NCBI GenBank assembly: GCA_946405435.1 | Contig: CAMJHF010000015.1 | Span: forward strand, 1-64,000 | DNA from: an uncultured Bacteroidales bacterium | GTDB taxonomy: Bacteria; Bacteroidota; Bacteroidia; Bacteroidales; UBA932 | Length of the DNA stretch: 64,000 nt | Direction: 5' to 3' | Part shown: positions 1-64,000 of the stretch, in pieces | How the letters are laid out: every line of letters begins with the position of its first letter | How positions within the stretch are numbered: position 1 is the first letter of the stretch | Translations under genes and position numbers: made by a program | The notes under the pieces: generated by a model | Database searches by the model: none | The model's input: the letters and a program-made list of their open reading frames with translations, nothing else | What the model was told of the DNA's origin: nothing

Positions 1-534
1 GAGAACACGCCCATCGGCACCATCCCCGTGGATGCCATCTACACTCCTATCCGCAAGGTCAACTGGAGCGTGGACAACTGGCGTGTCGAGCAGAAGACCG
101 ACTACGAGAAGCTTACCATCGAAGTGGTCACCGACGGATCCATAAGCCCCGAGAGTGCACTCGAGGAAGCTGCCAACATACTGATTTACCATTTCAGGCT
201 CTTTACCGACGACAAGAAAGTCCCCATCGAGAACGCAGTGGAGTCATCTGCCAGCGAGCTTGACGAGGAGTCCCTCCGCACAAGGCATCTGCTGATGTCC
301 AAACTGGCGGACGTAGGTCTTTCGGTGCGCGCCTTCAACTGCCTCAAAGCGGCTGAGATCGAGACCTTTGCAGATCTCGTTTCCTACACCCGCCCCGAGC
401 TCATGAAGTTCCGCAACTTCGGCCGCAAGAGCCTTCACGAAATCGAGCTTCTTGTCGAGAAGATGAAGCTCGAGTTCGGAATGGACGTAACCAAGTATAA
501 TATCGAACCCAAGAAAAAAATTGAAATTCAGTAG
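1..534 (+). CDS. rpoA: DNA-directed RNA polymerase subunit alpha, C-terminal part (5' end outside window)
   Basis: Frame open from base 1 ([42 protein letters not shown]...); alpha-CTD motif; followed directly by rplQ. Confidence 0.97.
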
Positions 535-536
535 AG

Positions 537-1022
537 ATGAGACACAATAAAGCTATCAATCATCTTGGACGTCAGAGCGGTCACCGCAAGGCCATGCTCG
601 CCAATATGGCATCTTCCCTGATCCTGCACAAGCGCATCAACACTACCGTAGCCAAGGCCAAGGCCCTCAAGAGCTACGTTGAGCCGCTTATCACCAAATC
701 CAAGGAGGATACCACCCACTCCCGCCGTGTAGTGTTCAGCTACCTCAAGGACAAGAACGCTGTTGCAGAGCTCTTCCGCACCATCGCTCCCAAGGTGGCC
801 GACCGTCCGGGCGGATACACCCGTGTGCTTCACACCGGTTTCCGTCAGGGAGATGCCGCCGAAATGGCTCTGATCGAGCTCGTTGACTTCAACGAGGCCG
901 CTCTTGCAAGCGCTCCCAAGGCCGCCAAGAAGACGACCCGCCGCAGCCGCGCAAAGAAGGCCGAGGCCCCCGCAGAGGCAGCGCCCGAACAGGCCCCCGA
1001 GCAGGCACCTCAGGCGGAGTAA
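537..1022 (+). CDS. rplQ: 50S ribosomal protein L17 with Ala/Glu-rich C-terminal tail
   Basis: [52 protein letters not shown] is the L17 signature. Confidence 0.97.
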
Positions 1023-1039
1023 GACGCCCCAGGAACTGA

Positions 1040-1078
1040 AGCCCCGACCAGAGTAGAACAAGGCCGGGGCTTTGTTTT
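1040..1078 (+). terminator. Rho-independent-like terminator after rplQ
   Basis: AAGCCCCG...CGGGGCTT followed by TGTTTTTC. Confidence 0.75.
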
Positions 1079-1126
1079 TCATATATATTTTTATTACTTT
1101 AGCGGTATAAAAACAAACTAACCTAT

Positions 1127-3340
1127 ATGAATTCTCTATTCTATGCAGTCCCTTGCGCCTCTCTGGTCGCACTGCTTTTCGCCTTCATCTTCTATCGTCA
1201 GATGAAGAAGCAGGATGAAGGGACACCCACCATGAGGCAGATAGCCCAGTACGTCCGCGAGGGCGCCATGGCCTACCTCAAGCAGCAGTACAAAGTGGTC
1301 GTCATCGTCTTCGCAATCATGGCCGTGTTCTTTGCCATACTTGCTTATGTGTTCCACGTACAGAACCCCTGGGTACCGTTCGCATTCCTTACCGGCGGTT
1401 TCTTCAGCGGACTGGCAGGTTTCATTGGCATGAAGACCGCGACTTTCGCTTCCGGACGCACAGCCAACGCCGCCCGCCGCAGCCTCAATGCAGGCCTCAA
1501 GGTGGCATTCCGCAGCGGCGCCGTCATGGGACTTACCGTCGTGGGTCTTGGCCTCCTGGACATTGCACTTTGGTATATCCTGCTCAATGCCTTCATTGTG
1601 GAAGCTACTGAGGCTCAGAAGCTTGTTGTTATTACCACCACTATGCTCACCTTCGGCATGGGTGCTTCTACCCAGGCCCTCTTCGCCCGTGTGGGCGGCG
1701 GTATCTACACCAAGGCCGCCGACGTAGGCGCCGACATCGTGGGCAAGGTCGAGAGCGACCTCCCCGAGGACGATCCCCGCAACCCCGCCACCATCGCCGA
1801 CAACGTGGGCGACAACGTGGGTGACGTGGCCGGCATGGGCGCCGACCTGTACGAGAGCTACTGCGGCTCCATCCTCAGTACCATGGCGCTTGGCGCCTCC
1901 GCGTTCTACATGGCAGGCCCCGAGATGCAGACCAAGGCTATCCTGGCCCCTATGCTCATCGCGGCCGTGGGCGTGGTGCTGTCCGTTGTCAGCATCTTCA
2001 CCGTGCGCACCAAAGAGGGTGCAGGTATGGCGCAGCTGCTCAAGAGCATGAGCTTCGGTACCAACCTTGCCGCCATCCTGAGCGGCGTGGCTACCTTCGG
2101 CATACTCGCCCTGGTGTTCGGCACCGGCAACAACGACTGGTGGCACTTCTCCTGCTCGGTGGTATCCGGCCTCATTGCCGGAGTCGTCATCGGCAAGGCC
2201 ACAGAGTATTACACCTCTCACTCATACAAGCCCACCCAGAAGCTTGCAGAGGCGTCCAAGACAGGTCCTGCCACCGTCATCATCAACGGTGTCGGCCTGG
2301 GCATGATCTCCACCGCCATCCCCGTGATAGCCATCGTAGTGGCCATCGTGCTTGCATATCTCTTCGCAATCGGCTTCGACGTGCAGAACATGATGACCGC
2401 CACCAACCTTTCCAAGGGTCTGTACGGTGTGGCCATAGCTGCCGTGGGCATGCTGTCCACCCTGGGCATTACCCTTGCAACCGATGCCTACGGCCCCATA
2501 GCGGACAATGCTGGCGGCAATGCCCAGATGAGCGAACTGGAGCCCGAAGTGCGTGAGCGCACCGACGTGCTCGACGCCCTGGGCAACACCACTGCCGCCA
2601 CCGGCAAGGGATTCGCCATTGGTTCCGCAGCCCTTACCGCACTGGCTCTGCTGGCATCCTACATAGAAGAGATTAAAATTGCGCTGGAGCGTGCCGGCGC
2701 CATGGTTTCCGGCGTTGCCGGCCAGGTGAAGGCCGCGGAGGCATCTATCCTCGATATCCTCAACAACTACAATGTATCCCTGATGAATCCCACCGTACTT
2801 GCCGGCGTGTTCATCGGCTCCATGATGGCCTTCCTGTTCTGCGGTCTTACCATGAACGCAGTGGGACGTGCCGCTTCCAAGATGGTAGTTGAGGTCCGCC
2901 GCCAGTTCCGCGAGATCAAGGGCATCCTCACCGGTGAGGGCACTCCCGATTACAAGCGCTGCGTGGAGATTTCCACCAAGGCTGCCCAGCATGAAATGCT
3001 CGGTCCTTCGCTGCTTGCCATCATAGTGCCTGTTGTGGTGGGCCTGGTGCTCGGCGTTGCCGGCGTGCTCGGTCTGCTCATCGGTGGCCTTGGCGCAGGC
3101 TTCGTGCTTGCAGTGTTCATGTCCAATTCCGGCGGAGCATGGGACAATGCCAAGAAGTTCGTTGAAGAAGGACACTTCGGCGGCAAGAACTCCGACTGCC
3201 ACCACGCCACCGTGGTGGGCGACACCGTGGGCGACCCGTTCAAGGACACCAGCGGTCCTTCGCTGAACATCCTCATCAAGCTCATGAGCATGGTGAGCAT
3301 CGTGATGGCCGGCCTTACCGCCAGTTTCCACCTGCTGTAG
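1127..3340 (+). CDS. hppA: Membrane-bound ion-translocating pyrophosphatase
   Basis: Polytopic; [47 protein letters not shown] and [22 protein letters not shown] motifs. Confidence 0.96.
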
Positions 3341-3359
3341 GACTTTTCTTTTGACTGAC

Positions 3360-3402
3360 TAACGGGCAGGGTCTCTTTTAAGCCGGAGACCTTGCCCGTT
3401 TT
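3360..3402 (+). terminator. Terminator hairpin after hppA
   Basis: AACGGGCAGGGTCTC...GAGACCTTGCCCGTTTT near-perfect inverted repeat. Confidence 0.65.
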
Positions 3403-3448
3403 GGTATTTATCCTTAACTTTGCTGCGGTGAAAGGAAATAACTATGAC

Positions 3449-3925
3449 ATGGAAGCTTTGTTCCGGCAGCATTTCAGGCCGTTGTGTCTCTATGCCCTGC
3501 ACTATCTGGAAGATGCAGATGACGCCGAGGACATTGTTCAGGAGTGCTTCCTTTCGCTGTGGCAAAGCAAACCTGACAACCCGAAACCATGGCTTTACAC
3601 TGCGGTGCGCAACCGGTGCATAGACCGCCTGCGCTCGCACCGCGCCTTTGATTCCGTCCCTGAAGATCTGGCCGAAGAACTCTCTTTTGATGAAATAGTC
3701 TCCCGAAGCGAGCGCGAAGCACGCCTGTGGTCTGCGGTGGAGGCCCTTCCGGAACAGCGTCGCCGCTGCCTTGTGATGGCCAAGCGCGACAATATGACTT
3801 ACAGCGAGATCGCTTCCGAGCTCGGGTTGTCGGAGAATACAGTCCGCAACCATATCTCACGTGCACTGAATACCCTTCGCGGTGCCGGTTCAAAAGATTT
3901 CCTGTTTATTCTGTCATTTTTTTGA
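3449..3925 (+). CDS. ECF-type RNA polymerase sigma-70 factor
   Basis: MEALFRQHFRPLCLYALHYLEDADDAEDIVQECFLSLW...; sigma-4 HTH MTYSEIASELGLSENTVRNHISRAL; next to a FecR gene. Confidence 0.92.
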   Translation: MEALFRQHFRPLCLYALHYLEDADDAEDIVQECFLSLWQSKPDNPKPWLYTAVRNRCIDRLRSHRAFDSVPEDLAEELSFDEIVSRSEREARLWSAVEALPEQRRRCLVMAKRDNMTYSEIASELGLSENTVRNHISRALNTLRGAGSKDFLFILSFF

Positions 3926-3970
3926 TTCTGCGATGGTACTTTTTGAGCAAAACTCCGTCTTAAGGTCATA

Positions 3971-4753
3971 ATGGACAGACTAAATTTTGTTTTAACTCAT
4001 TTCAAGGAGGGACGTTTTGACGCCCGTCGCGCATACAGGCGGTTCCGTGCCATGGCCTCGGACCACGCCAAGGCGTGGCCCCGCTGGTGGCGTCCGGCAG
4101 TATTGTCGCTCTCTTTCGCCGCCATCGCGGCACTGCTTTTCTTCCGCTGGCAGGGAGCTGTCACGGAATACAAGGCAATTGATATAGTTCAGAGTTTTAC
4201 CCTCAAGGACGGAAGCCGCGTGACGCTCGCTCCCGGTTCCACCCTTGCTCTTCGGGCGCACCGGAACCCCCGTGCCGTGAGCATGAGGGGCAGGGTGTAT
4301 TTTGAAGTCGCGCACGACGAAGCGCATCCTTTCACCGTGGATGTCCCCGGAGCCAGGGTGCAGGTGCTCGGCACCAGGTTCCAGGTCTTGCAGGACAGCC
4401 TCGGCTCCAGGGTAGATGTGACAAGTGGCCGCGTGCGCCTGAGCTGCGGCAATGCTTCTGAAATACTCACGGCAGGGCAGTCGGCGTCGGCCTCGGCAGA
4501 CACCGTGGTACGTGTTCCGTCAACGCCGAATCCCTCGGCATGGGCGACGAAGACCTTCGTATATGAAGCTGAGCCTCTTGGAGAAGTTATGAAGGAGTTG
4601 TCGGCGTACTTTGGCGAGAATCTGTCCACCGCTTCTCCCGGAAGGCTCCTGACGGCCAAGTTCGGGGCGGAAGAATCTCTTGATGAAATAATAGGACTGA
4701 TCGAAAGCGCACTTGGCGTGTCCATAACCAGGGAGTCGGGAGGAACGAAGTGA
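3971..4753 (+). CDS. FecR-family anti-sigma factor
   Basis: Single TM followed by LKDGSRVTLAPGSTLALR...GRVYFEVAHDEAHPFTVDVPGARVQVLGTRFQV. Confidence 0.9.
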   Translation: MDRLNFVLTHFKEGRFDARRAYRRFRAMASDHAKAWPRWWRPAVLSLSFAAIAALLFFRWQGAVTEYKAIDIVQSFTLKDGSRVTLAPGSTLALRAHRNPRAVSMRGRVYFEVAHDEAHPFTVDVPGARVQVLGTRFQVLQDSLGSRVDVTSGRVRLSCGNASEILTAGQSASASADTVVRVPSTPNPSAWATKTFVYEAEPLGEVMKELSAYFGENLSTASPGRLLTAKFGAEESLDEIIGLIESALGVSITRESGGTK

Positions 4754-5289
4754 TGAGGGTTAAGATTCTGATTATGACGGCGCTGCTGGCGGCAGTCGCC
4801 GTGTCTTGCGGCCGCAAGCTTCCGGAGCCTTCCATAGGATGGCCTGCGCAGCGCGCCATTGACGCTTTGATGGGTGAGTATGTCGCCGATACTCTTATGT
4901 GGGAGGGGCCGGAAGTGAATCTCGCTGAGATTGAGAAGAAGCTGGCGGAACAACATTCCTTCACTGTGTATGTTTATCGTGACGATATCTCCAATGGCAA
5001 CGGTTATTTTTCTATTCCGGTAGTCTGCAGCGTGCGATATACTCAATATCCGCAGACAGGGTATGTTTCTGTCCGGTTCAAAGCAGAGAAAGACGGAACC
5101 CTGTCGTTCGAGATAATTGACTCTTTCATTCAGCTTGGCCGCCTGGAAGAGCCGGAAGTGACATTTGCAGATGGCCGTCTGACTTTGTCTTATATGACGG
5201 AAGTGCTTGTGATGCCTGGCCGTGAATACATCGAGGGGCGCATGACCAGCGTGTGGCGCTGCATATCATCAAAGGAGAGAGAGCAATGA
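4750..5289 (+). CDS. Hypothetical lipoprotein between anti-sigma factor and TonB receptor
   Basis: Lipobox-like signal (TALLAAVAVSCG); overlaps both neighbours by 4 bp. Confidence 0.7.
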   Translation: MMRVKILIMTALLAAVAVSCGRKLPEPSIGWPAQRAIDALMGEYVADTLMWEGPEVNLAEIEKKLAEQHSFTVYVYRDDISNGNGYFSIPVVCSVRYTQYPQTGYVSVRFKAEKDGTLSFEIIDSFIQLGRLEEPEVTFADGRLTLSYMTEVLVMPGREYIEGRMTSVWRCISSKEREQ

Positions 5290-7715
5290 AGAAGTTGATG
5301 ATTATATTGCTGGCCGTGGCCATTTCGCTTCCTTCTTTTGCGCAAAAGACAGTCAGGGAAGGATTGGACCAGCTCGAAAAGCGCTATGGAGTGCACTTCG
5401 TGTACGATTCCACCCTGCCCCTGGATTCGGCTTACGGCGGAAAGGCCCTCGATTCCAGAGGTTTTCGGACCAATCTGCGCCGGCTGTTGCAGGGGACCGG
5501 TCTTGACTTCGAGATACATAACCGGCAGGTGGTGCTTAAGCGCTTGCCGTCAGCAGTGAAAATATCGCCCGAACAGATGGCCTCTTTGTCTGAAGTGCAG
5601 CTGATTGACTCTGCAAAAGTGGTGGACTGGAGGGAACAGATGATGGATGTGCCAGCTCCCGGGAGCATAGGGCTGAGCCGCCTGGCGGTGCTTCAGGCTC
5701 CGGTCCTGTTCGGAGAGAAGGATGTGCTGAAGACGCTCCAGATGCTTCCAGGCGTGCAGGCTGCGTCCGAGGGATTCAGCGGCATCAGCGTCAGGGGCGG
5801 ATATGCCGACGAAAACCTTATCCTTCTGGACGGAGTTCCGGTGTACAATGCTGACCACTTGATGGGCTTGTTTTCCGTTTTTCCGGCCGAATCGGTGGGC
5901 GGGGTAACCCTTTATAAGGGGAACTTCCCGGCATGTTATGGCGGCCGCACTTCCTCTGTGGTCAGCGTAACGAGCGCCGAAGGCAACGGCACTGCCCTGA
6001 GGGGCAGCGTGACGGCGGGCCTGCTGGCAAGCAAACTGCATCTTGACGGCCCGATAGACAGCCTTACGCGCTTTTCCTTCAGTGGGAGAGTTCTCCACAC
6101 CATGCTTGCCGAGCCGCTTCTGCTGTGCCTGGATTCTTCGTCCAACCTTTGGTTCTACGACCTCAGCGGACGCCTCGACCGCGACCTGTCGCCTTCCGAC
6201 AAGCTGTCGCTTACGGTCTACAACGGATGTGACCTGTACCGGGATGACAGGAAGGGAGCTGAATTCCAAAGAGAGTACGACCGGAATTTCGCTCCGCTGG
6301 ACAAATATATCTACACCGACAATCACTATCTGTATGTCTGGGGCAACACTCTTGCGGCTCTGCGGTGGACTCATTCCAAAGAGCTGAATGTCGCTCTGGC
6401 ATACTCCCGTTACGGAATAAGGGACATGAGGACAGGTACGGTGGATACGGATCTGGAAGGGGATCTGCATTCCGGCAGCACAGCTACCCGGGCCGCTTCT
6501 GTTCTGCGCGACGTGCATCTGTCCGCCGGCTACAAGACAGAGAACTTTGATCTGGGGGCGCATTATGCCCTGCATCTTTTCAGCCCCGGCGGGCGTACAC
6601 GCCATATTTCGGAGACAGAAAATGGGGCGAGCGTCACCGACAGCCTGTTCTGGCTTGTGCGGCCGGAAACTACAGTTTCCCACGAAGCGGCGGTATGGGG
6701 AGAAGGTAATATCGGCATCGGAGACCACTTGTCCCTTCATCCCGGACTGCGCATGAGTCTTTTCATGTCCTTCGGGAAGGCATGGTTCATTCCTGAACCC
6801 CGCTTCAGCGTCCGCTGGATGCCGTCGGAGGCCTGGCTGGCCGAGGCCGGCTACACACGCATGTCCCAGTGCATGCACCGTATTCCGTCGCTTTTCTCGA
6901 TCATGCCGGGAGATGAATGGAGACCGATCTCGGCATCCTTGCCTCCGATGACTTCCGATCAGCTGTCTGCAAGTTTGCGCTTCTCTGGCATCGAAGGATG
7001 GGATTTCTCGGCGGAAGCTTATTACAAGAACTTGAACGGAGTCGCGGAATACCGCAACAGCTACTCAACGCTTGGCTCCAGCTATGCCATGTGGTCCTCC
7101 ATCGTGGCCTCCGGGCAGGGCCGGGCGTGGGGCACCGAACTGCTGGCCCGCAAAACCTCCGGCCGCCTCACCGGCTGGCTTGGCTATACCCTTTCCTGGG
7201 CGGACCGTCAATTCGCGGACGGCAGTGTGGGCGGGGGCCGGCGCTTCCCGGCTTCTACCGACAGGAGGCACCGTATCAATCTGTGCCTTACATATAATTT
7301 CAACGAGCACACCGATCTCACGGCAGCCTGGACTTTTGCTTCCGGAGCTCCCATGACCGTCCCTTCGCACTACGTACGTATATTCAGCGAACCTTCCCAG
7401 AATTATTATAAGGAATACCGGGATGTCCTGTATGCTTCGGCGGCTGGCGGCTGGAGGCTTCCCCCTGTGCACCGTGCCGATGTGAGCGTAAATTTCCGGA
7501 AGCCGCTGCACCGGGGAGACAGAGTCTGGAGCTTCGGTATCTATAATCTCTATGGCAGCCGTAACGGCGAGATATATTATCTGACGGCCACGCATAGCTA
7601 CAGCAGTCCCGGAGTTCCGGGATACAGCACTTCCTATCCTGACGGCACTCCGGCTGTTATGAGGAATTCCGTCCTTATGTTCCTGCCTACTGTATCATAT
7701 ACACGCAATTTCTGA
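5286..7715 (+). CDS. STN-domain TonB-dependent outer-membrane receptor
   Basis: N-terminal STN-like segment (VREGLDQLEKRYGVHFVYD), plug (GGYADENLILLDGVPVYNADHLMGLFSVFPAESV), C-terminal SYTRNF. Confidence 0.9.
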   Translation: MKKLMIILLAVAISLPSFAQKTVREGLDQLEKRYGVHFVYDSTLPLDSAYGGKALDSRGFRTNLRRLLQGTGLDFEIHNRQVVLKRLPSAVKISPEQMASLSEVQLIDSAKVVDWREQMMDVPAPGSIGLSRLAVLQAPVLFGEKDVLKTLQMLPGVQAASEGFSGISVRGGYADENLILLDGVPVYNADHLMGLFSVFPAESVGGVTLYKGNFPACYGGRTSSVVSVTSAEGNGTALRGSVTAGLLASKLHLDGPIDSLTRFSFSGRVLHTMLAEPLLLCLDSSSNLWFYDLSGRLDRDLSPSDKLSLTVYNGCDLYRDDRKGAEFQREYDRNFAPLDKYIYTDNHYLYVWGNTLAALRWTHSKELNVALAYSRYGIRDMRTGTVDTDLEGDLHSGSTATRAASVLRDVHLSAGYKTENFDLGAHYALHLFSPGGRTRHISETENGASVTDSLFWLVRPETTVSHEAAVWGEGNIGIGDHLSLHPGLRMSLFMSFGKAWFIPEPRFSVRWMPSEAWLAEAGYTRMSQCMHRIPSLFSIMPGDEWRPISASLPPMTSDQLSASLRFSGIEGWDFSAEAYYKNLNGVAEYRNSYSTLGSSYAMWSSIVASGQGRAWGTELLARKTSGRLTGWLGYTLSWADRQFADGSVGGGRRFPASTDRRHRINLCLTYNFNEHTDLTAAWTFASGAPMTVPSHYVRIFSEPSQNYYKEYRDVLYASAAGGWRLPPVHRADVSVNFRKPLHRGDRVWSFGIYNLYGSRNGEIYYLTATHSYSSPGVPGYSTSYPDGTPAVMRNSVLMFLPTVSYTRNF

Positions 7716-8653
7716 TGAGACGATATATTTTTCTGCTGATAATGCTGCTGCCGGTGGTCTCGTGCAGCCAGATGATAGTGCCGGAGCCCGCAGGTGCCGA
7801 CAGGATACTGTGCCTTAATGCGAGACTCTATACGGCTGATACTTTGCATACTGTGTCGGCCTGCTACGGCTGCCGGACTGGCGTAGAGCCTGCACCGGGG
7901 ACCGTGGTGGTGTGTTTTGTGAACGGCGTCCGGGTGGATGAAGAGGTGGCCGACTCGCTCGGAGACGCGCAGCTCCGTGCCCGGATTGAGCCGGGCGATA
8001 CTGTATGCGTTACTGCGGATGCTCCGCTTGCGCCATACGTCAGCGCCAAAACGGTGGCTCCTCTCCCTCCTGTAATCGGGCATGCCGGTATAGCCTTGAT
8101 CGACGGATCTCACCAAGTATGCCTGCAAGTGGCGGACAATTCTCCCGAAGAGGATTATTTTGTCGTAAAACTCTACGAGGACGTCCTGATATATAACCAG
8201 GACGGCGGCGAAGTCGTGCTGCATGAAAGGACCGGGGCGCAGGTCCGGGGAGAACAAGGGCGTGTGTTCAGCGACCATGCCTTTGCGGGGGCGGCCAAGA
8301 CAATGAATATCAGTTGCGACAGTAACAGATATTCTTACTTGTACAAGCCCTATGGCTCTTATGATTATGAAGTTAGCGAGAAACAGCGGTTTGCGCTCGA
8401 GACGTCGATGCGCCTGCGTCTGTGCTCCCTGTGCGCCGAGGACTATTGGACGTCATTCCTGCTTTCCGGCGACACCTGGGACGGATTTGAGAATCCCCTG
8501 GACCAGATAGGCAGCGCCATGGTATATCCATGCAACGTCGACGGCGGCGCAGGCCTTGTGGCAGTGCGCAGTTGTGCGGAAGTAGTGCTCCCGTATGCAG
8601 AAGTCATCATGGACGGTTCAGGGCGCATGCTGTCCGACCGCTACTTGTTCTGA
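7715..8653 (+). CDS. DUF4249-like lipoprotein
   Basis: Lipobox LLPVVSCSQ; downstream partner position after a TonB receptor; overall layout typical of DUF4249. Confidence 0.7.
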   Translation: MRRYIFLLIMLLPVVSCSQMIVPEPAGADRILCLNARLYTADTLHTVSACYGCRTGVEPAPGTVVVCFVNGVRVDEEVADSLGDAQLRARIEPGDTVCVTADAPLAPYVSAKTVAPLPPVIGHAGIALIDGSHQVCLQVADNSPEEDYFVVKLYEDVLIYNQDGGEVVLHERTGAQVRGEQGRVFSDHAFAGAAKTMNISCDSNRYSYLYKPYGSYDYEVSEKQRFALETSMRLRLCSLCAEDYWTSFLLSGDTWDGFENPLDQIGSAMVYPCNVDGGAGLVAVRSCAEVVLPYAEVIMDGSGRMLSDRYLF

Positions 8654-10731
8654 AACACTTCAAAGAATTCCGGGAAACTCTTAGCCACGCAGGCAGTGTC
8701 GTCGATGTCTATGGGGCCGTCGGCGCCCAGTGAGGCGAGGGCGAGGGCCATGGCCATGCGATGGTCGTGGCGGGAGGTGTAGGCGCCGCCCTTGAGCAGC
8801 CGGCCGCTGAGCAGCCTGCTCGAGAGGCTTTCGCCCTGAACCACCAGTATGTCGCCGTCGGCATAGGTCTCCACGCCGGCCTGCCGGAGCATTTCTATGA
8901 TAGCCGCAGCGCGGTCGGACTCTTTGCCGGCAAGCCTTCCCAGGCCTGCGAGGCGGCTTTCGCCGGCGCAGAAGGCAGCCAGCACCGCCACCACGGGGAA
9001 GAGGTCCGGGGCGTGGTTGAGGTCGAAAGAGAAGGCGTCCAGGGGGGCCTTCCTCACGCAGACAGTGCCGTCCTCCATCTGCGAAACGATGGCTCCCGCC
9101 TCCACCAGCACGTCGATGATAGCTATGTCGGCCTGTATGGACTTCATGTCCAGGCCGTCTATCTCTATGCTGCCGAAAATTGCGCCTGCGGCGAGGAAAG
9201 CCGCCGCTGCGCTCCAGTCGGCCTCGATTCCCAGGTCGGCTGCCCTGTAGTGCTGGCCTCCGCGCACCTTGAAGTTTATGCCGGTGCAGGCGCTCCAGTC
9301 TTCTTCTTCGAGCATGCGGGCGTCACCCTCCATTTCGCTGCGGGTGCCGATGCCGAAGTGCTTTAGCACGTCGAGGGTTATGTACATGTAGGGGAGGCTC
9401 TTGGGGTTGCTGACATGCAGCTCGCTGTCTTTCGCACACATCGGGAGTGCCATGAGCAGGCCGGATATCAGCTGTGAGCCGCTTTCGCCGTTGACCTCGG
9501 CGTTGCCCGGGATAAGGCGTCCGCGTACGGTCAGGGGCACGTGTATCTGACGTCCGGAGCTTTCGTCCAGATTGCTGATGAGCACGCCGAAAGCGGCCAT
9601 TATGGACGCGGCTTCGTTCATGGGGCGCCGAGTCAGGGTGCCGTAGCCCTCGAGGGCGAACGGAGCGCCGTTTATAGCCGAGAGCACGGGGATGGAGAGA
9701 CGGGCCAGGAGTCCGGACTCGCCCACGTTGAGCAGTTCCAGGCCGAGGTCCTGGTCGGCCGGTCCTATTCCGGTTATAATGAGCGTGCTGCCGTCTTGCT
9801 GTACGTCGGCTCCGAGGGTGCGTGCCGCCTGAAGTGCTGCCTCGCTGTCTTCGCAGGGGGTGTAGTCGAAGAGGTGTGAAGTGCCCTCGGAGAGTGCCGC
9901 GGCGAGTATTGCCCGCTGGGCGAAGCTCTTGGAGGCCGGCATCCGGATAACTTTGCGGCGGAAAGGTTTGAGCTTGCCGTATAGGGTTTCGGCGAGCGCC
10001 GCGGCAACCGGCTGGCCGGGGGCGGTGGCCTCATCTTCGCTCAGGGCGGCATAGGTGAATGGAGCTCCACGCCTGAGGCACTCGGTGCGTGTGCTCCGGC
10101 CTTCTTCGCCCATGCCGAAGGCGATCAGGCGGCCCTGTAGGGAGTCTACGTTCTCCAGGATTATGCTGTACAGGGCCTCAATGCGTGCGGCGTCCTCCGG
10201 GGAGTGGCAGGTGGTGACTATCTTGGCTATGTCGGCGCCGTAGCGGAAGCATCTGGCAAGGGCGATCTGGAGGCCTTTTTCGTCGGGCGTGCCTTCAAAA
10301 TCGTGGTGCGAACGTATGAGGGAAGTGCCGCACTCCCGGCAGAGTTTCTGGAAGCGCCGGCTGAACTCGGCGGGGGCCTCGATTTCGAGGTCGGCGTAGC
10401 GGGCACCGGCCTGAACGGCGAGGGTCAGTTTCCGTTCCGCTTCGGCCCAGCCACAGGCTGGACCAAAGTTATCCCCCTGCACCCCCGGGGGACAAGGGGA
10501 GGGTTCCCCTTGAACCCCTCTGTCGCTGCGCTCCGAACTGCGGGCCGGTAAAGGTCCTGCCGCCTGCACCCGGCATGTAGCCACGAGAGGAATGTCGGTC
10601 TGGCTGAAAAGTTCTTCGATTTCGCTGTCGCCGAGCTTGCAGCTGTCGAGGCGTATCTCGGCCATCTCCAGCTGCGGCAGCAGCTCCATTATCTCATGGA
10701 AAGTCTTGTGTTGTAGGCTTGTGCAAATCAT
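8641..10731 (-). CDS. aroD-aroA: Fused type I 3-dehydroquinate dehydratase / 3-phosphoshikimate 1-carboxyvinyltransferase, with in-frame repeat insertion
   Basis: N-term AroD-like (RSHHDFEGTPDE, KIVTTCHSPEDAARI); C-term EPSPS (MPASKSFAQRAILAAAL, NVGESGLLARLSIPVL, ESDRAAAIIEMLRQAG). Confidence 0.9.
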   Translation of the reverse strand: MICTSLQHKTFHEIMELLPQLEMAEIRLDSCKLGDSEIEELFSQTDIPLVATCRVQAAGPLPARSSERSDRGVQGEPSPCPPGVQGDNFGPACGWAEAERKLTLAVQAGARYADLEIEAPAEFSRRFQKLCRECGTSLIRSHHDFEGTPDEKGLQIALARCFRYGADIAKIVTTCHSPEDAARIEALYSIILENVDSLQGRLIAFGMGEEGRSTRTECLRRGAPFTYAALSEDEATAPGQPVAAALAETLYGKLKPFRRKVIRMPASKSFAQRAILAAALSEGTSHLFDYTPCEDSEAALQAARTLGADVQQDGSTLIITGIGPADQDLGLELLNVGESGLLARLSIPVLSAINGAPFALEGYGTLTRRPMNEAASIMAAFGVLISNLDESSGRQIHVPLTVRGRLIPGNAEVNGESGSQLISGLLMALPMCAKDSELHVSNPKSLPYMYITLDVLKHFGIGTRSEMEGDARMLEEEDWSACTGINFKVRGGQHYRAADLGIEADWSAAAAFLAAGAIFGSIEIDGLDMKSIQADIAIIDVLVEAGAIVSQMEDGTVCVRKAPLDAFSFDLNHAPDLFPVVAVLAAFCAGESRLAGLGRLAGKESDRAAAIIEMLRQAGVETYADGDILVVQGESLSSRLLSGRLLKGGAYTSRHDHRMAMALALASLGADGPIDIDDTACVAKSFPEFFEVFQNK
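10440..10520 (-). repeat. In-frame palindromic repeat element inside aroD-aroA
   Basis: Coding strand GGGGTTCAAGGGGAACCCTCCCCTTGTCCCCCGGGGGTGCAGGGGGATAAC matches the copy at 53488-53538; followed by inverted repeat CTTTGGTCCAGCC-TGT-GGCTGGGCCGAAG. Confidence 0.85.
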
Positions 10732-10762
10732 AAGCGGAGTTTGAAAACACTAAGATACGCTA

Positions 10763-10795
10763 AATTATTGGGAAACTATCAAATTTTTAATACCT
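10763..10795 (+). promoter_or_regulatory. Bacteroidota-type promoter for tRNA-Leu
   Basis: TTG-N20-TACCTTTG about 20 bp upstream of the tRNA. Confidence 0.7.
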
Positions 10796-10814
10796 TTGCA
10801 GTCCCTTCCCTTCA

Positions 10815-10898
10815 GCCCGAGTGGCGGAATGGTAGACGCGATGGACTCAAAATCCATTGTCCTTTAAAGATGTGCGGGTTCGAGTCCCGCCTCGGGCA
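10815..10898 (+). tRNA. tRNA-Leu (anticodon CAA)
   Basis: GCCCGAG/CTCGGGC acceptor, anticodon loop CTCAAAA, GGTTCGAGTCC T-arm, long variable arm; CCA not encoded. Confidence 0.96.
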
Positions 10899-10910
10899 CG
10901 AGCAAGGCAA

Positions 10911-10964
10911 AAACCGTTCGAACTTTTTCGATTATTCGAGAGTAGCGAACGGTTTCTCTTTTTC
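10911..10964 (+). terminator. Terminator downstream of tRNA-Leu
   Basis: AAACCGTTCG...CGAACGGTTT perfect 10-bp stem followed by CTCTTTTTC. Confidence 0.8.
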
Positions 10965-10983
10965 TGATGTCCTGCCTGCCTTG

Positions 10984-11290
10984 CTCGCGCCCGCCGGGCG
11001 CTACTACGTAGACCCATCCCCAAACCCCTTCCCTCGGGGAAGGGACTTAGTCGGCGCAAGCGCCTCCGGAATCCGGCCATTGCGGCCGGGCCTTTTCGGG
11101 CCCGAGGCGGGACGCTGCTGTCGGCGCAGGTCCCAGGCCGAGTGCCGATACCGGTCCAGGGGCCTGTACCCCTATGGGCGAAATCGGCCATTTTTGCTTA
11201 TTGGGGTCCACGAAAGCTGCAGGGTATCGTCAATCAGCATCGCGTGCGTCTTTTTAAATGATTTCTACTTCTTACAATGTAGGCAGTTGT
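10984..11290. repeat. Dispersed GC-rich repeat, copy 1
   Basis: First 137 bp (10984-11120) match 15344-15480 base for base on reading; the rest (GATACCGGTCCA...GCAGGGTATCGTC...TTTTTAAATGATTTCTACT) is diverged but collinear. Confidence 0.9.
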
Positions 11291-11357
11291 TTACAATTTG
11301 TAAGCAACCAAAAGACTTACGGTTATTCTTGAATATTAAAAATTGTTTTGTATAATT

Positions 11358-11373
11358 GTACATTATAATGTAC
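11358..11373. promoter_or_regulatory. Candidate antitoxin operator (perfect palindrome)
   Basis: GTACATTATAATGTAC, 16-bp perfect palindrome, 7 bp before the antitoxin ATG. Confidence 0.6.
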
Positions 11374-11380
11374 TTGTGCC

Positions 11381-11617
11381 ATGGTCGTTATTAGTTCCGC
11401 CGAGTTGAGAGGCAATATGAAAAAGTATCTGGATATTGCCAGGAGAGAACAAGTCCTTATCCAGAGAGGTAAAAATGAGACTTTTGTCTTGACTGCTCAA
11501 CAGAATCCAGTTGAGTATGATCTGGCACGTGCAGTTACCGTCGATGAAGTGATTGCAAAGGTGCGGGAAGGATTAACCGAAATGTTTGAAAAGAAAGAGG
11601 CCGGGATAGTGAAGTAG
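11381..11617 (+). CDS. Phd/YefM-like type II antitoxin
   Basis: MVVISSAELRGNMKKYLDIARREQVLIQRGKNETFVLT. Confidence 0.8.
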   Translation: MVVISSAELRGNMKKYLDIARREQVLIQRGKNETFVLTAQQNPVEYDLARAVTVDEVIAKVREGLTEMFEKKEAGIVK

Positions 11618-11618
11618 A

Positions 11619-11800
11619 ATGAGGGTGTTGTTTCTCCTGGAAGTTAAGGGTTCATAGAAAAGCTCCAGCATGGTTTGACCGATTCGGAAAAAGATATGCA
11701 ATATGCATCGTTTTCTAAGAATAAGCATACGACCTGGTACGTCTTTTTCAACGTGTACGATGTTGGCGGCATCTTGACGCAACAAATTCGGATTCGGTAA
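11619..11800 (+). pseudogene. Decayed RelE/YoeB-like toxin remnant
   Basis: MRVLFLLEVKGS* / HRKAPAWFDRFGK / EKDMQYASFSKNKHTTWYVFFNVYD lie in different frames of one short interval. Confidence 0.6.
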
Positions 11801-11973
11801 AACCTTATGTATCTCCCATAATCCCTGGCGCAGGTCCCCGGCCGGGCCTGAAATACTATTGGGCCCGTGGCGGCAAAATGAAAGTTTTGCATTAACAAAA
11901 CAGCCGGTAATTCGTCTTACAGATGTGCCGCTTGAGAGCGTGCTATAGCGGCAGGTTATTTAACTGATTGAGT

Positions 11974-12480
11974 ATGAAGCGTTTTTTATTCCTGTTATGC
12001 ATTTTGCTTCCTTGTGTGTCCTGCATGGAGACTCAAGGTAAGGCGGCGGGTACATCCCGCATTTATACAACCATTTCAGAGTGCCGTCAATACGAAGGTG
12101 CAGATTATCTGAAGCTTGGCCGCTTTGCGACAGGAGCCTTAAAAGGCGTCATACGTGTGGCCGGCATAGACGATCCCGATGTGAGTGAGGCCGTCGGCCT
12201 GCTGAGCGACATCCGGGGTCTTACCGTCTTCAGTTACGATGATTGTTCCGAGGAGGACAAGGCCAGCATAAACCTCAAGCTTACAGATGCCCTGTCAGAT
12301 TCGGAAGTGCTGATGGAAGCAAGCGACTCCGGAGAGAAGGTAAAAATCTATGGCTCATATGACGAGAGTTCCGACAAAGTCAGTGACTTCGTTATATTTG
12401 CTCCGTCGGAATCTGCGTTGATCTGCATAAAGGGTTCCGTGTCGATGGAGACCATAGCCAGGATCGCATCCGATGACTGA
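11974..12480 (+). CDS. DUF4252-like lipoprotein
   Basis: MKRFLFLLCILLPCVSCMETQG lipobox; similarity in layout to the protein at 13341-13823; overlaps the sigma gene. Confidence 0.65.
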   Translation: MKRFLFLLCILLPCVSCMETQGKAAGTSRIYTTISECRQYEGADYLKLGRFATGALKGVIRVAGIDDPDVSEAVGLLSDIRGLTVFSYDDCSEEDKASINLKLTDALSDSEVLMEASDSGEKVKIYGSYDESSDKVSDFVIFAPSESALICIKGSVSMETIARIASDD

Positions 12481-12952
12481 GTCCCTGTTCCATAAGGATT
12501 ATCTGCCGCTTGCCGGAACACTCTACCGGATTGCCTACTATATGCTGGAATCCGGGGTGGAGGCCGAAGATGCCGTACAGGAGTTGTATCTTAAGCTGTG
12601 GGAATCCAGGGACAGCCTCAACGGGATCAGGCTTCCGAAGGCCTACGCCATCAGGCTGCTGAAGAACATTTGTATAGACAGGATAAGGAAGGCCGGGCAC
12701 GAGAGTTTCCCCGAAGAGCTTCCCCAGACCGGATTCTCTCCGGCTCCTGATGACACCTTCGATGCCAAGGCACGTCTCAACAAGGTCCTGGAGGCTGTCA
12801 AGGCCTTGCCCGAGCGGCAGCGTAAAGTGCTCATCCTGCGGACCGTCGACGGCTTGTCTTACGAAGAGATAGCCGAGCGGACCGGAATGAATTATCTCAC
12901 CTGCCGCGTACTGCTTTCGCAGGCCCGGACAAAAATAAAACACATAGCATGA
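12473..12952 (+). CDS. ECF-type RNA polymerase sigma factor
   Basis: MLESGVEAEDAVQELYLKLWESR; LPERQRKVLILRTVDGLSYEEIAERTGMNYLTCRVLLSQARTKIK. Confidence 0.92.
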   Translation: MTESLFHKDYLPLAGTLYRIAYYMLESGVEAEDAVQELYLKLWESRDSLNGIRLPKAYAIRLLKNICIDRIRKAGHESFPEELPQTGFSPAPDDTFDAKARLNKVLEAVKALPERQRKVLILRTVDGLSYEEIAERTGMNYLTCRVLLSQARTKIKHIA

Positions 12953-13338
12953 AAATGATACAAGACATAGAAAAACTGCAGGAGGACGAGCTGGAAATGG
13001 CAGCTCTCGGCGAGGATATAACGATTCCCGCCGGCCTGGAAGAGAGAATCAAGGCCGCGATTGCTGCAAAAGAGACCGTTAAGCCCGAGGCCCGTCCGGT
13101 CCGGTGGATACCTTATGCCGCACTCGCAGTTGCTGCGGGCCTCGCCGCAGTGGTCCTTATCCATCACGATGGATCCGGCAAGCTTCAGGATACTTTCGAA
13201 GATCCCTATCTTGCATACGCCCAGGTTGAGGCGACATTCCAAAAAATATCGGACAAAATGGCCATAGGAGTGGACATGGCCGCCAAAGCGGAGCACGCCG
13301 CCGAAAAGCCGATGGAAATAATCAATAAAATCAATTAA
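12949..13338 (+). CDS. Hypothetical single-TM protein, probable anti-sigma factor
   Basis: Follows the sigma gene with 4-bp overlap; TM segment YAALAVAAGLAAVVLI. Confidence 0.6.
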   Translation: MKMIQDIEKLQEDELEMAALGEDITIPAGLEERIKAAIAAKETVKPEARPVRWIPYAALAVAAGLAAVVLIHHDGSGKLQDTFEDPYLAYAQVEATFQKISDKMAIGVDMAAKAEHAAEKPMEIINKIN

Positions 13339-13340
13339 CC

Positions 13341-13823
13341 ATGAAACGTATAGCCATAATTGCAGCACTGCTGCTCGCAAGCATATTCTCCTTTGCCCAG
13401 ACGGGAAAAAGCATTTATCAGAAATATTCCGATGCCGAAGGTGTCAGCGCCGTGTACATTTCACCGGCCATGTTCAGGCTCATCGGCAAGATTCCCGACC
13501 TCCACGTCGAAGGCGAAGACGTCAACCTGGCTCCGATAATCCAGTCGCTTTCAGGCCTTTACCTGATCAACAGCGAGAACCCGGCCATCAACACCGAACT
13601 CAAAGCCGAGGCCGCGAAGTTAATTAAGGCCGGCCGGTACGAGCTCCTTCTCGAGGCCAAGGACTCGGGCGAAGTTGTAAGAATGTACACGGTTGGCACC
13701 GAGACGATAGTCAACGGCTTTGTGATGATTGCCGATGAAGGTGACGAAGCTACTTTCATCTACCTTGACGGCAAGATGAACCGCGAGGACCTCGAGACCA
13801 TCATCGCAGAAAAGATGAAGTAA
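13341..13823 (+). CDS. DUF4252-like protein
   Basis: Signal peptide; [15 protein letters not shown]...; [36 protein letters not shown]. Confidence 0.65.
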
Positions 13824-13825
13824 GC

Positions 13826-14079
13826 CTGGCGTCAGCTCCGGCGTAAACTTCCTGAGGGACTTTGCTGCCAGCATCCGCAATATAGTGGGCGGCAGGAGCG
13901 CTTCTTACGAAGAAGAACTCATCACCGCCCGCACGCAGGCCATGCAGGAAATGTCGGACAGGGCAAGCAGGCTCGGCGCCGATGCCGTCGTGGGCATCGA
14001 CATCGATTACGAAGTCCTCGGAGAAAACGGCGGCATGCTGATGGTAACGGCATCCGGCACAGCCGTAAGGCTGGGGTGA
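13826..14079 (+). pseudogene. 5'-truncated YbjQ/UPF0145-family fragment
   Basis: [78 protein letters not shown] lacks the expected N-terminus. Confidence 0.65.
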
Positions 14080-14233
14080 CGGTAAGACGCCGATACCGGC
14101 CCAAGAGCCTGTTTGAATACTTTCTACTACTTACAAAGTGTAAGCAACTCAGAAGACACCTCTTTTTGCGTCTTCTTCACGCAGACAATAAAGCAGCGTT
14201 GAGCAACTACCCGATTCCCACTTTTGGCAACGG

Positions 14234-14273
14234 TTTGTTTTCCAAATATAGAACGATTATATTTGTGGAAAAC
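14234..14273 (+). promoter_or_regulatory. Promoter with overlapping inverted repeat upstream of the Bro-N gene
   Basis: TTG-N20-TATATTTG overlapping GTTTTCCAAATATA...TATATTTGTGGAAAAC. Confidence 0.55.
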
Positions 14274-14281
14274 GATTTGCT

Positions 14282-15148
14282 ATGTCGGACATTGAGAAGA
14301 TACAGTTGTTTGAGCAGAGGAAGATTCGGACTGCATGGGATGAGGATAAACAGGAATGGTTCTTTTCCATTGTTGATGTTTGTGGGGTGCTTACTGAACA
14401 ACCTGATTATGATCACGCCAAAAATTATTGGAAAGTGTTGAAATTCAGGCTGATTAAAGAGGGAAATGAGTCGGTTACAAATTGTAACCAACTGAAAATG
14501 GTCTCGCCAAAAGACGGAAAGCGTTATTCTACAGATGTCGCGGATATGGCTCTTATGTTTCGTATTATCGAATCCATCCCCTCCAAGAAGGCCGAGCCCT
14601 TTAAAATCTGGATGGCTCAGGTAGCGGCAGAGCGTATTAACCAAGCCATAGACCCGGAGCGCAGTATCGACCAGGCAATTGCCGATTATCGCCGTTTGGG
14701 ATACTCAGAGACCTGGATTAACCGCCGCATCAAATCAATAGAGATTCGGAAGGGACTTACAGATGAATGGAAACGGGGTGGAGTAACCAAAGAGGTTGAC
14801 TTTGCATTCCTGACTGACCTGATGTCCAAGACTTGGAGCGGGATGACCACCCGTGAATACAAGAAGTACAAAGGACTCACTAAGGAGAACCTGCGGGACA
14901 ATATGACAAATATGGAGTTGCTGCTTAATGCCCTGGCGGAAGAAACCGCCACGGAAATCAGCAAACAGCGAAACCCGGAAGGCCTTTCAGAAAACGCTGG
15001 CGTGGCAAAAGAAGGGGCAGAAGTCGCAAAATCTGCTCGGCAGGATGTTGAGAAGCGCCTCGGTCGCAGTGTCGTCTCTTCCGAAAAAGCAATCGACCAT
15101 ATTCAGTCACCCGAAGAACTTCCGTTTGTTAAACCCGAAGAACAATAA
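14282..15148 (+). CDS. Bro-N domain (phage antirepressor / DinD-like) protein
   Basis: IRTAWDEDKQEWFFSIVDVCGVLTEQPDYDHAKNYWKVLKFRL...; DADFAFLTD-type region WKRGGVTKEVDFAFLTDLMSKTWSGMTTREYKKYKGLTKENLRDNMT. Confidence 0.82.
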   Translation: MSDIEKIQLFEQRKIRTAWDEDKQEWFFSIVDVCGVLTEQPDYDHAKNYWKVLKFRLIKEGNESVTNCNQLKMVSPKDGKRYSTDVADMALMFRIIESIPSKKAEPFKIWMAQVAAERINQAIDPERSIDQAIADYRRLGYSETWINRRIKSIEIRKGLTDEWKRGGVTKEVDFAFLTDLMSKTWSGMTTREYKKYKGLTKENLRDNMTNMELLLNALAEETATEISKQRNPEGLSENAGVAKEGAEVAKSARQDVEKRLGRSVVSSEKAIDHIQSPEELPFVKPEEQ

Positions 15149-15154
15149 TAAGGC

Positions 15155-15346
15155 TTACTGGGCAAAGCGCTTCGGATTCGGCAAATACTCATGCATTTCC
15201 CAAATCCGTTCAATTCCCTCCATCAAAAGGTTCGAGAATTGTCCCGTCAGGGGCACGAGTTTGACAAGAAGACGTCGGCATTTCATTGTTACTTCAGTGA
15301 TTTGCCGGCGTTGTTCGTTTATGGATGCGGCGTACCAGTCAAACTC
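15155..15346 (-). pseudogene. ORF remnant truncated at the border of the dispersed repeat
   Basis: Minus frame EFDWYAASINEQRRQITEVTMKCRRLLVKLVPLTGQFSNLLMEGIERIWEMHEYLPNPKRFAQ* has no start; upstream side is the repeat. Confidence 0.5.
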
Positions 15347-15655
15347 GCGCCCGCCGGGCGCTACTACGTAGACCCATCCCCAAACCCCTTCCCTCGGGGA
15401 AGGGACTTAGTCGGCGCAAGCGCCTCCGGAATCCGGCCATTGCGGCCGGGCCTTTTCGGGCCCGAGGCGGGACGCTGCTGCTGGCGCAGGTCCTTTCTGG
15501 CCGGCGCAGGTCCCAGCTGAGTGACGGTACCGGTCCAAGGGCCTGTACCCCTACGTGCGAATACGGCCGTTTTTGCTTACATGGGTCCACTCAAACAGCA
15601 GGGTATCGTCACCCAACCTCGCGCGTCTTTTTAAATGATTTCTACTACTTACAAA
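15344..15655. repeat. Dispersed GC-rich repeat, copy 2
   Basis: 15344-15480 matches 10984-11120 base for base on reading; collinear diverged tail. Confidence 0.9.
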
Positions 15656-15727
15656 CGAGAGCCTCATAGCAGAAAAGATGAACGAAGGCGACTGACAAGG
15701 GTATTCCAGCCAAGGCAAATCCCTTAG

Positions 15728-16138
15728 CTACTTTTCTCCTTTATACCTGAGATTCCACTTGCGGATGAATTCGGCAATGTCGCTGTTATTAAGAATCTGT
15801 TCGTAGCAGCGCATCGGAAACTCATCGGTGAATTTTTCCATATCGCAGTCCACAAGGAAGTCCATCGGCAGATCCTCGTTGAACTCTCCACCCATGCAGT
15901 TTCCTGCAGAAATGCCCGGCGTAAAGATTTCTTTACGGATATAAGGCTGGCCCGAGTCTTTGAAGCAGAGATAGTAGATTCTGCCCTCATACCCTCCGGG
16001 AGTCTCACTATGAGTCCTTGCAACCAATATTTTATCGTGCACGAATTTCAGCCCATTCTTGCGGGCATATTCCTCTTCGGGAGAATCAAAAACACCACGG
16101 ACAACTTTATCACTCATTGCATGCAAAATATTTAACAC
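15728..16138 (-). CDS. Hypothetical protein
   Basis: Open frame with normal composition (MSDKVVRGVFDSPEEEYARKNGLKFVHDKILVARTHSETPGGYEGRIYYLCF...). Confidence 0.55.
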   Translation of the reverse strand: MLNILHAMSDKVVRGVFDSPEEEYARKNGLKFVHDKILVARTHSETPGGYEGRIYYLCFKDSGQPYIRKEIFTPGISAGNCMGGEFNEDLPMDFLVDCDMEKFTDEFPMRCYEQILNNSDIAEFIRKWNLRYKGEK

Positions 16139-16368
16139 TCAAAAATATGCAAAAAAAATGACTTATGCCATTCCCTTCTGCATCTCCTGTGCGCCATTTG
16201 GAGCATAGGAGATTTGCTGCTGGCTTGTAATCAACAGGTTATGAAAAACAGGCCTCTGGTGCTTGTCTCGGTCCAAGAATACTGCAGGGTGTCGCCGATC
16301 CTTGGTATACCGGTGATTTTGAAGAAGCTTTCCAGGACATTCTTGAGGGATGTGAAGCAATGTAGTTA

Positions 16369-17292
16369 TTATCCTTCCGGCTCTATCTCCCAGCGGTAGT
16401 TGCCCTTGCTGTCTTTGTCGTTCAGTGCAGGAAGGATCCAGGCCCTCTTTGTACTAAGGTCCGCTGTGGCACGAAGAAGGTATTTCACGTTATTCTTGCT
16501 GTCCAGCAGATGGAAATAGTAAGTCGATTCTCCGGTGCCGATACTTTGTCTTACTCCGGCGAAGCAGAGCCCGGAGTAAAAATAGGCGGACATATACCCT
16601 TTGGGGCGGTTTTCGAAGTAAAGGGATCCGGAGGCGGGGTCAAAGTTGTACAGCATTGGCGCATAAACGACGTAATCTGTACTCAGTTGGTAATAATGGG
16701 ACTCCGAGTTCGGTATGGTACTGCCGTTCCGGTCTTTGTTGGGAATGCAGAACTGATAGTAGCTTTGTTGAGCCGGCTCCATGGCAAACCGGGTGCTCAG
16801 GACGCCTTTCCTCACTACATATGGTTTATCGACAGCTTTCAGTACGTAAGAGAAGAATGTTTTTCCTGCCCTGTCAGTCGCCGATACGGAATAGGTGTAA
16901 GAATATGTTGAAGAATTGTACTTCCTCGAAAAAGAAATCTTCCCCTCGACTTTGTCGTTAGGCATGTACAGGGCGGTGAGTTTGCCGGACGCATTATGAT
17001 ATATCTTGGATTCAAGCCCCGTGGTCCAGGAATCTGCGACCCAGTTCTTTGTTCTGTTTGAATACTTGATGACAAGATACTCCGGATTTTCAGAAACGGT
17101 CTGGTCAAAAAATATGTATATCCTGTCGTTGTTGGCCCAGTTTGTCTTGACCCCTTTCGTCTCGGGCTCCAACCCTCCGGAGACGGAAAAATCCAGCGTC
17201 AGTTTCTCTTCGCCGACAGGCTCAGCAGGCTGTTCCTTATTGCAAGCCAGCAGCGAAAATGCCATGAAAAGGTATATGATTGTCTTTTTCAT
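16369..17292 (-). CDS. Hypothetical lipoprotein
   Basis: MKKTIIYLFMAFSLLACNKEQPAEP lipobox. Confidence 0.75.
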   Translation of the reverse strand: MKKTIIYLFMAFSLLACNKEQPAEPVGEEKLTLDFSVSGGLEPETKGVKTNWANNDRIYIFFDQTVSENPEYLVIKYSNRTKNWVADSWTTGLESKIYHNASGKLTALYMPNDKVEGKISFSRKYNSSTYSYTYSVSATDRAGKTFFSYVLKAVDKPYVVRKGVLSTRFAMEPAQQSYYQFCIPNKDRNGSTIPNSESHYYQLSTDYVVYAPMLYNFDPASGSLYFENRPKGYMSAYFYSGLCFAGVRQSIGTGESTYYFHLLDSKNNVKYLLRATADLSTKRAWILPALNDKDSKGNYRWEIEPEG

Positions 17293-17298
17293 AATCTC

Positions 17299-17457
17299 TT
17301 AATCAATTGTGCCCTCCGAATCACCGAAAGGATTGTTGTAATTAATGTTGGAATCGAATGTCAGATCCTCGTTGCTTTGGCAAAGAATCGAAGCGACCTC
17401 CGCGTATACTGGCTCGGCAAGCGGGCAATCATATATCAAACGTTGATACTTTTTCAT
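17299..17457 (-). CDS. Small ORF (52 aa) upstream of the lipoprotein gene
   Basis: MKKYQRLIYDCPLAEPVYAEVASILCQSNEDLTFDSNINYNNPFGDSEGTID; preceded on the minus strand by TATCTTTG about 19 bp before ATG. Confidence 0.5.
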   Translation of the reverse strand: MKKYQRLIYDCPLAEPVYAEVASILCQSNEDLTFDSNINYNNPFGDSEGTID

Positions 17458-17668
17458 TGTTTGGTTATTTTTTGCAAAGATACATAAATTATTTGCTCAT
17501 ATTGATTTGTGTTGGACGTGAAAATGAATTTTTTGTGAAGGGCGCGCGATTGGGTACGCGGAAGTTGTCTCCTCAGAAAAACCAACTGGGGAGAAAATGG
17601 ATTTTTGCGGTATAATTGACTCGACTGGTTTGATTGCTCCACCCAAGAAAAGAGCCGGGCGCCTCGTG

Positions 17669-18003
17669 GACAGAAATCGGCAAAAAATGTCCCGGCGGGG
17701 TGTTTTTTGGGGCAGCTGGGACAGAAATCGGCAGAAACTGTCCCGGCGGAGTGTTTTTGGGGGCATCTGGGACAGAAATCGGCAGAAACTGTCCCGGAGG
17801 AGTGCTTTTGGGAGCCTTGGGGACAGAAATCGGCAGAAATTGTCCTGGCGGAGTGTTTTTGGGAGCCACTTGGACAGAAATCGGCAAAAACTGTCCCGGC
17901 GGGGTGCTTTTGGGTGTCGCTGGTACAGAAATCGGCAAAAATTGTCTCGGCGTGGTGTTTTTTGGGGCAGCTGGGACAGAAATCGGCAAAAACTGTCCCG
18001 GAG
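17669..18003. repeat. 51-bp tandem array, about 6.5 units
   Basis: Units start at 17669, 17720, 17771, 17822, 17873, 17924, 17975 (exact 51-bp spacing); GGGACAG-N13-CTGTCCC stem-loop at unit junctions. Confidence 0.95.
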
Positions 18004-18043
18004 AAGGCGAATTCCTGTGTTATCGGCTGTTCTATGGCAGTTA

Positions 18044-18802
18044 TTACCCCATAACCACGTCCAGCACCATCATGAGCGCGAAGCCAAGGGCGAAGCCGAC
18101 GGTGGCGATGTTGGAGTGCTCGCCCTGCGAGGCTTCCGGAATCAGCTCTTCCACAATGACATAGAGCATGGCTCCGGCGGCGAAGGCCAGAAGGACCGGC
18201 ATCATTGGAGTGACTACGGACGCAAGAAGCAGGACCAGCACTGCGCCCAGAGGCTCCACAATGCCGCTCAGCGCACCTATGGCAAAGGACTTCCACCGGC
18301 TGTTGCCGGCTCCGCGCAGCGGCATGGAGATGATGGCCCCTTCGGGGACGTTCTGTATGGCGATGCCCACCGACAGCGCAAGGGCTCCGGCAATCGACAT
18401 TCCGCCGCCTCCTGCAATGGCTCCCGCCACTGCCACGCCCACGGCCATTCCTTCCGGGAAGTTGTGAAGGGTGACGGCCAGGGCCAGCATCGCTGTCCTG
18501 GAAAGCTTGCTCCGCGGCCCTTCAGGGCCGCCCATGGGGTGGATATGCGGTATTACCTGGTCCAGCATAAGCAGGAAGGCAAAGCCGCCCAGCAGGCCGC
18601 CTGTGACCTGCCAGATGCTTCCCATCTCCATGCCCGGAATGAGCAGCGACCATACGGATGCCGCCACCATGACTCCCGAAGCAAAACCCAGAAGGACTTT
18701 CTGAAGCCAGGCGGGCATGTCCCTTTTCATGAAAAATACGAAGCCACTTCCCAGGGCGGTCCCCAGGAACGGTACCAGCAATGCAACTATAACTGAACTC
18801 AT
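18044..18802 (-). CDS. ZIP-family metal transporter
   Basis: Polytopic; LHNFPEGMAVGVAVAGAIAGGG and AIQNVPEGAIISMPLRGAG ZIP motifs. Confidence 0.88.
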   Translation of the reverse strand: MSSVIVALLVPFLGTALGSGFVFFMKRDMPAWLQKVLLGFASGVMVAASVWSLLIPGMEMGSIWQVTGGLLGGFAFLLMLDQVIPHIHPMGGPEGPRSKLSRTAMLALAVTLHNFPEGMAVGVAVAGAIAGGGGMSIAGALALSVGIAIQNVPEGAIISMPLRGAGNSRWKSFAIGALSGIVEPLGAVLVLLLASVVTPMMPVLLAFAAGAMLYVIVEELIPEASQGEHSNIATVGFALGFALMMVLDVVMG

Positions 18803-20088
18803 TTCAGTTTCTGGTCCTCCTTGTGCCTGTATTGATTATTCTGCCATTTGCCGCCCTGGAAACGGTGCATCTCTTCGGTGAGGTGGTCCCAGCGGAGGGT
18901 GTCTCCGGCCTCGGGGTAGAATTCCCAGAATTCGCCGCCAAGGAAGGTGTAGAAGCGGCTGATGTCCGTACACATGCCGAAGGTCGGCAGGGTGGCGATG
19001 GGGATGTCCCAAGCCGTCGGATTGCCCCGCACCGTGCCCTCGAAATGCAGGCCGGCGGCCGTCAGGGTAAGGGTTCCGTCTCCGCATATTTCCGAGGTTT
19101 TGCCACCGGTAAGATATTTATAATCAGGAAGGAGGCCTACTTGCACCCGGCCGCTGTAGCTGAAGCCAGGCTCGCGCACGTCGCGCTCTGCACGCTTGCG
19201 CTCCAGCAGCGTCCAGTCGGTGACCAGCGGCGGGCACACCGATTCCGGGCCCACGGGACGGATGGCTCCGCACTCGTCAATCTCCACCTTGTTGCCGCAG
19301 GCCGTGCAGGTCAGAGTGGTGGCATCGTTTACCATCTTGTGCATGGCTCCGCACTTTGGACACATATATAGAAGTGTTTCAAGACTTTCTGCCGGCTTGC
19401 CCTTGGCGTCGAACTTGATCTTCTGTTCGGCATTCCACATGTAGTCGTCATGGGCCAGAAGGCGGTTCATCCTGTCCTCTATCTGCGTCTCCGTTAGCTG
19501 CGCGAGCTCTTCTGCCGTGAACATGCGGTCCACCACTACCTCCGTTCGGCCCGGGCGCTGCTTCTGGCAGTGTTTGGTGTTGCTGAGGTAGCCTCCCTTT
19601 ATCTTTGTGTAGTAGACATTTACACCGAGTTTTTTGAGCAGTTTGCCGGTGCCCCACATGACAGGCTGGCTCATGCCGGTGATGGAGTTCATCCCCTCCG
19701 GCATGAAGCAGATGTTCCCGCCCTCGCGGATGATGCGCATCATGGACTGTACGGCGTGGATGTCGGGGGTGAAATTGCGCTTCGGGATCACCTGCGCCAC
19801 CTTGAGCAGGATGCTGGTGGGAAAAACGAAGAATTCGTTGTAGCCGACCACGTAGTTGAGCCTTTTCGGCCATGCCACCGGCGCTGTGTAGACATAGTCT
19901 ATCCGGGATGCGTGGTTTGCTACCAGCACAATGGGGCCTTTGTCCCTGGACGGCCGCGCCTTGTAGATGAATTTGATTTTGAGGGGTGCGGCGATTATGT
20001 CTACGACAAGCCGCAGAAGCGCATACAGTACGGGATTCGGCTTGTGTTCGCGCTGTGCCTGGAGCCGTTCGGCAATAGTTTTCTTCAT
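18799..20088 (-). CDS. PlsC-type acyltransferase with C-terminal zinc-ribbon-like segment
   Basis: GPIVLVANHASRIDYVYTAP (HxxxxD-like), FMPEGMNSITGMS; CPKCGAMHKMVNDATTLTCTACG. Confidence 0.8.
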   Translation of the reverse strand: MKKTIAERLQAQREHKPNPVLYALLRLVVDIIAAPLKIKFIYKARPSRDKGPIVLVANHASRIDYVYTAPVAWPKRLNYVVGYNEFFVFPTSILLKVAQVIPKRNFTPDIHAVQSMMRIIREGGNICFMPEGMNSITGMSQPVMWGTGKLLKKLGVNVYYTKIKGGYLSNTKHCQKQRPGRTEVVVDRMFTAEELAQLTETQIEDRMNRLLAHDDYMWNAEQKIKFDAKGKPAESLETLLYMCPKCGAMHKMVNDATTLTCTACGNKVEIDECGAIRPVGPESVCPPLVTDWTLLERKRAERDVREPGFSYSGRVQVGLLPDYKYLTGGKTSEICGDGTLTLTAAGLHFEGTVRGNPTAWDIPIATLPTFGMCTDISRFYTFLGGEFWEFYPEAGDTLRWDHLTEEMHRFQGGKWQNNQYRHKEDQKLK

Positions 20089-20150
20089 CGGTTTGCAATT
20101 GATTCGCCTTGCAATTTAGCAAATGCGAGGCGAAAAAACAAACCGGAACC

Positions 20151-20537
20151 CTAGCGGGTGCCGGCTTCGCTCCAGCAGAACGGACCCGCCGCCCTCACGT
20201 CGCCCAGCAACCGCAGTTCCGACCCGGGAAGGGATATAGTGTAGTCGGCTCCCATGTAGGCGGTTTGTTCGGGGCTGTAGGGCACACGGTTGCCGGAGTA
20301 GTTTTCCGTCCTTGAAGTCTATGAACCGGGCGTCGTTCCATCCCCAGGACGCGCGGCTGTGGAAGCCTCCGTTCCGATAGTCGGCCTAGGCCTGTATCCC
20401 AAGGCTCCGTGAGCGGCCGGCGTTGGTCATCATGCGCCGTAGTCGGGAATGTTGAGTCCGGGGATGTAGCTGTCGAGCCGGCCCTGACTTTCGATGCCGT
20501 AACGCTCCACGGCCTCTCGTGAGATGGTGCATTAGGA
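20151..20537 (-). pseudogene. Remnant of a TonB-dependent receptor C-terminus
   Basis: Minus-strand pieces in shifted frames: VERYGIESQGRLDSYIPGLNIPDYG; YRNGGFHSRASWGWNDARFIDFKDGK; ENYSGNRVPYSPEQTAYMGADYTISLPGSELRLLGDVRAAGPFCW. Confidence 0.6.
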
Positions 20538-21308
20538 CTATCCGTGCCTGTAAAGCTTTCTGAATGCGCTCGGCGTCATTCCGCAGGAGCGTTTGAAAAA
20601 GCGTGTAAAATAAGCCTGGTCGGAGAGGCCTGCCCGGGAAGCGACATCTATGATTGGCAGGTCCGTGTCGCGTAACAGTTTTTTGGCCATGCGGATACGT
20701 GCGATGCCTATCCAGTCCCCGACGCTTTTTCCGGTTCCGGCCTTGACGTTGCGATTAAGCCAGTTCAGGGAAACGTTGTTTTTGGCGGCGTATTCGCCAG
20801 GGGTAAGCGGGGTATCTTCCTTGTCGAAAAGATGCTTCATAAAGGAGGATACCAGCGGCGATCCTGTCCACCCTCCGCGTATGTTCACCATGCTCAGGAG
20901 CAGGTCGATGCCCTTGGAGATAAAGCGCATGTTTCCAGCCTGCGCCGCGGCCGTGAGCATGTTGAACAATTCTCCCACGAACACCGCGTAGTCGAACCAG
21001 AAGGCTTTAATACATACGTTGTTGAGAACATGCAGACTCATCGGGTCGGGAAGTATGGACTCCACGAAATACCCCCTGTATCCCTTGCAGCCGTCGTAAT
21101 ATGGGATGGAGAAAGTGCGTCCCGGCGGAATGAGCATCAGATGTCCGGGCGAGCACAGTATAGATTCGCCCTTGTCTTCGAAGAGCATTTCGCCCTCTGT
21201 CAGGTATACGAAGCCTATTGCCGGAAGCGTCGTGTCCGGAACATCCTGGGGTGCGTGATTGCCACGCCGCACGTCCAGACGCTGTATGTAAAAAGACTGC
21301 GTGTTCAT
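20538..21308 (-). CDS. AraC-family transcriptional regulator
   Basis: C-terminal HTH: IARIRMAKKLLRDTDLPIIDVASRAGLSDQAYFTRFFKRSCGMTPSAFRK. Confidence 0.92.
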   Translation of the reverse strand: MNTQSFYIQRLDVRRGNHAPQDVPDTTLPAIGFVYLTEGEMLFEDKGESILCSPGHLMLIPPGRTFSIPYYDGCKGYRGYFVESILPDPMSLHVLNNVCIKAFWFDYAVFVGELFNMLTAAAQAGNMRFISKGIDLLLSMVNIRGGWTGSPLVSSFMKHLFDKEDTPLTPGEYAAKNNVSLNWLNRNVKAGTGKSVGDWIGIARIRMAKKLLRDTDLPIIDVASRAGLSDQAYFTRFFKRSCGMTPSAFRKLYRHG

Positions 21309-21401
21309 TGCCGGTATTAATTCTCCCGAACAAATTTAATAATTATTGAAAAAAATATCCAATTGATACTTTATTAACTATCGTTATATTTGCAGCCTGA
21401 T

Positions 21402-22241
21402 ATGTCTAAAGTAATTTTGATTACCGGTGGAAGTTCCGGTATAGGATACGAAGCGGCGCTGATGCTGGCGGCCAAGGGGCACACCGTTTACGCCGCAGCC
21501 CGAAGGGCCGACAAGCTTGAGCCGCTGGGGGAGCATGGAATAAAGACGCTCCTTCTGGACGTCAACGATGAAAAGTCTGCCCAAAGTTGCGTGCAGTCGG
21601 TGCTGGACGCCGAGGGACGCATAGACGTGCTGGTGAACAATGCCGGGTACGGCTACTTCGGACCGGTTGAGTGCGTGCCTCTCGAAGAAGCCCGCAGGCA
21701 GATGGAAACCAATGTGTTCGGTCTTTCTACCATGTGCCGTCTGGTCATTCCGCACATGCGCAGCCAGGGCAGCGGACGCATAATCAACATATCTTCGCTG
21801 GCAGGCCAGAGCTGCTTCCTTTACGGCGGATGGTATCACGTGTCCAAGTACTCCGTTGAGGCGCTCAGCGACTCGCTCCGCATAGAACTCAAGCCCTTCG
21901 GGATAGATGTGGTGAAGATAGAGCCCGGCGGCATACGTACCCAGTGGGGGCACATCGCCGGCGACCATCTGAAAGAGTGCACCGAGGGCAGCGTGTATGA
22001 GCCGTCGGCCGCAAAAGAAGCGGCGCTCCTGCACTACGGATATTCGTCGAATTATCTTACGTCGCCCACCGTAGTTGCCCGGGCCATTACCCGCGCTGCC
22101 GTCAACCGCCGCCCCCGCGTGCGTTACCGTGTCGGGCTCGGGGCCAAGTCCCTGGCCTTTCTGCACACGGTCCTGCCGGACCTCTGGTGGGACGCCGGCA
22201 TGCGGCTCCTCGGCGGGCCGCTTCGCACCCCAACCGCCTAG
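21402..22241 (+). CDS. Short-chain dehydrogenase/reductase
   Basis: ITGGSSGIGYEAA, NNAGYGYFGP, YHVSKYSVEALSDSLR. Confidence 0.92.
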   Translation: MSKVILITGGSSGIGYEAALMLAAKGHTVYAAARRADKLEPLGEHGIKTLLLDVNDEKSAQSCVQSVLDAEGRIDVLVNNAGYGYFGPVECVPLEEARRQMETNVFGLSTMCRLVIPHMRSQGSGRIINISSLAGQSCFLYGGWYHVSKYSVEALSDSLRIELKPFGIDVVKIEPGGIRTQWGHIAGDHLKECTEGSVYEPSAAKEAALLHYGYSSNYLTSPTVVARAITRAAVNRRPRVRYRVGLGAKSLAFLHTVLPDLWWDAGMRLLGGPLRTPTA

Positions 22242-22291
22242 CATCCCCTCACCTCCCGCCCCGTCCCGTCCCGTCCCGACATCCGAACCCA

Positions 22292-22663
22292 TAAAGCTCT
22301 GCGACCTTCCCCCTGGCCCAGAAGCACCAATCCTGGGCCCGCAGGCACACGAACTCCACCGTCCTGGCCCAGAAACGCCAATCTCGGGCCCGCAAGTGCA
22401 CCAACGCCATCGTTCTGGCCCGAAAACACCAATCTCGGGCCCACAAGCGCACCAACGCCACCGTCCTGGCCCGAAAACGCCGATCTCGGGCCCGCAAGCG
22501 CACCAACGCCACCGTTCTGGCCCAGAAACGTCAATCTCGGGCCCACAAGCGCACAAACGCCATAGTCCTGGCCCGGAAAGGCGGCGTTTCGTCACAAGTT
22601 TACGATTCTTTCGAAAGAATCAGCAAAACCTGCGCTCTGCCATTGGAAGGAAGCGCTCATTTT
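22292..22663. repeat. Module copy 1: 51-bp tandem array plus conserved tail
   Basis: CTGGCCC unit starts at 22313, 22364, 22415, 22466, 22517, 22568; tail GGCGGCGTTTCGTCACAAGTTTACGATTCTTTCGAAAGAATCAGC...CTGCGCTCTGCCATTGGA. Confidence 0.95.
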
Positions 22664-22715
22664 CATAGTTTTGCGGAAACCACCCTTTACAAACTTTAGG
22701 AGGATTTTTTTACTT

Positions 22716-23597
22716 ATGGAGGCCTTAGAAATTGTAAACATTGAAGCTCGAATATACTCCTTTCGAGACACCTATGTGATGATAGATAGGGACCTTGCCG
22801 AATTATATGGTGTTGAAACAAAAGTCCTTAACCAGGCCGTAAAAAGAAATATCGACCGTTTTCCAGAGTCTTTTCGCTTCGGTCTTTCAAAACTGGAGAC
22901 TCACGAACTGGTCACAAATTGTGACCGGTTCAATAACTTGAAACACTCTTCATCTTTACCATATGCATTTACAGAGCCTGGTGTCGCTATGCTTTCGGCC
23001 GTTCTTCATAGCCCAGCAGCTGTGAGTGTCAGTGTGAGAATTATGCAGGCATTCGTCGCAATGCGCCGATTTATGCTGGCAAACGCTCAAGTCTTCCAAC
23101 GGTTGGACAGATTGGAAGTTCGCCAGTTGGAGACCGACCAGAAGATTGATCGGGTTTTTGCCTGGCTGGACAGCCGAAAAGAAGAGAATAAGCAGTGCGT
23201 GTTTTTCGACGGCCAGATATATGATGCATACGAGTTCGTCTGCAAGCTGATAAAAAGCGCCGAAAAGCGCATTATTCTGATTGACAACTATGTAGATGAT
23301 ACAGTCCTGACGATGCTTGACAAGCGTAATGAAGGGATTGAGGCCTCTCTTTACACACAGAAGGTTGGAGAAGAATTCAAACTGGATCTCGCAAAGCACG
23401 ACGCTCAATACAGCGCTATCCCAGTCTTTATATTCAAGAAGTCTCACGACCGATTCCTAATTATCGATGAGAAGGTATATCACGTCGGAGCTTCGCTCAA
23501 GGACCTCAGGAAGAAGTGGTTTGCCGTTTCCTTTATGGAGGCGCAGGATGCCAGCGCCATCGCCGCCCGCATTGAAGCCGAAGCCGTAAGGCTCTGA
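22716..23597 (+). CDS. ORF6N-domain protein with PLD-like C-terminal domain
   Basis: IEARIYSFRDTYVMIDRDLAELYGVETKVLNQAVKRNIDRFPESFRFGLS; C-term KRIILIDNYVDDTVLTML...SHDRFLIIDEKVYHVGASLKDLRKKWFA (HxRx4D). Confidence 0.85.
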   Translation: MEALEIVNIEARIYSFRDTYVMIDRDLAELYGVETKVLNQAVKRNIDRFPESFRFGLSKLETHELVTNCDRFNNLKHSSSLPYAFTEPGVAMLSAVLHSPAAVSVSVRIMQAFVAMRRFMLANAQVFQRLDRLEVRQLETDQKIDRVFAWLDSRKEENKQCVFFDGQIYDAYEFVCKLIKSAEKRIILIDNYVDDTVLTMLDKRNEGIEASLYTQKVGEEFKLDLAKHDAQYSAIPVFIFKKSHDRFLIIDEKVYHVGASLKDLRKKWFAVSFMEAQDASAIAARIEAEAVRL

Positions 23598-23880
23598 GAC
23601 CTTCACCCTGGCCCGAAAATGCCAATCTCGGGCCCGCAAGCGCACCAACGCCACCGTCCGGGCCCGAAAACGCCAATCTTGGGCCCGAAAGCGCACGAAT
23701 ACCGCCGTCTGGGCCCAGAAACGCCAATCTCGGGCCCGCAAGCGCACGAATGCCGCCCTCGGGGCCCGGAAACACCGATCTTGGGCCCGGAAAGGCGGCG
23801 TTTCGTGACAGGTTTACGATTCTTTCGAAGGAATCAGCGGACCTGCGCTCTGCCATTGGAGGGATGCGCTCCTTCCTTTA
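23588..23880. repeat. Module copy 2: 51-bp tandem array plus conserved tail
   Basis: Units start at 23608, 23659, 23710, 23761; tail GGCGGCGTTTCGTGACAGGTTTACGATTCTTTCGAAGGAATCAGC...CTGCGCTCTGCCATTGGA. Confidence 0.95.
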
Positions 23881-24330
23881 GTTTTCCGAGTTTATTTTAG
23901 ATAGCTTTTCTATCAAACCGTCCAGCATGGCGTACAGCTCCGGGACGGTTGTGGGGGTAATGCTGCTGCACAGGACGGCAGTGCCTACCTTCTGGGGGAC
24001 ATCAGCAAGGGTTTCCTGCAGGCCGATGCCTTTTTTTGTCAGGCTGACAATGGTCTGGCGGGCGTCTGTGCTGCCGCGCTTCCGGCTTACCAGGCCCTCG
24101 GCTTCCATGCGCTTGAGCAGGGGAGTCACTGTGTTGGTCTCGAGTTTAAGGCGTTTTGCAATGTCATTTACCGGCTGCGCGTCCTTCTCCCACAGGACCA
24201 TCAGTACCAGATACTGGGGGTATGTGAGCCCGTGCTGCGAGAGCAGCGGGTGGTAGGCCTGCGTGAGAAGGCGCGAAGCGGTATACAGCCTGAAACAGAG
24301 CTGGTTGTCTAGCAGAAACCGTGAGTCCAT
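23878..24330 (-). CDS. MarR-family transcriptional regulator
   Basis: HGLTYPQYLVLMVLWEKDAQPVNDIAKRLKLETNTVTPLLKRMEAEGLVSRKRGSTDARQTIVSLT. Confidence 0.92.
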   Translation of the reverse strand: MDSRFLLDNQLCFRLYTASRLLTQAYHPLLSQHGLTYPQYLVLMVLWEKDAQPVNDIAKRLKLETNTVTPLLKRMEAEGLVSRKRGSTDARQTIVSLTKKGIGLQETLADVPQKVGTAVLCSSITPTTVPELYAMLDGLIEKLSKINSEN

Positions 24331-24866
24331 CAGAGCATTTCTTGGATGTCTTTCTCCATCTTTTCGGGAGTGACGGTGGGTGCGTAACGCTTGATGACGG
24401 TTCCGTCGCGGGAGATCAGGAACTTGGTGAAGTTCCACTTGATGGCGCTGCCCAGCAAACCCTTGGTCTCGCTCTTGAGATACTTGTAGATGGGGTGCGC
24501 ACCGACTCCGTTGACCTCGATCTTGGACATGAGGGGGAAGGTGACGCCGTGGTTGAGGCGGCAGAATTCATCAATCTCCTCGTCAGTTCCGGGCTCCTGG
24601 TGGGCGAACTGGTCGCAAGGGAAGCCGATGATTACCAGACCCTGGTCCTTGTACTTCTGGTACAGGGCCTCGAGGCCATCGTACTGGGGGGTAAAACCGC
24701 ATTTGGAAGCGGTGTTCACAATCATGAGGACTTTTCCTTCGTACTGAGCGAAGTCTACCTCGACGCCCTTGTTGTTCAGGGCCTTGAAATCGTAAATCTT
24801 TGCCATGGTGCTTTGTGCTGAAGCGTAAATGCTTGACAATAAAAGAAGTGCAGTTATTACTCTTTT
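24330..24866 (-). CDS. Glutathione peroxidase family protein, exported
   Basis: GKVLMIVNTASKCGFTPQYDGLEALYQKYKDQGLVIIGFPCDQFAHQEPG; signal peptide. Confidence 0.93.
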   Translation of the reverse strand, partial: KRVITALLLLSSIYASAQSTMAKIYDFKALNNKGVEVDFAQYEGKVLMIVNTASKCGFTPQYDGLEALYQKYKDQGLVIIGFPCDQFAHQEPGTDEEIDEFCRLNHGVTFPLMSKIEVNGVGAHPIYKYLKSETKGLLGSAIKWNFTKFLISRDGTVIKRYAPTVTPEKMEKDIQEML

Positions 24867-25321
24867 CATAACTGTTTGGTGAGCCAGTTTTGCAGACCGA
24901 TCTGCTCTATGAGGTCGAGCTGAGTCTCGCTCCAATACATGTCTTCTTCCTCATCAAGGGCGTAGGCCTTGAGAATATCATAGGTCTTGAAATCGTCGGC
25001 AAGAGACTGAGTGAGTTCCATAAGAGCGGGGACCTCCCTGCGGGAGACTTCCAGGTCGCTCTTGATGTAGTCCACGGGATTCTCGAACACGGGCATCTCG
25101 GGAGCGGTTTGTACCTTGGGAGTTGCGCCAAGGTCGAGTATGCGGTCGATGAACTTGTCTACCCAACCCATTTCTTCTTCTGCATGCTCGCTGTATTTCT
25201 CACCGAGAACGGAATAGCCCTGGCTGGCGAAGATCTTGCTTTGAACCTTGTGCTGGAGAGACTGTGCGGCGAGGCCGGTGGCATAGGCCTGCAGAACCGC
25301 GATAGATTTTTGCTTGTCCAT
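24866..25321 (-). CDS. Ferritin-like/Dps-bacterioferritin-type protein
   Basis: QAYATGLAAQSLQHKVQSKIFASQGYSVLGEKYSEHAEEEMGWVDKFIDRILDLGATPK...ALDEEEDMYWSETQLDLIEQIG. Confidence 0.8.
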   Translation of the reverse strand: MDKQKSIAVLQAYATGLAAQSLQHKVQSKIFASQGYSVLGEKYSEHAEEEMGWVDKFIDRILDLGATPKVQTAPEMPVFENPVDYIKSDLEVSRREVPALMELTQSLADDFKTYDILKAYALDEEEDMYWSETQLDLIEQIGLQNWLTKQL

Positions 25322-25344
25322 AATATTTATATTTTTAAAATTTA

Positions 25345-25393
25345 TATCGTTCACGATACAAATATAGACATTTATTTTTATATCGCAAACGAT
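25345..25393. promoter_or_regulatory. Two palindromic operator-like sites upstream of the ferritin-GPx-MarR operon
   Basis: TATCGTTCACGATA (25345-25358) and ATCGCAAACGAT (25382-25393), centres 36 bp apart. Confidence 0.5.
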
Positions 25394-25446
25394 TTAAATA
25401 TTTTTTTCGAAATTTTTTATATTTACGGCAATAAAATGTTCAGAAT

Positions 25447-25797
25447 ATGAAGAAAGTATTATTCATGTTGTTGGCCATGTTCCTCATGGCATCGTGTACC
25501 TCCATGCTGCCCAAGCAGTTCACGGCTCTTGCCGACAAGGTGGAAAAGAACGGAGCATCCTTCAGCAAGGAGCAGTGGGACAAGGCTTCGGAGAAATTCA
25601 ACGACCTCGTGGAGCAGTACAACCAGAACATCGACAAGTTCAACGCCGACCAGAAGAAGGAAATCAATTCTGCCATCGGCCGTTTCCAGGCTGCATCCAT
25701 AAAGGCCGGTCTGGGCGAGGTCGGCAAGTCCATAGAGGGCGTCCTGGAGGGCGCGAAGGGCTTCCTGGAGGGCCTGGGCGGCGACAAAGAAGAATAA
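25447..25797 (+). CDS. Small helical lipoprotein (DUF6565-like)
   Basis: MKKVLFMLLAMFLMASCTSMLPKQFTALADKVEKNGASFSKEQWDKASEKFNDLVEQYNQN. Confidence 0.6.
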   Translation: MKKVLFMLLAMFLMASCTSMLPKQFTALADKVEKNGASFSKEQWDKASEKFNDLVEQYNQNIDKFNADQKKEINSAIGRFQAASIKAGLGEVGKSIEGVLEGAKGFLEGLGGDKEE

Positions 25798-25804
25798 TCC
25801 GGCC

Positions 25805-28800
25805 ATGAAGAGAATGTTGTTGGCGGCGGCCTCGTGCTCGCTGCTTTGTATTTCGTTGCTTTCCCAGGAAACACCCCGCTGGCTTCGCCGGAGCGCCATA
25901 TCGCCCGACGGAAGCACGGTAGCATTCTGTTATCAGGGCGACATTTTTACGGTCAGCTCCAAGGGAGGCGAAGCGCGCCAGATAACAAGTTCCCCGGCCT
26001 ATGAATCCAACCCCCTGTGGAGCACGGACGGAAAAACCCTGGTGTTCAGCTCCTTCCGGGAGGACAGCAAGGATGTCTGGGCCGTTCCTTCGACAGGCGG
26101 AACCCCCACGCGTCTCACTACCTTCCAGGGCGCCGAGACGCCGCTGGCCGTGACCTCCGGCGGAGATGTGCTCTTCGCCGCCAACATCCTTCCGGGCCCT
26201 GCAAGCTCGGATTTTCCGGGCGAGCCCCAGCTCTACAAGGTCAGCCTTCGCGGCGGGCGTGAGGAAATGGTGACGTCCCTTACGGTCTCGGAAATCAGCG
26301 TCTCTTCCGACGGCACCATTCTATACGAGGATTACAAGGGCTACGAGGACCCCATGCGCAAGCATCACACCTCCTCCGTGACCCGCGACGTATGGTGCTA
26401 CCGTGGTGCCGTACCCTTCAGCGCCGACGGTACCTTCACCAAGCTCAGCACATTCAAGGGCGAGAACCGCAACCCCGTATTCGCCCCGGACGGCAAGTCT
26501 TACTATTATCTGAGCGAGCAGGGAGGCAATTTCAATGTGTGGAAGGCCCCTCTGGACGCTTCTTCGCAACCCCTGCAGGTCAGTGCCATGCCCGTCCACC
26601 CCGTGCGATACCTGAGCGTGTCGGCGGACGGCCTGCTGCTGTACTCCTGGAACGGCGACCTGTACACCCAGCGTGAGGGCTCCGACCCTGTGAAACTTGA
26701 CATCACCGTGGCAAAGGACAAGACGGTCAAGGACAAGATCCGCCGCACCGTCTCTTCCGGCGCCAGCGACATGGCGGTATCTTCCAACGGCAAGGAGATT
26801 GCCATAGAGTCCCGGGGCGACATCTTCGTCACCTCCACCGACTACAAAGTGACCCGCCGCATCACCTGCACGCCCGGGCGCGAGAGGGGCGTATGCTTCT
26901 CCGCCGACGGCCGCGAACTATACTACGCCGCCGAGCGTGACGGCTGCTGGGGAATATGGAAAACCAGCCTTAACTCCAAGAAAGACAAGTACTTCACCTA
27001 TACATTCGACTTCAGCGAGGAGCGCGTGACCGCCCCCGGAGTCACATGCACGGGCCCGGCGGTATCGCCCGACGGCAAGTACCTCGCCTTCTTCCAGGAC
27101 CGTATAAACATAGTCGTCAAGGACCTCAAGTCCGGCAAGGAGAAGACAGTGCTCGAGGGCGCCTTCTACTCATATCGCGACGGAGACATGAGTTTTGAGT
27201 GGAGTCCGGACAGCCGCTATATCCTCAGCGATTATCAGGCGGGCGGCGGCTGGAACAATTCCGACGTGGCCCTCGTGGACGTGGAGAGCGGCGAGGTTAC
27301 CAACCTTACCCGCAGCGGCTACACCGATTCTGGTTTCCGCTGGGCCCTGGGCGGCAAGGCCATGACATGGACATCCGACAAGGCAGGCTACCGCAGCCAC
27401 GGCAGCTGGGGCGCCGAGCGCGACATCTACATCATGTTCTTCGACGGCGAGGCCTACTACAAGTTCACCCGCGACAAAGATGACGACGGCATAGAGAAAC
27501 TCCTCTCCGAGGACGACAAGAAGCTCCAGAAAAAAGAAGCCAAAGACAGCATCAAGGCCGAAAAGGGCAAGATTGACAAGCTGGCCCTCGACCTGGACAA
27601 CCGCGCCGACCGTATCATCCGCCTTACCGGAGCCCCTGGCCGCATAGGCGACCATTACCTGACGCCCGACGGCACCAAGTTGTTGTACGTCCAGCGTCTC
27701 GAGAAGGGCTACGACCTTTGCCAGCTGGATGTCAAGAGCCGTTCGGTCAAGGTGCTCGAGAAAGGCTTCAACGGCGGTTTTTACCCTTCGCCGGACGGCA
27801 AGTCGCTGTATGCGATAGGCATGCAGTCAATCAAGAAACTCGATCCCTCCACCGGCAAGGGCACTCCCGTCACTTTCTCCGACGACTATGACTACTATCC
27901 CGCCGCCGAGCGCGAATACATGCTTTCCCACGCCTGGAAGCAGGTCAAGGAGAAGTTCTATGACTCTTCTATCCATGGCATAGACTGGGACGGCTTCTAT
28001 GCCAATTATGCCACGTTCCTCCCGTACATCGACAACAACTACGACTTCACCGAGCTGATGTCCGAGATGCTGGGCGAGCTTAACGCTTCCCACACCGGAG
28101 CCCGCTACCGCACCATGTCCAGCGGTGGCGCCGGCCGCCTCGGCGTGCTCTACGACGACAGTTATTCAGGCCCCGGGCTCAAGATTCTTGAGATCCTTCC
28201 CGAGAGCCGCCTTGCGCAGGTCAAGCCCGACCTTGCCGCCGGCGACATCATCACCTCTATCGACGGGGTTGAGATCAAGGCTGGAACTCCCTGGTACGAG
28301 GCCCTTGCCTACAAGGTGAACAAGAAAACAGTCATCAGCATACGCAGCGGAAAGAAAGACACCACCGTAACCGTAAAGCCGGCTTCCTCGGACGCCTCCG
28401 GCCTGTACAAGCGCTGGATAAGACAGCGCGAGAAGCTTGTCGAGACCCTTTCCGGCGGCCGCATCGGCTATGTGCACGTCAAAGGGATGGATTCGGACAG
28501 TTTCCGCGAGGTGTACTCCAACGCCCTGGGCAAATACCGCGGCTGCGAGGCCCTCATAGTGGACACCCGTCACAACGGCGGAGGCTGGCTCCACGACGAC
28601 CTTGCCACATTCCTTGGCGGAAAGGCCTACATAGACTATGTTCCCCGCGGCCAGTACATCGGTACCGACCCCTACAACAAGTGGAACAAGCCTTCCTGCG
28701 TGATTATAGGCGAGGACAACTACTCCGACGCATCCGGCTTCCCTTATGTCTACAGGCAGCTGGGAATCGGCAAACTGGTCGGAGCTCCCGTGCCGGGCAC

Positions 28801-29020
28801 CATGACTGCAGTCTGGTGGGAAACCCAGATCGACCCGACCATAGTGTTTGGAATACCGGAAGTTACGTCCGTCAGCCGTTCCGACGGCAGCATCCTGGAG
28901 AACCAGGAAATAGAGCCTGACATCCCCGTGTCCAACGACCCTGCCTCGATTATCAGGGGAGAGGACAAGCAGATCGAGGCCGCTGTGGCGGAACTGCTGA
29001 GCCAGCTCGATAATAAATAA
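25805..29020 (+). CDS. Tricorn-like S41 family protease with N-terminal beta-propeller
   Basis: Repeated SPDGSTVAF/SPDGKYLAFF propeller motifs; PDZ; GGGWLHDDLATFLGGK and GEDNYSDASGFPYVYRQLGIGKLVG. Confidence 0.92.
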   Translation: MKRMLLAAASCSLLCISLLSQETPRWLRRSAISPDGSTVAFCYQGDIFTVSSKGGEARQITSSPAYESNPLWSTDGKTLVFSSFREDSKDVWAVPSTGGTPTRLTTFQGAETPLAVTSGGDVLFAANILPGPASSDFPGEPQLYKVSLRGGREEMVTSLTVSEISVSSDGTILYEDYKGYEDPMRKHHTSSVTRDVWCYRGAVPFSADGTFTKLSTFKGENRNPVFAPDGKSYYYLSEQGGNFNVWKAPLDASSQPLQVSAMPVHPVRYLSVSADGLLLYSWNGDLYTQREGSDPVKLDITVAKDKTVKDKIRRTVSSGASDMAVSSNGKEIAIESRGDIFVTSTDYKVTRRITCTPGRERGVCFSADGRELYYAAERDGCWGIWKTSLNSKKDKYFTYTFDFSEERVTAPGVTCTGPAVSPDGKYLAFFQDRINIVVKDLKSGKEKTVLEGAFYSYRDGDMSFEWSPDSRYILSDYQAGGGWNNSDVALVDVESGEVTNLTRSGYTDSGFRWALGGKAMTWTSDKAGYRSHGSWGAERDIYIMFFDGEAYYKFTRDKDDDGIEKLLSEDDKKLQKKEAKDSIKAEKGKIDKLALDLDNRADRIIRLTGAPGRIGDHYLTPDGTKLLYVQRLEKGYDLCQLDVKSRSVKVLEKGFNGGFYPSPDGKSLYAIGMQSIKKLDPSTGKGTPVTFSDDYDYYPAAEREYMLSHAWKQVKEKFYDSSIHGIDWDGFYANYATFLPYIDNNYDFTELMSEMLGELNASHTGARYRTMSSGGAGRLGVLYDDSYSGPGLKILEILPESRLAQVKPDLAAGDIITSIDGVEIKAGTPWYEALAYKVNKKTVISIRSGKKDTTVTVKPASSDASGLYKRWIRQREKLVETLSGGRIGYVHVKGMDSDSFREVYSNALGKYRGCEALIVDTRHNGGGWLHDDLATFLGGKAYIDYVPRGQYIGTDPYNKWNKPSCVIIGEDNYSDASGFPYVYRQLGIGKLVGAPVPGTMTAVWWETQIDPTIVFGIPEVTSVSRSDGSILENQEIEPDIPVSNDPASIIRGEDKQIEAAVAELLSQLDNK

Positions 29021-29071
29021 TGAAGCAAAAAATGACTATTTTTGCAGACTGAAACAAATATGTCAAAATAA

Positions 29072-29791
29072 ATGAAAAAGCTATTTCTGACAATCATCCT
29101 TGCAGTCTTTGCGGCCGGTGCAGCTCATGCACAGTTCTTTTACGGCCTTCAGTTCGGCATTTATTCCGATACCAGCGCCGCCCAGCTCAACGAACAGGGA
29201 AGCGAACTTGTCCCCGGAGGTTCGTCGTTCAATTATACAGTCAAGCCCAGCGTGGGCTATTATTTCTCCCCGCGTCTGGTAGCCGGCGTCAAGTTCGCAT
29301 ATACCAACTGCGCCCGCAACCGTGCAGAATCAGGCCAGATGGTTTCTTCTATCAACAGCATTGCCCTGAACATTCTGCTGGGCAACGGTCTGGATACCGA
29401 CTATCAGTCATGGAAGATTTCGCCCTATGTCCGCTATCAGCTCTTTTCGCTGCTGTCCGACAAGCTTAACATCTGGGCCGAGATTGACGGCTACTACGGC
29501 TCCAAAACTTTCCGCCAGGAAGACGGGACGCTGAACCCCAAGAGCCGCAAGAGCATCTACGGAGTTGAGCTTCACCCTCTTGTGAGCTACGACATAACTC
29601 CCAATTTCATGGTCTATACTTCCCTCGACATCCTGTCGTTCAACTGGGAAGGCACCAGCCAGAACAAGTCGGTGGGCTTGTTCAGCGACGAGACCCAGAC
29701 TGTGCATGAGAACACCTTCGTCCTTCAGTCAGTTCCCCTGATGGCCGTTGCCAAGGGCATCCTCAATATCGGCATTATCCGCAGGTTCTAG
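29072..29791 (+). CDS. Outer-membrane beta-barrel protein
   Basis: Signal peptide, alternating strands, terminal IRRF. Confidence 0.7.
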   Translation: MKKLFLTIILAVFAAGAAHAQFFYGLQFGIYSDTSAAQLNEQGSELVPGGSSFNYTVKPSVGYYFSPRLVAGVKFAYTNCARNRAESGQMVSSINSIALNILLGNGLDTDYQSWKISPYVRYQLFSLLSDKLNIWAEIDGYYGSKTFRQEDGTLNPKSRKSIYGVELHPLVSYDITPNFMVYTSLDILSFNWEGTSQNKSVGLFSDETQTVHENTFVLQSVPLMAVAKGILNIGIIRRF

Positions 29792-30618
29792 TGAAAAAGG
29801 CTGGCAAATATCTATTGGGCGTCCTTGCCGTGGCGGGGGGAGTGTATTACTTCACCGCCGGCGGGGGCTCCGGCGAGCAGCAGACCGCCCAGGCCCCTGC
29901 AGAAGAGGTGCAACAGTCGTCGCTTCCGGGGATGGAGATTCCATCCAAGGTCCCCGGCGGGAGGATTGTGCGGCACGGCGCCTACGTCACCTCCTACAAC
30001 ACGCAGACCCTGATACCCGACTGGGTGGCTTATGAGCTCACGGCCGAGGAGACGGAAGGCCGCCGCGAGCGCGACGGAATCGAGTTCCGTATGGATCCCG
30101 ACCTCAAAGGCTGCACCCAGGCGATGCGCGAAGACTACAGCGGTTCCGGCTGGACCAAAGGTCATCTGATGCCTGCCGCGGACGCCGCCTTCAGCAGCAG
30201 TACGATGGCGGAAACGTTCTATTTCACGAATATCTGCCCCCAGAACGAGGTGCTCAATGCCGGAGACTGGCAGTATCTCGAGAAGCGCGTGCGCAGCTGG
30301 GCCGGACGCTACGGCAGCGTATGGGTGGCTACGGGGCCTATCGTGGGCGAGAACCGCTACGGCACCATAGGCGACCGCAACGTGGTAGTGCCGGATTCCT
30401 TCTTCAAGGCCCTGATGATACGCCGCAAGGACGGCTCCTACAGCTCGATAGCCTTCGTCATGGACAATGATGAAGACCGCTACTACCTCAAGGACTGCTA
30501 TATGAGCGTAGATGAGCTTGAGGCGCTTACCGGCTTTGACTTTTTCCCTGCCCTGGACGACAAAATAGAAGAAAAGGTGGAATCGAGTGTCCGCCTGTCC
30601 GACTGGGGCATACGTTAA
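29791..30618 (+). CDS. DNA/RNA non-specific endonuclease (NUC1 family), GTG start
   Basis: SGWTKGHLMPAADAAFSSSTMAETFYFTNICPQNEVLNAGDWQYLEKRVRSWA. Confidence 0.88.
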   Translation: MKKAGKYLLGVLAVAGGVYYFTAGGGSGEQQTAQAPAEEVQQSSLPGMEIPSKVPGGRIVRHGAYVTSYNTQTLIPDWVAYELTAEETEGRRERDGIEFRMDPDLKGCTQAMREDYSGSGWTKGHLMPAADAAFSSSTMAETFYFTNICPQNEVLNAGDWQYLEKRVRSWAGRYGSVWVATGPIVGENRYGTIGDRNVVVPDSFFKALMIRRKDGSYSSIAFVMDNDEDRYYLKDCYMSVDELEALTGFDFFPALDDKIEEKVESSVRLSDWGIR

Positions 30619-30632
30619 TACTTTTTTTGTTT

Positions 30633-31340
30633 ATGGCTAAAGTACCTACTCCTCACATCGGTGCGCAGCATGGCGAAATCGCCCAGACCGTAATCATGTC
30701 CGGCGATCCTCTGCGCGCCCAGTTCATGGCGGAAAATTTCCTCGATAGTCCCGTGCAGTTCAATAGTGTCCGCGGCATGCTCGGCTATACCGGCACCTAC
30801 GGCGGCAAGCGCGTGAGCGTCATGGGGCACGGCATGGGAATCCCGTCCATCGGCATTTACACCTACGAACTCTATAATTTCTACGGTGTCAAGACCATCA
30901 TACGCGTGGGCTCTTGCGGAGCCTACAGCAAGGATCTTAACATAGGCGACCTGATTATCGCACAGGGAGCCTGCACGGATTCCAATTACGGCAGGCAGTT
31001 CAACCTGGCGGGCACTTTCGCCCCCATAGGCGATTTTGAGCTCATACGGCGTGCCGTCGATGAGTGTGAGCGCCGCGGCATCCGCTACAAGGTGGGCAAC
31101 GTTCTGTCGACCGACGTTTTCTATGCCGAGAATTCTACAGTCGAGGGCTGGCTCAAGATGGGTGTGCTCGGAGCTGAGATGGAGGCGTCCGCCCTGTACA
31201 TGAACGCCGCCCGCAGCGGCAACAGGGCCCTTGTCATCTGCACGGTGTCCGATCATGTGATCACCGGCGAGGGCACAACTTCCGAAGAACGCCGTACGGC
31301 CTTCACCGACATGATGGAGGTAGCGCTGTCGTTATTGTAG
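30633..31340 (+). CDS. deoD: Purine-nucleoside phosphorylase
   Basis: MAKVPTPHIGAQHGEIAQTVIMSGDPLRAQFMAENFLD...GMGIPSIGIYTYELYNFYGVKTIIRVGSCGAY. Confidence 0.96.
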   Translation: MAKVPTPHIGAQHGEIAQTVIMSGDPLRAQFMAENFLDSPVQFNSVRGMLGYTGTYGGKRVSVMGHGMGIPSIGIYTYELYNFYGVKTIIRVGSCGAYSKDLNIGDLIIAQGACTDSNYGRQFNLAGTFAPIGDFELIRRAVDECERRGIRYKVGNVLSTDVFYAENSTVEGWLKMGVLGAEMEASALYMNAARSGNRALVICTVSDHVITGEGTTSEERRTAFTDMMEVALSLL

Positions 31341-31362
31341 ATTTCAACCGATCCAAAGCAAC

Positions 31363-31412
31363 AAAAAAGCAGCAACCGGACACCCGCCGAGTTGCTGCTT
31401 TGCTATTTTTGT
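31363..31412 (+). terminator. Terminator after deoD
   Basis: AAGCAGCAAC...GTTGCTGCTT stem followed by TGCTATTTTTG. Confidence 0.75.
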
Positions 31413-31421
31413 TTATTCGAA

Positions 31422-32474
31422 TCAGAACTTATGGAACAAGACGCTGTCGTAGTAGATGGAGAGTCCGTTGTCGGCGTTGAGCTTGATATTGTCTTCCTGG
31501 GCGGTGAGCAGCAGGCAGATTTCAGCCTCGTTGACAAGATGGTTGGTGCTGTTGTCGGTCACGGACACGGTGATGTCGGTGGTCTTGGGGCTGGCCTTGG
31601 AACCTGCCACTATAGGGGTGCTGAGCTCTGCCGAAACTCCCTGTGCGGACTGGCCGGCTGCAGTGATCGTGAAGGGCATGGAGTTGGTGACGCTGCACTT
31701 CACGTCATACTTGGAAGCCTTGAGCGAGTACTTTGCAAGGTCGAGGCCGAGATCGATGAAAGATTTGGTAATCTTGATGGTGGTGCCCTTTATGATGGTG
31801 ACAGGGAAGAGGAGAGTAGCGTCAGCGGAAATTGTGACGTTCTCTGCCTTTGTCTCAGCCGCTTTTGTGACAATCAGCTTGCCCGACAGGTCAACCCTGA
31901 TGGGAGAAGCGTAGCAGGTGCCTTTCAGGGCGTCCTTGACGGAGCCTTCATCGACAGAGGCCACCACGTCGGCAGGCTTTGCCGGAGTGGCAATGGGATC
32001 TTTGATGATGATTTTGTAGCTTTTGGCGTTGCCGGGAACTATGGCGTTGAATTTGATTTTGGAGGATGCCTTGGTCACGGGGGCTGCCTCGATGGTTCCG
32101 GAAACGGTCATTTTCTCGGGTGAGGGATTGTCGATGATGAGGATTATCTGACCATCGGTAGAAGCCGCTTTTTCCACGACTGTGGGGGCGTCGGGCACGG
32201 AGAATACAAGGTCGCCGATCTTGGTGTCCGCCGAGGAGTTGAGTTCTACTTTCTTCGAAATTTTCTCGTCGGCATTGTAGCCGAGCATGAGGTTTCCGCT
32301 TTCGTCGGTGCTGAAGTTCTTGCCGGAATTAATGTCGAAAAGCTTGGAGGAAGAGACGCTCTGGGTGTCGTCTATAACTTTAGGGACATCAACGTCGAAT
32401 TTGTTGATGATGTTGCAGGAGACGGCAGCCATGGCCGAAACCGCCAGCATAAGTGCATAATTCCTGATTTTCAT
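31422..32474 (-). CDS. Hypothetical lipoprotein
   Basis: MKIRNYALMLAVSAMAAVSCNIINKFDVDVPKV lipobox; Ig-like composition. Confidence 0.75.
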   Translation of the reverse strand: MKIRNYALMLAVSAMAAVSCNIINKFDVDVPKVIDDTQSVSSSKLFDINSGKNFSTDESGNLMLGYNADEKISKKVELNSSADTKIGDLVFSVPDAPTVVEKAASTDGQIILIIDNPSPEKMTVSGTIEAAPVTKASSKIKFNAIVPGNAKSYKIIIKDPIATPAKPADVVASVDEGSVKDALKGTCYASPIRVDLSGKLIVTKAAETKAENVTISADATLLFPVTIIKGTTIKITKSFIDLGLDLAKYSLKASKYDVKCSVTNSMPFTITAAGQSAQGVSAELSTPIVAGSKASPKTTDITVSVTDNSTNHLVNEAEICLLLTAQEDNIKLNADNGLSIYYDSVLFHKF

Positions 32475-32565
32475 ATCATTGAAGTTTAATCGAAAATTCT
32501 TGTCGTCAAAGCACAAATATACGATAAATGCCTTAAAAACAAAAAAAATCCGTAGATTTGCATAA

Positions 32566-33324
32566 ATGTCCGCAGTCCTCAAATACATTATCATACTGCT
32601 CGGCGCCCTGACTGTGGCATTCCTGGTATGGAAAGCTTTCATACAGGGCAGCAAAAGAGATCTCGACAAGAGCCGCCGCCGCAACGAGGAGCTGGAAAAG
32701 CAGCTCCAGGACCTCCAGCGCAGGCTGGACGAGCTCAGCCACAGCCCCCTCAACGTAACCGGCCTCACCCCGGTGCTGCACCTGGCCGTGCTCAACGTGG
32801 ACACGTCGTTTACCCGCACCTACGTGCGCGAGGACGAGCGCCGCGGCCTTAGCTTCAACGGTGCCCTGCGTGCCGATATTTGCGCCGAATACGGCGTGAA
32901 GCTCGAGGACGTGCGTTTCCGCTACGACTCTTCTTCCGACATCCTGTACATAGCCGGCTTCCGCCCCGGCATCATATCCTTTTCCCGCAAACAGCTCTCA
33001 TGGGACCTGGCCCGCACCGTTCGCAGCCGTTCCATCCTGGGCATGAGCCTCCCGCCCGTGGATGACAAGACCGCCGATGCGTTCACCCGCAAGATGACCG
33101 AACAGATAAGGGCCGAAGTGGAGAAGGAAATCGACGAGCGCAAGATCAAAGAGTTCGAGTGGCTTGAGCCGGTGGTGTCGCGCCAGGTGACCGACATTCT
33201 CCGTGCCGCCGTGTGCCGACCCAGCACAAGGATTTCCCTGTTGGAAGAACCGGCTTCCGAGGGCTTCGTAACCATAGACCGCCTGTACCGGGACAGTCTT
33301 CCTGCGAACAATCCCAACAATTAG
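32566..33324 (+). CDS. Hypothetical membrane-anchored coiled-coil protein
   Basis: N-term TM IIILLGALTVAFLVWKAF then charged coiled coil; TAGATTTG box before ATG. Confidence 0.65.
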   Translation: MSAVLKYIIILLGALTVAFLVWKAFIQGSKRDLDKSRRRNEELEKQLQDLQRRLDELSHSPLNVTGLTPVLHLAVLNVDTSFTRTYVREDERRGLSFNGALRADICAEYGVKLEDVRFRYDSSSDILYIAGFRPGIISFSRKQLSWDLARTVRSRSILGMSLPPVDDKTADAFTRKMTEQIRAEVEKEIDERKIKEFEWLEPVVSRQVTDILRAAVCRPSTRISLLEEPASEGFVTIDRLYRDSLPANNPNN

Positions 33325-33333
33325 GTATTGCGC

Positions 33334-33362
33334 CAGTTGCGCTTAAGTAGTATCTTTGCGGC
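33334..33362 (+). promoter_or_regulatory. feoAB promoter
   Basis: TTG-N20-TATCTTTG immediately upstream of the ATG at 33366. Confidence 0.6.
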
Positions 33363-33365
33363 GCA

Positions 33366-35729
33366 ATGCTGACAATCGACAAATTGGAACAAGGGGTCTC
33401 CGCCACCGTCACGCGTGTGGGCGGAGAAGGTGCGGCCCGCATGCATTTCCTGGACATGGGCCTTATTCCCGGCGCCACGCTCAAGGTGGTGGGCCGGGCG
33501 CCGCTGGGCGATCCTATCCAGCTGCAGATAAACGGTTACGCCCTTACCCTTCGCATTGCCGACGCCGCCAGAATCGAGGTCGAACCCGTGGCCGCGGGCG
33601 AGTCCGTCACGCCTTCCGGTTCCGATGACGAGGAGAGCGGCCGTAACGCATGGCTGCACGACCACAACGCCCACCCCGGCCTTGGCGAGGGAGGCAAGTA
33701 CCACTCCCGCGACCACGAGAACCCGCTTCCCAAGTCCGTACTTCTCAAATTCGCCCTTGCAGGCCAGCAGAACTGCGGCAAAACCACTCTTTTCAATGTC
33801 CTGACCGGCTCTTCCCAGCATGTGGGCAACTTTCCCGGAGTGACGGTCGACAGCAAGGACGGCCCAATACGCGGGCAGGCCGGCACTTCCATAACCGACC
33901 TCCCGGGAATCTATTCCCTGTCCCCCTACACGGCCGAGGAGATTGTCTCCCGCGAGTTCATTCTCGATCCCGGCACCAAGGGGCTCATTAATATCGTAGA
34001 CGCATCCAACATCGAAAGGAACCTTTACCTGACCCTGCAGCTCATGGAACTTGATGTGCCTATGGTATTGGCACTCAATATGATGGACGAGGTGCGAGGG
34101 AACGGCGGTTCTATTCGCATGAACGAGATGGAGCGCATCCTGGGCATTCCTGTGGTGGGCATTTCTGCCGCAAAGAACGAGGGTATAGACGAACTGGTAG
34201 AGCATGCAATGCACGTGGCGCGCTACCAGGAAACTCCCGGCCGCACCGATTTCTGCGGCAAGGACGACAACGGCGGAGCCGTGCACCGCTGCATCCACAG
34301 CGTGATGCATCTGGTCGAGGAGCGCGCCGCCCAGGCCCATATTCCGGCCCGTTTTGCCGCCACCAAGCTCATAGAGGGCGACGACTGGGTGGAGAAGGCC
34401 CTGAAACTCACTGCCGAGGAGCGGGCCACGATAGAACAGATCATCCAGGTGATGGAAAAGGAGCGCGGCATGGACCGCGCCGCAGCCATTGCCGAAATGC
34501 GTTATACTTTCATACGCAAACTTTGCGACCAGACGGTGGTCAAGCCGCACGAGAGCAAGGAATATCTACGCAGCCGGCGTATCGACAAGGTGCTCACCGG
34601 CAAATGGACGGCCATCCCCATCTTCATCTTCGTCATGGCTCTTGTGATATGGCTCACGATAGATGTCTTGGGAGCGCCGCTGCAAGGTTTGCTGGACGAT
34701 GGGATATCCGCCCTCGGCGTCGGCGCCGGCACCCTTCTGGAACGGTGGAATGTAAGCCCTGCCGTGAGGTCGCTGGTTGTCGACGCCGTGTTCGGAGGCG
34801 TGGGTTCGGTGGTGAGCTTCGTGCCCATCATCATTATCCTTTTCTTCTTCCTTTCGATGCTGGAAGACAGTGGATATATGGCGCGGGTGGCCTACGTGAC
34901 GGACAGTTTCCTTCGCAGGCTAGGCCTTTCCGGCCGCAGCATAGTGCCGCTGCTCATCGGCCTTGGGTGCTCGGTGCCGGGAGTCATGGCCTCGCGTACG
35001 CTCCCCTCGGCGCGTGACCGCCGCAAGACTATACTCCTGACTCCGTTCATGAGCTGCTCGGCCAAGCTGCCGATATATGCGTTCCTGAGCAGCGCTTTCT
35101 TCCCCGGACACGGCGGGCTGGTGCTGGTGTGCCTGTACCTGCTTTCCATCATGGTGGGAATGTGCGTCGCCCTGGCGGGCAAGTACGTTGGCGGCAGGTC
35201 CGAGGCGGCACCGTTCGTGCTCGAGCTGCCCAACTACCGCCTGCCACAGCTTCGCAACGTAGGCCATTTGCTTTGGGACAAGACCAAAGACTTCCTGCAG
35301 CGAGCGTTCACTGTCATATTCGTGGCTACGCTGGTCATATGGTTCCTCCAGACCTTCGATTTCCGCTTCAACATGGTGGATGGAGGCGAGGGGAGCATGC
35401 TGGCATGGATAGCGGGCATCCTGGCTCCGCTGTTCGCTCCGCTGGGCCTGGATGACTGGCGCATCGTGACCGCATTCATCTCCGGCTTCCTTGCCAAGGA
35501 GAGCGTGGTCTCCACCATGGAGGTGCTCGGAGTCGCCGGCTCGCTTACCGTGGCCACCGCGGTTCCCATGCTGGTCTTCTGCCTTCTGTACACCCCCTGC
35601 GTCGCGGCTATCGCCGCCGTCAAGCGCGAGCTCGGCGGCAAATGGGCGGCCTTCGTGATCGTTTTCCAGTGCCTAGTGGCCTGGATCGTGGCATTCGCCG
35701 CCTACCGCGTTGCACTCCTGCTCGTGTAA
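33366..35729 (+). CDS. feoB: Fused FeoA-FeoB ferrous iron transporter
   Basis: FeoA-like N-term, then AGQQNCGKTTLFNVLTGSSQHVGNFPGVTVDSK G1, ITDLPGIYSLSPYTAEE, polytopic C-term. Confidence 0.95.
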   Translation: MLTIDKLEQGVSATVTRVGGEGAARMHFLDMGLIPGATLKVVGRAPLGDPIQLQINGYALTLRIADAARIEVEPVAAGESVTPSGSDDEESGRNAWLHDHNAHPGLGEGGKYHSRDHENPLPKSVLLKFALAGQQNCGKTTLFNVLTGSSQHVGNFPGVTVDSKDGPIRGQAGTSITDLPGIYSLSPYTAEEIVSREFILDPGTKGLINIVDASNIERNLYLTLQLMELDVPMVLALNMMDEVRGNGGSIRMNEMERILGIPVVGISAAKNEGIDELVEHAMHVARYQETPGRTDFCGKDDNGGAVHRCIHSVMHLVEERAAQAHIPARFAATKLIEGDDWVEKALKLTAEERATIEQIIQVMEKERGMDRAAAIAEMRYTFIRKLCDQTVVKPHESKEYLRSRRIDKVLTGKWTAIPIFIFVMALVIWLTIDVLGAPLQGLLDDGISALGVGAGTLLERWNVSPAVRSLVVDAVFGGVGSVVSFVPIIIILFFFLSMLEDSGYMARVAYVTDSFLRRLGLSGRSIVPLLIGLGCSVPGVMASRTLPSARDRRKTILLTPFMSCSAKLPIYAFLSSAFFPGHGGLVLVCLYLLSIMVGMCVALAGKYVGGRSEAAPFVLELPNYRLPQLRNVGHLLWDKTKDFLQRAFTVIFVATLVIWFLQTFDFRFNMVDGGEGSMLAWIAGILAPLFAPLGLDDWRIVTAFISGFLAKESVVSTMEVLGVAGSLTVATAVPMLVFCLLYTPCVAAIAAVKRELGGKWAAFVIVFQCLVAWIVAFAAYRVALLLV

Positions 35730-35855
35730 TTTTTTTTCGGCGAAAGGTTCGTTCGTGATTATTCTCCAGAGCCTTGTGGCCTGGATTTGTGGCATTTGCC
35801 GCCTGCCGTGTTGCATTCCTTTTCGTGTGAATTGTTTCGGCGGAAGGTTCGTTGC
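35653..35855. repeat. Imperfect ~100-bp tandem duplication of the feoB 3' end
   Basis: 35653-35752 versus 35753-35855: GTGGCCTGGAT..GTGGCATT.GCCGCCT.CCG.GTTGCA.TCCT..TCGTGT.A..T..TTTCGGCG.AAGGTTCGTT. Confidence 0.85.
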
Positions 35856-35864
35856 CGGTTACGG

Positions 35865-35936
35865 TGCGGACATTCTTATGGGTGCGGACATTTCAATGAT
35901 TGCGAACATTTCCAAGGGCACGGTCATTCCTATGAG
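35865..35936. repeat. 18-bp degenerate tandem repeat, 4 units
   Basis: TGCGGACATTCTTATGGG / TGCGGACATTTCAATGAT / TGCGAACATTTCCAAGGG / CACGGTCATTCCTATGAG. Confidence 0.75.
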
Positions 35937-35946
35937 TAGTGCGATT

Positions 35947-36040
35947 ATTCCAGCGGCAGCATAGCTTCAGCCTCCTGCTACAAAAATTCGTCGAGCGCTC
36001 GAATTTTCAAAGTCGGCTGAAGCTATACTACCGCTGGAAT
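35947..36040. repeat. 94-bp near-perfect palindromic element
   Basis: ATTCCAGCGGCAGCATAGCTTCAGCC (35947-35972) against GGCTGAAGCTATACTACCGCTGGAAT (36015-36040), 24/26 complementary; inner TCGAGCGCTCGA palindrome. Confidence 0.88.
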
Positions 36041-36089
36041 GCCCTCGGGATCCCCAACACCCCCTCAGTGGTTACCTCCCTTTCAGGCC

Positions 36090-36625
36090 GTGTGAGGTTA
36101 TGTCTCCATGCCTCCCGTGCCAGACCGTGGGAGGTTATGTCTCCATGCCTCCTATGTCGGTCCGGGTAAGGCGATGTCTCCATGCCTCCTATGTCAGTCC
36201 GTGAAAAGGCGATGCCCCCATGCTCCCATGTGCCCAGCCGGCCATCTCCGTGACGGGCTAGCTACGAATCTGGCCCTTTTTGTGCCCTGCCCGCCAGAAA
36301 ACAAACCGGCTTGGCACGGTCGGCAAACAATGCCCTCGAAATACCCGACGCTCCCGCAGTGGCTGCCCGTATCAATCCGTGGGCGGCGATGTTCCCACGC
36401 CCACTGTGTCAGTCCGGGGAAAGGCGAGGTTACCTTGCTCCATGTGTCGGTCCGTGGGCGGCGATGTCTTTATGCCTCCTATGTCATGCCGGGAAAATGC
36501 AATACTTCCATGCCTCCTGTGTCATGCCGGTCATCATTGTGGCAGGCTAGCTACGAATTTGGCCCTTAATGTGCCCTGCCCGCCATAGAACAAACCGGCC
36601 ATGCACGGTCGTGAGGCACTGCCAC
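36090..36625. repeat. Degenerate 37-38 bp tandem repeats in two blocks with a ~289-bp direct duplication
   Basis: TGTCTCCATGCCTCC units at 36101, 36138, 36175, 36213; second block from ~36390; GGCTAGCTACGAAT.TGGCCCTT at 36256 and 36545. Confidence 0.8.
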
Positions 36626-36632
36626 CTACTCT

Positions 36633-36850
36633 GACAGGGCTTTACCGTTGAGAGTAGGCCGAGGTGTTTACGGCCACGACAGGGTTTTACCGTCAAGGGC
36701 AGGCCGAGGTGTTTACGGCCACGACAGGGTTTTACCGTCAAGGCAGGCCAAGGTGCTGACGGCCACGACATGGCTCTACCGTCAAGGGCAGGCCAAGGTG
36801 CTGACGGTTTGCCAGGGCTTTATCGGCAGAGGCAGGCTGCCGTGGCGGCG
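36633..36850. repeat. 44-45 bp tandem repeat, about 5 units, running into the psuG stop codon
   Basis: GACAGGGTTTTACCGTCAAGGGCAGGCCGAGGTGTTTACGGCCAC units at 36633, 36678, 36723, 36767, 36811. Confidence 0.88.
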
Positions 36851-37731
36851 GCGAGGCGGGCGTTGTTGAGTACCAGCTGGATGTTGGAGGCAAGGCTGTC
36901 TCCGCCGGTGATGTCCTTTATGCGGGCCAGCAGAAATGGCGTGGTTTCCTTGCCATGAATGCCAAGGCGGGAGGCGTCGGCAAGGGCCTCTTCGATGGCC
37001 GAGTTTATGCGGTCAGGGTCCATCGAATACTCTTCGGGGATGGGGTTGGTGACGAGCATGCCGCCGCCGAGGCCCATTTCCAGTCCGGCACGGAAAGCTG
37101 CCGCGAGTTCTTCTGGGGTGTCGATGCGGTAGTCTACCTTGAATCCGCTGCGGCGGGTGTAGAACGCCGGCAGTTCTTCGGTGCCGTAGCCTATTACCGG
37201 CACTCCCTTGGTCTCCAGATATTCGAGCGTAAGTCCCAGATCCAGAATGGATTTGGCTCCGGCGCAGATTACCATCACAGGGGTACGGGCGAGCTCTTCC
37301 AGGTCGGCGGAGATATCCATGGTGGTCTCGGCCCCGCGGTGCACGCCGCCTATTCCGCCGGTGGCGAACACCTTGATGCCTGCCATTGCGGCTATTATCA
37401 TTGTGGTGGTTACTGTGGTGGCGCCGTCCTGTCCGCGGGCCACGAGCACGGGAAGGTCGCGGCGCGAGGCTTTGGCCACCTCACGGCCTTTGCGGCCGAG
37501 GTGTTCGATTTCTTCGTGACTCAGGCCGGCTTTGAGCCTGCCGCCGATGACAGCGATTGTGGCGGGAACTGCACCGCCGTCGCGTATGGTCTGCTCCACC
37601 CTCAGCGCGGTCTCCACGTTCTGCGGATAAGGCATCCCGTGCGAGATTATCGTGGATTCCAGCGCCACTACCGGGCGGCCTGCAGAGAGTGCCTCCTTTA
37701 CTTCAGGGGCAACATCAAGATATTTGTTCAT
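36820..37731 (-). CDS. psuG: Pseudouridine-5'-phosphate glycosidase
   Basis: VALESTIISHGMPYPQNVETALRVEQTIRDGGAVPATIAVIGGRLKAGLSHEEIEHL; FATGGIGGVHRGAETTMDISADL. Confidence 0.95.
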   Translation of the reverse strand: MNKYLDVAPEVKEALSAGRPVVALESTIISHGMPYPQNVETALRVEQTIRDGGAVPATIAVIGGRLKAGLSHEEIEHLGRKGREVAKASRRDLPVLVARGQDGATTVTTTMIIAAMAGIKVFATGGIGGVHRGAETTMDISADLEELARTPVMVICAGAKSILDLGLTLEYLETKGVPVIGYGTEELPAFYTRRSGFKVDYRIDTPEELAAAFRAGLEMGLGGGMLVTNPIPEEYSMDPDRINSAIEEALADASRLGIHGKETTPFLLARIKDITGGDSLASNIQLVLNNARLAAATAACLCR

Positions 37732-38617
37732 ATTTCAGTTTCCTTATGTCTTCATTTACGGCTTCAGGGCTCAGCATGGAGCAGCGGGCGCACTCCAGGC
37801 CGAAACGGGCGGCGGATGCGGCGTCCGTTCCGGGACCTGCATGCACGATGCCTGCGCACATGGCGTCTCCCGCGCCTGAGGTGTTCACAATTCCTGTGAC
37901 AGGCAGCGACGGCATCTGCTGCACGAAGTCGTCTTCGCGTACCAGCACGCCGCCGGAACCCAGGCTGATATACAGCCGCTGCACCCTGGAGGCGTATGCT
38001 CCGTCGCGGGCTTCCGGACCCCACAGACCGAGCGATTCGGCCTCGAGGCGGTTGCACTTGAGTGCGAATATCCTGTCCGAATGGAGCATGGGCGTAAGCA
38101 GAGCCTGGCGCAGGCGCGAGGCCTTGGCCGACGATACGGCGTCCAGATAGAGCGGCGGCTCGCAGCAGGCAACCAGGGCGCTGAGGGTTTCCGCCGGGAG
38201 GTTGGTGTCGGCCACCACGGCGTCGAACCCGTTGATGCGGTCCAGGCGCTCCTCCAGCCATTCCGGAGTCATGAGACCGGTCACGGCCATGTCGGCCACG
38301 CCTCCCAGCAGTTCGCCGTCCGGCCCTCCTACGCTCACAAAGCAGGCGTTGCGGGCGCCGGAGACGGTCTGGCTGAGCGAAAGGTCCATCCCGAGGCTGC
38401 GGCAGTGCGACTTGAGCATCTTGCCGAAGCCGTCGCTTCCGAAGACGGTCACCAGACTTACTTCATCGCCAAGAAGGCAAAGATTGTGGGCGATGTTGCG
38501 CCCTACGCCGCCGGGCGCCGTCCTGACGGTCCCGGGATTGGAATCTCCGGCGACGAACGGCCCTGCCGACGCCGCGGTGATGTCCATGTTGGCTCCACCG
38601 ATAACGCAGATTTTCAT
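37715..38617 (-). CDS. psuK: PfkB-family carbohydrate kinase, probable pseudouridine kinase
   Basis: MKICVIGGANMDITA...GGVGRNIAHNLCLLG...VNTSGAGDAMCAGIVHA; overlaps psuG. Confidence 0.88.
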   Translation of the reverse strand: MKICVIGGANMDITAASAGPFVAGDSNPGTVRTAPGGVGRNIAHNLCLLGDEVSLVTVFGSDGFGKMLKSHCRSLGMDLSLSQTVSGARNACFVSVGGPDGELLGGVADMAVTGLMTPEWLEERLDRINGFDAVVADTNLPAETLSALVACCEPPLYLDAVSSAKASRLRQALLTPMLHSDRIFALKCNRLEAESLGLWGPEARDGAYASRVQRLYISLGSGGVLVREDDFVQQMPSLPVTGIVNTSGAGDAMCAGIVHAGPGTDAASAARFGLECARCSMLSPEAVNEDIRKLKYEQIS

Positions 38618-38924
38618 ACTTCTGCAAATATAACAAAAACATTTCAGCTGCGGCTATAGCTCAGCCTCCAAACTCCGTTTGTTTTTCCTCCCCGTAGGAA
38701 TTCGGGCAAGGTGCCAAAAAGTGGGCAGGACCTTGCCCGACGATATGCCACTGGAGGCCCTCAGGGGCCGCTTTGCGGGCAAGGTCCCCCGCCAAAATCT
38801 ACACCTTGGCCCTCGAGCGTGCCCAGCCGGTTAGAATTCTGGCGGGCCGGGCACAAAAAGTGCCAAAACCGTAGCAAGCCCACCACGGCGATGGCCACCC
38901 TGCCACGGCAGTAGGGCCGGTCGG

Positions 38925-38957
38925 TTTTGAAAAAAGCCGGATCCCTTATATATTTGC
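38925..38957 (+). promoter_or_regulatory. Promoter upstream of the sulfatase
   Basis: GTTTTGAAAAAAGCCGGAT then TATATTTG; TTG-N19-TATATTTG; ATG a few bp downstream. Confidence 0.65.
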
Positions 38958-38960
38958 AAT

Positions 38961-41348
38961 ATGATGACTAATGTTTCCGAAATGCTTAAATACTTGGCCA
39001 TGACCGCAGGAGCGGCCGCGGCTTCTGCCGGGCTCTCCGCGTCTGCAGCGGCGCCTGCCGCCGACTCACAAAAGGCGGAACCTCAACGCCCCAACGTGCT
39101 TTTTATCATAGCCGAGGACATGACGCTTGACCTCAGCTGCTACGGCCGCACGGACGTGCGTACGCCCAATCTTGACCGCCTTGCCTCGGAAGGCGTGCTA
39201 TACACCAACGCCCGCTGCGCCGCGCCGCTGAGCAGCCCTACACGCAGCGCCATGATGACCGGCCTTCATCAGGTCATCACCGGGGCGCACAACCATCGCT
39301 CCAACCGCGACAAGCCCCTTCCTGCCGACATCACGCCCTTCCCCGTGCTGCTGCACAGGGCCGGCTACACTACGGTGCTCGGACACGACAAGATTTTCGA
39401 GAACCCCGTCACGCACGCCGAGCACGAGAGCAGCCGCAAGATAGACTGCAACTTTAAGTACGAGCCGGTCGGAACCTACGACGGAGTACAACACTTCGGC
39501 CTTTTCGACAACCTCTACGAGCGTCCCGCACAAGGCCCTTGGTTCCAGCAGATTACCCTCTACGTGACACACCGCGGCGACTGGTGGAAATCCCACACGC
39601 AGCAGTCCTCCCACCCGGTGGATCCCGCCTCCGTGCAGCTGCCCCCGTACCTGGCCGACCATCCCAAGATCAGGGAAGAATTCGCCTGCTACCTCGACCA
39701 GGTGGAGTTCATGGACGCCGAAGTCGGCTTCCTTGTGGATGAGCTGCGGGCGCAGGGCCAGCTTGACAATACGGTCATAGTCTTCGTGGGCGACAACGGC
39801 CGTGCCGACCTTCGCGCCAAGGCATGGATGTACAACGACGGCACACGCGTGCCCATGATAGTCTGGGCCCCCGGCATACAGCACAAGGTCGTGGACGACC
39901 TGGTGAGCGAGCTTGACATTCCCACAACCATCCTCAAAATCGCCGGCGTGGAGCGTCCCGGCTACTATCAGGGCGAAGTGCTGGAGGTCTTCTCCGGCAA
40001 GAAAGCCTCGCACCAGTGGCTCTATCACGCCCGCGACAACTTCGACGAGATGCAGGACTGCATACGCGCCGTCACCGACAGCCGCTATATCTACATCCGC
40101 AACTACCTCCCGCAGATGCCTTATACCCAGCAGCATTGCTACATGTACTGCTATCGTCCGGCCCTGCACATCATGAAGCGCCTCAAAGCCGAGGGCAAAC
40201 TCAACGCCGACCAGCTTCTCTTCTTTGCCGACAGCAAGCCCGTCGAGGAGCTCTACGACTACAAGGCCGATGACTTCTGCCTCCATAACCTCGCCGGCGA
40301 CCCCTCCATGCTCGGAGTCCTCAACACGATGCGCGAGCGCATGGATACATGGCAGGGCGCCAACGGTGACGCGGGAGTGGCGGACCATCTTACCCGCGTG
40401 CTGCCCGAAGACCGCGCCGACTACAAGCGTACAATGTATTTTGCCAGCCACTTCCGTTCCGAGGAATGGGAAGAAATAGAAAACGGCGCCATCTGCGACA
40501 TCTATGACCGCTGGAAAGAGGAAATCCGCCAGATGCGTGCGCAGAACAAGGTGCACCTCAGCGACCCCATCATCAAGGTGGGCGACAACAAGCAGGCCGC
40601 CTTCATCTGCGACGACCACCTGGTGGCGTTCTACAACGGCGGCCGCGCCCAGGCCTTCGACCTTAAGACCGGCGCTCTCAAATCCACCTTCTATCTGGGT
40701 TCCAGCGAGTTCAAGCCGCACTGCAACGTGGCCGATTACGTCAAGCGGGGCGGCAAAGGCTACGCTTACGTGACAGCATGGGACGGCACCAGGCACCTCT
40801 ATGTGGAGCAAATCAAGCACAGCGCCCGCAAGTGGGGCAGCACCCTGGTGCAGACCGTCACCGCCGACGCCATCCCGGACAGCGTCAAGGGTGCTGGCCA
40901 GCTGGACTGGGTCCCCGACTTCGACGGCGGCAAGCTTTACAGCATCTGCTACAAAGAAAGCGACTGGGGCAAGGACTACTGGGGCACCACCAAATTGGTA
41001 ATCCTTGAGTTCAATCTCCCCGCGGTCCGGAAAGGCACCGTCGCCCTCACCGAATCCGACATCCTGCGCCGTTCCGAGATACCCATCTACAGGGCCACCC
41101 AGGACAAGGAAATACATGGCGGCAAAATGTACATCCTCGCCGGCCTCAAGAACGTCGAGGGCTACACCCGTGATGTCAACCGCAACAACCTCCGCGTCAT
41201 AGGCGTACTCGACCTCGCCACTCTCCGCCTCGAAAAAGAAATCCGCCTGGACTTCTACAACTGCGAGCCCGAAGGCATCGAATTCATCGGCGACGACATG
41301 TACTTGACCTACTACAAAGACGCTCTGTATAAGGTAATTAAAGACTAG
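38961..41348 (+). CDS. Exported Ser-type sulfatase with C-terminal propeller-like domain
   Basis: PNVLFIIAEDMTLDLSCYGRTDVRTPNLDRLASEGVLYTNARCAAPLSSPTRSAMMTG (S-x-P-x-R); ~250 aa extra C-terminal region. Confidence 0.88.
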   Translation: MMTNVSEMLKYLAMTAGAAAASAGLSASAAAPAADSQKAEPQRPNVLFIIAEDMTLDLSCYGRTDVRTPNLDRLASEGVLYTNARCAAPLSSPTRSAMMTGLHQVITGAHNHRSNRDKPLPADITPFPVLLHRAGYTTVLGHDKIFENPVTHAEHESSRKIDCNFKYEPVGTYDGVQHFGLFDNLYERPAQGPWFQQITLYVTHRGDWWKSHTQQSSHPVDPASVQLPPYLADHPKIREEFACYLDQVEFMDAEVGFLVDELRAQGQLDNTVIVFVGDNGRADLRAKAWMYNDGTRVPMIVWAPGIQHKVVDDLVSELDIPTTILKIAGVERPGYYQGEVLEVFSGKKASHQWLYHARDNFDEMQDCIRAVTDSRYIYIRNYLPQMPYTQQHCYMYCYRPALHIMKRLKAEGKLNADQLLFFADSKPVEELYDYKADDFCLHNLAGDPSMLGVLNTMRERMDTWQGANGDAGVADHLTRVLPEDRADYKRTMYFASHFRSEEWEEIENGAICDIYDRWKEEIRQMRAQNKVHLSDPIIKVGDNKQAAFICDDHLVAFYNGGRAQAFDLKTGALKSTFYLGSSEFKPHCNVADYVKRGGKGYAYVTAWDGTRHLYVEQIKHSARKWGSTLVQTVTADAIPDSVKGAGQLDWVPDFDGGKLYSICYKESDWGKDYWGTTKLVILEFNLPAVRKGTVALTESDILRRSEIPIYRATQDKEIHGGKMYILAGLKNVEGYTRDVNRNNLRVIGVLDLATLRLEKEIRLDFYNCEPEGIEFIGDDMYLTYYKDALYKVIKD

Positions 41349-41358
41349 ATCGCGCGTT

Positions 41359-41396
41359 CGTGCCAGGCCCGCCAAAACGCGGGCGGGCCTGGCACG
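41359..41396. terminator. Long hairpin after the sulfatase
   Basis: CGTGCCAGGCCCGCC-AAAACGCG-GGCGGGCCTGGCACG, perfect 15-bp stem. Confidence 0.7.
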
Positions 41397-41513
41397 AAAA
41401 CCCGCGTCTTCGTAGCCTGCCCGCCCTTTTGCAGGCCGCCCCGGCACGTTGTTCGGAATCCGGGGCGGCCGCTGGAATTGAAGTGTCCCGACACCAGCAG
41501 AAAACCCCTGCAG

Positions 41514-41545
41514 TTTTGAAAAAAGCCGGATGCTTCCTATATTTG
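41514..41545 (+). promoter_or_regulatory. Promoter upstream of sufB
   Basis: GTTTTGAAAAAAGCCGGAT then CTTCCTATATTTG; TTG-N19-TATATTTG; same block as upstream of the sulfatase. Confidence 0.65.
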
Positions 41546-41552
41546 CAGAATC

Positions 41553-43004
41553 ATGACAGATATCGACATCAATGATCTGGCCTCCGCACAGGAATACAAA
41601 GAAGGCTTCGTGACCGAAGTGGAGCAGGAGTATGTGCCCAAAGGCCTGAACGAAGATATAATAAAGCTGATTTCCGCCAAGAAGCAGGAGCCGCAGTGGC
41701 TTCTTGACTTCCGCCTGGACGCCTTTCGGAAATGGCAGAAGATGAAGGAGCCGCACTGGGGCCATCTTAAGCTGCCAAAGATTGACTATCAGGATATTAT
41801 CTACTATGCTGCCCCCAAGAAGGACAGCGACCGCCCCAAGGAAATCGACCCGGCTCTCATGGAGACCTTCGACAAGCTGGGCATTCCGCTCAAGGAGCGC
41901 GAAGTGCTGGCCGGCGTCAAGAGCAAGGAAGTTGCGGTGGATGCCGTGTTCGACTCGGTGAGCGTGACTACCACTTTCCGTAAAACCCTGGCGGACAAGG
42001 GAATAATATTCTGTTCCTTCTCCGAGGCCGTGCGCGAGCACCCGGACCTGGTGCGAAAGTACCTGGCTACGGTGGTTCCCGTGGGCGACAACTTCTTTGC
42101 CGCGCTCAACTCCGCGGTCTTCTCCGACGGTTCCTTTTGCTATGTGCCCAAGGGTGTGGAGTGTCCCATGGAACTGAGCAGCTACTTCCGCATCAACGCC
42201 GCAGGCACCGGGCAGTTCGAGCGCACGCTCATCGTGGCCGACGAGGGCGCCCGCCTCAGTTACATGGAAGGCTGCACCGCCCCCATGCGCGACGAAAACC
42301 AGCTGCATGCAGCCGTGGTGGAAATCATAGTCGAGAAAGACGCGGACGTGAAATACAGCACCGTCCAGAACTGGTATCCAGGCGATGCGCAGGGCCGGGG
42401 CGGCATACTCAACCTCGTGACCAAGAGGGGATTGTGCAGGGGCGAAGGCTCTCACCTTAGCTGGACGCAGGTCGAGACCGGCTCTGCCGTGACGTGGAAG
42501 TACCCCAGTACCATACTCAAAGGGGACTACAGTTCCTCTGAGTTCTATTCCGTGGCCATGACTGGCAACTACCAGCAGGCCGACACCGGCACCAAGATGA
42601 TTCACCTTGGCCGCGGGACCCGCAGCAGGATAGTCTCCAAGGGCATATCCGCCGGCCACAGCGAGAACAGCTACCGCGGCCTTGTGCACATAGGCCCCGG
42701 AGCCGCAGGGGCGCGGAATTTCTCTTCCTGCGACTCTCTGCTGATAGGCTCGCAGTGCGGTGCCCACACCTTCCCGGTCATCAAGAATTACTGCCCGCAG
42801 GCGGTGGTGGAGCACGAGGCCACGACTTCCAAAATCAGCGACGACCAGCTCTTCTACTGCGGCCAGAGGGGCATTGGCCCAGAGGATGCAACAGCCTTGA
42901 TAGTTGGTGGTTACGCCAAGGAAGTGCTGAGCCGTCTGCCCATGGAGTTTGCCATCGAAGCCCAAAAGCTGCTGAGCGTTTCACTTGAAGGTGCGGTAGG
43001 ATGA
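41553..43004 (+). CDS. sufB: Fe-S cluster assembly protein SufB
   Basis: [58 protein letters not shown]. Confidence 0.97.
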
Positions 43005-43600
43005 GCTGGGTGGAAATCATATCGGCGGTACTTGGACTCAGTTGCGTTTTTCTGGCGGGCCGGGGCTCCAAATACAACTTCTGGGTGGGATATGTCTACA
43101 ACATATTCCTCTTCGTGCTCTTTTGGCGCCAGCACCTCTACAGCGCCATGCTCATCCAGCCGGTGGCTTTCGCCATCAATGCCTACGGCCACTGGCGCTG
43201 GACGCACCCCAAAGCGGAAGAGAAAAACTCCAGCGGCGACCTCAAGATAGGCAGGATGCAGCTGTGGCAATGGGTGAACATGTTCACCGTGGTCATCCTG
43301 TGCGGCCTTCTGTGGGCGATAGCCCTTCAGTGGCTTCCCGAAAAGTGGCCCGATATTTTCGCCCCCGACCCCCAGCCCCTGCTGGATTCATTCGTGCTCA
43401 TGCTCACCCTGTGCGCCCAGTTCATGAGCGCCCGCAAATACTGGGAATGCTGGATAGTCTGGCTGGTGGTGAACGTAGCCAACGTAGTGCTCTACATCAG
43501 CTCCGGCCTGTACGTGATGCCGGTCGTGAGCCTGCTCTACATCGCCAACGGAATCTGGTCGCTGGTGAGTTGGAAAAGTAAATACAACAGAAATGAATGA
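43001..43600 (+). CDS. pnuC: PnuC-family nicotinamide riboside/vitamin transporter
   Basis: [77 protein letters not shown]. Confidence 0.88.
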
Positions 43601-44345
43601 TATATTGTTAGAAATCAAGGACCTGCACGCCGGAATAGAGGGACGTGAGATACTTAAGGGCGTGAATCTTACCATACGCCGCGGCGAAGTGCATGCCGTC
43701 ATGGGGCCCAACGGCGCCGGAAAATCCACCTTGAGCGCCGTGCTGGCCGGCCGGGCAGATTACACCGTGACCGCCGGCAGCGCCACCTACTGCGGCCGCG
43801 ACCTTCTGGCCCTGCCCCCCGAGGAGCGTTCCTGGGCCGGGATATTCCTGAGCTTCCAGTATCCGGTGGAGATTCCCGGTGTGAGCATAACCAATTTCAT
43901 GAAGGCGGCGATAGGCGCCCGCCGCAAGGCCCAGGGCCTGCCGGAGCTCAAGCCGGCGGAGTTCCTGAAGCTACTCAAAGACAAGATGGCCCTTGTGCAG
44001 ATGAAAGGCGAATTCGCCAAGCGCGAGGTCAATGTGGGCTTCTCCGGAGGCGAGAAAAAGCGCAATGAGATATTCCAGATGGCTATGCTCGAGCCCACGC
44101 TCAGCATCCTGGACGAAACCGACAGCGGCCTGGACGTAGACGCCCTCCGCATTGTCGCCGACGGCGTGAACCGTCTGCGCACGCCCGAGTCGGCCACGAT
44201 AGTCATCACCCACTACCAGCGCCTGCTGGAATACATAGTCCCCGATGTGGTCCACGTCCTCAAGGACGGCCGCATCGTGCGCACCGGCGGCAGGGAACTG
44301 GTGGATCTTATTGAGAACCAAGGCTATGACGGCATCGAAGGATAA
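43593..44345 (+). CDS. sufC: Fe-S cluster assembly ATPase SufC
   Basis: MGPNGAGKSTLSAVLAG, GFSGGEKKRNEIFQMAMLEPTLSILDETDSGLDVDALRIV. Confidence 0.97.
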   Translation: MNDILLEIKDLHAGIEGREILKGVNLTIRRGEVHAVMGPNGAGKSTLSAVLAGRADYTVTAGSATYCGRDLLALPPEERSWAGIFLSFQYPVEIPGVSITNFMKAAIGARRKAQGLPELKPAEFLKLLKDKMALVQMKGEFAKREVNVGFSGGEKKRNEIFQMAMLEPTLSILDETDSGLDVDALRIVADGVNRLRTPESATIVITHYQRLLEYIVPDVVHVLKDGRIVRTGGRELVDLIENQGYDGIEG

Positions 44346-44898
44346 AGAAGTGATAGTGGTAGGGCGCGATCCCATGCCCGCGGTGCTTCACCTCGGAGCC
44401 GGGGAGAGCCTTCACCTTACGCTCATCGTGCCCGAGGGTACCAGCTGCGAGAAGGCCCTAGAGATTCACCTGGACGGTCCCGGCGCTTCGCTCGACCTTG
44501 CCGGCGCCTGGCGCTGCACCTCCTCCGAGCGCGTCCGCCTGCAGGTAATCGTGCGCCACAACGCCCCCGGGTGCCATTCCGAGCAGCTTTTCAAGGGAGT
44601 GGTGAGCGGCAGCGCCAAGGCTGAATTTGATGGCCTTGTGTATGTGGCGCCCGGCGCCATGAAGACCGTCGCCCATCAGCAGGCGCACTCGCTGCTGCTT
44701 TCCGAGGGCGCGTTCTGCGAGGCCCGCCCCCAGCTGGAAATATACGCCGACGACGTGGAATGCTCGCACGGTGCCACCACCGGCTATCTTAACCCGGAAG
44801 AACTCTTCTACATGCGCAGCCGCGGCATCCCCGAGGCAGAGGCCCGCGCAATGCAGGTCGAGGCCTTCCTCGCCCCGGTATTGAACCGCACCGTATGA
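44336..44898 (+). CDS. sufD: Short SufD-like protein (~187 aa)
   Basis: KAEFDGLVYVAPGAMKTVAHQQAHSLLLSEGAFCEARPQLEIYADDVECSHGATTGYLNPEELFYMRSRGIPEAEARAM. Confidence 0.88.
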
Positions 44899-45695
44899 TA
44901 CTGAACACCTGTACCAAGGTCAATGTGGGCCTGAACGTGCTGCGCCGCCGCTCCGATGGATACCACGACATCGAAACGCTGTTCGTGCCCTACTACGGCT
45001 ATTCCGACACCATAACCGTGGAGCCGTCAAAATATCTGACGATATCGATAGACCACCCGGACTATACGCTTTGGGATCCATTTGAAGACCTTACGGTGAA
45101 GGCCTGGCGGCTTCTGAAGGCGGATTTTCCGGACCTGCCGGCAGTTAGTATCCATCTGCAGAAACAGGCTCCCGTCGGGGCCGGGCTTGGCGGCGGCAGC
45201 GCCGATGCGGCTTTCATGCTCCGCGGCCTTACCGAGTTGTTTTCCCTCGGCCTTGACACCGCAGCATTGGTCTCCTATGCATCCCGCCTGGGCTCCGACT
45301 GTGCGTTTTTCATCCACTGCCGCCCCATGTTCGCCACCGGCAGGGGAGAAGTGCTGGAGCCGTTCGACATAGATCTCTCGGCATTCGAACTCCGGGTAGA
45401 GGTTCCCCTTGACTCCGAGGGCAATCCCGTCGCCGTCAGCACCAAGGAAGCCTACGCCGGCATCGTCCCCCGCAACCTATGGACCCCCTCGGCCGGAACA
45501 GAGGTACCGCTGCGCGAAGCCCTCCGCCTCCCGGTCGAACAGTGGCGCGGCGTGGTAGTCAACGACTTCGAGACCACCGTCTGCCCCCTCCACCCCGAAA
45601 TCCCGGCCCTGATAGAAGATTTCTACCGCCGGGGCGCCATCTACGCCGCCATGTCTGGTTCCGGCTCATCCGTTTTCGGATTCTTCCGAAAATAA
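44895..45695 (+). CDS. ispE: 4-diphosphocytidyl-2-C-methyl-D-erythritol kinase
   Basis: CTKVNVGLNVLRRRSDGYHDIETLFVP; PVGAGLGGGSADAAFMLRGL. Confidence 0.95.
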   Translation: MILNTCTKVNVGLNVLRRRSDGYHDIETLFVPYYGYSDTITVEPSKYLTISIDHPDYTLWDPFEDLTVKAWRLLKADFPDLPAVSIHLQKQAPVGAGLGGGSADAAFMLRGLTELFSLGLDTAALVSYASRLGSDCAFFIHCRPMFATGRGEVLEPFDIDLSAFELRVEVPLDSEGNPVAVSTKEAYAGIVPRNLWTPSAGTEVPLREALRLPVEQWRGVVVNDFETTVCPLHPEIPALIEDFYRRGAIYAAMSGSGSSVFGFFRK

Positions 45696-45716
45696 CTATC
45701 TTTGTAGTTTGTATCA

Positions 45717-48278
45717 ATGAAACGCGCATTGCTCATACTGGCGATGCTTTTTGCCGCCCTGTCTCTCGGCGCCCAGACCACCAAGGTCCGCGGCGTCGTC
45801 ACCGACGCTGAAACTGGCGAGCCGATCCCTTTCGCAGGCATTTTTTTCAAGGGTACGACCATAGGCCTCACCGCCGACATCGACGGCAAGTATACCCTCG
45901 AGACCCGTGACCCTGCGGCAAAGATCCTTGTCTGCCAGCTGCTTGGCTATGATGTCCAGGAAGTACCGGTCAAGCAAGGCGCCTTCACGGAGGTGAATTT
46001 CAAGCTCAAACTCACCGACAACCAGTTGTCCGGAGCCTTCGTCAAGGCCGACAACCGTCTCATAAAGCGCCTGCTGCGCAACATCGACGCCCACCGCGAC
46101 CGCAACGACCCCGACCGCCGTCCGTACTACAAGTGCAAGGTATACAACAAGATGGAGCTGGACCTCACGCATCCACGCGAGCAGCTTCGAAGCAAGGCCT
46201 TCCTGCGCGAGTTCGGCTTTGTGTTCGACTACATCGATACTTCGGTGGTGAGCGGCGTGCCGTATCTGCCCGCCATGATTTCCGAGTCGGTAGTCGAGCG
46301 CAGGCATAGCGACTCTCCCGATATCGACAATGAGACGGTGCTGGCCAACCGCATCTCCGGCATCAACCCCGACCACAACATGCTGAGCCAGTTCACCGGC
46401 AGCATGCACCTTCGGGTTAATTTCTACCGTCCCTTCATCAACAGCTTCGACGTAGAGTTCCCCTCGCCCATCCAGAACAGCGGCCTGCTCTATTACAACT
46501 ACTTCATAGTAGACTCGCTGCAGGTGGACGGGCGCAAGACCTACGTGGTCCGTTACCATCCCAAGAAAGGCATCTCAACCCCCGCCCTTGACGGCGAGAT
46601 GCGCATCGACGCCGAAGAGTTCGCCCTCAAGAGCATCAAGGCCAAGATGGTCAAGGGAGGCAATGTGAACTGGCTCCGCGACATAGTGCTGGAGACTGAT
46701 TATCAGCGGCTTCCGGACTCCACATGGTTCTACAAGCAAGACAAGCTCTACGCCGATTTCTCCATAGCGCTGGGCGATTCTTCCAGGGTGATGTCTGTCA
46801 TCGGCACACGCCAGCTCAATTATTCCGACCTGGATTTCAGTCCCATTGCAATCGAGGACATGCAGGCGGGCGAGGGCAAGGTCAAGGTGTTGGAAGAGGC
46901 CAATCACCGCGACGAGGCCTTCTGGCAGGAAGCCCGCCCCTACGAGCTTACCCGCAAGGAGCAGGACATCTACAAGATGGTGGACCAGATCCAGGACGCT
47001 CCGCTGTACAAGAATGCCTACACCATCATCTATACGCTGGTTACCGAATACTGGGACATCGGGCCGATAGGCATCGGCCCGTACATACAGCTCATAAGCA
47101 ACAACAGCCTCGAGGGCTTCAAGCCCAGACTCGGAATCCATACCTCCAAGGAACTCAGCAAGAAGTTCCGCTGGACGGGATTCCTGGCCTACGGGTTCAG
47201 GGACAAGCAGTTCAAGGGAGGGCTGACATACGAGCACCTTTTCAACAAGGAACCGTTCCGAAAGCTCACTCTGGATGCCTCCTACGACGTGTTCCAGCTT
47301 GGAAAAGGCAGCAGCAACCTTACCAGCGGCAACCTGCTGGCCTCCATCTGGGGCGGAACTTCACGCATGGCTCCGCGCAGCAACTTCTCCGCCTTCTACG
47401 AGCATGAATTCTCCATGAATTTCAATGCCTACGCCGAGGTGGCGCTGCGCCGCTATTTCTCCAATGCATTCGTGCCTATGGATACATGGGAGACGGTGGA
47501 CGGAAGGCCGGTCTCGCTCCCGAGCGTGGCCACCAACGAGCTGCGCCTGCAGGCCCGCTTCTCCAGGGAAGAAACGGTCAACAGGGGCTACTTCGTCAAG
47601 TCCTACGTCCACACTTTCCACCCTGTCTGGACCATAGACCTTTCGGGTTCCATCCCCGGGATCCGAAAGGGCGACGTGGGCTATTTCAAGCCGCAGTTGT
47701 ATGTGGACTGGAAGTTCAGGATCCCGCCTTTCGGCATGTCGGACATGCATTTCAATGCCGGAGCCATCATCGGGCAGGTGCCCTGGCCCATGCTCAACCT
47801 GTTCCCCGGCAACGCCACCAACATTCTGGACAAGAGCGCATTCTCATGCATGGAGTACTTCGAATTCGCCTCGGACAGGTGGGCGTCGCTAATCTGGTAT
47901 CACAATCTTAACGGTTTCATACTCGGCAAGATACCGCTTCTCCGCAAGCTCCAGCTCCGCGAAGAGTTCAGCGCCAAGATTGCCTACGGCATGCTGTCCG
48001 ACGCCAACAATGGCACAGACCCGTCATACGGTGCGCTTACCCGCTTCCCTACGCATGTCTATCCCCAGCGCGGCGGCGGAGCGTTCACCTATACCACCCA
48101 GCCTATGGGCGGCGTGCCCTATGTCGAGCTTGGCATAGGCGTATCCAACATCTTCCGGCTGCTCCGGGTCGATTACGTCCGCAGGATTACGCACACCAAG
48201 GTCCCGGGACCGGACGGAACATTGGTTCCCGCCCGCCGTCTCTGGACCATCAATGTGGGTATGGAACTGCGCTTCTAG
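45717..48278 (+). CDS. DUF5686/carboxypeptidase-regulatory-like domain outer-membrane protein
   Basis: TTKVRGVVTDAETGEPIPFAGIFFKGTTIGLTADIDGKYTLETRD; long beta-rich C-terminus. Confidence 0.85.
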   Translation: MKRALLILAMLFAALSLGAQTTKVRGVVTDAETGEPIPFAGIFFKGTTIGLTADIDGKYTLETRDPAAKILVCQLLGYDVQEVPVKQGAFTEVNFKLKLTDNQLSGAFVKADNRLIKRLLRNIDAHRDRNDPDRRPYYKCKVYNKMELDLTHPREQLRSKAFLREFGFVFDYIDTSVVSGVPYLPAMISESVVERRHSDSPDIDNETVLANRISGINPDHNMLSQFTGSMHLRVNFYRPFINSFDVEFPSPIQNSGLLYYNYFIVDSLQVDGRKTYVVRYHPKKGISTPALDGEMRIDAEEFALKSIKAKMVKGGNVNWLRDIVLETDYQRLPDSTWFYKQDKLYADFSIALGDSSRVMSVIGTRQLNYSDLDFSPIAIEDMQAGEGKVKVLEEANHRDEAFWQEARPYELTRKEQDIYKMVDQIQDAPLYKNAYTIIYTLVTEYWDIGPIGIGPYIQLISNNSLEGFKPRLGIHTSKELSKKFRWTGFLAYGFRDKQFKGGLTYEHLFNKEPFRKLTLDASYDVFQLGKGSSNLTSGNLLASIWGGTSRMAPRSNFSAFYEHEFSMNFNAYAEVALRRYFSNAFVPMDTWETVDGRPVSLPSVATNELRLQARFSREETVNRGYFVKSYVHTFHPVWTIDLSGSIPGIRKGDVGYFKPQLYVDWKFRIPPFGMSDMHFNAGAIIGQVPWPMLNLFPGNATNILDKSAFSCMEYFEFASDRWASLIWYHNLNGFILGKIPLLRKLQLREEFSAKIAYGMLSDANNGTDPSYGALTRFPTHVYPQRGGGAFTYTTQPMGGVPYVELGIGVSNIFRLLRVDYVRRITHTKVPGPDGTLVPARRLWTINVGMELRF

Positions 48279-49666
48279 CCGAGCAGCAACATCTTTTTGA
48301 CCAGCTTGAACATTCCGTACGGCATGTAGCGGAACTTGAGGTCTATTGCGGTAGGGGTTACGAGCACTGAGCGTTCGTGGCTGAAAGCCAGGAAACTGCG
48401 CTCGCTGTGGTAGTTGCCCATGCCGGAATTGCCTACGCCGCCGAACGGAATCTTGCTGTTGGCGATATGCATGATGACGTCGTTGATGCAGGCGCCGCCC
48501 GAAGTGGTGCGGGACAGGATGTCCCATCCGTCTGTTTTCTTGCCAAAGTAGTAGAAAGCCAGTGGCTTTTCCCTACTGCAGACGAACTTCTCGACCTCGC
48601 TTCTCTCCTTGAATGTCATGACGGGGAATATGGGACCGAAAATCTCCTCCTGCATCACCGGTGCGTCAGGACTCACGCCGCCCAGCAGCGTGGGCTCTAT
48701 CCAGCGGGTGGCGGCGTCGGAGCGCCCTCCGGCAAGCACTTTACCGTCCTTGAGGTAGGAGGTGAGGCGTGCGAAGGCGCGGTCGTGGACGATATGTACG
48801 TAGTGCTTTGCGTCTTTGGTGCCGTCGGGATACAGGCTGGCAAGTTCCTGCTTGAACGCCTCCACGAAGGTGTCCTTTATATCCTCGTGCAGGAACAGAT
48901 AGTCGGGGGCGATGCAGGTCTGTCCGCTGTTCAGGCATTTGCCCCAGGCGATGCGGCGTGCCGCCAGCCGGATGTCGGCGTCCTTGTCCACTATGCAGGG
49001 ACTCTTGCCTCCAAGTTCAAGCACCAGCGGGGTGAGGTACTTGGCCTGGGCCTCCATGACTTTCTTCCCAAGGGCAGGGCTGCCTGTAAAGAACACCAGG
49101 TCGAAACGGGTGTCGAACAGCTGTGCGTTGACCTCGCGGTTGCCCTGCACCACTGCGATGTACTTGCTGTCGAAGCTGTCTTCTATCATCTTCTGCAGGG
49201 TGTCCGATACGTTGGGAACATAGGGAGAGGGCTTGAGGATTGCTGTGCAGCCGGCGGCGATGGCTCCTACCAGAGGGCTGAGCAGCAGCTGCACGGGGTA
49301 GTTCCAGGGCGACACGATTAGCGTGCACCCGAGAGGCTCGCGGATTATGTAACTGCTGGAAGGAATGCCGGTGAGGGGCGTGGGACGCTTGCGGCGGCGG
49401 GCCCATTTACCTACGTGCTTCAGGGCATCTGAAATCTCGCCGAACACGAGACCGATCTCGGTCATGAAGGCCTCCTCGTAGGATTTGTGAAGGTCGGTCC
49501 AGAGGGCGTCGCAAAGGGGTTTTTCCCATTTCTGCAGGGCGCTTTGCAGGGCGCGGAGCTGCTGCTTGCGGAATGAGATATCGCGGGTGGTGCCGGTTGC
49601 GAAGAAGGCGCGCTGCTCCGCGGTGAGAGCCTCGATGCGTGCCGCAGGGGTGTTGGTGAGTATCAT
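48275..49666 (-). CDS. Aldehyde dehydrogenase
   Basis: GCTLIVSPWNYPVQLLLSPLVGAIAAGCTAILKPS; VLELGGKSPCIVDKDADI; CLNSGQTCIAPDY. Confidence 0.95.
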   Translation of the reverse strand: MILTNTPAARIEALTAEQRAFFATGTTRDISFRKQQLRALQSALQKWEKPLCDALWTDLHKSYEEAFMTEIGLVFGEISDALKHVGKWARRRKRPTPLTGIPSSSYIIREPLGCTLIVSPWNYPVQLLLSPLVGAIAAGCTAILKPSPYVPNVSDTLQKMIEDSFDSKYIAVVQGNREVNAQLFDTRFDLVFFTGSPALGKKVMEAQAKYLTPLVLELGGKSPCIVDKDADIRLAARRIAWGKCLNSGQTCIAPDYLFLHEDIKDTFVEAFKQELASLYPDGTKDAKHYVHIVHDRAFARLTSYLKDGKVLAGGRSDAATRWIEPTLLGGVSPDAPVMQEEIFGPIFPVMTFKERSEVEKFVCSREKPLAFYYFGKKTDGWDILSRTTSGGACINDVIMHIANSKIPFGGVGNSGMGNYHSERSFLAFSHERSVLVTPTAIDLKFRYMPYGMFKLVKKMLLLG

Positions 49667-50469
49667 TTCTGTCTGCCTTTAAAGTGGTCCATTACAGTGT
49701 ATAGTCCGCATACGTCGCCGAACAGCGGATCGAAGATGGCTCCTGGGAGCAGGCCCTGCATGAGGCGGATGAAGTGCTCCGAGAAGGGGATGCCCTTGTA
49801 GCGCTTGTTCTTCTCGATGGCACGTAGCGTCTTGGCGGCCACCACTTCCGGGTCCTGGATCTTGAAGAAGGAGCGGATGCCGTCGAACATGCCGGTGTTT
49901 ATGAAGTAGGGGGCGATGGTGGTTACCCGTACGGGGCTCTTGGCGCGGTGGAGTTCTATCCAAAGCGACTCGGACCAGCCGATGGCAGCCCACTTGCTGG
50001 AAGTGTATAGGGCCATCTTGGGCAGGGCGAGCATGCCTGCGGACGAGGTTACGTTGCAGATGTGTCCCTTGCCGAGGGCCTGCATGTCTTTGAGAATGCG
50101 CAGGGTCACGAACATGGCCCCCTTGGTGTTAATGTCTATGGTGCGGATTATGTCGGTGTCGGTCTGTTCGGCGAACACCTTGTTGTTGGTGATGATGCCG
50201 GCGCAGTTTATGAGTATGTCGATTCCGGGGCAGACGGCCTTGGTCTGGGAGTAGGCGATGTCAACCGATTCGGGCGAGGAAATGTCGGCCTTGAATCCGT
50301 CTACTTTGCCGAGGGTGGAGAACTCTGATATGGTTGCATCGAGTGCAGCCTGGTTTATATCCCAGATAATAAGATGGCTGGCTCCTTTCTCAATGGCCAT
50401 GCGGCCCATGATTTTACCGATTCCGGAGCATCCTCCGGTAATCAGAACTGTGTTTCCTTGAAATTTCAT
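49663..50469 (-). CDS. Short-chain dehydrogenase/reductase
   Basis: VLITGGCSGIGKIMGRMAIEKGA; LINCAGIITNN; YTSSKWAAIGWSESL. Confidence 0.92.
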   Translation of the reverse strand: MKFQGNTVLITGGCSGIGKIMGRMAIEKGASHLIIWDINQAALDATISEFSTLGKVDGFKADISSPESVDIAYSQTKAVCPGIDILINCAGIITNNKVFAEQTDTDIIRTIDINTKGAMFVTLRILKDMQALGKGHICNVTSSAGMLALPKMALYTSSKWAAIGWSESLWIELHRAKSPVRVTTIAPYFINTGMFDGIRSFFKIQDPEVVAAKTLRAIEKNKRYKGIPFSEHFIRLMQGLLPGAIFDPLFGDVCGLYTVMDHFKGRQK

Positions 50470-50564
50470 TCTTCAGCATGGTTTTAGTACGCGAAGATAT
50501 GTCCGGATTCGCGTATTTCAAACCGAATTCGCCACTTTGGGAGGCAATTTCGCCACATTTCAGG

Positions 50565-51029
50565 CTACACCAGCCCTTCGGGGAGGTTCATCACCAGGAT
50601 GTGATGGATGGGGTTGACTTCGACTATGAAGTCTTCGTGGAGGGGAATGAGGGTATCTCCGACTTCAAGGCAAGGGTTGCCGGGGATGTCTTCCAGGCCG
50701 GTGACTTCGCCCACCATGGTTTCGCCGTCGTAGAGTGTCCAGCCGGTAAAGTCTTCGAAGCCGTCGTCTTCGTACTCGATGTCCAGGCATATTTCCCGGC
50801 CCACGAGTTCCTCGGCGTCGGCAAGGGAATCAGTGTCGGTGAGATGGACGATGGCGCGGCTGCTTCCCTTGGGCGAAAGTCTTTCGATAAAAAATGGAAC
50901 CGGCAGTCCATCGAAAACGATGAATACCGGTTCCTCGGTGTTGATTTCCGAAGCTTCGATGTCGAGCAGCCCTATGAGGACATCTCCATCGATGCCATTG
51001 GATTTCAGGATTTTGGCTATAGGAAGCAT
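50565..51029 (-). CDS. rimM: Ribosome maturation factor RimM
   Basis: Position adjacent to rpsP; domain order and the C-terminal PRC-like region (PCLEVGDTLIPLHEDFIVEVNPIHHILVMNLPEGL). Confidence 0.85.
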   Translation of the reverse strand: MLPIAKILKSNGIDGDVLIGLLDIEASEINTEEPVFIVFDGLPVPFFIERLSPKGSSRAIVHLTDTDSLADAEELVGREICLDIEYEDDGFEDFTGWTLYDGETMVGEVTGLEDIPGNPCLEVGDTLIPLHEDFIVEVNPIHHILVMNLPEGLV

Positions 51030-51574
51030 TATGCTTCTGCGGGAGCCTCAGCCTCTGCGGCTTCCTCTGCGGGAGCCTCGGCAGCTGCCTTCTCGGCGGC
51101 CTGTGCGGCGGCGAGCTCGGCGGCCTTCTTGGCGATGGCCTCGGCGCGTGCCTCGTTGACCTTGGCCTCTTCGGCCTTGGCGGCCTTGCGGGCCTCGATG
51201 GCGGCGTTCTTCAGGCCGGTCTTCTTGGCCTCGATCTTGGCATCCCTCTCGGCCTTCCAGTCGTTCCATTTCTTGTCGGCAACATCCTGGGTCAGAGCTC
51301 CTTTGGCTACGCCACCGTCGAGGTGGTGCCTGAGGAGGACGCCCTCATAGGAGAGGATGCGGCGGGTGACAAGGGTGGGCTCGGCGCCAACCTTGATCCA
51401 AGCCAGTGCGCGCTCGAAGTTGAGCACGATGGTAGCAGGGTTGGTGTTGGGGTTGTAGGTACCGATTTCTTCGATGTAACGACCGTCACGCGGGGAGCGT
51501 GAGTCTGCCACTACAATGTGGAAGAATGCGAAATTCTTCTTACCGTGGCGCTGTAAACGAATCTTAACAGCCAT
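51029..51574 (-). CDS. rpsP: 30S ribosomal protein S16 with extended Ala/Glu-rich C-terminus
   Basis: [49 protein letters not shown]. Confidence 0.97.
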
Positions 51575-51606
51575 TGTGAATCTGTTTGTTTATAAATTAT
51601 ACTTAA

Positions 51607-51663
51607 AAGTCCGCCCTACCCGAGGGCGGACTGCAAAGGTAGTAAAACTTTGAGAATTAGCAA
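51607..51663 (-). promoter_or_regulatory. rpsP promoter with leader hairpin
   Basis: Minus strand TTG-N19-TACCTTTG (box at 51634-51641) then AGTCCGCCCT-CGGGT-AGGGCGGACT-TTTAAG. Confidence 0.65.
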
Positions 51664-51666
51664 ACT

Positions 51667-52920
51667 TTATTTGCGGATCGCAGCGATGCCGGGAAGGTCT
51701 TTGCCTTCGAGGGCTTCGAGCATTGCGCCGCCGCCGGTGGAGACGTAGCTCACTTTGTCGGCGTAGCCCATCTGGGTTACTGCTGCAACGGAGTCGCCGC
51801 CGCCCACGAGGGTGTAGGCGCCCTTCTCGGTGGCCTGGGCCAGGAATTCAGCGATCTTGAGGGTGCCCTTGGCGAAAGGTGCCATCTCGAACACACCAAC
51901 GGGGCCGTTCCAGAGGACGGTCTTGGAGTCGAGTATCACCTTGCCCCAGCGCTCCTGGGACTCGGGACCTGCATCCATGCCCTCCCAACCGTCGGGAATC
52001 TGGTGCGAGGGAACGAGCTTGGTGTTGGCTTCGGCGCTGAAGTCGTCGGCCACGAGGGTCTGGACGGAGAGGTAGATGTTGACTCCCTTCTCCTTGGCCT
52101 TGGCCATAATCTCCTGAGCCTGGGGGATAAGCTCGTCCTCGTGCAGGGAGTTGCCTATCTTGCCGCCCTCGGCCTTGATGAAGGTGTAGCCCATGCCGCC
52201 GCCGATGATGAGGTTGTCAACCTTCTCGAGCATGTTCTCGAGTACGGCGAGCTTGCTGGACACCTTGCTGCCGCCGATGATGGCGGTGAAGGGATGCTGG
52301 GCGTTCTTGAGCACGTTGTCGATGGCCTTGATTTCGCCTTCCATGAGGTAGCCGAACATCTTGTCATTGGGGAAGTAGTCGGCGATGAGGGCGGTGGAGG
52401 CGTGGGCGCGGTGGGCGGTGCCGAATGCGTCGTTGATATAGCAGTCTGCGTAGGAGGCAAGAGTCTTCACGAAACCCTTCTGGGACTCCTTGACTGCAGC
52501 CTTGGCGGCTTTTTTCTCCTCGTCGGAGGCGTCCTCGGCGAGTCCGCGGGGCTTGCCCTCTTCCTCGGCGTAGAAGCGGAGGTTCTCGAGCAGGAGAGCC
52601 TCGCCGGGCTTCAGGGCTGCGACTTCGGCCTGTGCCTTCTGGCAGTCGGGGGCGAATTTGACGTCTACTCCGAGGCACTCGGATACGTGTGCGAGTATAT
52701 GCTTGAGGGAGAATTTGTCCGCTACGCCCTTGGGCCTGCCAAGGTGGGACATTATGATAAGTGATCCGCCGCCTGCGAGCACCTTTTTGAGGGTGGGCAT
52801 CGCGGCACGGATGCGGGTGTCATCCGTAATTTCGAAATTTTCGTTGAGGGGGACGTTGAAATCAACGCGTACGATGGCTTTTTTGCCGGTGAAATCGTAA
52901 GAATCAATGTGCTGTTGCAT
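51667..52920 (-). CDS. pgk: Phosphoglycerate kinase
   Basis: [53 protein letters not shown]; start at [10 protein letters not shown] rather than the longer ORF. Confidence 0.96.
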
Positions 52921-52974
52921 AATCTTGAATGATAAATCTCGCAAATTTAATAAAAATATCGATACCTTTGCGTT

Positions 52975-53937
52975 ATGATTGAATTTCCCGACACATCTTG
53001 GAAAGATTATGAGCTGCTGGACAGCGGCAATGGAGAAAAGTTGGAGCGTTTTGGAGCCTATGTGCTGTGGCGTCCCGAACCGAAGGCGCTTTGGGACAGG
53101 AGTCTCCCGCTGACGGAGTGGAACCGCCTTGCCCATACGCGCTTCAAACCCGGGGCCGGTTTCGGCAAGGCCGGCAAGGAAGACAGCGGCACCTGGGAGC
53201 GTCTCCACAAGATGGACGACCAGTGGTGGATACGCTATAATGCCTTTAACCTTCGCCTCGGACTTACGAGCTTCAAGCACGTCGGGGTGTTTCCCGAGCA
53301 GGCGCCCAACTGGGAGTTTATCAGCCGGAAGTGCGCTGGCATGGATCATCCCAAAGTGCTGAATCTCTTTGCCTACACCGGTGCCGCGTCGCTCGCCGCC
53401 CTGGCCGGAGGAGCGGAGGTCACACACCTTGATTCGGTGAAGCAGGTCGTCACCTGGGCCCGCCAGAATCTCGAACGTTCTTTTTCAGGGGGTGTCGGGG
53501 GGAACGCCCCCCGTCCCCTGGGGGTGCAGGGGGATAATAGTCGTCTTCGACAACCCGGTGGCGTATGCCGTTGGGTTGTCGAAGACGCCATGAAGTTCGC
53601 GCGCAGGGAGGCCCGCCGCGGCAATCTCTACGACGGCATCATCCTGGACCCTCCGGCCTACGGTCACGGACCCGACGGCGAGAAGTGGAAGCTCGACGAA
53701 TGCCTATTCGACATGCTTCGCACGGTGGCATCCATCCTCAAGCCTCAGAATTCCTTCGTGGTGTTGAATCTCTATTCCAACGGCTACAGCGCCGCCCTGG
53801 GCGAAACCCTCGTCCGCGAGGCCTTCGGAATTAAAGCAGGTTCTCCTGATGTGACCCTCACATCAGGGGAACTTGCACTGAACGACAGCTTCGGAAAGGT
53901 CCTGCCGCTGTCCATAGTCGTCAGACTCGAAAAATAA
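52975..53937 (+). CDS. Class I SAM-dependent methyltransferase (RlmI-like) with in-frame repeat insertion
   Basis: [41 protein letters not shown]...[40 protein letters not shown]. Confidence 0.9.
53488..53587 (+). repeat. In-frame palindromic repeat element inside the methyltransferase gene
   Basis: GGGGGTGTCGGGGGGAACGCCCCCCGTCCCCTGGGGGTGCAGGGGGATAAT then CGTCTTCGACAACCC...GGGTTGTCGAAGACG (perfect 15-bp inverted repeat). Confidence 0.88.
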
Positions 53938-54028
53938 TCCGATCTCTCTGGCCTACACCATATCCAAGGGTAGCCTGCCAGAAATACTTTTCTCTTTGTT
54001 CAACGAAGAGCGCTTTCACTCTCTTTCC

Positions 54029-54332
54029 GTCGTTTGCGGTCCATCCGCCGGCACCCCAGACGCCGTTTTTGCATGTTTTCGTCGTTTGAGGTCCATTTGC
54101 CAGCACCCCAGACGCCGTTTTCTCGTCTTTTCGTCGTTTGCGGTCCATCCGCCAGCACCCCAGACGCCGTTTTTGCGTGTTTCCGTCGTTTGCGGTCCAT
54201 CCGCCGGCACCCCAGACGCCGTTTTCTCGTGTTTCCGTCGTTTGCGGTACATCCTCCGGCACCCCAGACGCCGTTTTTGCGTGTTTTCGTCGTTTGGGGT
54301 CCATTTGCCAGCACCCCAAGAGACGGTGGTGC
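54029..54332. repeat. 52-bp tandem array, about 5.5 units
   Basis: GTCGTTTG unit starts at 54029, 54081, 54133, 54185, 54237, 54289. Confidence 0.95.
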
Positions 54333-54474
54333 GTAGTTTGAAGGCCGGCGGAGGGGGATGTTTCGGAAAAATGTGCCACCCTCGGCACCATAAGAGGGAG
54401 GGGTCCGCAAGCAGGTATGAGCGTAGCGACTTTTTCCGGAGCATCCCCCACTTTCGACCGAATTTGTCAAAGAA

Positions 54475-54678
54475 GGCAGGAAAAAGCCGAAAACCTGTCA
54501 GGATGTGACACCAGACACTCTTTCTGGCAGGAAAAAGCCGAAAACCTGTCCGGACGTGGTACCAGGCGCTCTTTCTGGCAGGAAAAAGCCGAAAATCTGT
54601 CCGGAGGTGGCAGCGGGCGCTCTTTGTGGCAGAGAAATGCAAAAAACCTGTCCGCAGGCAGCAAACAATGGCTGAACG
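54475..54678. repeat. 51-bp tandem array, about 4 units
   Basis: GGCAGGAAAAAGCCGAAAACCTGTCC unit starts at 54475, 54526, 54577, with a degenerate unit at 54628. Confidence 0.92.
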
Positions 54679-54690
54679 GACAGGCTTTTT
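54647..54690 (+). terminator. Hairpin plus T-run at the end of the 51-bp array
   Basis: CCTGTCCG...CGGACAGG followed by CTTTTT. Confidence 0.6.
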
Positions 54691-54725
54691 AATATATAAG
54701 CCGGCTACTCGTTTATATAAGCCGG

Positions 54726-56672
54726 CTACTCGGTGAGCCAGGCGGTGTTGGCCTTGATGGTGGAGCCGCTGAATTCTCCGAATGCGGCAAGCGCGGAAGT
54801 GCTCTGGCCGGACAGAACCCGGCAGGTGCCGGACGGCTTGCTGCAGTCGACGAGGGTTCCCTTGAGCAGGTTTCCGCTCACGCTGGCCTTGCTCTTTCCG
54901 TTGAGGTCGGCGGCACGGCCGTTGAAGGAATAAGTGGCGCCAGCGCTGCCTTTCACCAGCACGGCGGTGTTCTTGGGCAGGATGCTGCCGGCGCTTACGG
55001 GCACGAGGGATGCATATCCGCAGGCCACCTTATCAACGTAGTACACCGTCACTCCGGAAGGGATCAGAGCATCGTAGCCGAGGCACAATGTGGCCCAGCC
55101 GGTGGCGTCTGTCTTGATATTGTAGAGGTTGTAGATCATCTCAAGGTCGTCTATGTACAAATAGTCGTTTACACTACCACCGCCGGGATATGCATTCGTT
55201 GCTATATTGATGAGTGCAAAGCTGGGAGTGGTGGAATACCCGTAGTTGAAAGGGACGGACAGCCTTTTCCATTTTCCGTTCGAATTGGCAATATTCATGT
55301 CCGTAGCTTCGGCAATCTTGTGGGTTCCCCCAGTGCAATCACTGGCGTTGTAACCGCTCTTGTAATCAACTTTGTCGTGCAAAATTACTTCGACCTTGGC
55401 ATAGGGGTGTTGCGTGTCATTACCGGCTGGAGCAAATTTTACCCAAATCGCCAGGGAATCCGGACGGCCTGCGAACTCCATGTGGTAAGGGTTGGATTTT
55501 TTGTTGATGGTTGCTGAGCCATCCTGGTCGGTATAGTTATAGTTGCCTGTGCCTGTAGCGGTTACATTGCTGGCATAGATGCGGCCTGTCGTGAGATTGC
55601 CTTGTGCTATTACTCTGGTTATTTTCCTTGACCATATGGAGCAGGAATAAGAACCGCTACTTCCAGGGCGCTTGTCAGAACTGCGCTTTACCTGCCTGTT
55701 GCTAGAGTCATAGGGCCCCGAACCAAATATAGCACCCACGCTTACTACTCCTGAAGTTTCGATTGTCTGGAACGAATTCCAGTTGTTGGGCAGATGCTCT
55801 CCGTCCAGGGTCCAGGTCTCGAAGTCGCCGTTGGTGACCTGAGGCTTGGAGGGCTGGGTGGCGGCCGAATAAGACTGTGCCGAAGTGGAGGAGCCTATGA
55901 GGGCAACGTCGCTGAAACTGAGGCTCGACGGCACGCTGCCGAGATTCTTGATGCGGCCTGCGGTGGCAACGGAGGTGAGGTCCTTGCTTATAAGGACCAT
56001 CTTGCCGGAGCCGTTGGTGAGCACCATGTCAAGTTTCTTGGAGTTGCCGGGGAGCATGCTGATGTACACATCGCCGCTGAAGGCGGAAGAACTCACCGCC
56101 GCGACGCTCCTGGCCCCGGTTGAAGGGACGGTAAGCGTCATGCTGCCAGCGTTCAGAGTTGCGTTTCCGCTGGCGGGGGAGTCGCGAAGGATCTCGATCC
56201 TGCGGATGTTCAGCGAAGAAGGGACAGACACCTTTACGACGCTCAGAAGGTTAACAAAGTTGAAACTTTCGCCGGCCGGAGCTGCCATAACGGCGGTGGC
56301 CGCGGAGCCGTCCTGCTCGGCGGGAACGCTGATGGTGACGGTGCTGCCGGACATGCTCACGGCTGACTCATAAGGATATACGGCCACGCCGAGGGTGGAG
56401 CCGTCGGGCTTGCTGCCGCTGAAAGTGGCGCTCTGCGAGCCGGAGTCGGAGGTGCTGAAAGCCGGGCAGAGGGTTCCGTCAGTGGTGAACACGGCGATGC
56501 GGTCTCCGCTCTGCCACTTTGGAGAGACTCCGTCGATGTTTACTTTAGTGTCGGGAAGCGAGGCCGAAGTGGTCACCGGGACCAGGCCGTCGCCTTTCAG
56601 GGATTCTTTCTGACAAGATGCGGCACACACAAGAACTGCCGCGCACAAGAGTGTGTAGCTTGACTTTTTCAT
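54726..56672 (-). CDS. Lipoprotein with fimbrillin-like N-terminus and PCMD-like C-terminal region
   Basis: MKKSSYTLLCAAVLVCAASCQKESL lipobox; DTKVNIDGVSPKWQSGDRIAVFTTDG; NGDFETWTLDGEHLPNNWNSFQTIE. Confidence 0.75.
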   Translation of the reverse strand: MKKSSYTLLCAAVLVCAASCQKESLKGDGLVPVTTSASLPDTKVNIDGVSPKWQSGDRIAVFTTDGTLCPAFSTSDSGSQSATFSGSKPDGSTLGVAVYPYESAVSMSGSTVTISVPAEQDGSAATAVMAAPAGESFNFVNLLSVVKVSVPSSLNIRRIEILRDSPASGNATLNAGSMTLTVPSTGARSVAAVSSSAFSGDVYISMLPGNSKKLDMVLTNGSGKMVLISKDLTSVATAGRIKNLGSVPSSLSFSDVALIGSSTSAQSYSAATQPSKPQVTNGDFETWTLDGEHLPNNWNSFQTIETSGVVSVGAIFGSGPYDSSNRQVKRSSDKRPGSSGSYSCSIWSRKITRVIAQGNLTTGRIYASNVTATGTGNYNYTDQDGSATINKKSNPYHMEFAGRPDSLAIWVKFAPAGNDTQHPYAKVEVILHDKVDYKSGYNASDCTGGTHKIAEATDMNIANSNGKWKRLSVPFNYGYSTTPSFALINIATNAYPGGGSVNDYLYIDDLEMIYNLYNIKTDATGWATLCLGYDALIPSGVTVYYVDKVACGYASLVPVSAGSILPKNTAVLVKGSAGATYSFNGRAADLNGKSKASVSGNLLKGTLVDCSKPSGTCRVLSGQSTSALAAFGEFSGSTIKANTAWLTE

Positions 56673-56923
56673 ATGCCGCTGAAGAAATTAAATTCGTTGT
56701 CCTGTTCGTAATCAGACAGATTGCCATCCCTGTCAGAGGTGGCGCAAAGATATTGGTCCGTCAGGAAATCACAACTTTCCATCTCGGGCTTAAGATAGGT
56801 TTTAGTCATACTATTCTAGTCCAAAAAAGCCTGCAAATATACAAAAATAAAGGCAGAATTAGCAAATTGCCGTGCGCCTCGGTCCGCTTCATGGACCGAG
56901 ACGCTACAAAAAAGGCAGAAAAC

Positions 56924-56958
56924 GTGCTCGTCGGTCCATCTTCTGGACCGACGAGCAC
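56924..56958. terminator. Perfect 15-bp-stem hairpin downstream of the second MBL gene
   Basis: GTGCTCGTCGGTCCA-TCTTC-TGGACCGACGAGCAC; on the minus strand followed by GTTTTCTGCCTTTTTT. Confidence 0.7.
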
Positions 56959-56999
56959 ACATAGAAAACTATCGTTGATGTCGGGCGCGGCCGGAAATA

Positions 57000-58385
57000 T
57001 CACCTGGAGGTGTAAGGGCCGGCGATTTGCTTGACGGCCTTTTTGCCGTCGGAGTCGGACAGGGTATAAATGTAATAATGGTTGCCTCCTTTCTCCACGC
57101 GCACAACGATGTGGCCGTCGCTGCCTTTGACCTGGCTCCAGCGGGCGTAGGAATGCATGGCTTCGCAACTGTTGGTGATGAAAACGTCCATACCCTGGGC
57201 TATTTTGGTAACTCCCTCATACACAGGCTGGCGCGGATGCCCGTCGGTCCAGCTGTTGATTATCCAGCAGCGGGGATTGAGGTATTTCATGGCCTCGCAC
57301 ACATGGCCGTTCTTGGCAACGTAGCCATAGCCGTTTGTGTTGGTGACGCCGTGGTGGTCGGCCTTCATCACGTCCACGGCTCCGGCAGCCTTGGCCACCG
57401 CGGTCTCCATGTCCTTCCAGGCGAAAGTGGAGCAGCCGTCATACTGTGCGTCGCCGCCGTGGAAGAAGTCAAAGGCGCCGTAGCTCAGTTTGAACACGGT
57501 AGTGCAGTGGTTCTCTTCCGGGCAGCAGTCCGCATTGCCTACGCTGGCGGGATTGGCTACCTTTATATCTTTGAGTGCTGGGAAGGTGGAGGTGAAGCCG
57601 CTCTGCGACCCGTCCCAGATGTTGCCGTTGACGGCGATGTTACGCACCGAAAAATCGCTGTAGGCACCCGGGTTTCGCAGCATCACAATCTGGTCGGCCG
57701 CACCGGCTCGGAACATCTCGGCCTTAAGCCCCCTGTTGGCTACGTGCCACTTGACTGCTGTCACATAATTCTTTATGGCAGAGGCGTTTGAAGCCTTGGT
57801 CTGCATGTCGAAGGGATAGTCGTACGAAGGCCATCCGCGGTCCATCAGCAAGCCGACCGGAAGCAAGTCGAGCACTTCGGGAAGGCTCTGCTTGCGGTAA
57901 GTCGTAGAAAGGTCCGAGACCGGCATGGACGTGTTGTAGCCGCCGAAATGGTCGGCGTGGAAGTGGGTGTCGATGACGTAGTCAAGTTTCCGGTTGCCGG
58001 TCCAGACCATGCAATCTTTGATGTAGTCGGCAATGAACTTGCCCGCCCTGAAAGAAGGGTCCACGGTAGGGTCCCAGCGCTTGCGGATACCGGTGTTGGT
58101 CGTGCTGCCCACTGCCCCTGTGGCGGAGATGGACCCTGCGGCGTCCACCAGCATCTGGGTGCCGTCGGGAAAAATCAAAAAGGTGCATTCTCCCGTAGTG
58201 GTGTTGATGAAGTGAATGTCAAGCTCCCCTTCCTGCCATGCGGGAAGGGCCTGCCCAATCTTTGCTTCAAGAACCGGTTCCTTGGGCTCCGGCTCCTTTT
58301 TGCCTCCAGGAGTGGGAGGTGTGTAAGGTTCCTCGCAGCCGGCGACAAGCAGCGACGCTGCGAGCATCAGCTTTAGGTATTTCAT
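57000..58385 (-). CDS. Metallo-beta-lactamase-fold lipoprotein, paralogue 1
   Basis: MKYLKLMLAASLLVAGCEEPYTPPTPGGKKEPE; DTHFHADHFGGYN (HxHxDH), HGGDAQYD, KADHHG. Confidence 0.88.
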   Translation of the reverse strand: MKYLKLMLAASLLVAGCEEPYTPPTPGGKKEPEPKEPVLEAKIGQALPAWQEGELDIHFINTTTGECTFLIFPDGTQMLVDAAGSISATGAVGSTTNTGIRKRWDPTVDPSFRAGKFIADYIKDCMVWTGNRKLDYVIDTHFHADHFGGYNTSMPVSDLSTTYRKQSLPEVLDLLPVGLLMDRGWPSYDYPFDMQTKASNASAIKNYVTAVKWHVANRGLKAEMFRAGAADQIVMLRNPGAYSDFSVRNIAVNGNIWDGSQSGFTSTFPALKDIKVANPASVGNADCCPEENHCTTVFKLSYGAFDFFHGGDAQYDGCSTFAWKDMETAVAKAAGAVDVMKADHHGVTNTNGYGYVAKNGHVCEAMKYLNPRCWIINSWTDGHPRQPVYEGVTKIAQGMDVFITNSCEAMHSYARWSQVKGSDGHIVVRVEKGGNHYYIYTLSDSDGKKAVKQIAGPYTSR

Positions 58386-59776
58386 TACTTTGCCGTAAAC
58401 GGACCGAATTTGGACTTGACTTTGTACTGCTCGTTGCTGTCGTCGAGGACGTAGATGTAGTATTTTCTGCCTTCGGGCAGCACTCTTGTAACCACATGTC
58501 CTCCCGTGGTGGCGAAGTTGGCGGGATTGATGCCTGCGGCATTGAGGGTGGCTACATTGCTGGCGGCCAGGTTGGTGGCAAAGATGCGTACGCTGGGATT
58601 GGCGTCGTACACCCTCTGGAGCGTCGCCGGATTGGGCTGCACGTCCCTCCACACCCCGGCTATGTAGAAGTCGGGCTTGAGCACGCCCAGCAGCTCGGCA
58701 CCATTGGTGTTGGCGGTGCTGTGGTGGCTGGCCTTCATGCCTTCCACTTTCTTGACCACCTTGGAGATGGGTTTCTCGATGTCTTTCCAGGAGTATGAAC
58801 TCTTGCCGGAGTACTGGATGTCGCCTCCGCTGAAAAAGTCAAAGTTGCCGTACCGAAGCATGAACACGCAGGAGAAAATGTTCTCGCTTATAGCCCACTC
58901 GACATGGTTCTTTGCGCATTCTTCCGTGCTCGGGACGTAAGTGGTGTTGACCGAAGTGCCGCTGCCCGTCCAGATGTCGCCGCCGGCCGCTATGGTGCGG
59001 AGGCCGAAGGTGGTGTACTTGGACGGCTCGTGCTTGAGGACGATCTGGTCCTCATGCCCTATCTGAAGCGTCTCGCGCACCGTCCCCTGATTCCGCTTGG
59101 CGTAGTCCAGGTAGTTGATATACAGCTGGTAACGTTTCTTGCCGCCGGCGTCATAGTAGTCGGTGGAGGGACGTGAAGCCCAGTCGCCGCGGTCCAGGAC
59201 CTTGTCGATGGGGATGGACAGTCCGACCTCGGCAATGCCGTTGAGCAGAAATCCGCCCGCATTGAGATTGACGACGGAAACTTTGTTGCCGTCCTTGTCG
59301 AAGGGAGTCCAGCCGAAGGTCGCATAATTGTCCCTCCATGAGCCGATATGGTCGCCGTGGTAGTGCGAGGACATGAAATAGTCCAGGCGTCCGCCTGCAA
59401 CGTCGGGGGCGAAGTGTTTTATGTAATTGACAATCACAGCCCCGCTGCCGACTGACACGCTGGGCTTGGAGGGAACGCCCTGCGAGTCGTTGCCGTAGTC
59501 GTGAAGTTCTGCGGGAGGGGCTCCTGCTGCGTCGCACAGCATGGTGGTGCCGTCGGGGAAGATGTAGTAGAACGCCTCGCCGCGGCCGCCGTTGATGGAG
59601 TGTATGTCGAGGTAGCCTTCCTGCCAGGCGGGAAGCACATCGCCCACCTTCACGTCAATTGCAGGATCCAAAGTCTCGGGTTCTGTTTTGCCTCCCGGAG
59701 TGGGAGGAGTATAAGGCTCCTCGCAGCCGAACAGAACGGCTGCGAGAAGCGCTAAAGTAAAAAGATTCTTTCTCAT
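58385..59776 (-). CDS. Metallo-beta-lactamase-fold lipoprotein, paralogue 2
   Basis: LLAAVLFGCEEPYTPPTPGGKTEPE; SSHYHGDHIGSW (HxHxDH), SGGDIQYS, KASHHS. Confidence 0.88.
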   Translation of the reverse strand: MRKNLFTLALLAAVLFGCEEPYTPPTPGGKTEPETLDPAIDVKVGDVLPAWQEGYLDIHSINGGRGEAFYYIFPDGTTMLCDAAGAPPAELHDYGNDSQGVPSKPSVSVGSGAVIVNYIKHFAPDVAGGRLDYFMSSHYHGDHIGSWRDNYATFGWTPFDKDGNKVSVVNLNAGGFLLNGIAEVGLSIPIDKVLDRGDWASRPSTDYYDAGGKKRYQLYINYLDYAKRNQGTVRETLQIGHEDQIVLKHEPSKYTTFGLRTIAAGGDIWTGSGTSVNTTYVPSTEECAKNHVEWAISENIFSCVFMLRYGNFDFFSGGDIQYSGKSSYSWKDIEKPISKVVKKVEGMKASHHSTANTNGAELLGVLKPDFYIAGVWRDVQPNPATLQRVYDANPSVRIFATNLAASNVATLNAAGINPANFATTGGHVVTRVLPEGRKYYIYVLDDSNEQYKVKSKFGPFTAK

Positions 59777-59785
59777 TTAACGATT

Positions 59786-60178
59786 TCAATCTTCATGGGA
59801 TCCTTCACTGGTTGCGGCCTGGCTTACGTTGATATAGACCGTAGTGAGCGCCGGACCCTCGACCTCGTCGGGGATCAAGCTCACCGTGCCGCTTTGGGCC
59901 GTGGCTCCGGTGTAGGCGTCCGCCTTTATGACGACGGAGCCGTTTCCCTTGCCGGATGAAGGCTTTACACTGAAGCAATCATTGTCGCTTGTTGCGGTCC
60001 ATGAAACATTGGATTCAATGTTGATGGTCTCGGATCCGCCCTTGGCGGGGAAGGCGATGTCGTCGATGGGAGACACGCCGAAGGTTTTGACCCCGTCGGT
60101 ATCTGCGGTTTTGTTGTTCTGGCCGCATGATACTGCCAGAAGCGCCGCTGCGGCAATGATCGATAATACTTTTTTCAT
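59786..60178 (-). CDS. BACON-like domain lipoprotein
   Basis: MKKVLSIIAAAALLAVSCGQN; IAFPAKGGSETINIESNVSWTATSDNDCFSVKPSSGKGNGSVVIKADAYTG. Confidence 0.8.
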   Translation of the reverse strand: MKKVLSIIAAAALLAVSCGQNNKTADTDGVKTFGVSPIDDIAFPAKGGSETINIESNVSWTATSDNDCFSVKPSSGKGNGSVVIKADAYTGATAQSGTVSLIPDEVEGPALTTVYINVSQAATSEGSHED

Positions 60179-60182
60179 ATCG

Positions 60183-61901
60183 TTAATATCCGGGATTCTG
60201 CGTAAGGTTGGGGCAAACTACCCTCTCGTTCTCCGGGATGGGGAAGAGATACTCACGGGGTACGAAAGCTCCTCTCTGGTTGATTGTAAAGTACTCCGGA
60301 TAGTTCTCGATGTCAGCGATGTTGATAGCCGAACTTGCAGTCATGTGCGGGCGGAAGTCCTTGGGCCAGGGCCAGTAGCCGGTAGCCTCGTTCTTGGCGC
60401 TCTGCTCATTGCCGGGCAGGCCGTAGATGGGCATGGTGAAGCACTCTTCGGCCATTCTCCAGCGCATGACGTCGAACCAGCGGCGGTTCTCCCAGGCAAG
60501 CTCGCAGCGGCGTTCGTTGCGAAGGATCTTGCGGAGGGCCGTCTGATTGGTCTCGGTGATGGCGGGATACTTAGAGGTCTCGTCGACCCTGCAGTTGTAG
60601 GCGCGGGCGCGGATGCTGTTGACGGCATTGAACAGGTTGGCGTCGATCTCGCCGAGTTCCATCTTGGATTCGGCATACATCAGGAGCACGTCGGCGTAGC
60701 GGATGATGCGCATGGGGGTGTCGGTCAGACGGTCGTCGATCCATTCCTCGTCAATTCCCTTCTTGAGCACCAGTCCGTTGTAGGAGCAGTCCTTGGACAC
60801 AGGCTTGGTGTCGTTGTTCTTGACCATCTTGCCGGTGGAAACCTGAAGGGTCTGGGTTGCGCTGGGACGGGGATTGTAGATATAGTCCATGAACTCGGAG
60901 TCGAACGGAACGATGAGTTCGCTAAGACGGGGGTCACGGTTTGCAAAAGGATGTGCCGGGTCGTACAGAGGCGAATCCTCGACGTTCTTGCCGTCCGTGC
61001 AGGTATATGCAAAGAACAGCTGCCATGTGGGCTGGGCCACGGAGGTGCCGCCGTTGTTGCGGGGATAGAAGCTGCGGGTGGCAGCCTCGTCGTAGGAGTG
61101 GATGCCAAGCTCGTTTGATGCGGGCAGTACGAAGATGAACTCGGGGCTCGTCTTGGTCTTGGATAGGAAGAGCTCGCGGTAGTCTTTGTGCAGGGAATAT
61201 ACTCCCAGGTCCATGCAGGCCTTGGCTGCGTCGGCGCAGGTCTTCCAGTCGTTCATGAACAGGGCGGCGCGTGCCTTCATGGCAAGGGCTGCACCCTTGG
61301 TGGCACGCTGGGCCTTGGTGTAGGAAACCGGCAGTGCGGCGGCAGCGTCATCGAAGTCCTGGTAAATCTTCTCCAGGATGTAGTTGCGGTCGATGCGGCC
61401 CATCTTGTAGGCATCATCCAGAGTGATGTACTCATCGTAATAGGGCACATCTCCGAAAAGCGTGATTAGATAGGTGTAGAAGGAGGCCCTGAAGAACTTG
61501 GCCTCGCCGACGTACTGGGTTATCTGGGCCTCGGATAGGTTGTCCTTGGCGTTGTCTATGCTTTGGATTATGGTGTTGGCGCGGGCTATGCCCTTGTAGT
61601 AGGCCGCCCAGTGCTTGGCGCCTTCGCCCCATGTGGTGGAGATGGTTCCTCCAAGCCAGTCATAAGTCTGGGTGCGCTGGTTCCAGTCGTCGGTCCAGCG
61701 GTCGGTGGCCCACAGGCGCCAAGCCTCTGTGTACCACATGGTGGGAGAGTACAGGGCGTTGAGCGACACTTCAAGCTCCTGGGCCGTCGAGTACCAGTTT
61801 TCGCTGGAACCCTGGCTCCTGGGGCTGAGGTCGAGGTTCACGCAGGAGCTCAGCAGGGCCGCTGCGGCAAAAGCTGTGAAAATATATTTTTTCATTGTCA
61901 T
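60183..61901 (-). CDS. SusD-like (RagB/SusD) outer-membrane lipoprotein
   Basis: LSSCVNLDLSPRSQGSSENWYSTAQELEVSLNALYSP...; RIIRYADVLLMYAESKMELGEIDANLFNAVNSIRARA. Confidence 0.95.
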   Translation of the reverse strand: MTMKKYIFTAFAAAALLSSCVNLDLSPRSQGSSENWYSTAQELEVSLNALYSPTMWYTEAWRLWATDRWTDDWNQRTQTYDWLGGTISTTWGEGAKHWAAYYKGIARANTIIQSIDNAKDNLSEAQITQYVGEAKFFRASFYTYLITLFGDVPYYDEYITLDDAYKMGRIDRNYILEKIYQDFDDAAAALPVSYTKAQRATKGAALAMKARAALFMNDWKTCADAAKACMDLGVYSLHKDYRELFLSKTKTSPEFIFVLPASNELGIHSYDEAATRSFYPRNNGGTSVAQPTWQLFFAYTCTDGKNVEDSPLYDPAHPFANRDPRLSELIVPFDSEFMDYIYNPRPSATQTLQVSTGKMVKNNDTKPVSKDCSYNGLVLKKGIDEEWIDDRLTDTPMRIIRYADVLLMYAESKMELGEIDANLFNAVNSIRARAYNCRVDETSKYPAITETNQTALRKILRNERRCELAWENRRWFDVMRWRMAEECFTMPIYGLPGNEQSAKNEATGYWPWPKDFRPHMTASSAINIADIENYPEYFTINQRGAFVPREYLFPIPENERVVCPNLTQNPGY

Positions 61902-61913
61902 TGCTGTTAGAGA

Positions 61914-63323
61914 TTATTCTACAACCTTGATCATGGGATGCTCCTTGACGGAGTAGTGCGGAGTGTTGGCGTTGCAGTCTTCGCCCGCGAAACGAAGGGC
62001 GTGGGACTTGTTGATCAGAGTCACGGGAGCACCGTCCATGCAACCGGCATTGGATGTGGCGGTGATGCGGAATATGGCCGCTTCGGTGTCCTTGGAGAGC
62101 GTGACCACGGGGTTGATGACGGTGTTGGTCTGGTTACCGGCACCATCGGCATAAGTAAGCTCGACATTGTACTTGAATCCGTCGCCTTCCTTGGCGGTTC
62201 CTGCAACCTTCCACTCGTCGCCGTCCAGATACTCGACCAGCCAGTACTTCATGACAAAGAAGTTGTTGGGCCTGAGCACGAAGTAGAGGGAGAGCTTGGT
62301 GCCTGCGGCCAGAGGAGCGTCGTTCTCGGTGTAGGCGGTCCAGAGGATGTAGTCGTCTTTGTAGGTGCCGTACACGACCGGCTCGCCATAGCTTCCGATG
62401 GACCTCTTGCAACGTTTGTGGGCCGCATCCAATATGCCTGCGGCGGCCTTGTCGATACCGTTGTAGTACTCCAGACGGCCCTTTCCGGACACGTTGGGCT
62501 CTACCCATACGCCGCCGTTGCCGGGAGCGTCCGCCAGGTCGTCAGCAGTGGCTTCGTTGAAGTGGGCGGCAAGAATGTCAACCTGCGATGTGGCGAAGTA
62601 CCATTCGGCAAGCACAGTGCCTGGAGCGGGCTTGACGGCCTCTTTCTCGTCCTTGGCGGCTTCCTGGGTAATCGTGATCGTGTAGGAGTTGTTGCGTACC
62701 TCCGTAGAAGCGGTGCTCACGGTGAGTGTGGCGGAAACTTCGGCTTTCTCCGTGTTGGCAGGGAAGCTTACGGTGACGGTGGCGCTGCCCTTACCGGAAG
62801 CCGGATCGGGAACGAATGCGGCGTTGCTGCTGGTAATCGTCCACTCGACAGCCTCGTCGGCCGTAACGCTTACTACTGCGGAAGTCTCCTTGGCCGCTAC
62901 ATTCACAGCTTCGGGGCCCGCTGAGAAATCTTTGTACTTGACAGGTTCGACATCTTTCTCGCTGCCTTCCTGCACCACGTCGAAGCTGGTGACGGAAATA
63001 ATGAGCTCCTTGTCGATGATGGAAAGGTGTGCGGCGCGTGCTACGGCGGAAGTATTGGCCTTGACGGATACGGTCACTACGCTGTCGGCCTGCGAGATGC
63101 TCAGCCAGTCGGCGGTCTTGGGCGCTGACACTGTGAATGCCGGGCTGCGGTGCACGGTGGCGGTCAGGGTGCCGCCCTCGGCAGGGATCCTGTCGGTGGT
63201 GGACAGCTCCACGCTCGCACGGCTTCCGGCGTATTCTGTAACCTCGTTCTCGGGGTTGATGGCCGGCGTGCAGGCGGCTAATGCAAGAGCTGCGCAGAGG
63301 AATATGCTAATATACTTTTTCAT
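61914..63323 (-). CDS. Lipoprotein with tandem BACON-like domains, between susC and susD
   Basis: ALALAACTPAINPENEVTEYAG lipobox; two Ig/BACON-like repeats, e.g. AVEWTITSSNAAFVPDPASGKGSATVTVSFPANTE. Confidence 0.78.
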   Translation of the reverse strand: MKKYISIFLCAALALAACTPAINPENEVTEYAGSRASVELSTTDRIPAEGGTLTATVHRSPAFTVSAPKTADWLSISQADSVVTVSVKANTSAVARAAHLSIIDKELIISVTSFDVVQEGSEKDVEPVKYKDFSAGPEAVNVAAKETSAVVSVTADEAVEWTITSSNAAFVPDPASGKGSATVTVSFPANTEKAEVSATLTVSTASTEVRNNSYTITITQEAAKDEKEAVKPAPGTVLAEWYFATSQVDILAAHFNEATADDLADAPGNGGVWVEPNVSGKGRLEYYNGIDKAAAGILDAAHKRCKRSIGSYGEPVVYGTYKDDYILWTAYTENDAPLAAGTKLSLYFVLRPNNFFVMKYWLVEYLDGDEWKVAGTAKEGDGFKYNVELTYADGAGNQTNTVINPVVTLSKDTEAAIFRITATSNAGCMDGAPVTLINKSHALRFAGEDCNANTPHYSVKEHPMIKVVE

Positions 63324-63335
63324 CTTTGCTGGTGT

Positions 63336-64000
63336 TTAGAAGGTAATCTGTGCTCCTACGGTGAAGGTCCTGGTCATGTATGCACTCAGGTTGGTGTAGG
63401 ATTCAGGATCCCAGCCCTGGGGGAATGCATCGATGGAGAAAGGATCGGTTGCACTGCCGTACAGGCGGATCCTCTGCATCTTGACAGCCTTGGTGATGCG
63501 CTCGGGCAGGGTGTAGCTCAGGGTGATGTTCTTCATGCGGAAATAGCCGCCGTTGAAGAGCCAGTAGTCGGAGGTCTGCTCGTAGTCGTTCTTGGCAGAG
63601 TTGGTGAGGGTTGCACGGGGGTACAGGGCCTTGGCGTTCTGCTCGTCGGTCTTGTAGCGGCTCCAGTAGTGCTTGTCGTATTCCAGAGGGAAAGTGTAGG
63701 CGTCACCGTCGCGGTATACCATGGCCTGACCTTTCCATGCCAGCACTTTGCCCACGCCCTGGAAGGTCATGGACAGATCCCAGTTCTTCCAGCCCAGGTT
63801 GATGTTGCCACCGAACTGGTAGTGTGGAGACGAGCTGCCGAGGACTTCGCGGTCGTAGGTGGCATTGACGATGCCGTCGGGGACGGGGTTGCCGGGTGTG
63901 CCTTCGGGACCGTCGAGGTCTTTATACTCGATGTTGCCGAGGCCCACGCTGGGATAGAGCTTGGCGCTGTTGGCAAGCTGCTCGTCGGTGAGGTAGAGGC
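63336..64000 (-). CDS. SusC/RagA-family TonB-dependent receptor, C-terminal part (5' end outside window)
   Basis: NIEYKDLDGPEGTPGNPVPDGIVNATYDREVLGSSSPHYQFGGNINLGWKNWDLSMTFQGVGK...NLSAYMTRTFTVGAQITF. Confidence 0.93.
   Translation of the reverse strand, partial: LYLTDEQLANSAKLYPSVGLGNIEYKDLDGPEGTPGNPVPDGIVNATYDREVLGSSSPHYQFGGNINLGWKNWDLSMTFQGVGKVLAWKGQAMVYRDGDAYTFPLEYDKHYWSRYKTDEQNAKALYPRATLTNSAKNDYEQTSDYWLFNGGYFRMKNITLSYTLPERITKAVKMQRIRLYGSATDPFSIDAFPQGWDPESYTNLSAYMTRTFTVGAQITF

Follow-up and report, generated by a model that had tools for sequence, protein, structure and literature searches.

In-frame insertion of short hairpin elements into conserved genes of a rumen and gut Bacteroidales lineage: a probable mobile family with a palindrome at its 3' border

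Introduction

How does one hairpin-rich repeat come to lie, in the same reading frame, within two unrelated protein genes of a single bacterium? The question is raised by a stretch of 64,000 nucleotides (hereafter the window) from an uncultured Bacteroidales genome, in which a first-pass annotation had recognized a palindromic repeat within the AroD half of an aroD-aroA fusion gene, had matched it to a copy in a methyltransferase gene and had likened it, in concept, to the palindromic elements of Rickettsia. The analysis described here bears out the core of this proposal, corrects some of its particulars and adds two features that had not been foreseen, namely a palindrome apparently derived from the target at the 3' junction of the insert and the entry of other palindromic families into the same protein loops in related genomes.

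The two copies in the window

The match itself is exact. The 18-mer GGGGGTGCAGGGGGATAA is found at 10469–10486 on the minus strand, in aroD-aroA, and again at 53520–53537 on the plus strand, in the methyltransferase gene, the shuffled expectation for the window being 0.10 matches at three or fewer mismatches, and the AroD peptide R-GVQGEPSPCPPGVQGDNFG and the 20-letter methyltransferase peptide share one strand and one frame relative to their respective genes. The elements concerned are the following:

8641–10731, minus strand: aroD-aroA fusion gene, host of the insertion (Pfam DHquinase_I, residues 3–250; EPSP_synthase, residues 261–692)
10469–10537, minus strand: full-length element in aroD, TTCGGAGCGCAGCGAC...GTCCCCCGGGGGTGCAGGGGGATAA, translated SERSDRGVQGEPSPCPPGVQGD; AroD of other genomes lacks it
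10440–10468, minus strand: 3' junction palindrome of the aroD copy, CTTTGGTCCAGCC-tgt-GGCTGGGCCGAAG
52975–53937, plus strand: class I SAM-dependent methyltransferase gene, host of the second copy (Pfam Methyltrans_SAM)
53486–53540, plus strand: short-form element in the methyltransferase gene, beginning CAGGGGG, lacking the 5' hairpin and ending GGGGGATAATAG; the site is empty in the orthologue L108
53542–53587, plus strand: 3' junction palindrome of the methyltransferase copy, CGTCTTCGACAACCC (16-nt loop) GGGTTGTCGAAGACG, the far arm being native sequence coding for WVVEDA

The span of 10440–10520 originally assigned to the aroD repeat thus proves slightly short, the element occupying 10537–10469 and the flanking hairpin 10468–10440 of the same insert.

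Alignment of orthologues, the check that had been proposed for the claim of an in-frame insertion, yielded empty sites for both genes and indicates that the segment is not ancestral. The element is absent from the AroD of the other genomes inspected, in which the closest sequence at the site is AVCRVQGESAQPNQEDAWAESERLL, and the empty methyltransferase orthologue L108 reads NMERS-GMDGI-RWIVEDAM where the window gene, L109 and L116 carry the element, L109 having an extra copy at another site. Judged by these orthologues without the insert, both window copies are insertions. In the AlphaFold model of the window methyltransferase the core is folded and the pLDDT falls below 50 at residues 155–197, which include the insert; this low model confidence is consistent with a flexible loop, and does not in itself prove that the insert is tolerated.

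Other repeats occur in the vicinity. Downstream of the methyltransferase gene, at 54022–54654, lie two tandem arrays, one of 5.7 copies with a 52-bp period and the other of 3.5 copies with a 51-bp period, while another hairpin-rich repeat (reverse complement ...GGAGGCGCTTGCGCCGACTAAGTCCCTTCCCCGAGGGAAGGGGTTTGGGGATGGG), likely a sister family of the element, occupies 11010–11130, just downstream of the tRNA at 10815–10898; a repeat similar to the latter adjoins a tRNA at G000:C40:153.

Spread and anatomy of the family

The search for further copies suggested by the first-pass annotation was productive: the host genome (2.56 Mb, 51 contigs) contains 18 exact 16-mer cores, and 16 of the 101 sampled genomes of the genus carry the core, several of them in 4–18 copies. 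Within a sample of 349 genomes of the family the core is nearly restricted to this same genus, and the relatives retrieved by protein searches are uncultured rumen and gut Bacteroidales, Candidatus Cryptobacteroides among them. That the similarity might merely reflect coincidence, the low complexity of GC-rich DNA or faulty assembly is suggested by the G-rich core of the element, yet this explanation is practically negligible, for the reversed core pattern, of identical composition, has no match in any of the 101 genomes, compared with up to 18 per genome for the forward pattern, and the same inserts are common to independently assembled MAGs.

Aligned copies display a constant order, in which a 5' hairpin is followed at times by a second hairpin, then by an inner stem-loop, by the invariant GTCCCCTGGGGGTGCAGGGGGAT and usually by (G/A)TAG. 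The 5' hairpin conforms to the pattern GGAG-stem-NNN-stem-GAC (e.g., GCGC-GAA-GCGC, GCAC-GAA-GTGC and GACC-GAA-GGTC), whereas the invariant 3' hairpin is CCCCTG-ggggtg-CAGGGG followed by GAT(N)(R)TAG, the RTAG being present 3' of this hairpin in 53 of 83 copies. A short form begins at CAGGGGG and some copies retain little beyond the last hairpin; the 5' hairpin is missing, with the 3' end kept, in about 30 of 86 copies, an asymmetry that is in part an effect of ascertainment since the copies were gathered through their 3' core, so that a fixed 3' end combined with a variable 5' end is suggestive only. All the 5' modules of the family found by pattern in the host genome are accompanied by the 3' core, the other matches to the 5' pattern consisting of one variant repeat and two coding sequences that matched by chance.

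The inner stem varies among copies and nonetheless remains paired. Since stem registers differ from copy to copy, pairing was evaluated by swapping the 3' arms among copies rather than by counting pairs in fixed columns of the alignment (A1); in the 70 copies considered 99.8% of the positions are paired as opposed to 69.8% after swapping, a level of pairing that none of 1000 shuffles attained. The compensatory change previously noticed between the two window copies therefore extends to the whole set, but the selection on structure suggested by it is not required, since template switching can copy one arm of a stem onto the other (PMC8794818).

The covariation of the stems, together with the many copies located at the 3' ends of genes, could also be taken as the mark of a selected structured RNA, a regulator or terminator whose coding copies are retained for their function. 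This explanation appears highly improbable: the stems vary freely between copies, the genes that host copies are unrelated, both orientations occur, and in sister genomes the same sites either stand empty or hold other palindrome families. Moreover, the Rfam covariance models at their gathering score recognize only the tRNA of the window, and none matches the element.

Phage and plasmid records contained no meaningful match to the element. Features of a MITE were likewise sought: a constant terminal inverted repeat was not seen among the copies, and direct repeats of at least 10 nt across the element are found in 13% of the copies and are of variable length, unlike a target site duplication of the MITE type. 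Altogether, the element probably represents a family of short non-autonomous mobile hairpins, of about 45–80 nt, which has spread within one rumen and gut Bacteroidales lineage.

In-frame insertions in conserved genes

Empty orthologous sites were found for aroD, the methyltransferase gene, xseA, bacA and uxaA. Among the genomes searched the double insert in XseA occurs in the host genome only; BacA contains the element in G027, other palindromes in G047 and G004 and neither in G000, G011, G023, G065 and G097, while UxaA contains the element in G011 and G004, a different palindrome in G027 and neither in G000 and G047. Alignment with solved structures places about 50 surplus residues in each of three proteins, and places them exactly at the element, the corresponding segments comprising 64 vs 14 residues in BacA, 58 vs 5 in XseA and 60 vs 14 in MurB. 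Pfam scans and inspection of the translations support additional in-frame copies in QueH, AtpB, ArgC, PBP1C, PrmC, FolC, HemW, an EamA transporter and others.

All but one of the frames of the element are open in 75–97% of the copies, and other sense frames as well as antisense frames are encountered among the coding events. The sense frame S0, which reads PLGVQGD, accounts for about 15 of 22 events compared with approximately 20% expected (binomial p between 1e-6 and 2e-5, a value that is indicative, the events being hand-picked, not fully independent and in some cases possibly of shared ancestry). Accordingly, the identity of strand and frame claimed for the two window copies is correct for these and, as a rule for the family, amounts to a strong bias. 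An ORF (L075) that is likely a spurious antisense frame was left out, and copies in U32, located at or upstream of an uncertain start, were not counted.

At the C-terminal copy of L206 the native frame is not regained, and in G004 about 40 residues of MiaA are missing around an antisense copy, so that this gene may be damaged. The inserts are probably near-neutral passengers of their proteins.

Other palindromic families were observed in the same set of genes. The methyltransferase orthologues L115, L118, L121, L122 and L111 have such families in frame at two further sites, some of them lying between the arms of perfect inverted repeats that are specific to the locus and about 27–33 bp long. 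A repeat with CGAAATGACA or CAGGATGACAG and GAGATTTCTC-like arms (loci L320, L322, L329 and L080) lies in frame in UxaA (G027, L322), BacA (G004, L329) and the AroD loop (G027, L080). Composite inserts, in which an antisense copy of the element precedes another palindromic family (read RGHVN.RGPQAQRSGRDERSEDPG), lie in frame within PrmC, a U32 peptidase and HemW, and a related composite is present in FolC (composite loci L214, L203, L233 and L252).

The palindrome at the 3' junction

A locus-specific hairpin, most commonly with a loop of 4 nt, usually lies directly 3' of the element. A palindrome score of at least 9 is reached at this position by 60% of 86 distinct copies compared with 0.4–1.3% of control windows from the same loci, these windows having replaced a shuffled control that mixed poorly and gave 27% at the same score; for the coding insertions alone the figures are 13 of 23 vs 6 of 207 (p = 4e-11). 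Weak palindromes (score 5–7) also exist, as in MurB and one UxaA.

Within genes, the far arm consists of conserved native sequence, of which the near arm is an inverted copy. At aroD the far arm (10452–10440) is native sequence coding for GWAEAE, the native G011 protein reading WAESE, and the near arm is a near-perfect inverted copy of it (11/13); in UxaA the palindrome is GAATCCGCGGA-gtat-TCCGCGGATTC, coding for FRGFRRADG, and in BacA TGCCGTTGCG-aca-CGCAACGGCA, coding for RNGISFW.

Does the palindrome arise through the insertion or does it precede it? The element might preferentially enter beside hairpins that are already in place, such as terminators or quasi-palindromes of coding sequence, the 3' palindrome then reflecting target preference rather than being a product of the event. 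Many intergenic copies do adjoin terminator-like hairpins or tRNA 3' ends, the hairpin next to an intergenic copy could be a terminator that was there beforehand, and short inverted repeats are frequent at native sites, as exemplified by the empty methyltransferase site, where the only one is a short inner AGCGG...CCGCT. However, this empty orthologue lacks the outer portion of the near arm, comparable hairpins are rare in the control windows of the same genes, and the near arm of the window methyltransferase copy matches native sequence of its own lineage in 15 of 15 nt, although in the related copies at the site a common flank differs, and flank sequence (TAGTCGTYTWCGA) is shared between them and the window copy. 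Target preference as the explanation is therefore doubtful. The last match suggests that the arms of the methyltransferase palindrome are held alike by copying, as template switching is known to do (PMC8794818).

Possible modes of movement

Insertion, we infer, entails fold-back or template-switch copying at hairpins. At the target, a single-stranded 3' end would fold back onto a native mini-stem and be lengthened a short way by self-copying; extension would then switch to the fixed 3' end of the element and proceed toward the variable 5' end, and arm-to-arm template switching might later keep the stems perfect. Copies landing in tolerant protein loops with an open frame persist as in-frame peptides, mostly ...PLGVQGD.... 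A mobile hairpin family with a target-derived 3' palindrome, inserted by fold-back or switching, is the explanation that we favor overall and consider probable; what speaks against it is that no mobilizing enzyme was identified in the analysis and that insertion was never caught in the act.

As to the agent of movement, it is conceivable, if rather doubtful, that the element spreads by being copied from its fixed 3' end onto the folded-back target strand, in a target-primed or template-switch reaction that either dispenses with a dedicated transposase or relies on a reverse transcriptase. The sole reverse transcriptase gene of the host genome (C21:26792) has no evident linkage to the element.

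A more conventional agent would be a resident RAYT (TnpA-REP HUH transposase), the element being a REP and its coding copies ordinary stray insertions. A single-strand DNA transposase is well suited to hairpin elements, the host genome has several Y1/HUH genes, one of which, the Y1_Tnp gene at C8:65392, has two copies of the element 170–271 nt downstream, and the RTAG that follows the invariant hairpin recalls the GTAG tag of REPs. The two neighboring copies made this RAYT, homologues of which are present in 60 of the 101 genomes, a candidate, but the genus-wide comparison was unsupportive: the core adjoins none of the other RAYT loci fetched, those inspected carrying palindromes of their own, and G011 and G027, with 15 and 14 copies, have no homologue of the C8:65392 gene, both being incomplete MAGs, which leaves some room for this agent. 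Considering also that the tag lies 3' of the hairpin instead of 5' as in REPs, mobilization by a RAYT is unlikely.

Three additional RAYT-like HUH genes (L064, L065 and L066, on C12, C16 and C14 of G000) have different palindromic repeats beside each of them, that adjacent to the C14 gene being CTCGGTCCA...TGGACCGAG.

Relation to known palindromic elements

The Rickettsia and Wolbachia palindromic elements (RPE and WPE) are short, lie in frame at tolerant sites of conserved genes and occur as several families per genome, some sites having been struck by different elements (PMC2229807, PMC3767692). The present element shares with them the essential behavior, a palindromic repeat in frame in conserved protein genes, so that the resemblance proposed at the outset is upheld. 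It differs in its host, which belongs to another phylum, in being GC-rich, in having several small hairpins and in its locus-specific 3' palindrome, a feature not described for RPE in the available portions of these reports. The element is best regarded as representing a new family of palindromic elements that code for protein, a family that behaves like RPE without necessarily being one of them.

GTAG- and CGTC-tagged REPs are likewise intragenic in Opitutus terrae and other species (PMC3733652). Like REPs, the element is a dispersed, many-copy hairpin located mostly near gene 3' ends and sometimes in frame within genes, and it possesses, at its 3' border, an RTAG that recalls their GTAG tag; unlike them, it has no GTAG 5' of its palindrome, is longer, has several covarying stems and flanks only one of the RAYT loci fetched.

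Perfect inverted repeats that arise or are kept by arm copying, in coding DNA too, are common to the hairpins generated by template switching (PMC8794818) and to the coding palindromes of Nematomorpha mitochondria (PMC6649704). Unlike in these cases, a dispersed mobile repeat here bears the target-derived palindrome at its end. What is new is the lineage, the number of housekeeping genes struck, the fact that several families compete for the same loops and, at the 3' border, a palindrome derived from the target.

Implications

Most documented cases of palindromes inserted in frame come from intracellular bacteria and a few REP-rich species; here at least some 20 such events are found in housekeeping genes of one Bacteroidales lineage of rumen and gut. 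Annotators of these MAGs should be aware that a low-complexity insertion in a conserved protein may be real mobile DNA. Furthermore, orthologous sites that are empty, filled or differently filled, together with the junction palindrome, make the mechanism of insertion directly testable. Should fold-back copying prove true, every insertion would leave behind a stretch of the host gene copied in inverted orientation, and the spread of palindromes into proteins could be a mutational process.

Follow-up and report, generated by a model that had tools for sequence, protein, structure and literature searches.

The best-known selfish palindromes that interrupt protein genes in frame are those of Rickettsia and related bacteria, and group IIC introns and some insertion sequences insert beside terminator stem-loops. 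The Rickettsia palindromic elements (RPEs) are short, palindromic and dispersed, are found in frame in functional-looking protein genes and terminate in CGTC (PMC3733652). The GTAG-tagged palindromes of the REP/RAYT systems have the GTAG motif beside a hairpin and occur in intergenic and intragenic copies. In quasipalindrome template switching, studied in E. coli (PMC7202029), and in fold-back priming, perfect inverted repeats arise when a 3' end turns back on its own strand and uses it as template; the available parts of these reports (PMC7202029, PMC10622511) make no link to a dispersed bacterial element. Template-switch concerted evolution has been proposed for the coding palindromes of Nematomorpha mitochondria, which are perfect inverted repeats in coding sequence with two-sided changes between individuals; a mobile repeat beside the palindrome is not mentioned in the part of that source available (PMC6649704).

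The window analysed in the present study is a stretch of 64,000 nucleotides from an uncultured Bacteroidales bacterium (contig CAMJHF010000015.1), and it contains two copies of an element composed of a chain of GC-rich hairpins, about 50–130 bp long, with no space for a gene. The 3' end of the element is constant (GGGGGTGCAGGGGGATNGTAG) and the 5' end is variable. Counting from the 5' side, the chain comprises an optional hairpin H1 (GGAGCGNAGCGAC), a hairpin H2, the arms of which vary yet pair (CGGGGG/CCCCCG, CAAGGGG/CCCCTTG, CTGAGGGG/CCCCTCAG and others), and a hairpin H3 (TCCCCTG..CAGGGGGA), followed by the terminal GATNGTAG; the alignment shows little formal covariation, with two covarying pairs. 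No terminal inverted repeat, which in a MITE would match a resident transposon, is apparent in the element. The features of the two copies are as follows:

52975..53937, + strand: open reading frame (320 aa) of an RlmI/RlmL-like SAM-dependent methyltransferase carrying the element
53487..53540, + strand: element (covariance model match), short form without H1, AGGGGGTG, hairpins H2 and H3, then GGATAATAG
53496..53513, + strand: internal hairpin H2, CGGGGGG-AACG-CCCCCCG
53514..53534, + strand: hairpin H3, TCCCCTG-GGGGTG-CAGGGGGA
53520-53535, + strand: 3' core GGGGGTGCAGGGGGAT, 16 nt
53540..53551, + strand: small hairpin s1, GTCG-TCTT-CGAC, after TAG; many copies have similar small hairpins
53542..53556, + strand: near (L) arm CGTCTTCGACAACCC, an inverted copy of the downstream host sequence
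53573..53587, + strand: far (R) arm GGGTTGTCGAAGACG, which encodes the conserved host residues (R)WVVED and is the perfect complement of the L arm
10469..10534, − strand: first copy, a long form that includes H1 (GGAGCGCAGCGAC) and lies in frame within the open reading frame 8641-10731
10444..10464, − strand: hairpin at the 3' junction of that copy, GGTCCAGCC-tgt-GGCTGGGCC, with a single mismatch

The sequence quoted in the preliminary description is present exactly at 53487-53538, and its placement there as a second in-frame copy of the window, within a methyltransferase gene, was borne out. The covariance model matched this copy at 53472-53540 (E 3.9e-15); the 16-nt core has two matches in the window (10471-10486, −; 53520-53535, +; 0.03 expected), and a 31-nt probe with 3 mismatches allowed has one match versus 0.00 expected from shuffles. 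The reading frame is open throughout, with the LDPPAYG motif in frame downstream of the insert, as had been claimed; the methyltransferase looks functional, and the intact frame speaks against a pseudogene. The loops of orthologues are not unrelated ones of equal length: 24 element-free genus-mates have at this position ERS-GLDG(I/V)-RW or a sequence close to it. The estimate of 25–30 added residues needs correction: 29 residues replace about 5 native ones, and the net gain is 24 aa (72 nt). The interval first given, 53488-53587, has its end at the far end of a host-complementary hairpin, in which 53542-53556 pairs with 53573-53587 and which had gone undescribed. The observation is thus confirmed and is of greater interest than its first description suggested.

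The host protein matches Pfam PF10672 (33.3 bits, cut-off 27), which is in keeping with an RlmI/RlmL-like enzyme, but it lies far under the cut-off of the RlmI equivalog, the 23S rRNA m5C1962 methyltransferase (26.5 versus 712 bits). In Rossmann methyltransferases, the turn that leads from helix B to strand 3 faces away from SAM. In 2IGT, the closest solved structure by sequence, the helix and the strand bearing WICEDAMKF are separated by a short turn only, and alignment to 2IGT positions the insert between the helix ending in WARQNLE and the next strand; from this alignment we infer that the insert forms an extra translated loop at this helix B–strand 3 turn, on the non-SAM side. An AlphaFold model of the loop, made from five sequences, was too poor for use (mean pLDDT 48). 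The same site is occupied in three further MAG contigs, by the element in L084 and L099 and by a decayed remnant in L081; the tree of these insertions is too weak to tell one event from several. A second variable loop of the methyltransferase, after QWWI.Y, holds inserts that differ by species (L041, L042, L043, L081, L084), and the insert is element-like in L042 (SERSDSGGFGGNAPR) and L084.

The exact 16-nt core occurs 18 times in the whole genome, versus none for a reversed control pattern, and with at most one mismatch it was found in 39 of the 151 genomes of the genus. A longer pattern retrieved 84 matching stretches from the genome collection, all titled Bacteroidales or Bacteroidia and many originating from the rumen. 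At the order level (295 genomes, 183 genera), the genome under study was the sole match of the covariance model; at the family level (119 genomes), a search with strict filters, which may miss weak copies, matched this genome, one genus-mate and, in diverged form, one genome of a sister genus. Altogether, 164 distinct copies were collected. The element is a mobile family dispersed in one genus, with hardly any copies outside it. Among 2.9 million viral contigs, one chance-like match was found (L164); no Rfam family came near its gathering score, and the literature searched contained no description of such elements. Apparently, this is an undescribed family of a gut genus, with about 160 copies available for study. 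At the contig ends L004 and L014, the element and a terminator form a 102-bp tandem unit, which is probably the cause of the contig breaks.

The comparison with RPEs indicates another sequence and another taxon. The CGTC tag is absent: the consensus has GATAGTAG at the 3' end and GGAGCGNAGCGAC on the 5' side, and the element ends in GATNGTAG. Like RPEs, the element is a dispersed palindromic repeat that has inserted in frame in genes; it resembles them in its effect on genes without being a member of that family. The available part of PMC3733652 mentions no inverted arm of host sequence at the 3' junction of RPEs. The consensus also contains a nearly invariant GTAG, followed by a locus-specific palindrome.

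All collected copies were found via the 3' core, and the constancy of the 3' end could be an artefact of this ascertainment. Pure ascertainment is countered by a search seeded with the 5' hairpin H1 in four genomes, where the coordinates of 13 of the 14 matches place the core at the distance expected; conversely, H1 is retained at 8 of the 18 exact cores of the genome under study. A kept 3' end combined with variable 5' ends suggests copying that begins at the 3' end. In this respect, and in insertion at terminator stem-loops, the element is similar to group IIC introns, but here neither a ribozyme nor a reverse transcriptase was found, the near arm would be newly copied, and copies in genes appear to be translated in frame.

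Most copies adjoin a locus-specific hairpin, the far arm of which is host sequence and the near arm its inverted copy. The longest perfect inverted repeat within 90 nt downstream of the core has a mean length of 11.9 nt, versus 5.3 nt in windows drawn at random from these loci; arms of at least 11 bp were found in 53% of 120 copies and in 0 of 540 controls, and a perfect arm of at least 8 bp is lacking in about 30% of copies. This junction points to fold-back copying. The reading preferred here, to which we assign a probability of roughly 0.5, is that of a selfish, non-autonomous palindromic element whose insertion proceeds by fold-back (snap-back) synthesis primed at the 3' end of a hairpin. 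A strand with its 3' end inside a hairpin, be it the stem of a terminator or a weak palindrome arisen by chance, would fold back and copy itself; the product would be the perfect L arm and, at times, a further small fold-back (s1). Synthesis would then switch to a copy of the element, entering at its 3' end, proceed a variable distance toward the 5' end and return to the locus, duplicating the left arm in some cases and not in others. Of the insertions in genes, only those in frame would survive, the insert being translated as an extra loop, and template switching between the arms may later keep them matched. On this reading, the junction sequences record the route as mirror-image copies of host DNA, even into tRNA genes.

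The copies near tRNA genes bear most directly on the origin of the near arm. A tRNA gene lies within 130 nt on the 3' side of 37 of the 164 copies, in all 37 with its 3' end facing the element, and in 23 of them the stem enters the tRNA gene, by up to 18 tRNA nucleotides; on the 5' side, one tRNA was found in all, and none in the mirror orientation. At intergenic copies without a tRNA, no orientation bias was detected (24 versus 22). Such positions at tRNA 3' ends would also be expected if the element inserts beside pre-existing long hairpins such as terminators, with an L arm that is native or a target-site duplication. The left arm is moreover duplicated upstream of the element in L018, L015, L006 and L272, as if the element had entered a pre-existing hairpin in these loci. 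However, at nine of the element-free tRNA-His sites examined (L308, L309, L314-L317, L321-L323) the extended arm is missing, and ordinary terminator stems end 2–16 nt before the GGTGC closing the tRNA. The element-bearing sites pair into the tRNA gene, with the stem end at +9 in L307 and +5 in L324, and in L320 and L311 the stretch CCCCACATCGCAC is the complement of the tRNA end. Since the stems are short at these element-free sites and extended at element-bearing ones, the simplest reading is that the arm is new DNA, with the host strand as its template. Element-free orthologues of the methyltransferase likewise have no L arm, and in atpB the arm is present beside the element in L065 and L078 and missing in the element-free L148. 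Insertion beside pre-existing hairpins is weakened by these comparisons and is rather improbable.

The nine sites do not include L312, which is cut by a contig end, or L318, L319 and L325. Diverged element-like sequence without the core is present at L318 and L319, and the L318 stem reaches +4. The tRNA-His site L325 (G043) has an extended tRNA-complementary arm and no element core; this arm is possibly a scar of element loss or decay.

Several genes have a site that is occupied in more than one species, and the arms may, consequently, have become matched after insertion and not at it. Ordinary insertion could be followed by stalling of replication at the stable element, with quasipalindrome template switching then perfecting adjacent imperfect repeats, a form of concerted evolution. 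Same-site insertions in different species are matched yet different, as this would predict: the differences are two-sided, affecting both arms, at 56 positions and one-sided at 32, counts that are descriptive, the positions having been picked by pairing and the species pairs being non-independent. In the pair L130/L151, the flanks of which are closely similar, two-sided transversions occur in both s1 and the L:R stem. Taken alone, later template switching gives no account of stems entering tRNA genes or of the strict tRNA polarity, and it is a rather improbable source of the junction as a whole. Either repeated insertion at hot spots produced the matched arms anew, or template switching maintained them. 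One gene site holds elements in five loci (L261, L272, L248, L055 and L015); in L261 and L272, a later copy sits within the hairpin left by an earlier one.

Through-ORFs, continuing at least 50 codons past both sides, contain 41 of 125 copies, and one codon register dominates in them, in 17 of 22 sense and 16 of 19 antisense copies. Compared with element-free orthologues, eight insertions are in frame and one, L160, which is maybe outside a gene, is out of frame. Since genic copies hold one codon register, they are probably translated rather than spliced, and the pattern of register and frame fits translation under selection against frameshifts. The conserved chain of hairpins and the two-sided arm changes would also suit a segment removed from mRNA or bypassed by the ribosome (an intron or bypass element), the L:R stem marking its boundary. 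Removal from RNA is unlikely because genic insertions preserve frame and register, which removal would not demand; many copies are intergenic or antisense, and the Rfam search gave no family match, which makes this explanation very improbable. Adaptive protein loops retained by selection could account for the filling of the same sites in several species, but 109 of the 164 copies lie outside through-ORFs and the methyltransferase site of L081 holds a decayed remnant; this reading is hardly credible. The insertions show one way for proteins to gain loops.

Partner enzymes were sought among reverse transcriptases and transposases. RVT_1 was unmatched in 10 of 12 element-bearing genomes, several of them incomplete, and did not track copy number; a reverse transcriptase partner was rejected, there being no correlation with the element. 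The genus has RAYT genes; each genome contains several tyrosine transposase genes of the RAYT type, and those at L215, L217, L220, L223, L229 and L233 are flanked by palindromes of their own. A RAYT/Y1 transposase was also rejected as a partner: there are several gene copies per genome, flanked by other repeats where read, they do not track element copy number, and they are absent from the element-bearing genomes G130 and G057 at the threshold used. The core was found in the stretch fetched at 4 of 20 Y1 loci, and the flanks read at six of these loci contained other palindromes, one with an element copy about 270 bp away. In REP/RAYT systems, the GTAG tag is followed by a conserved palindrome; here, the hairpin after GTAG differs at every locus.

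Perhaps a mode of mobility exists in which hairpin 3' ends, at tRNA terminators or chance palindromes, self-prime, copy the host strand and jump onto the element; each insertion would then bear an inverted copy of its target, possibly with no dedicated transposase. This broader proposal is advanced tentatively. The junctions make fold-back synthesis, as a proposed route of spread without an obvious transposase, testable.

The reading frame holding the first copy in the window encodes 696 aa and is, by sequence recognition alone, presumably an aroD-aroA fusion. The window contains further repeats. Tandem arrays with periods of 51–52 bp are located at 17606-18057, 22232-23792, 53972-54386 and 54475-54654, the last two directly downstream of the methyltransferase gene. 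A second repeat (AAAAATGTGCCACCCTCGGCA...) occurs at 54363-54440 and in L003 and L009; the element lies inside the L003 and L009 copies and not inside that of the window, which represents an internal empty site. A direct repeat of 150 bp, 99% identical, is present at 10984-11133 and 15344-15493, 4.4 kb apart.
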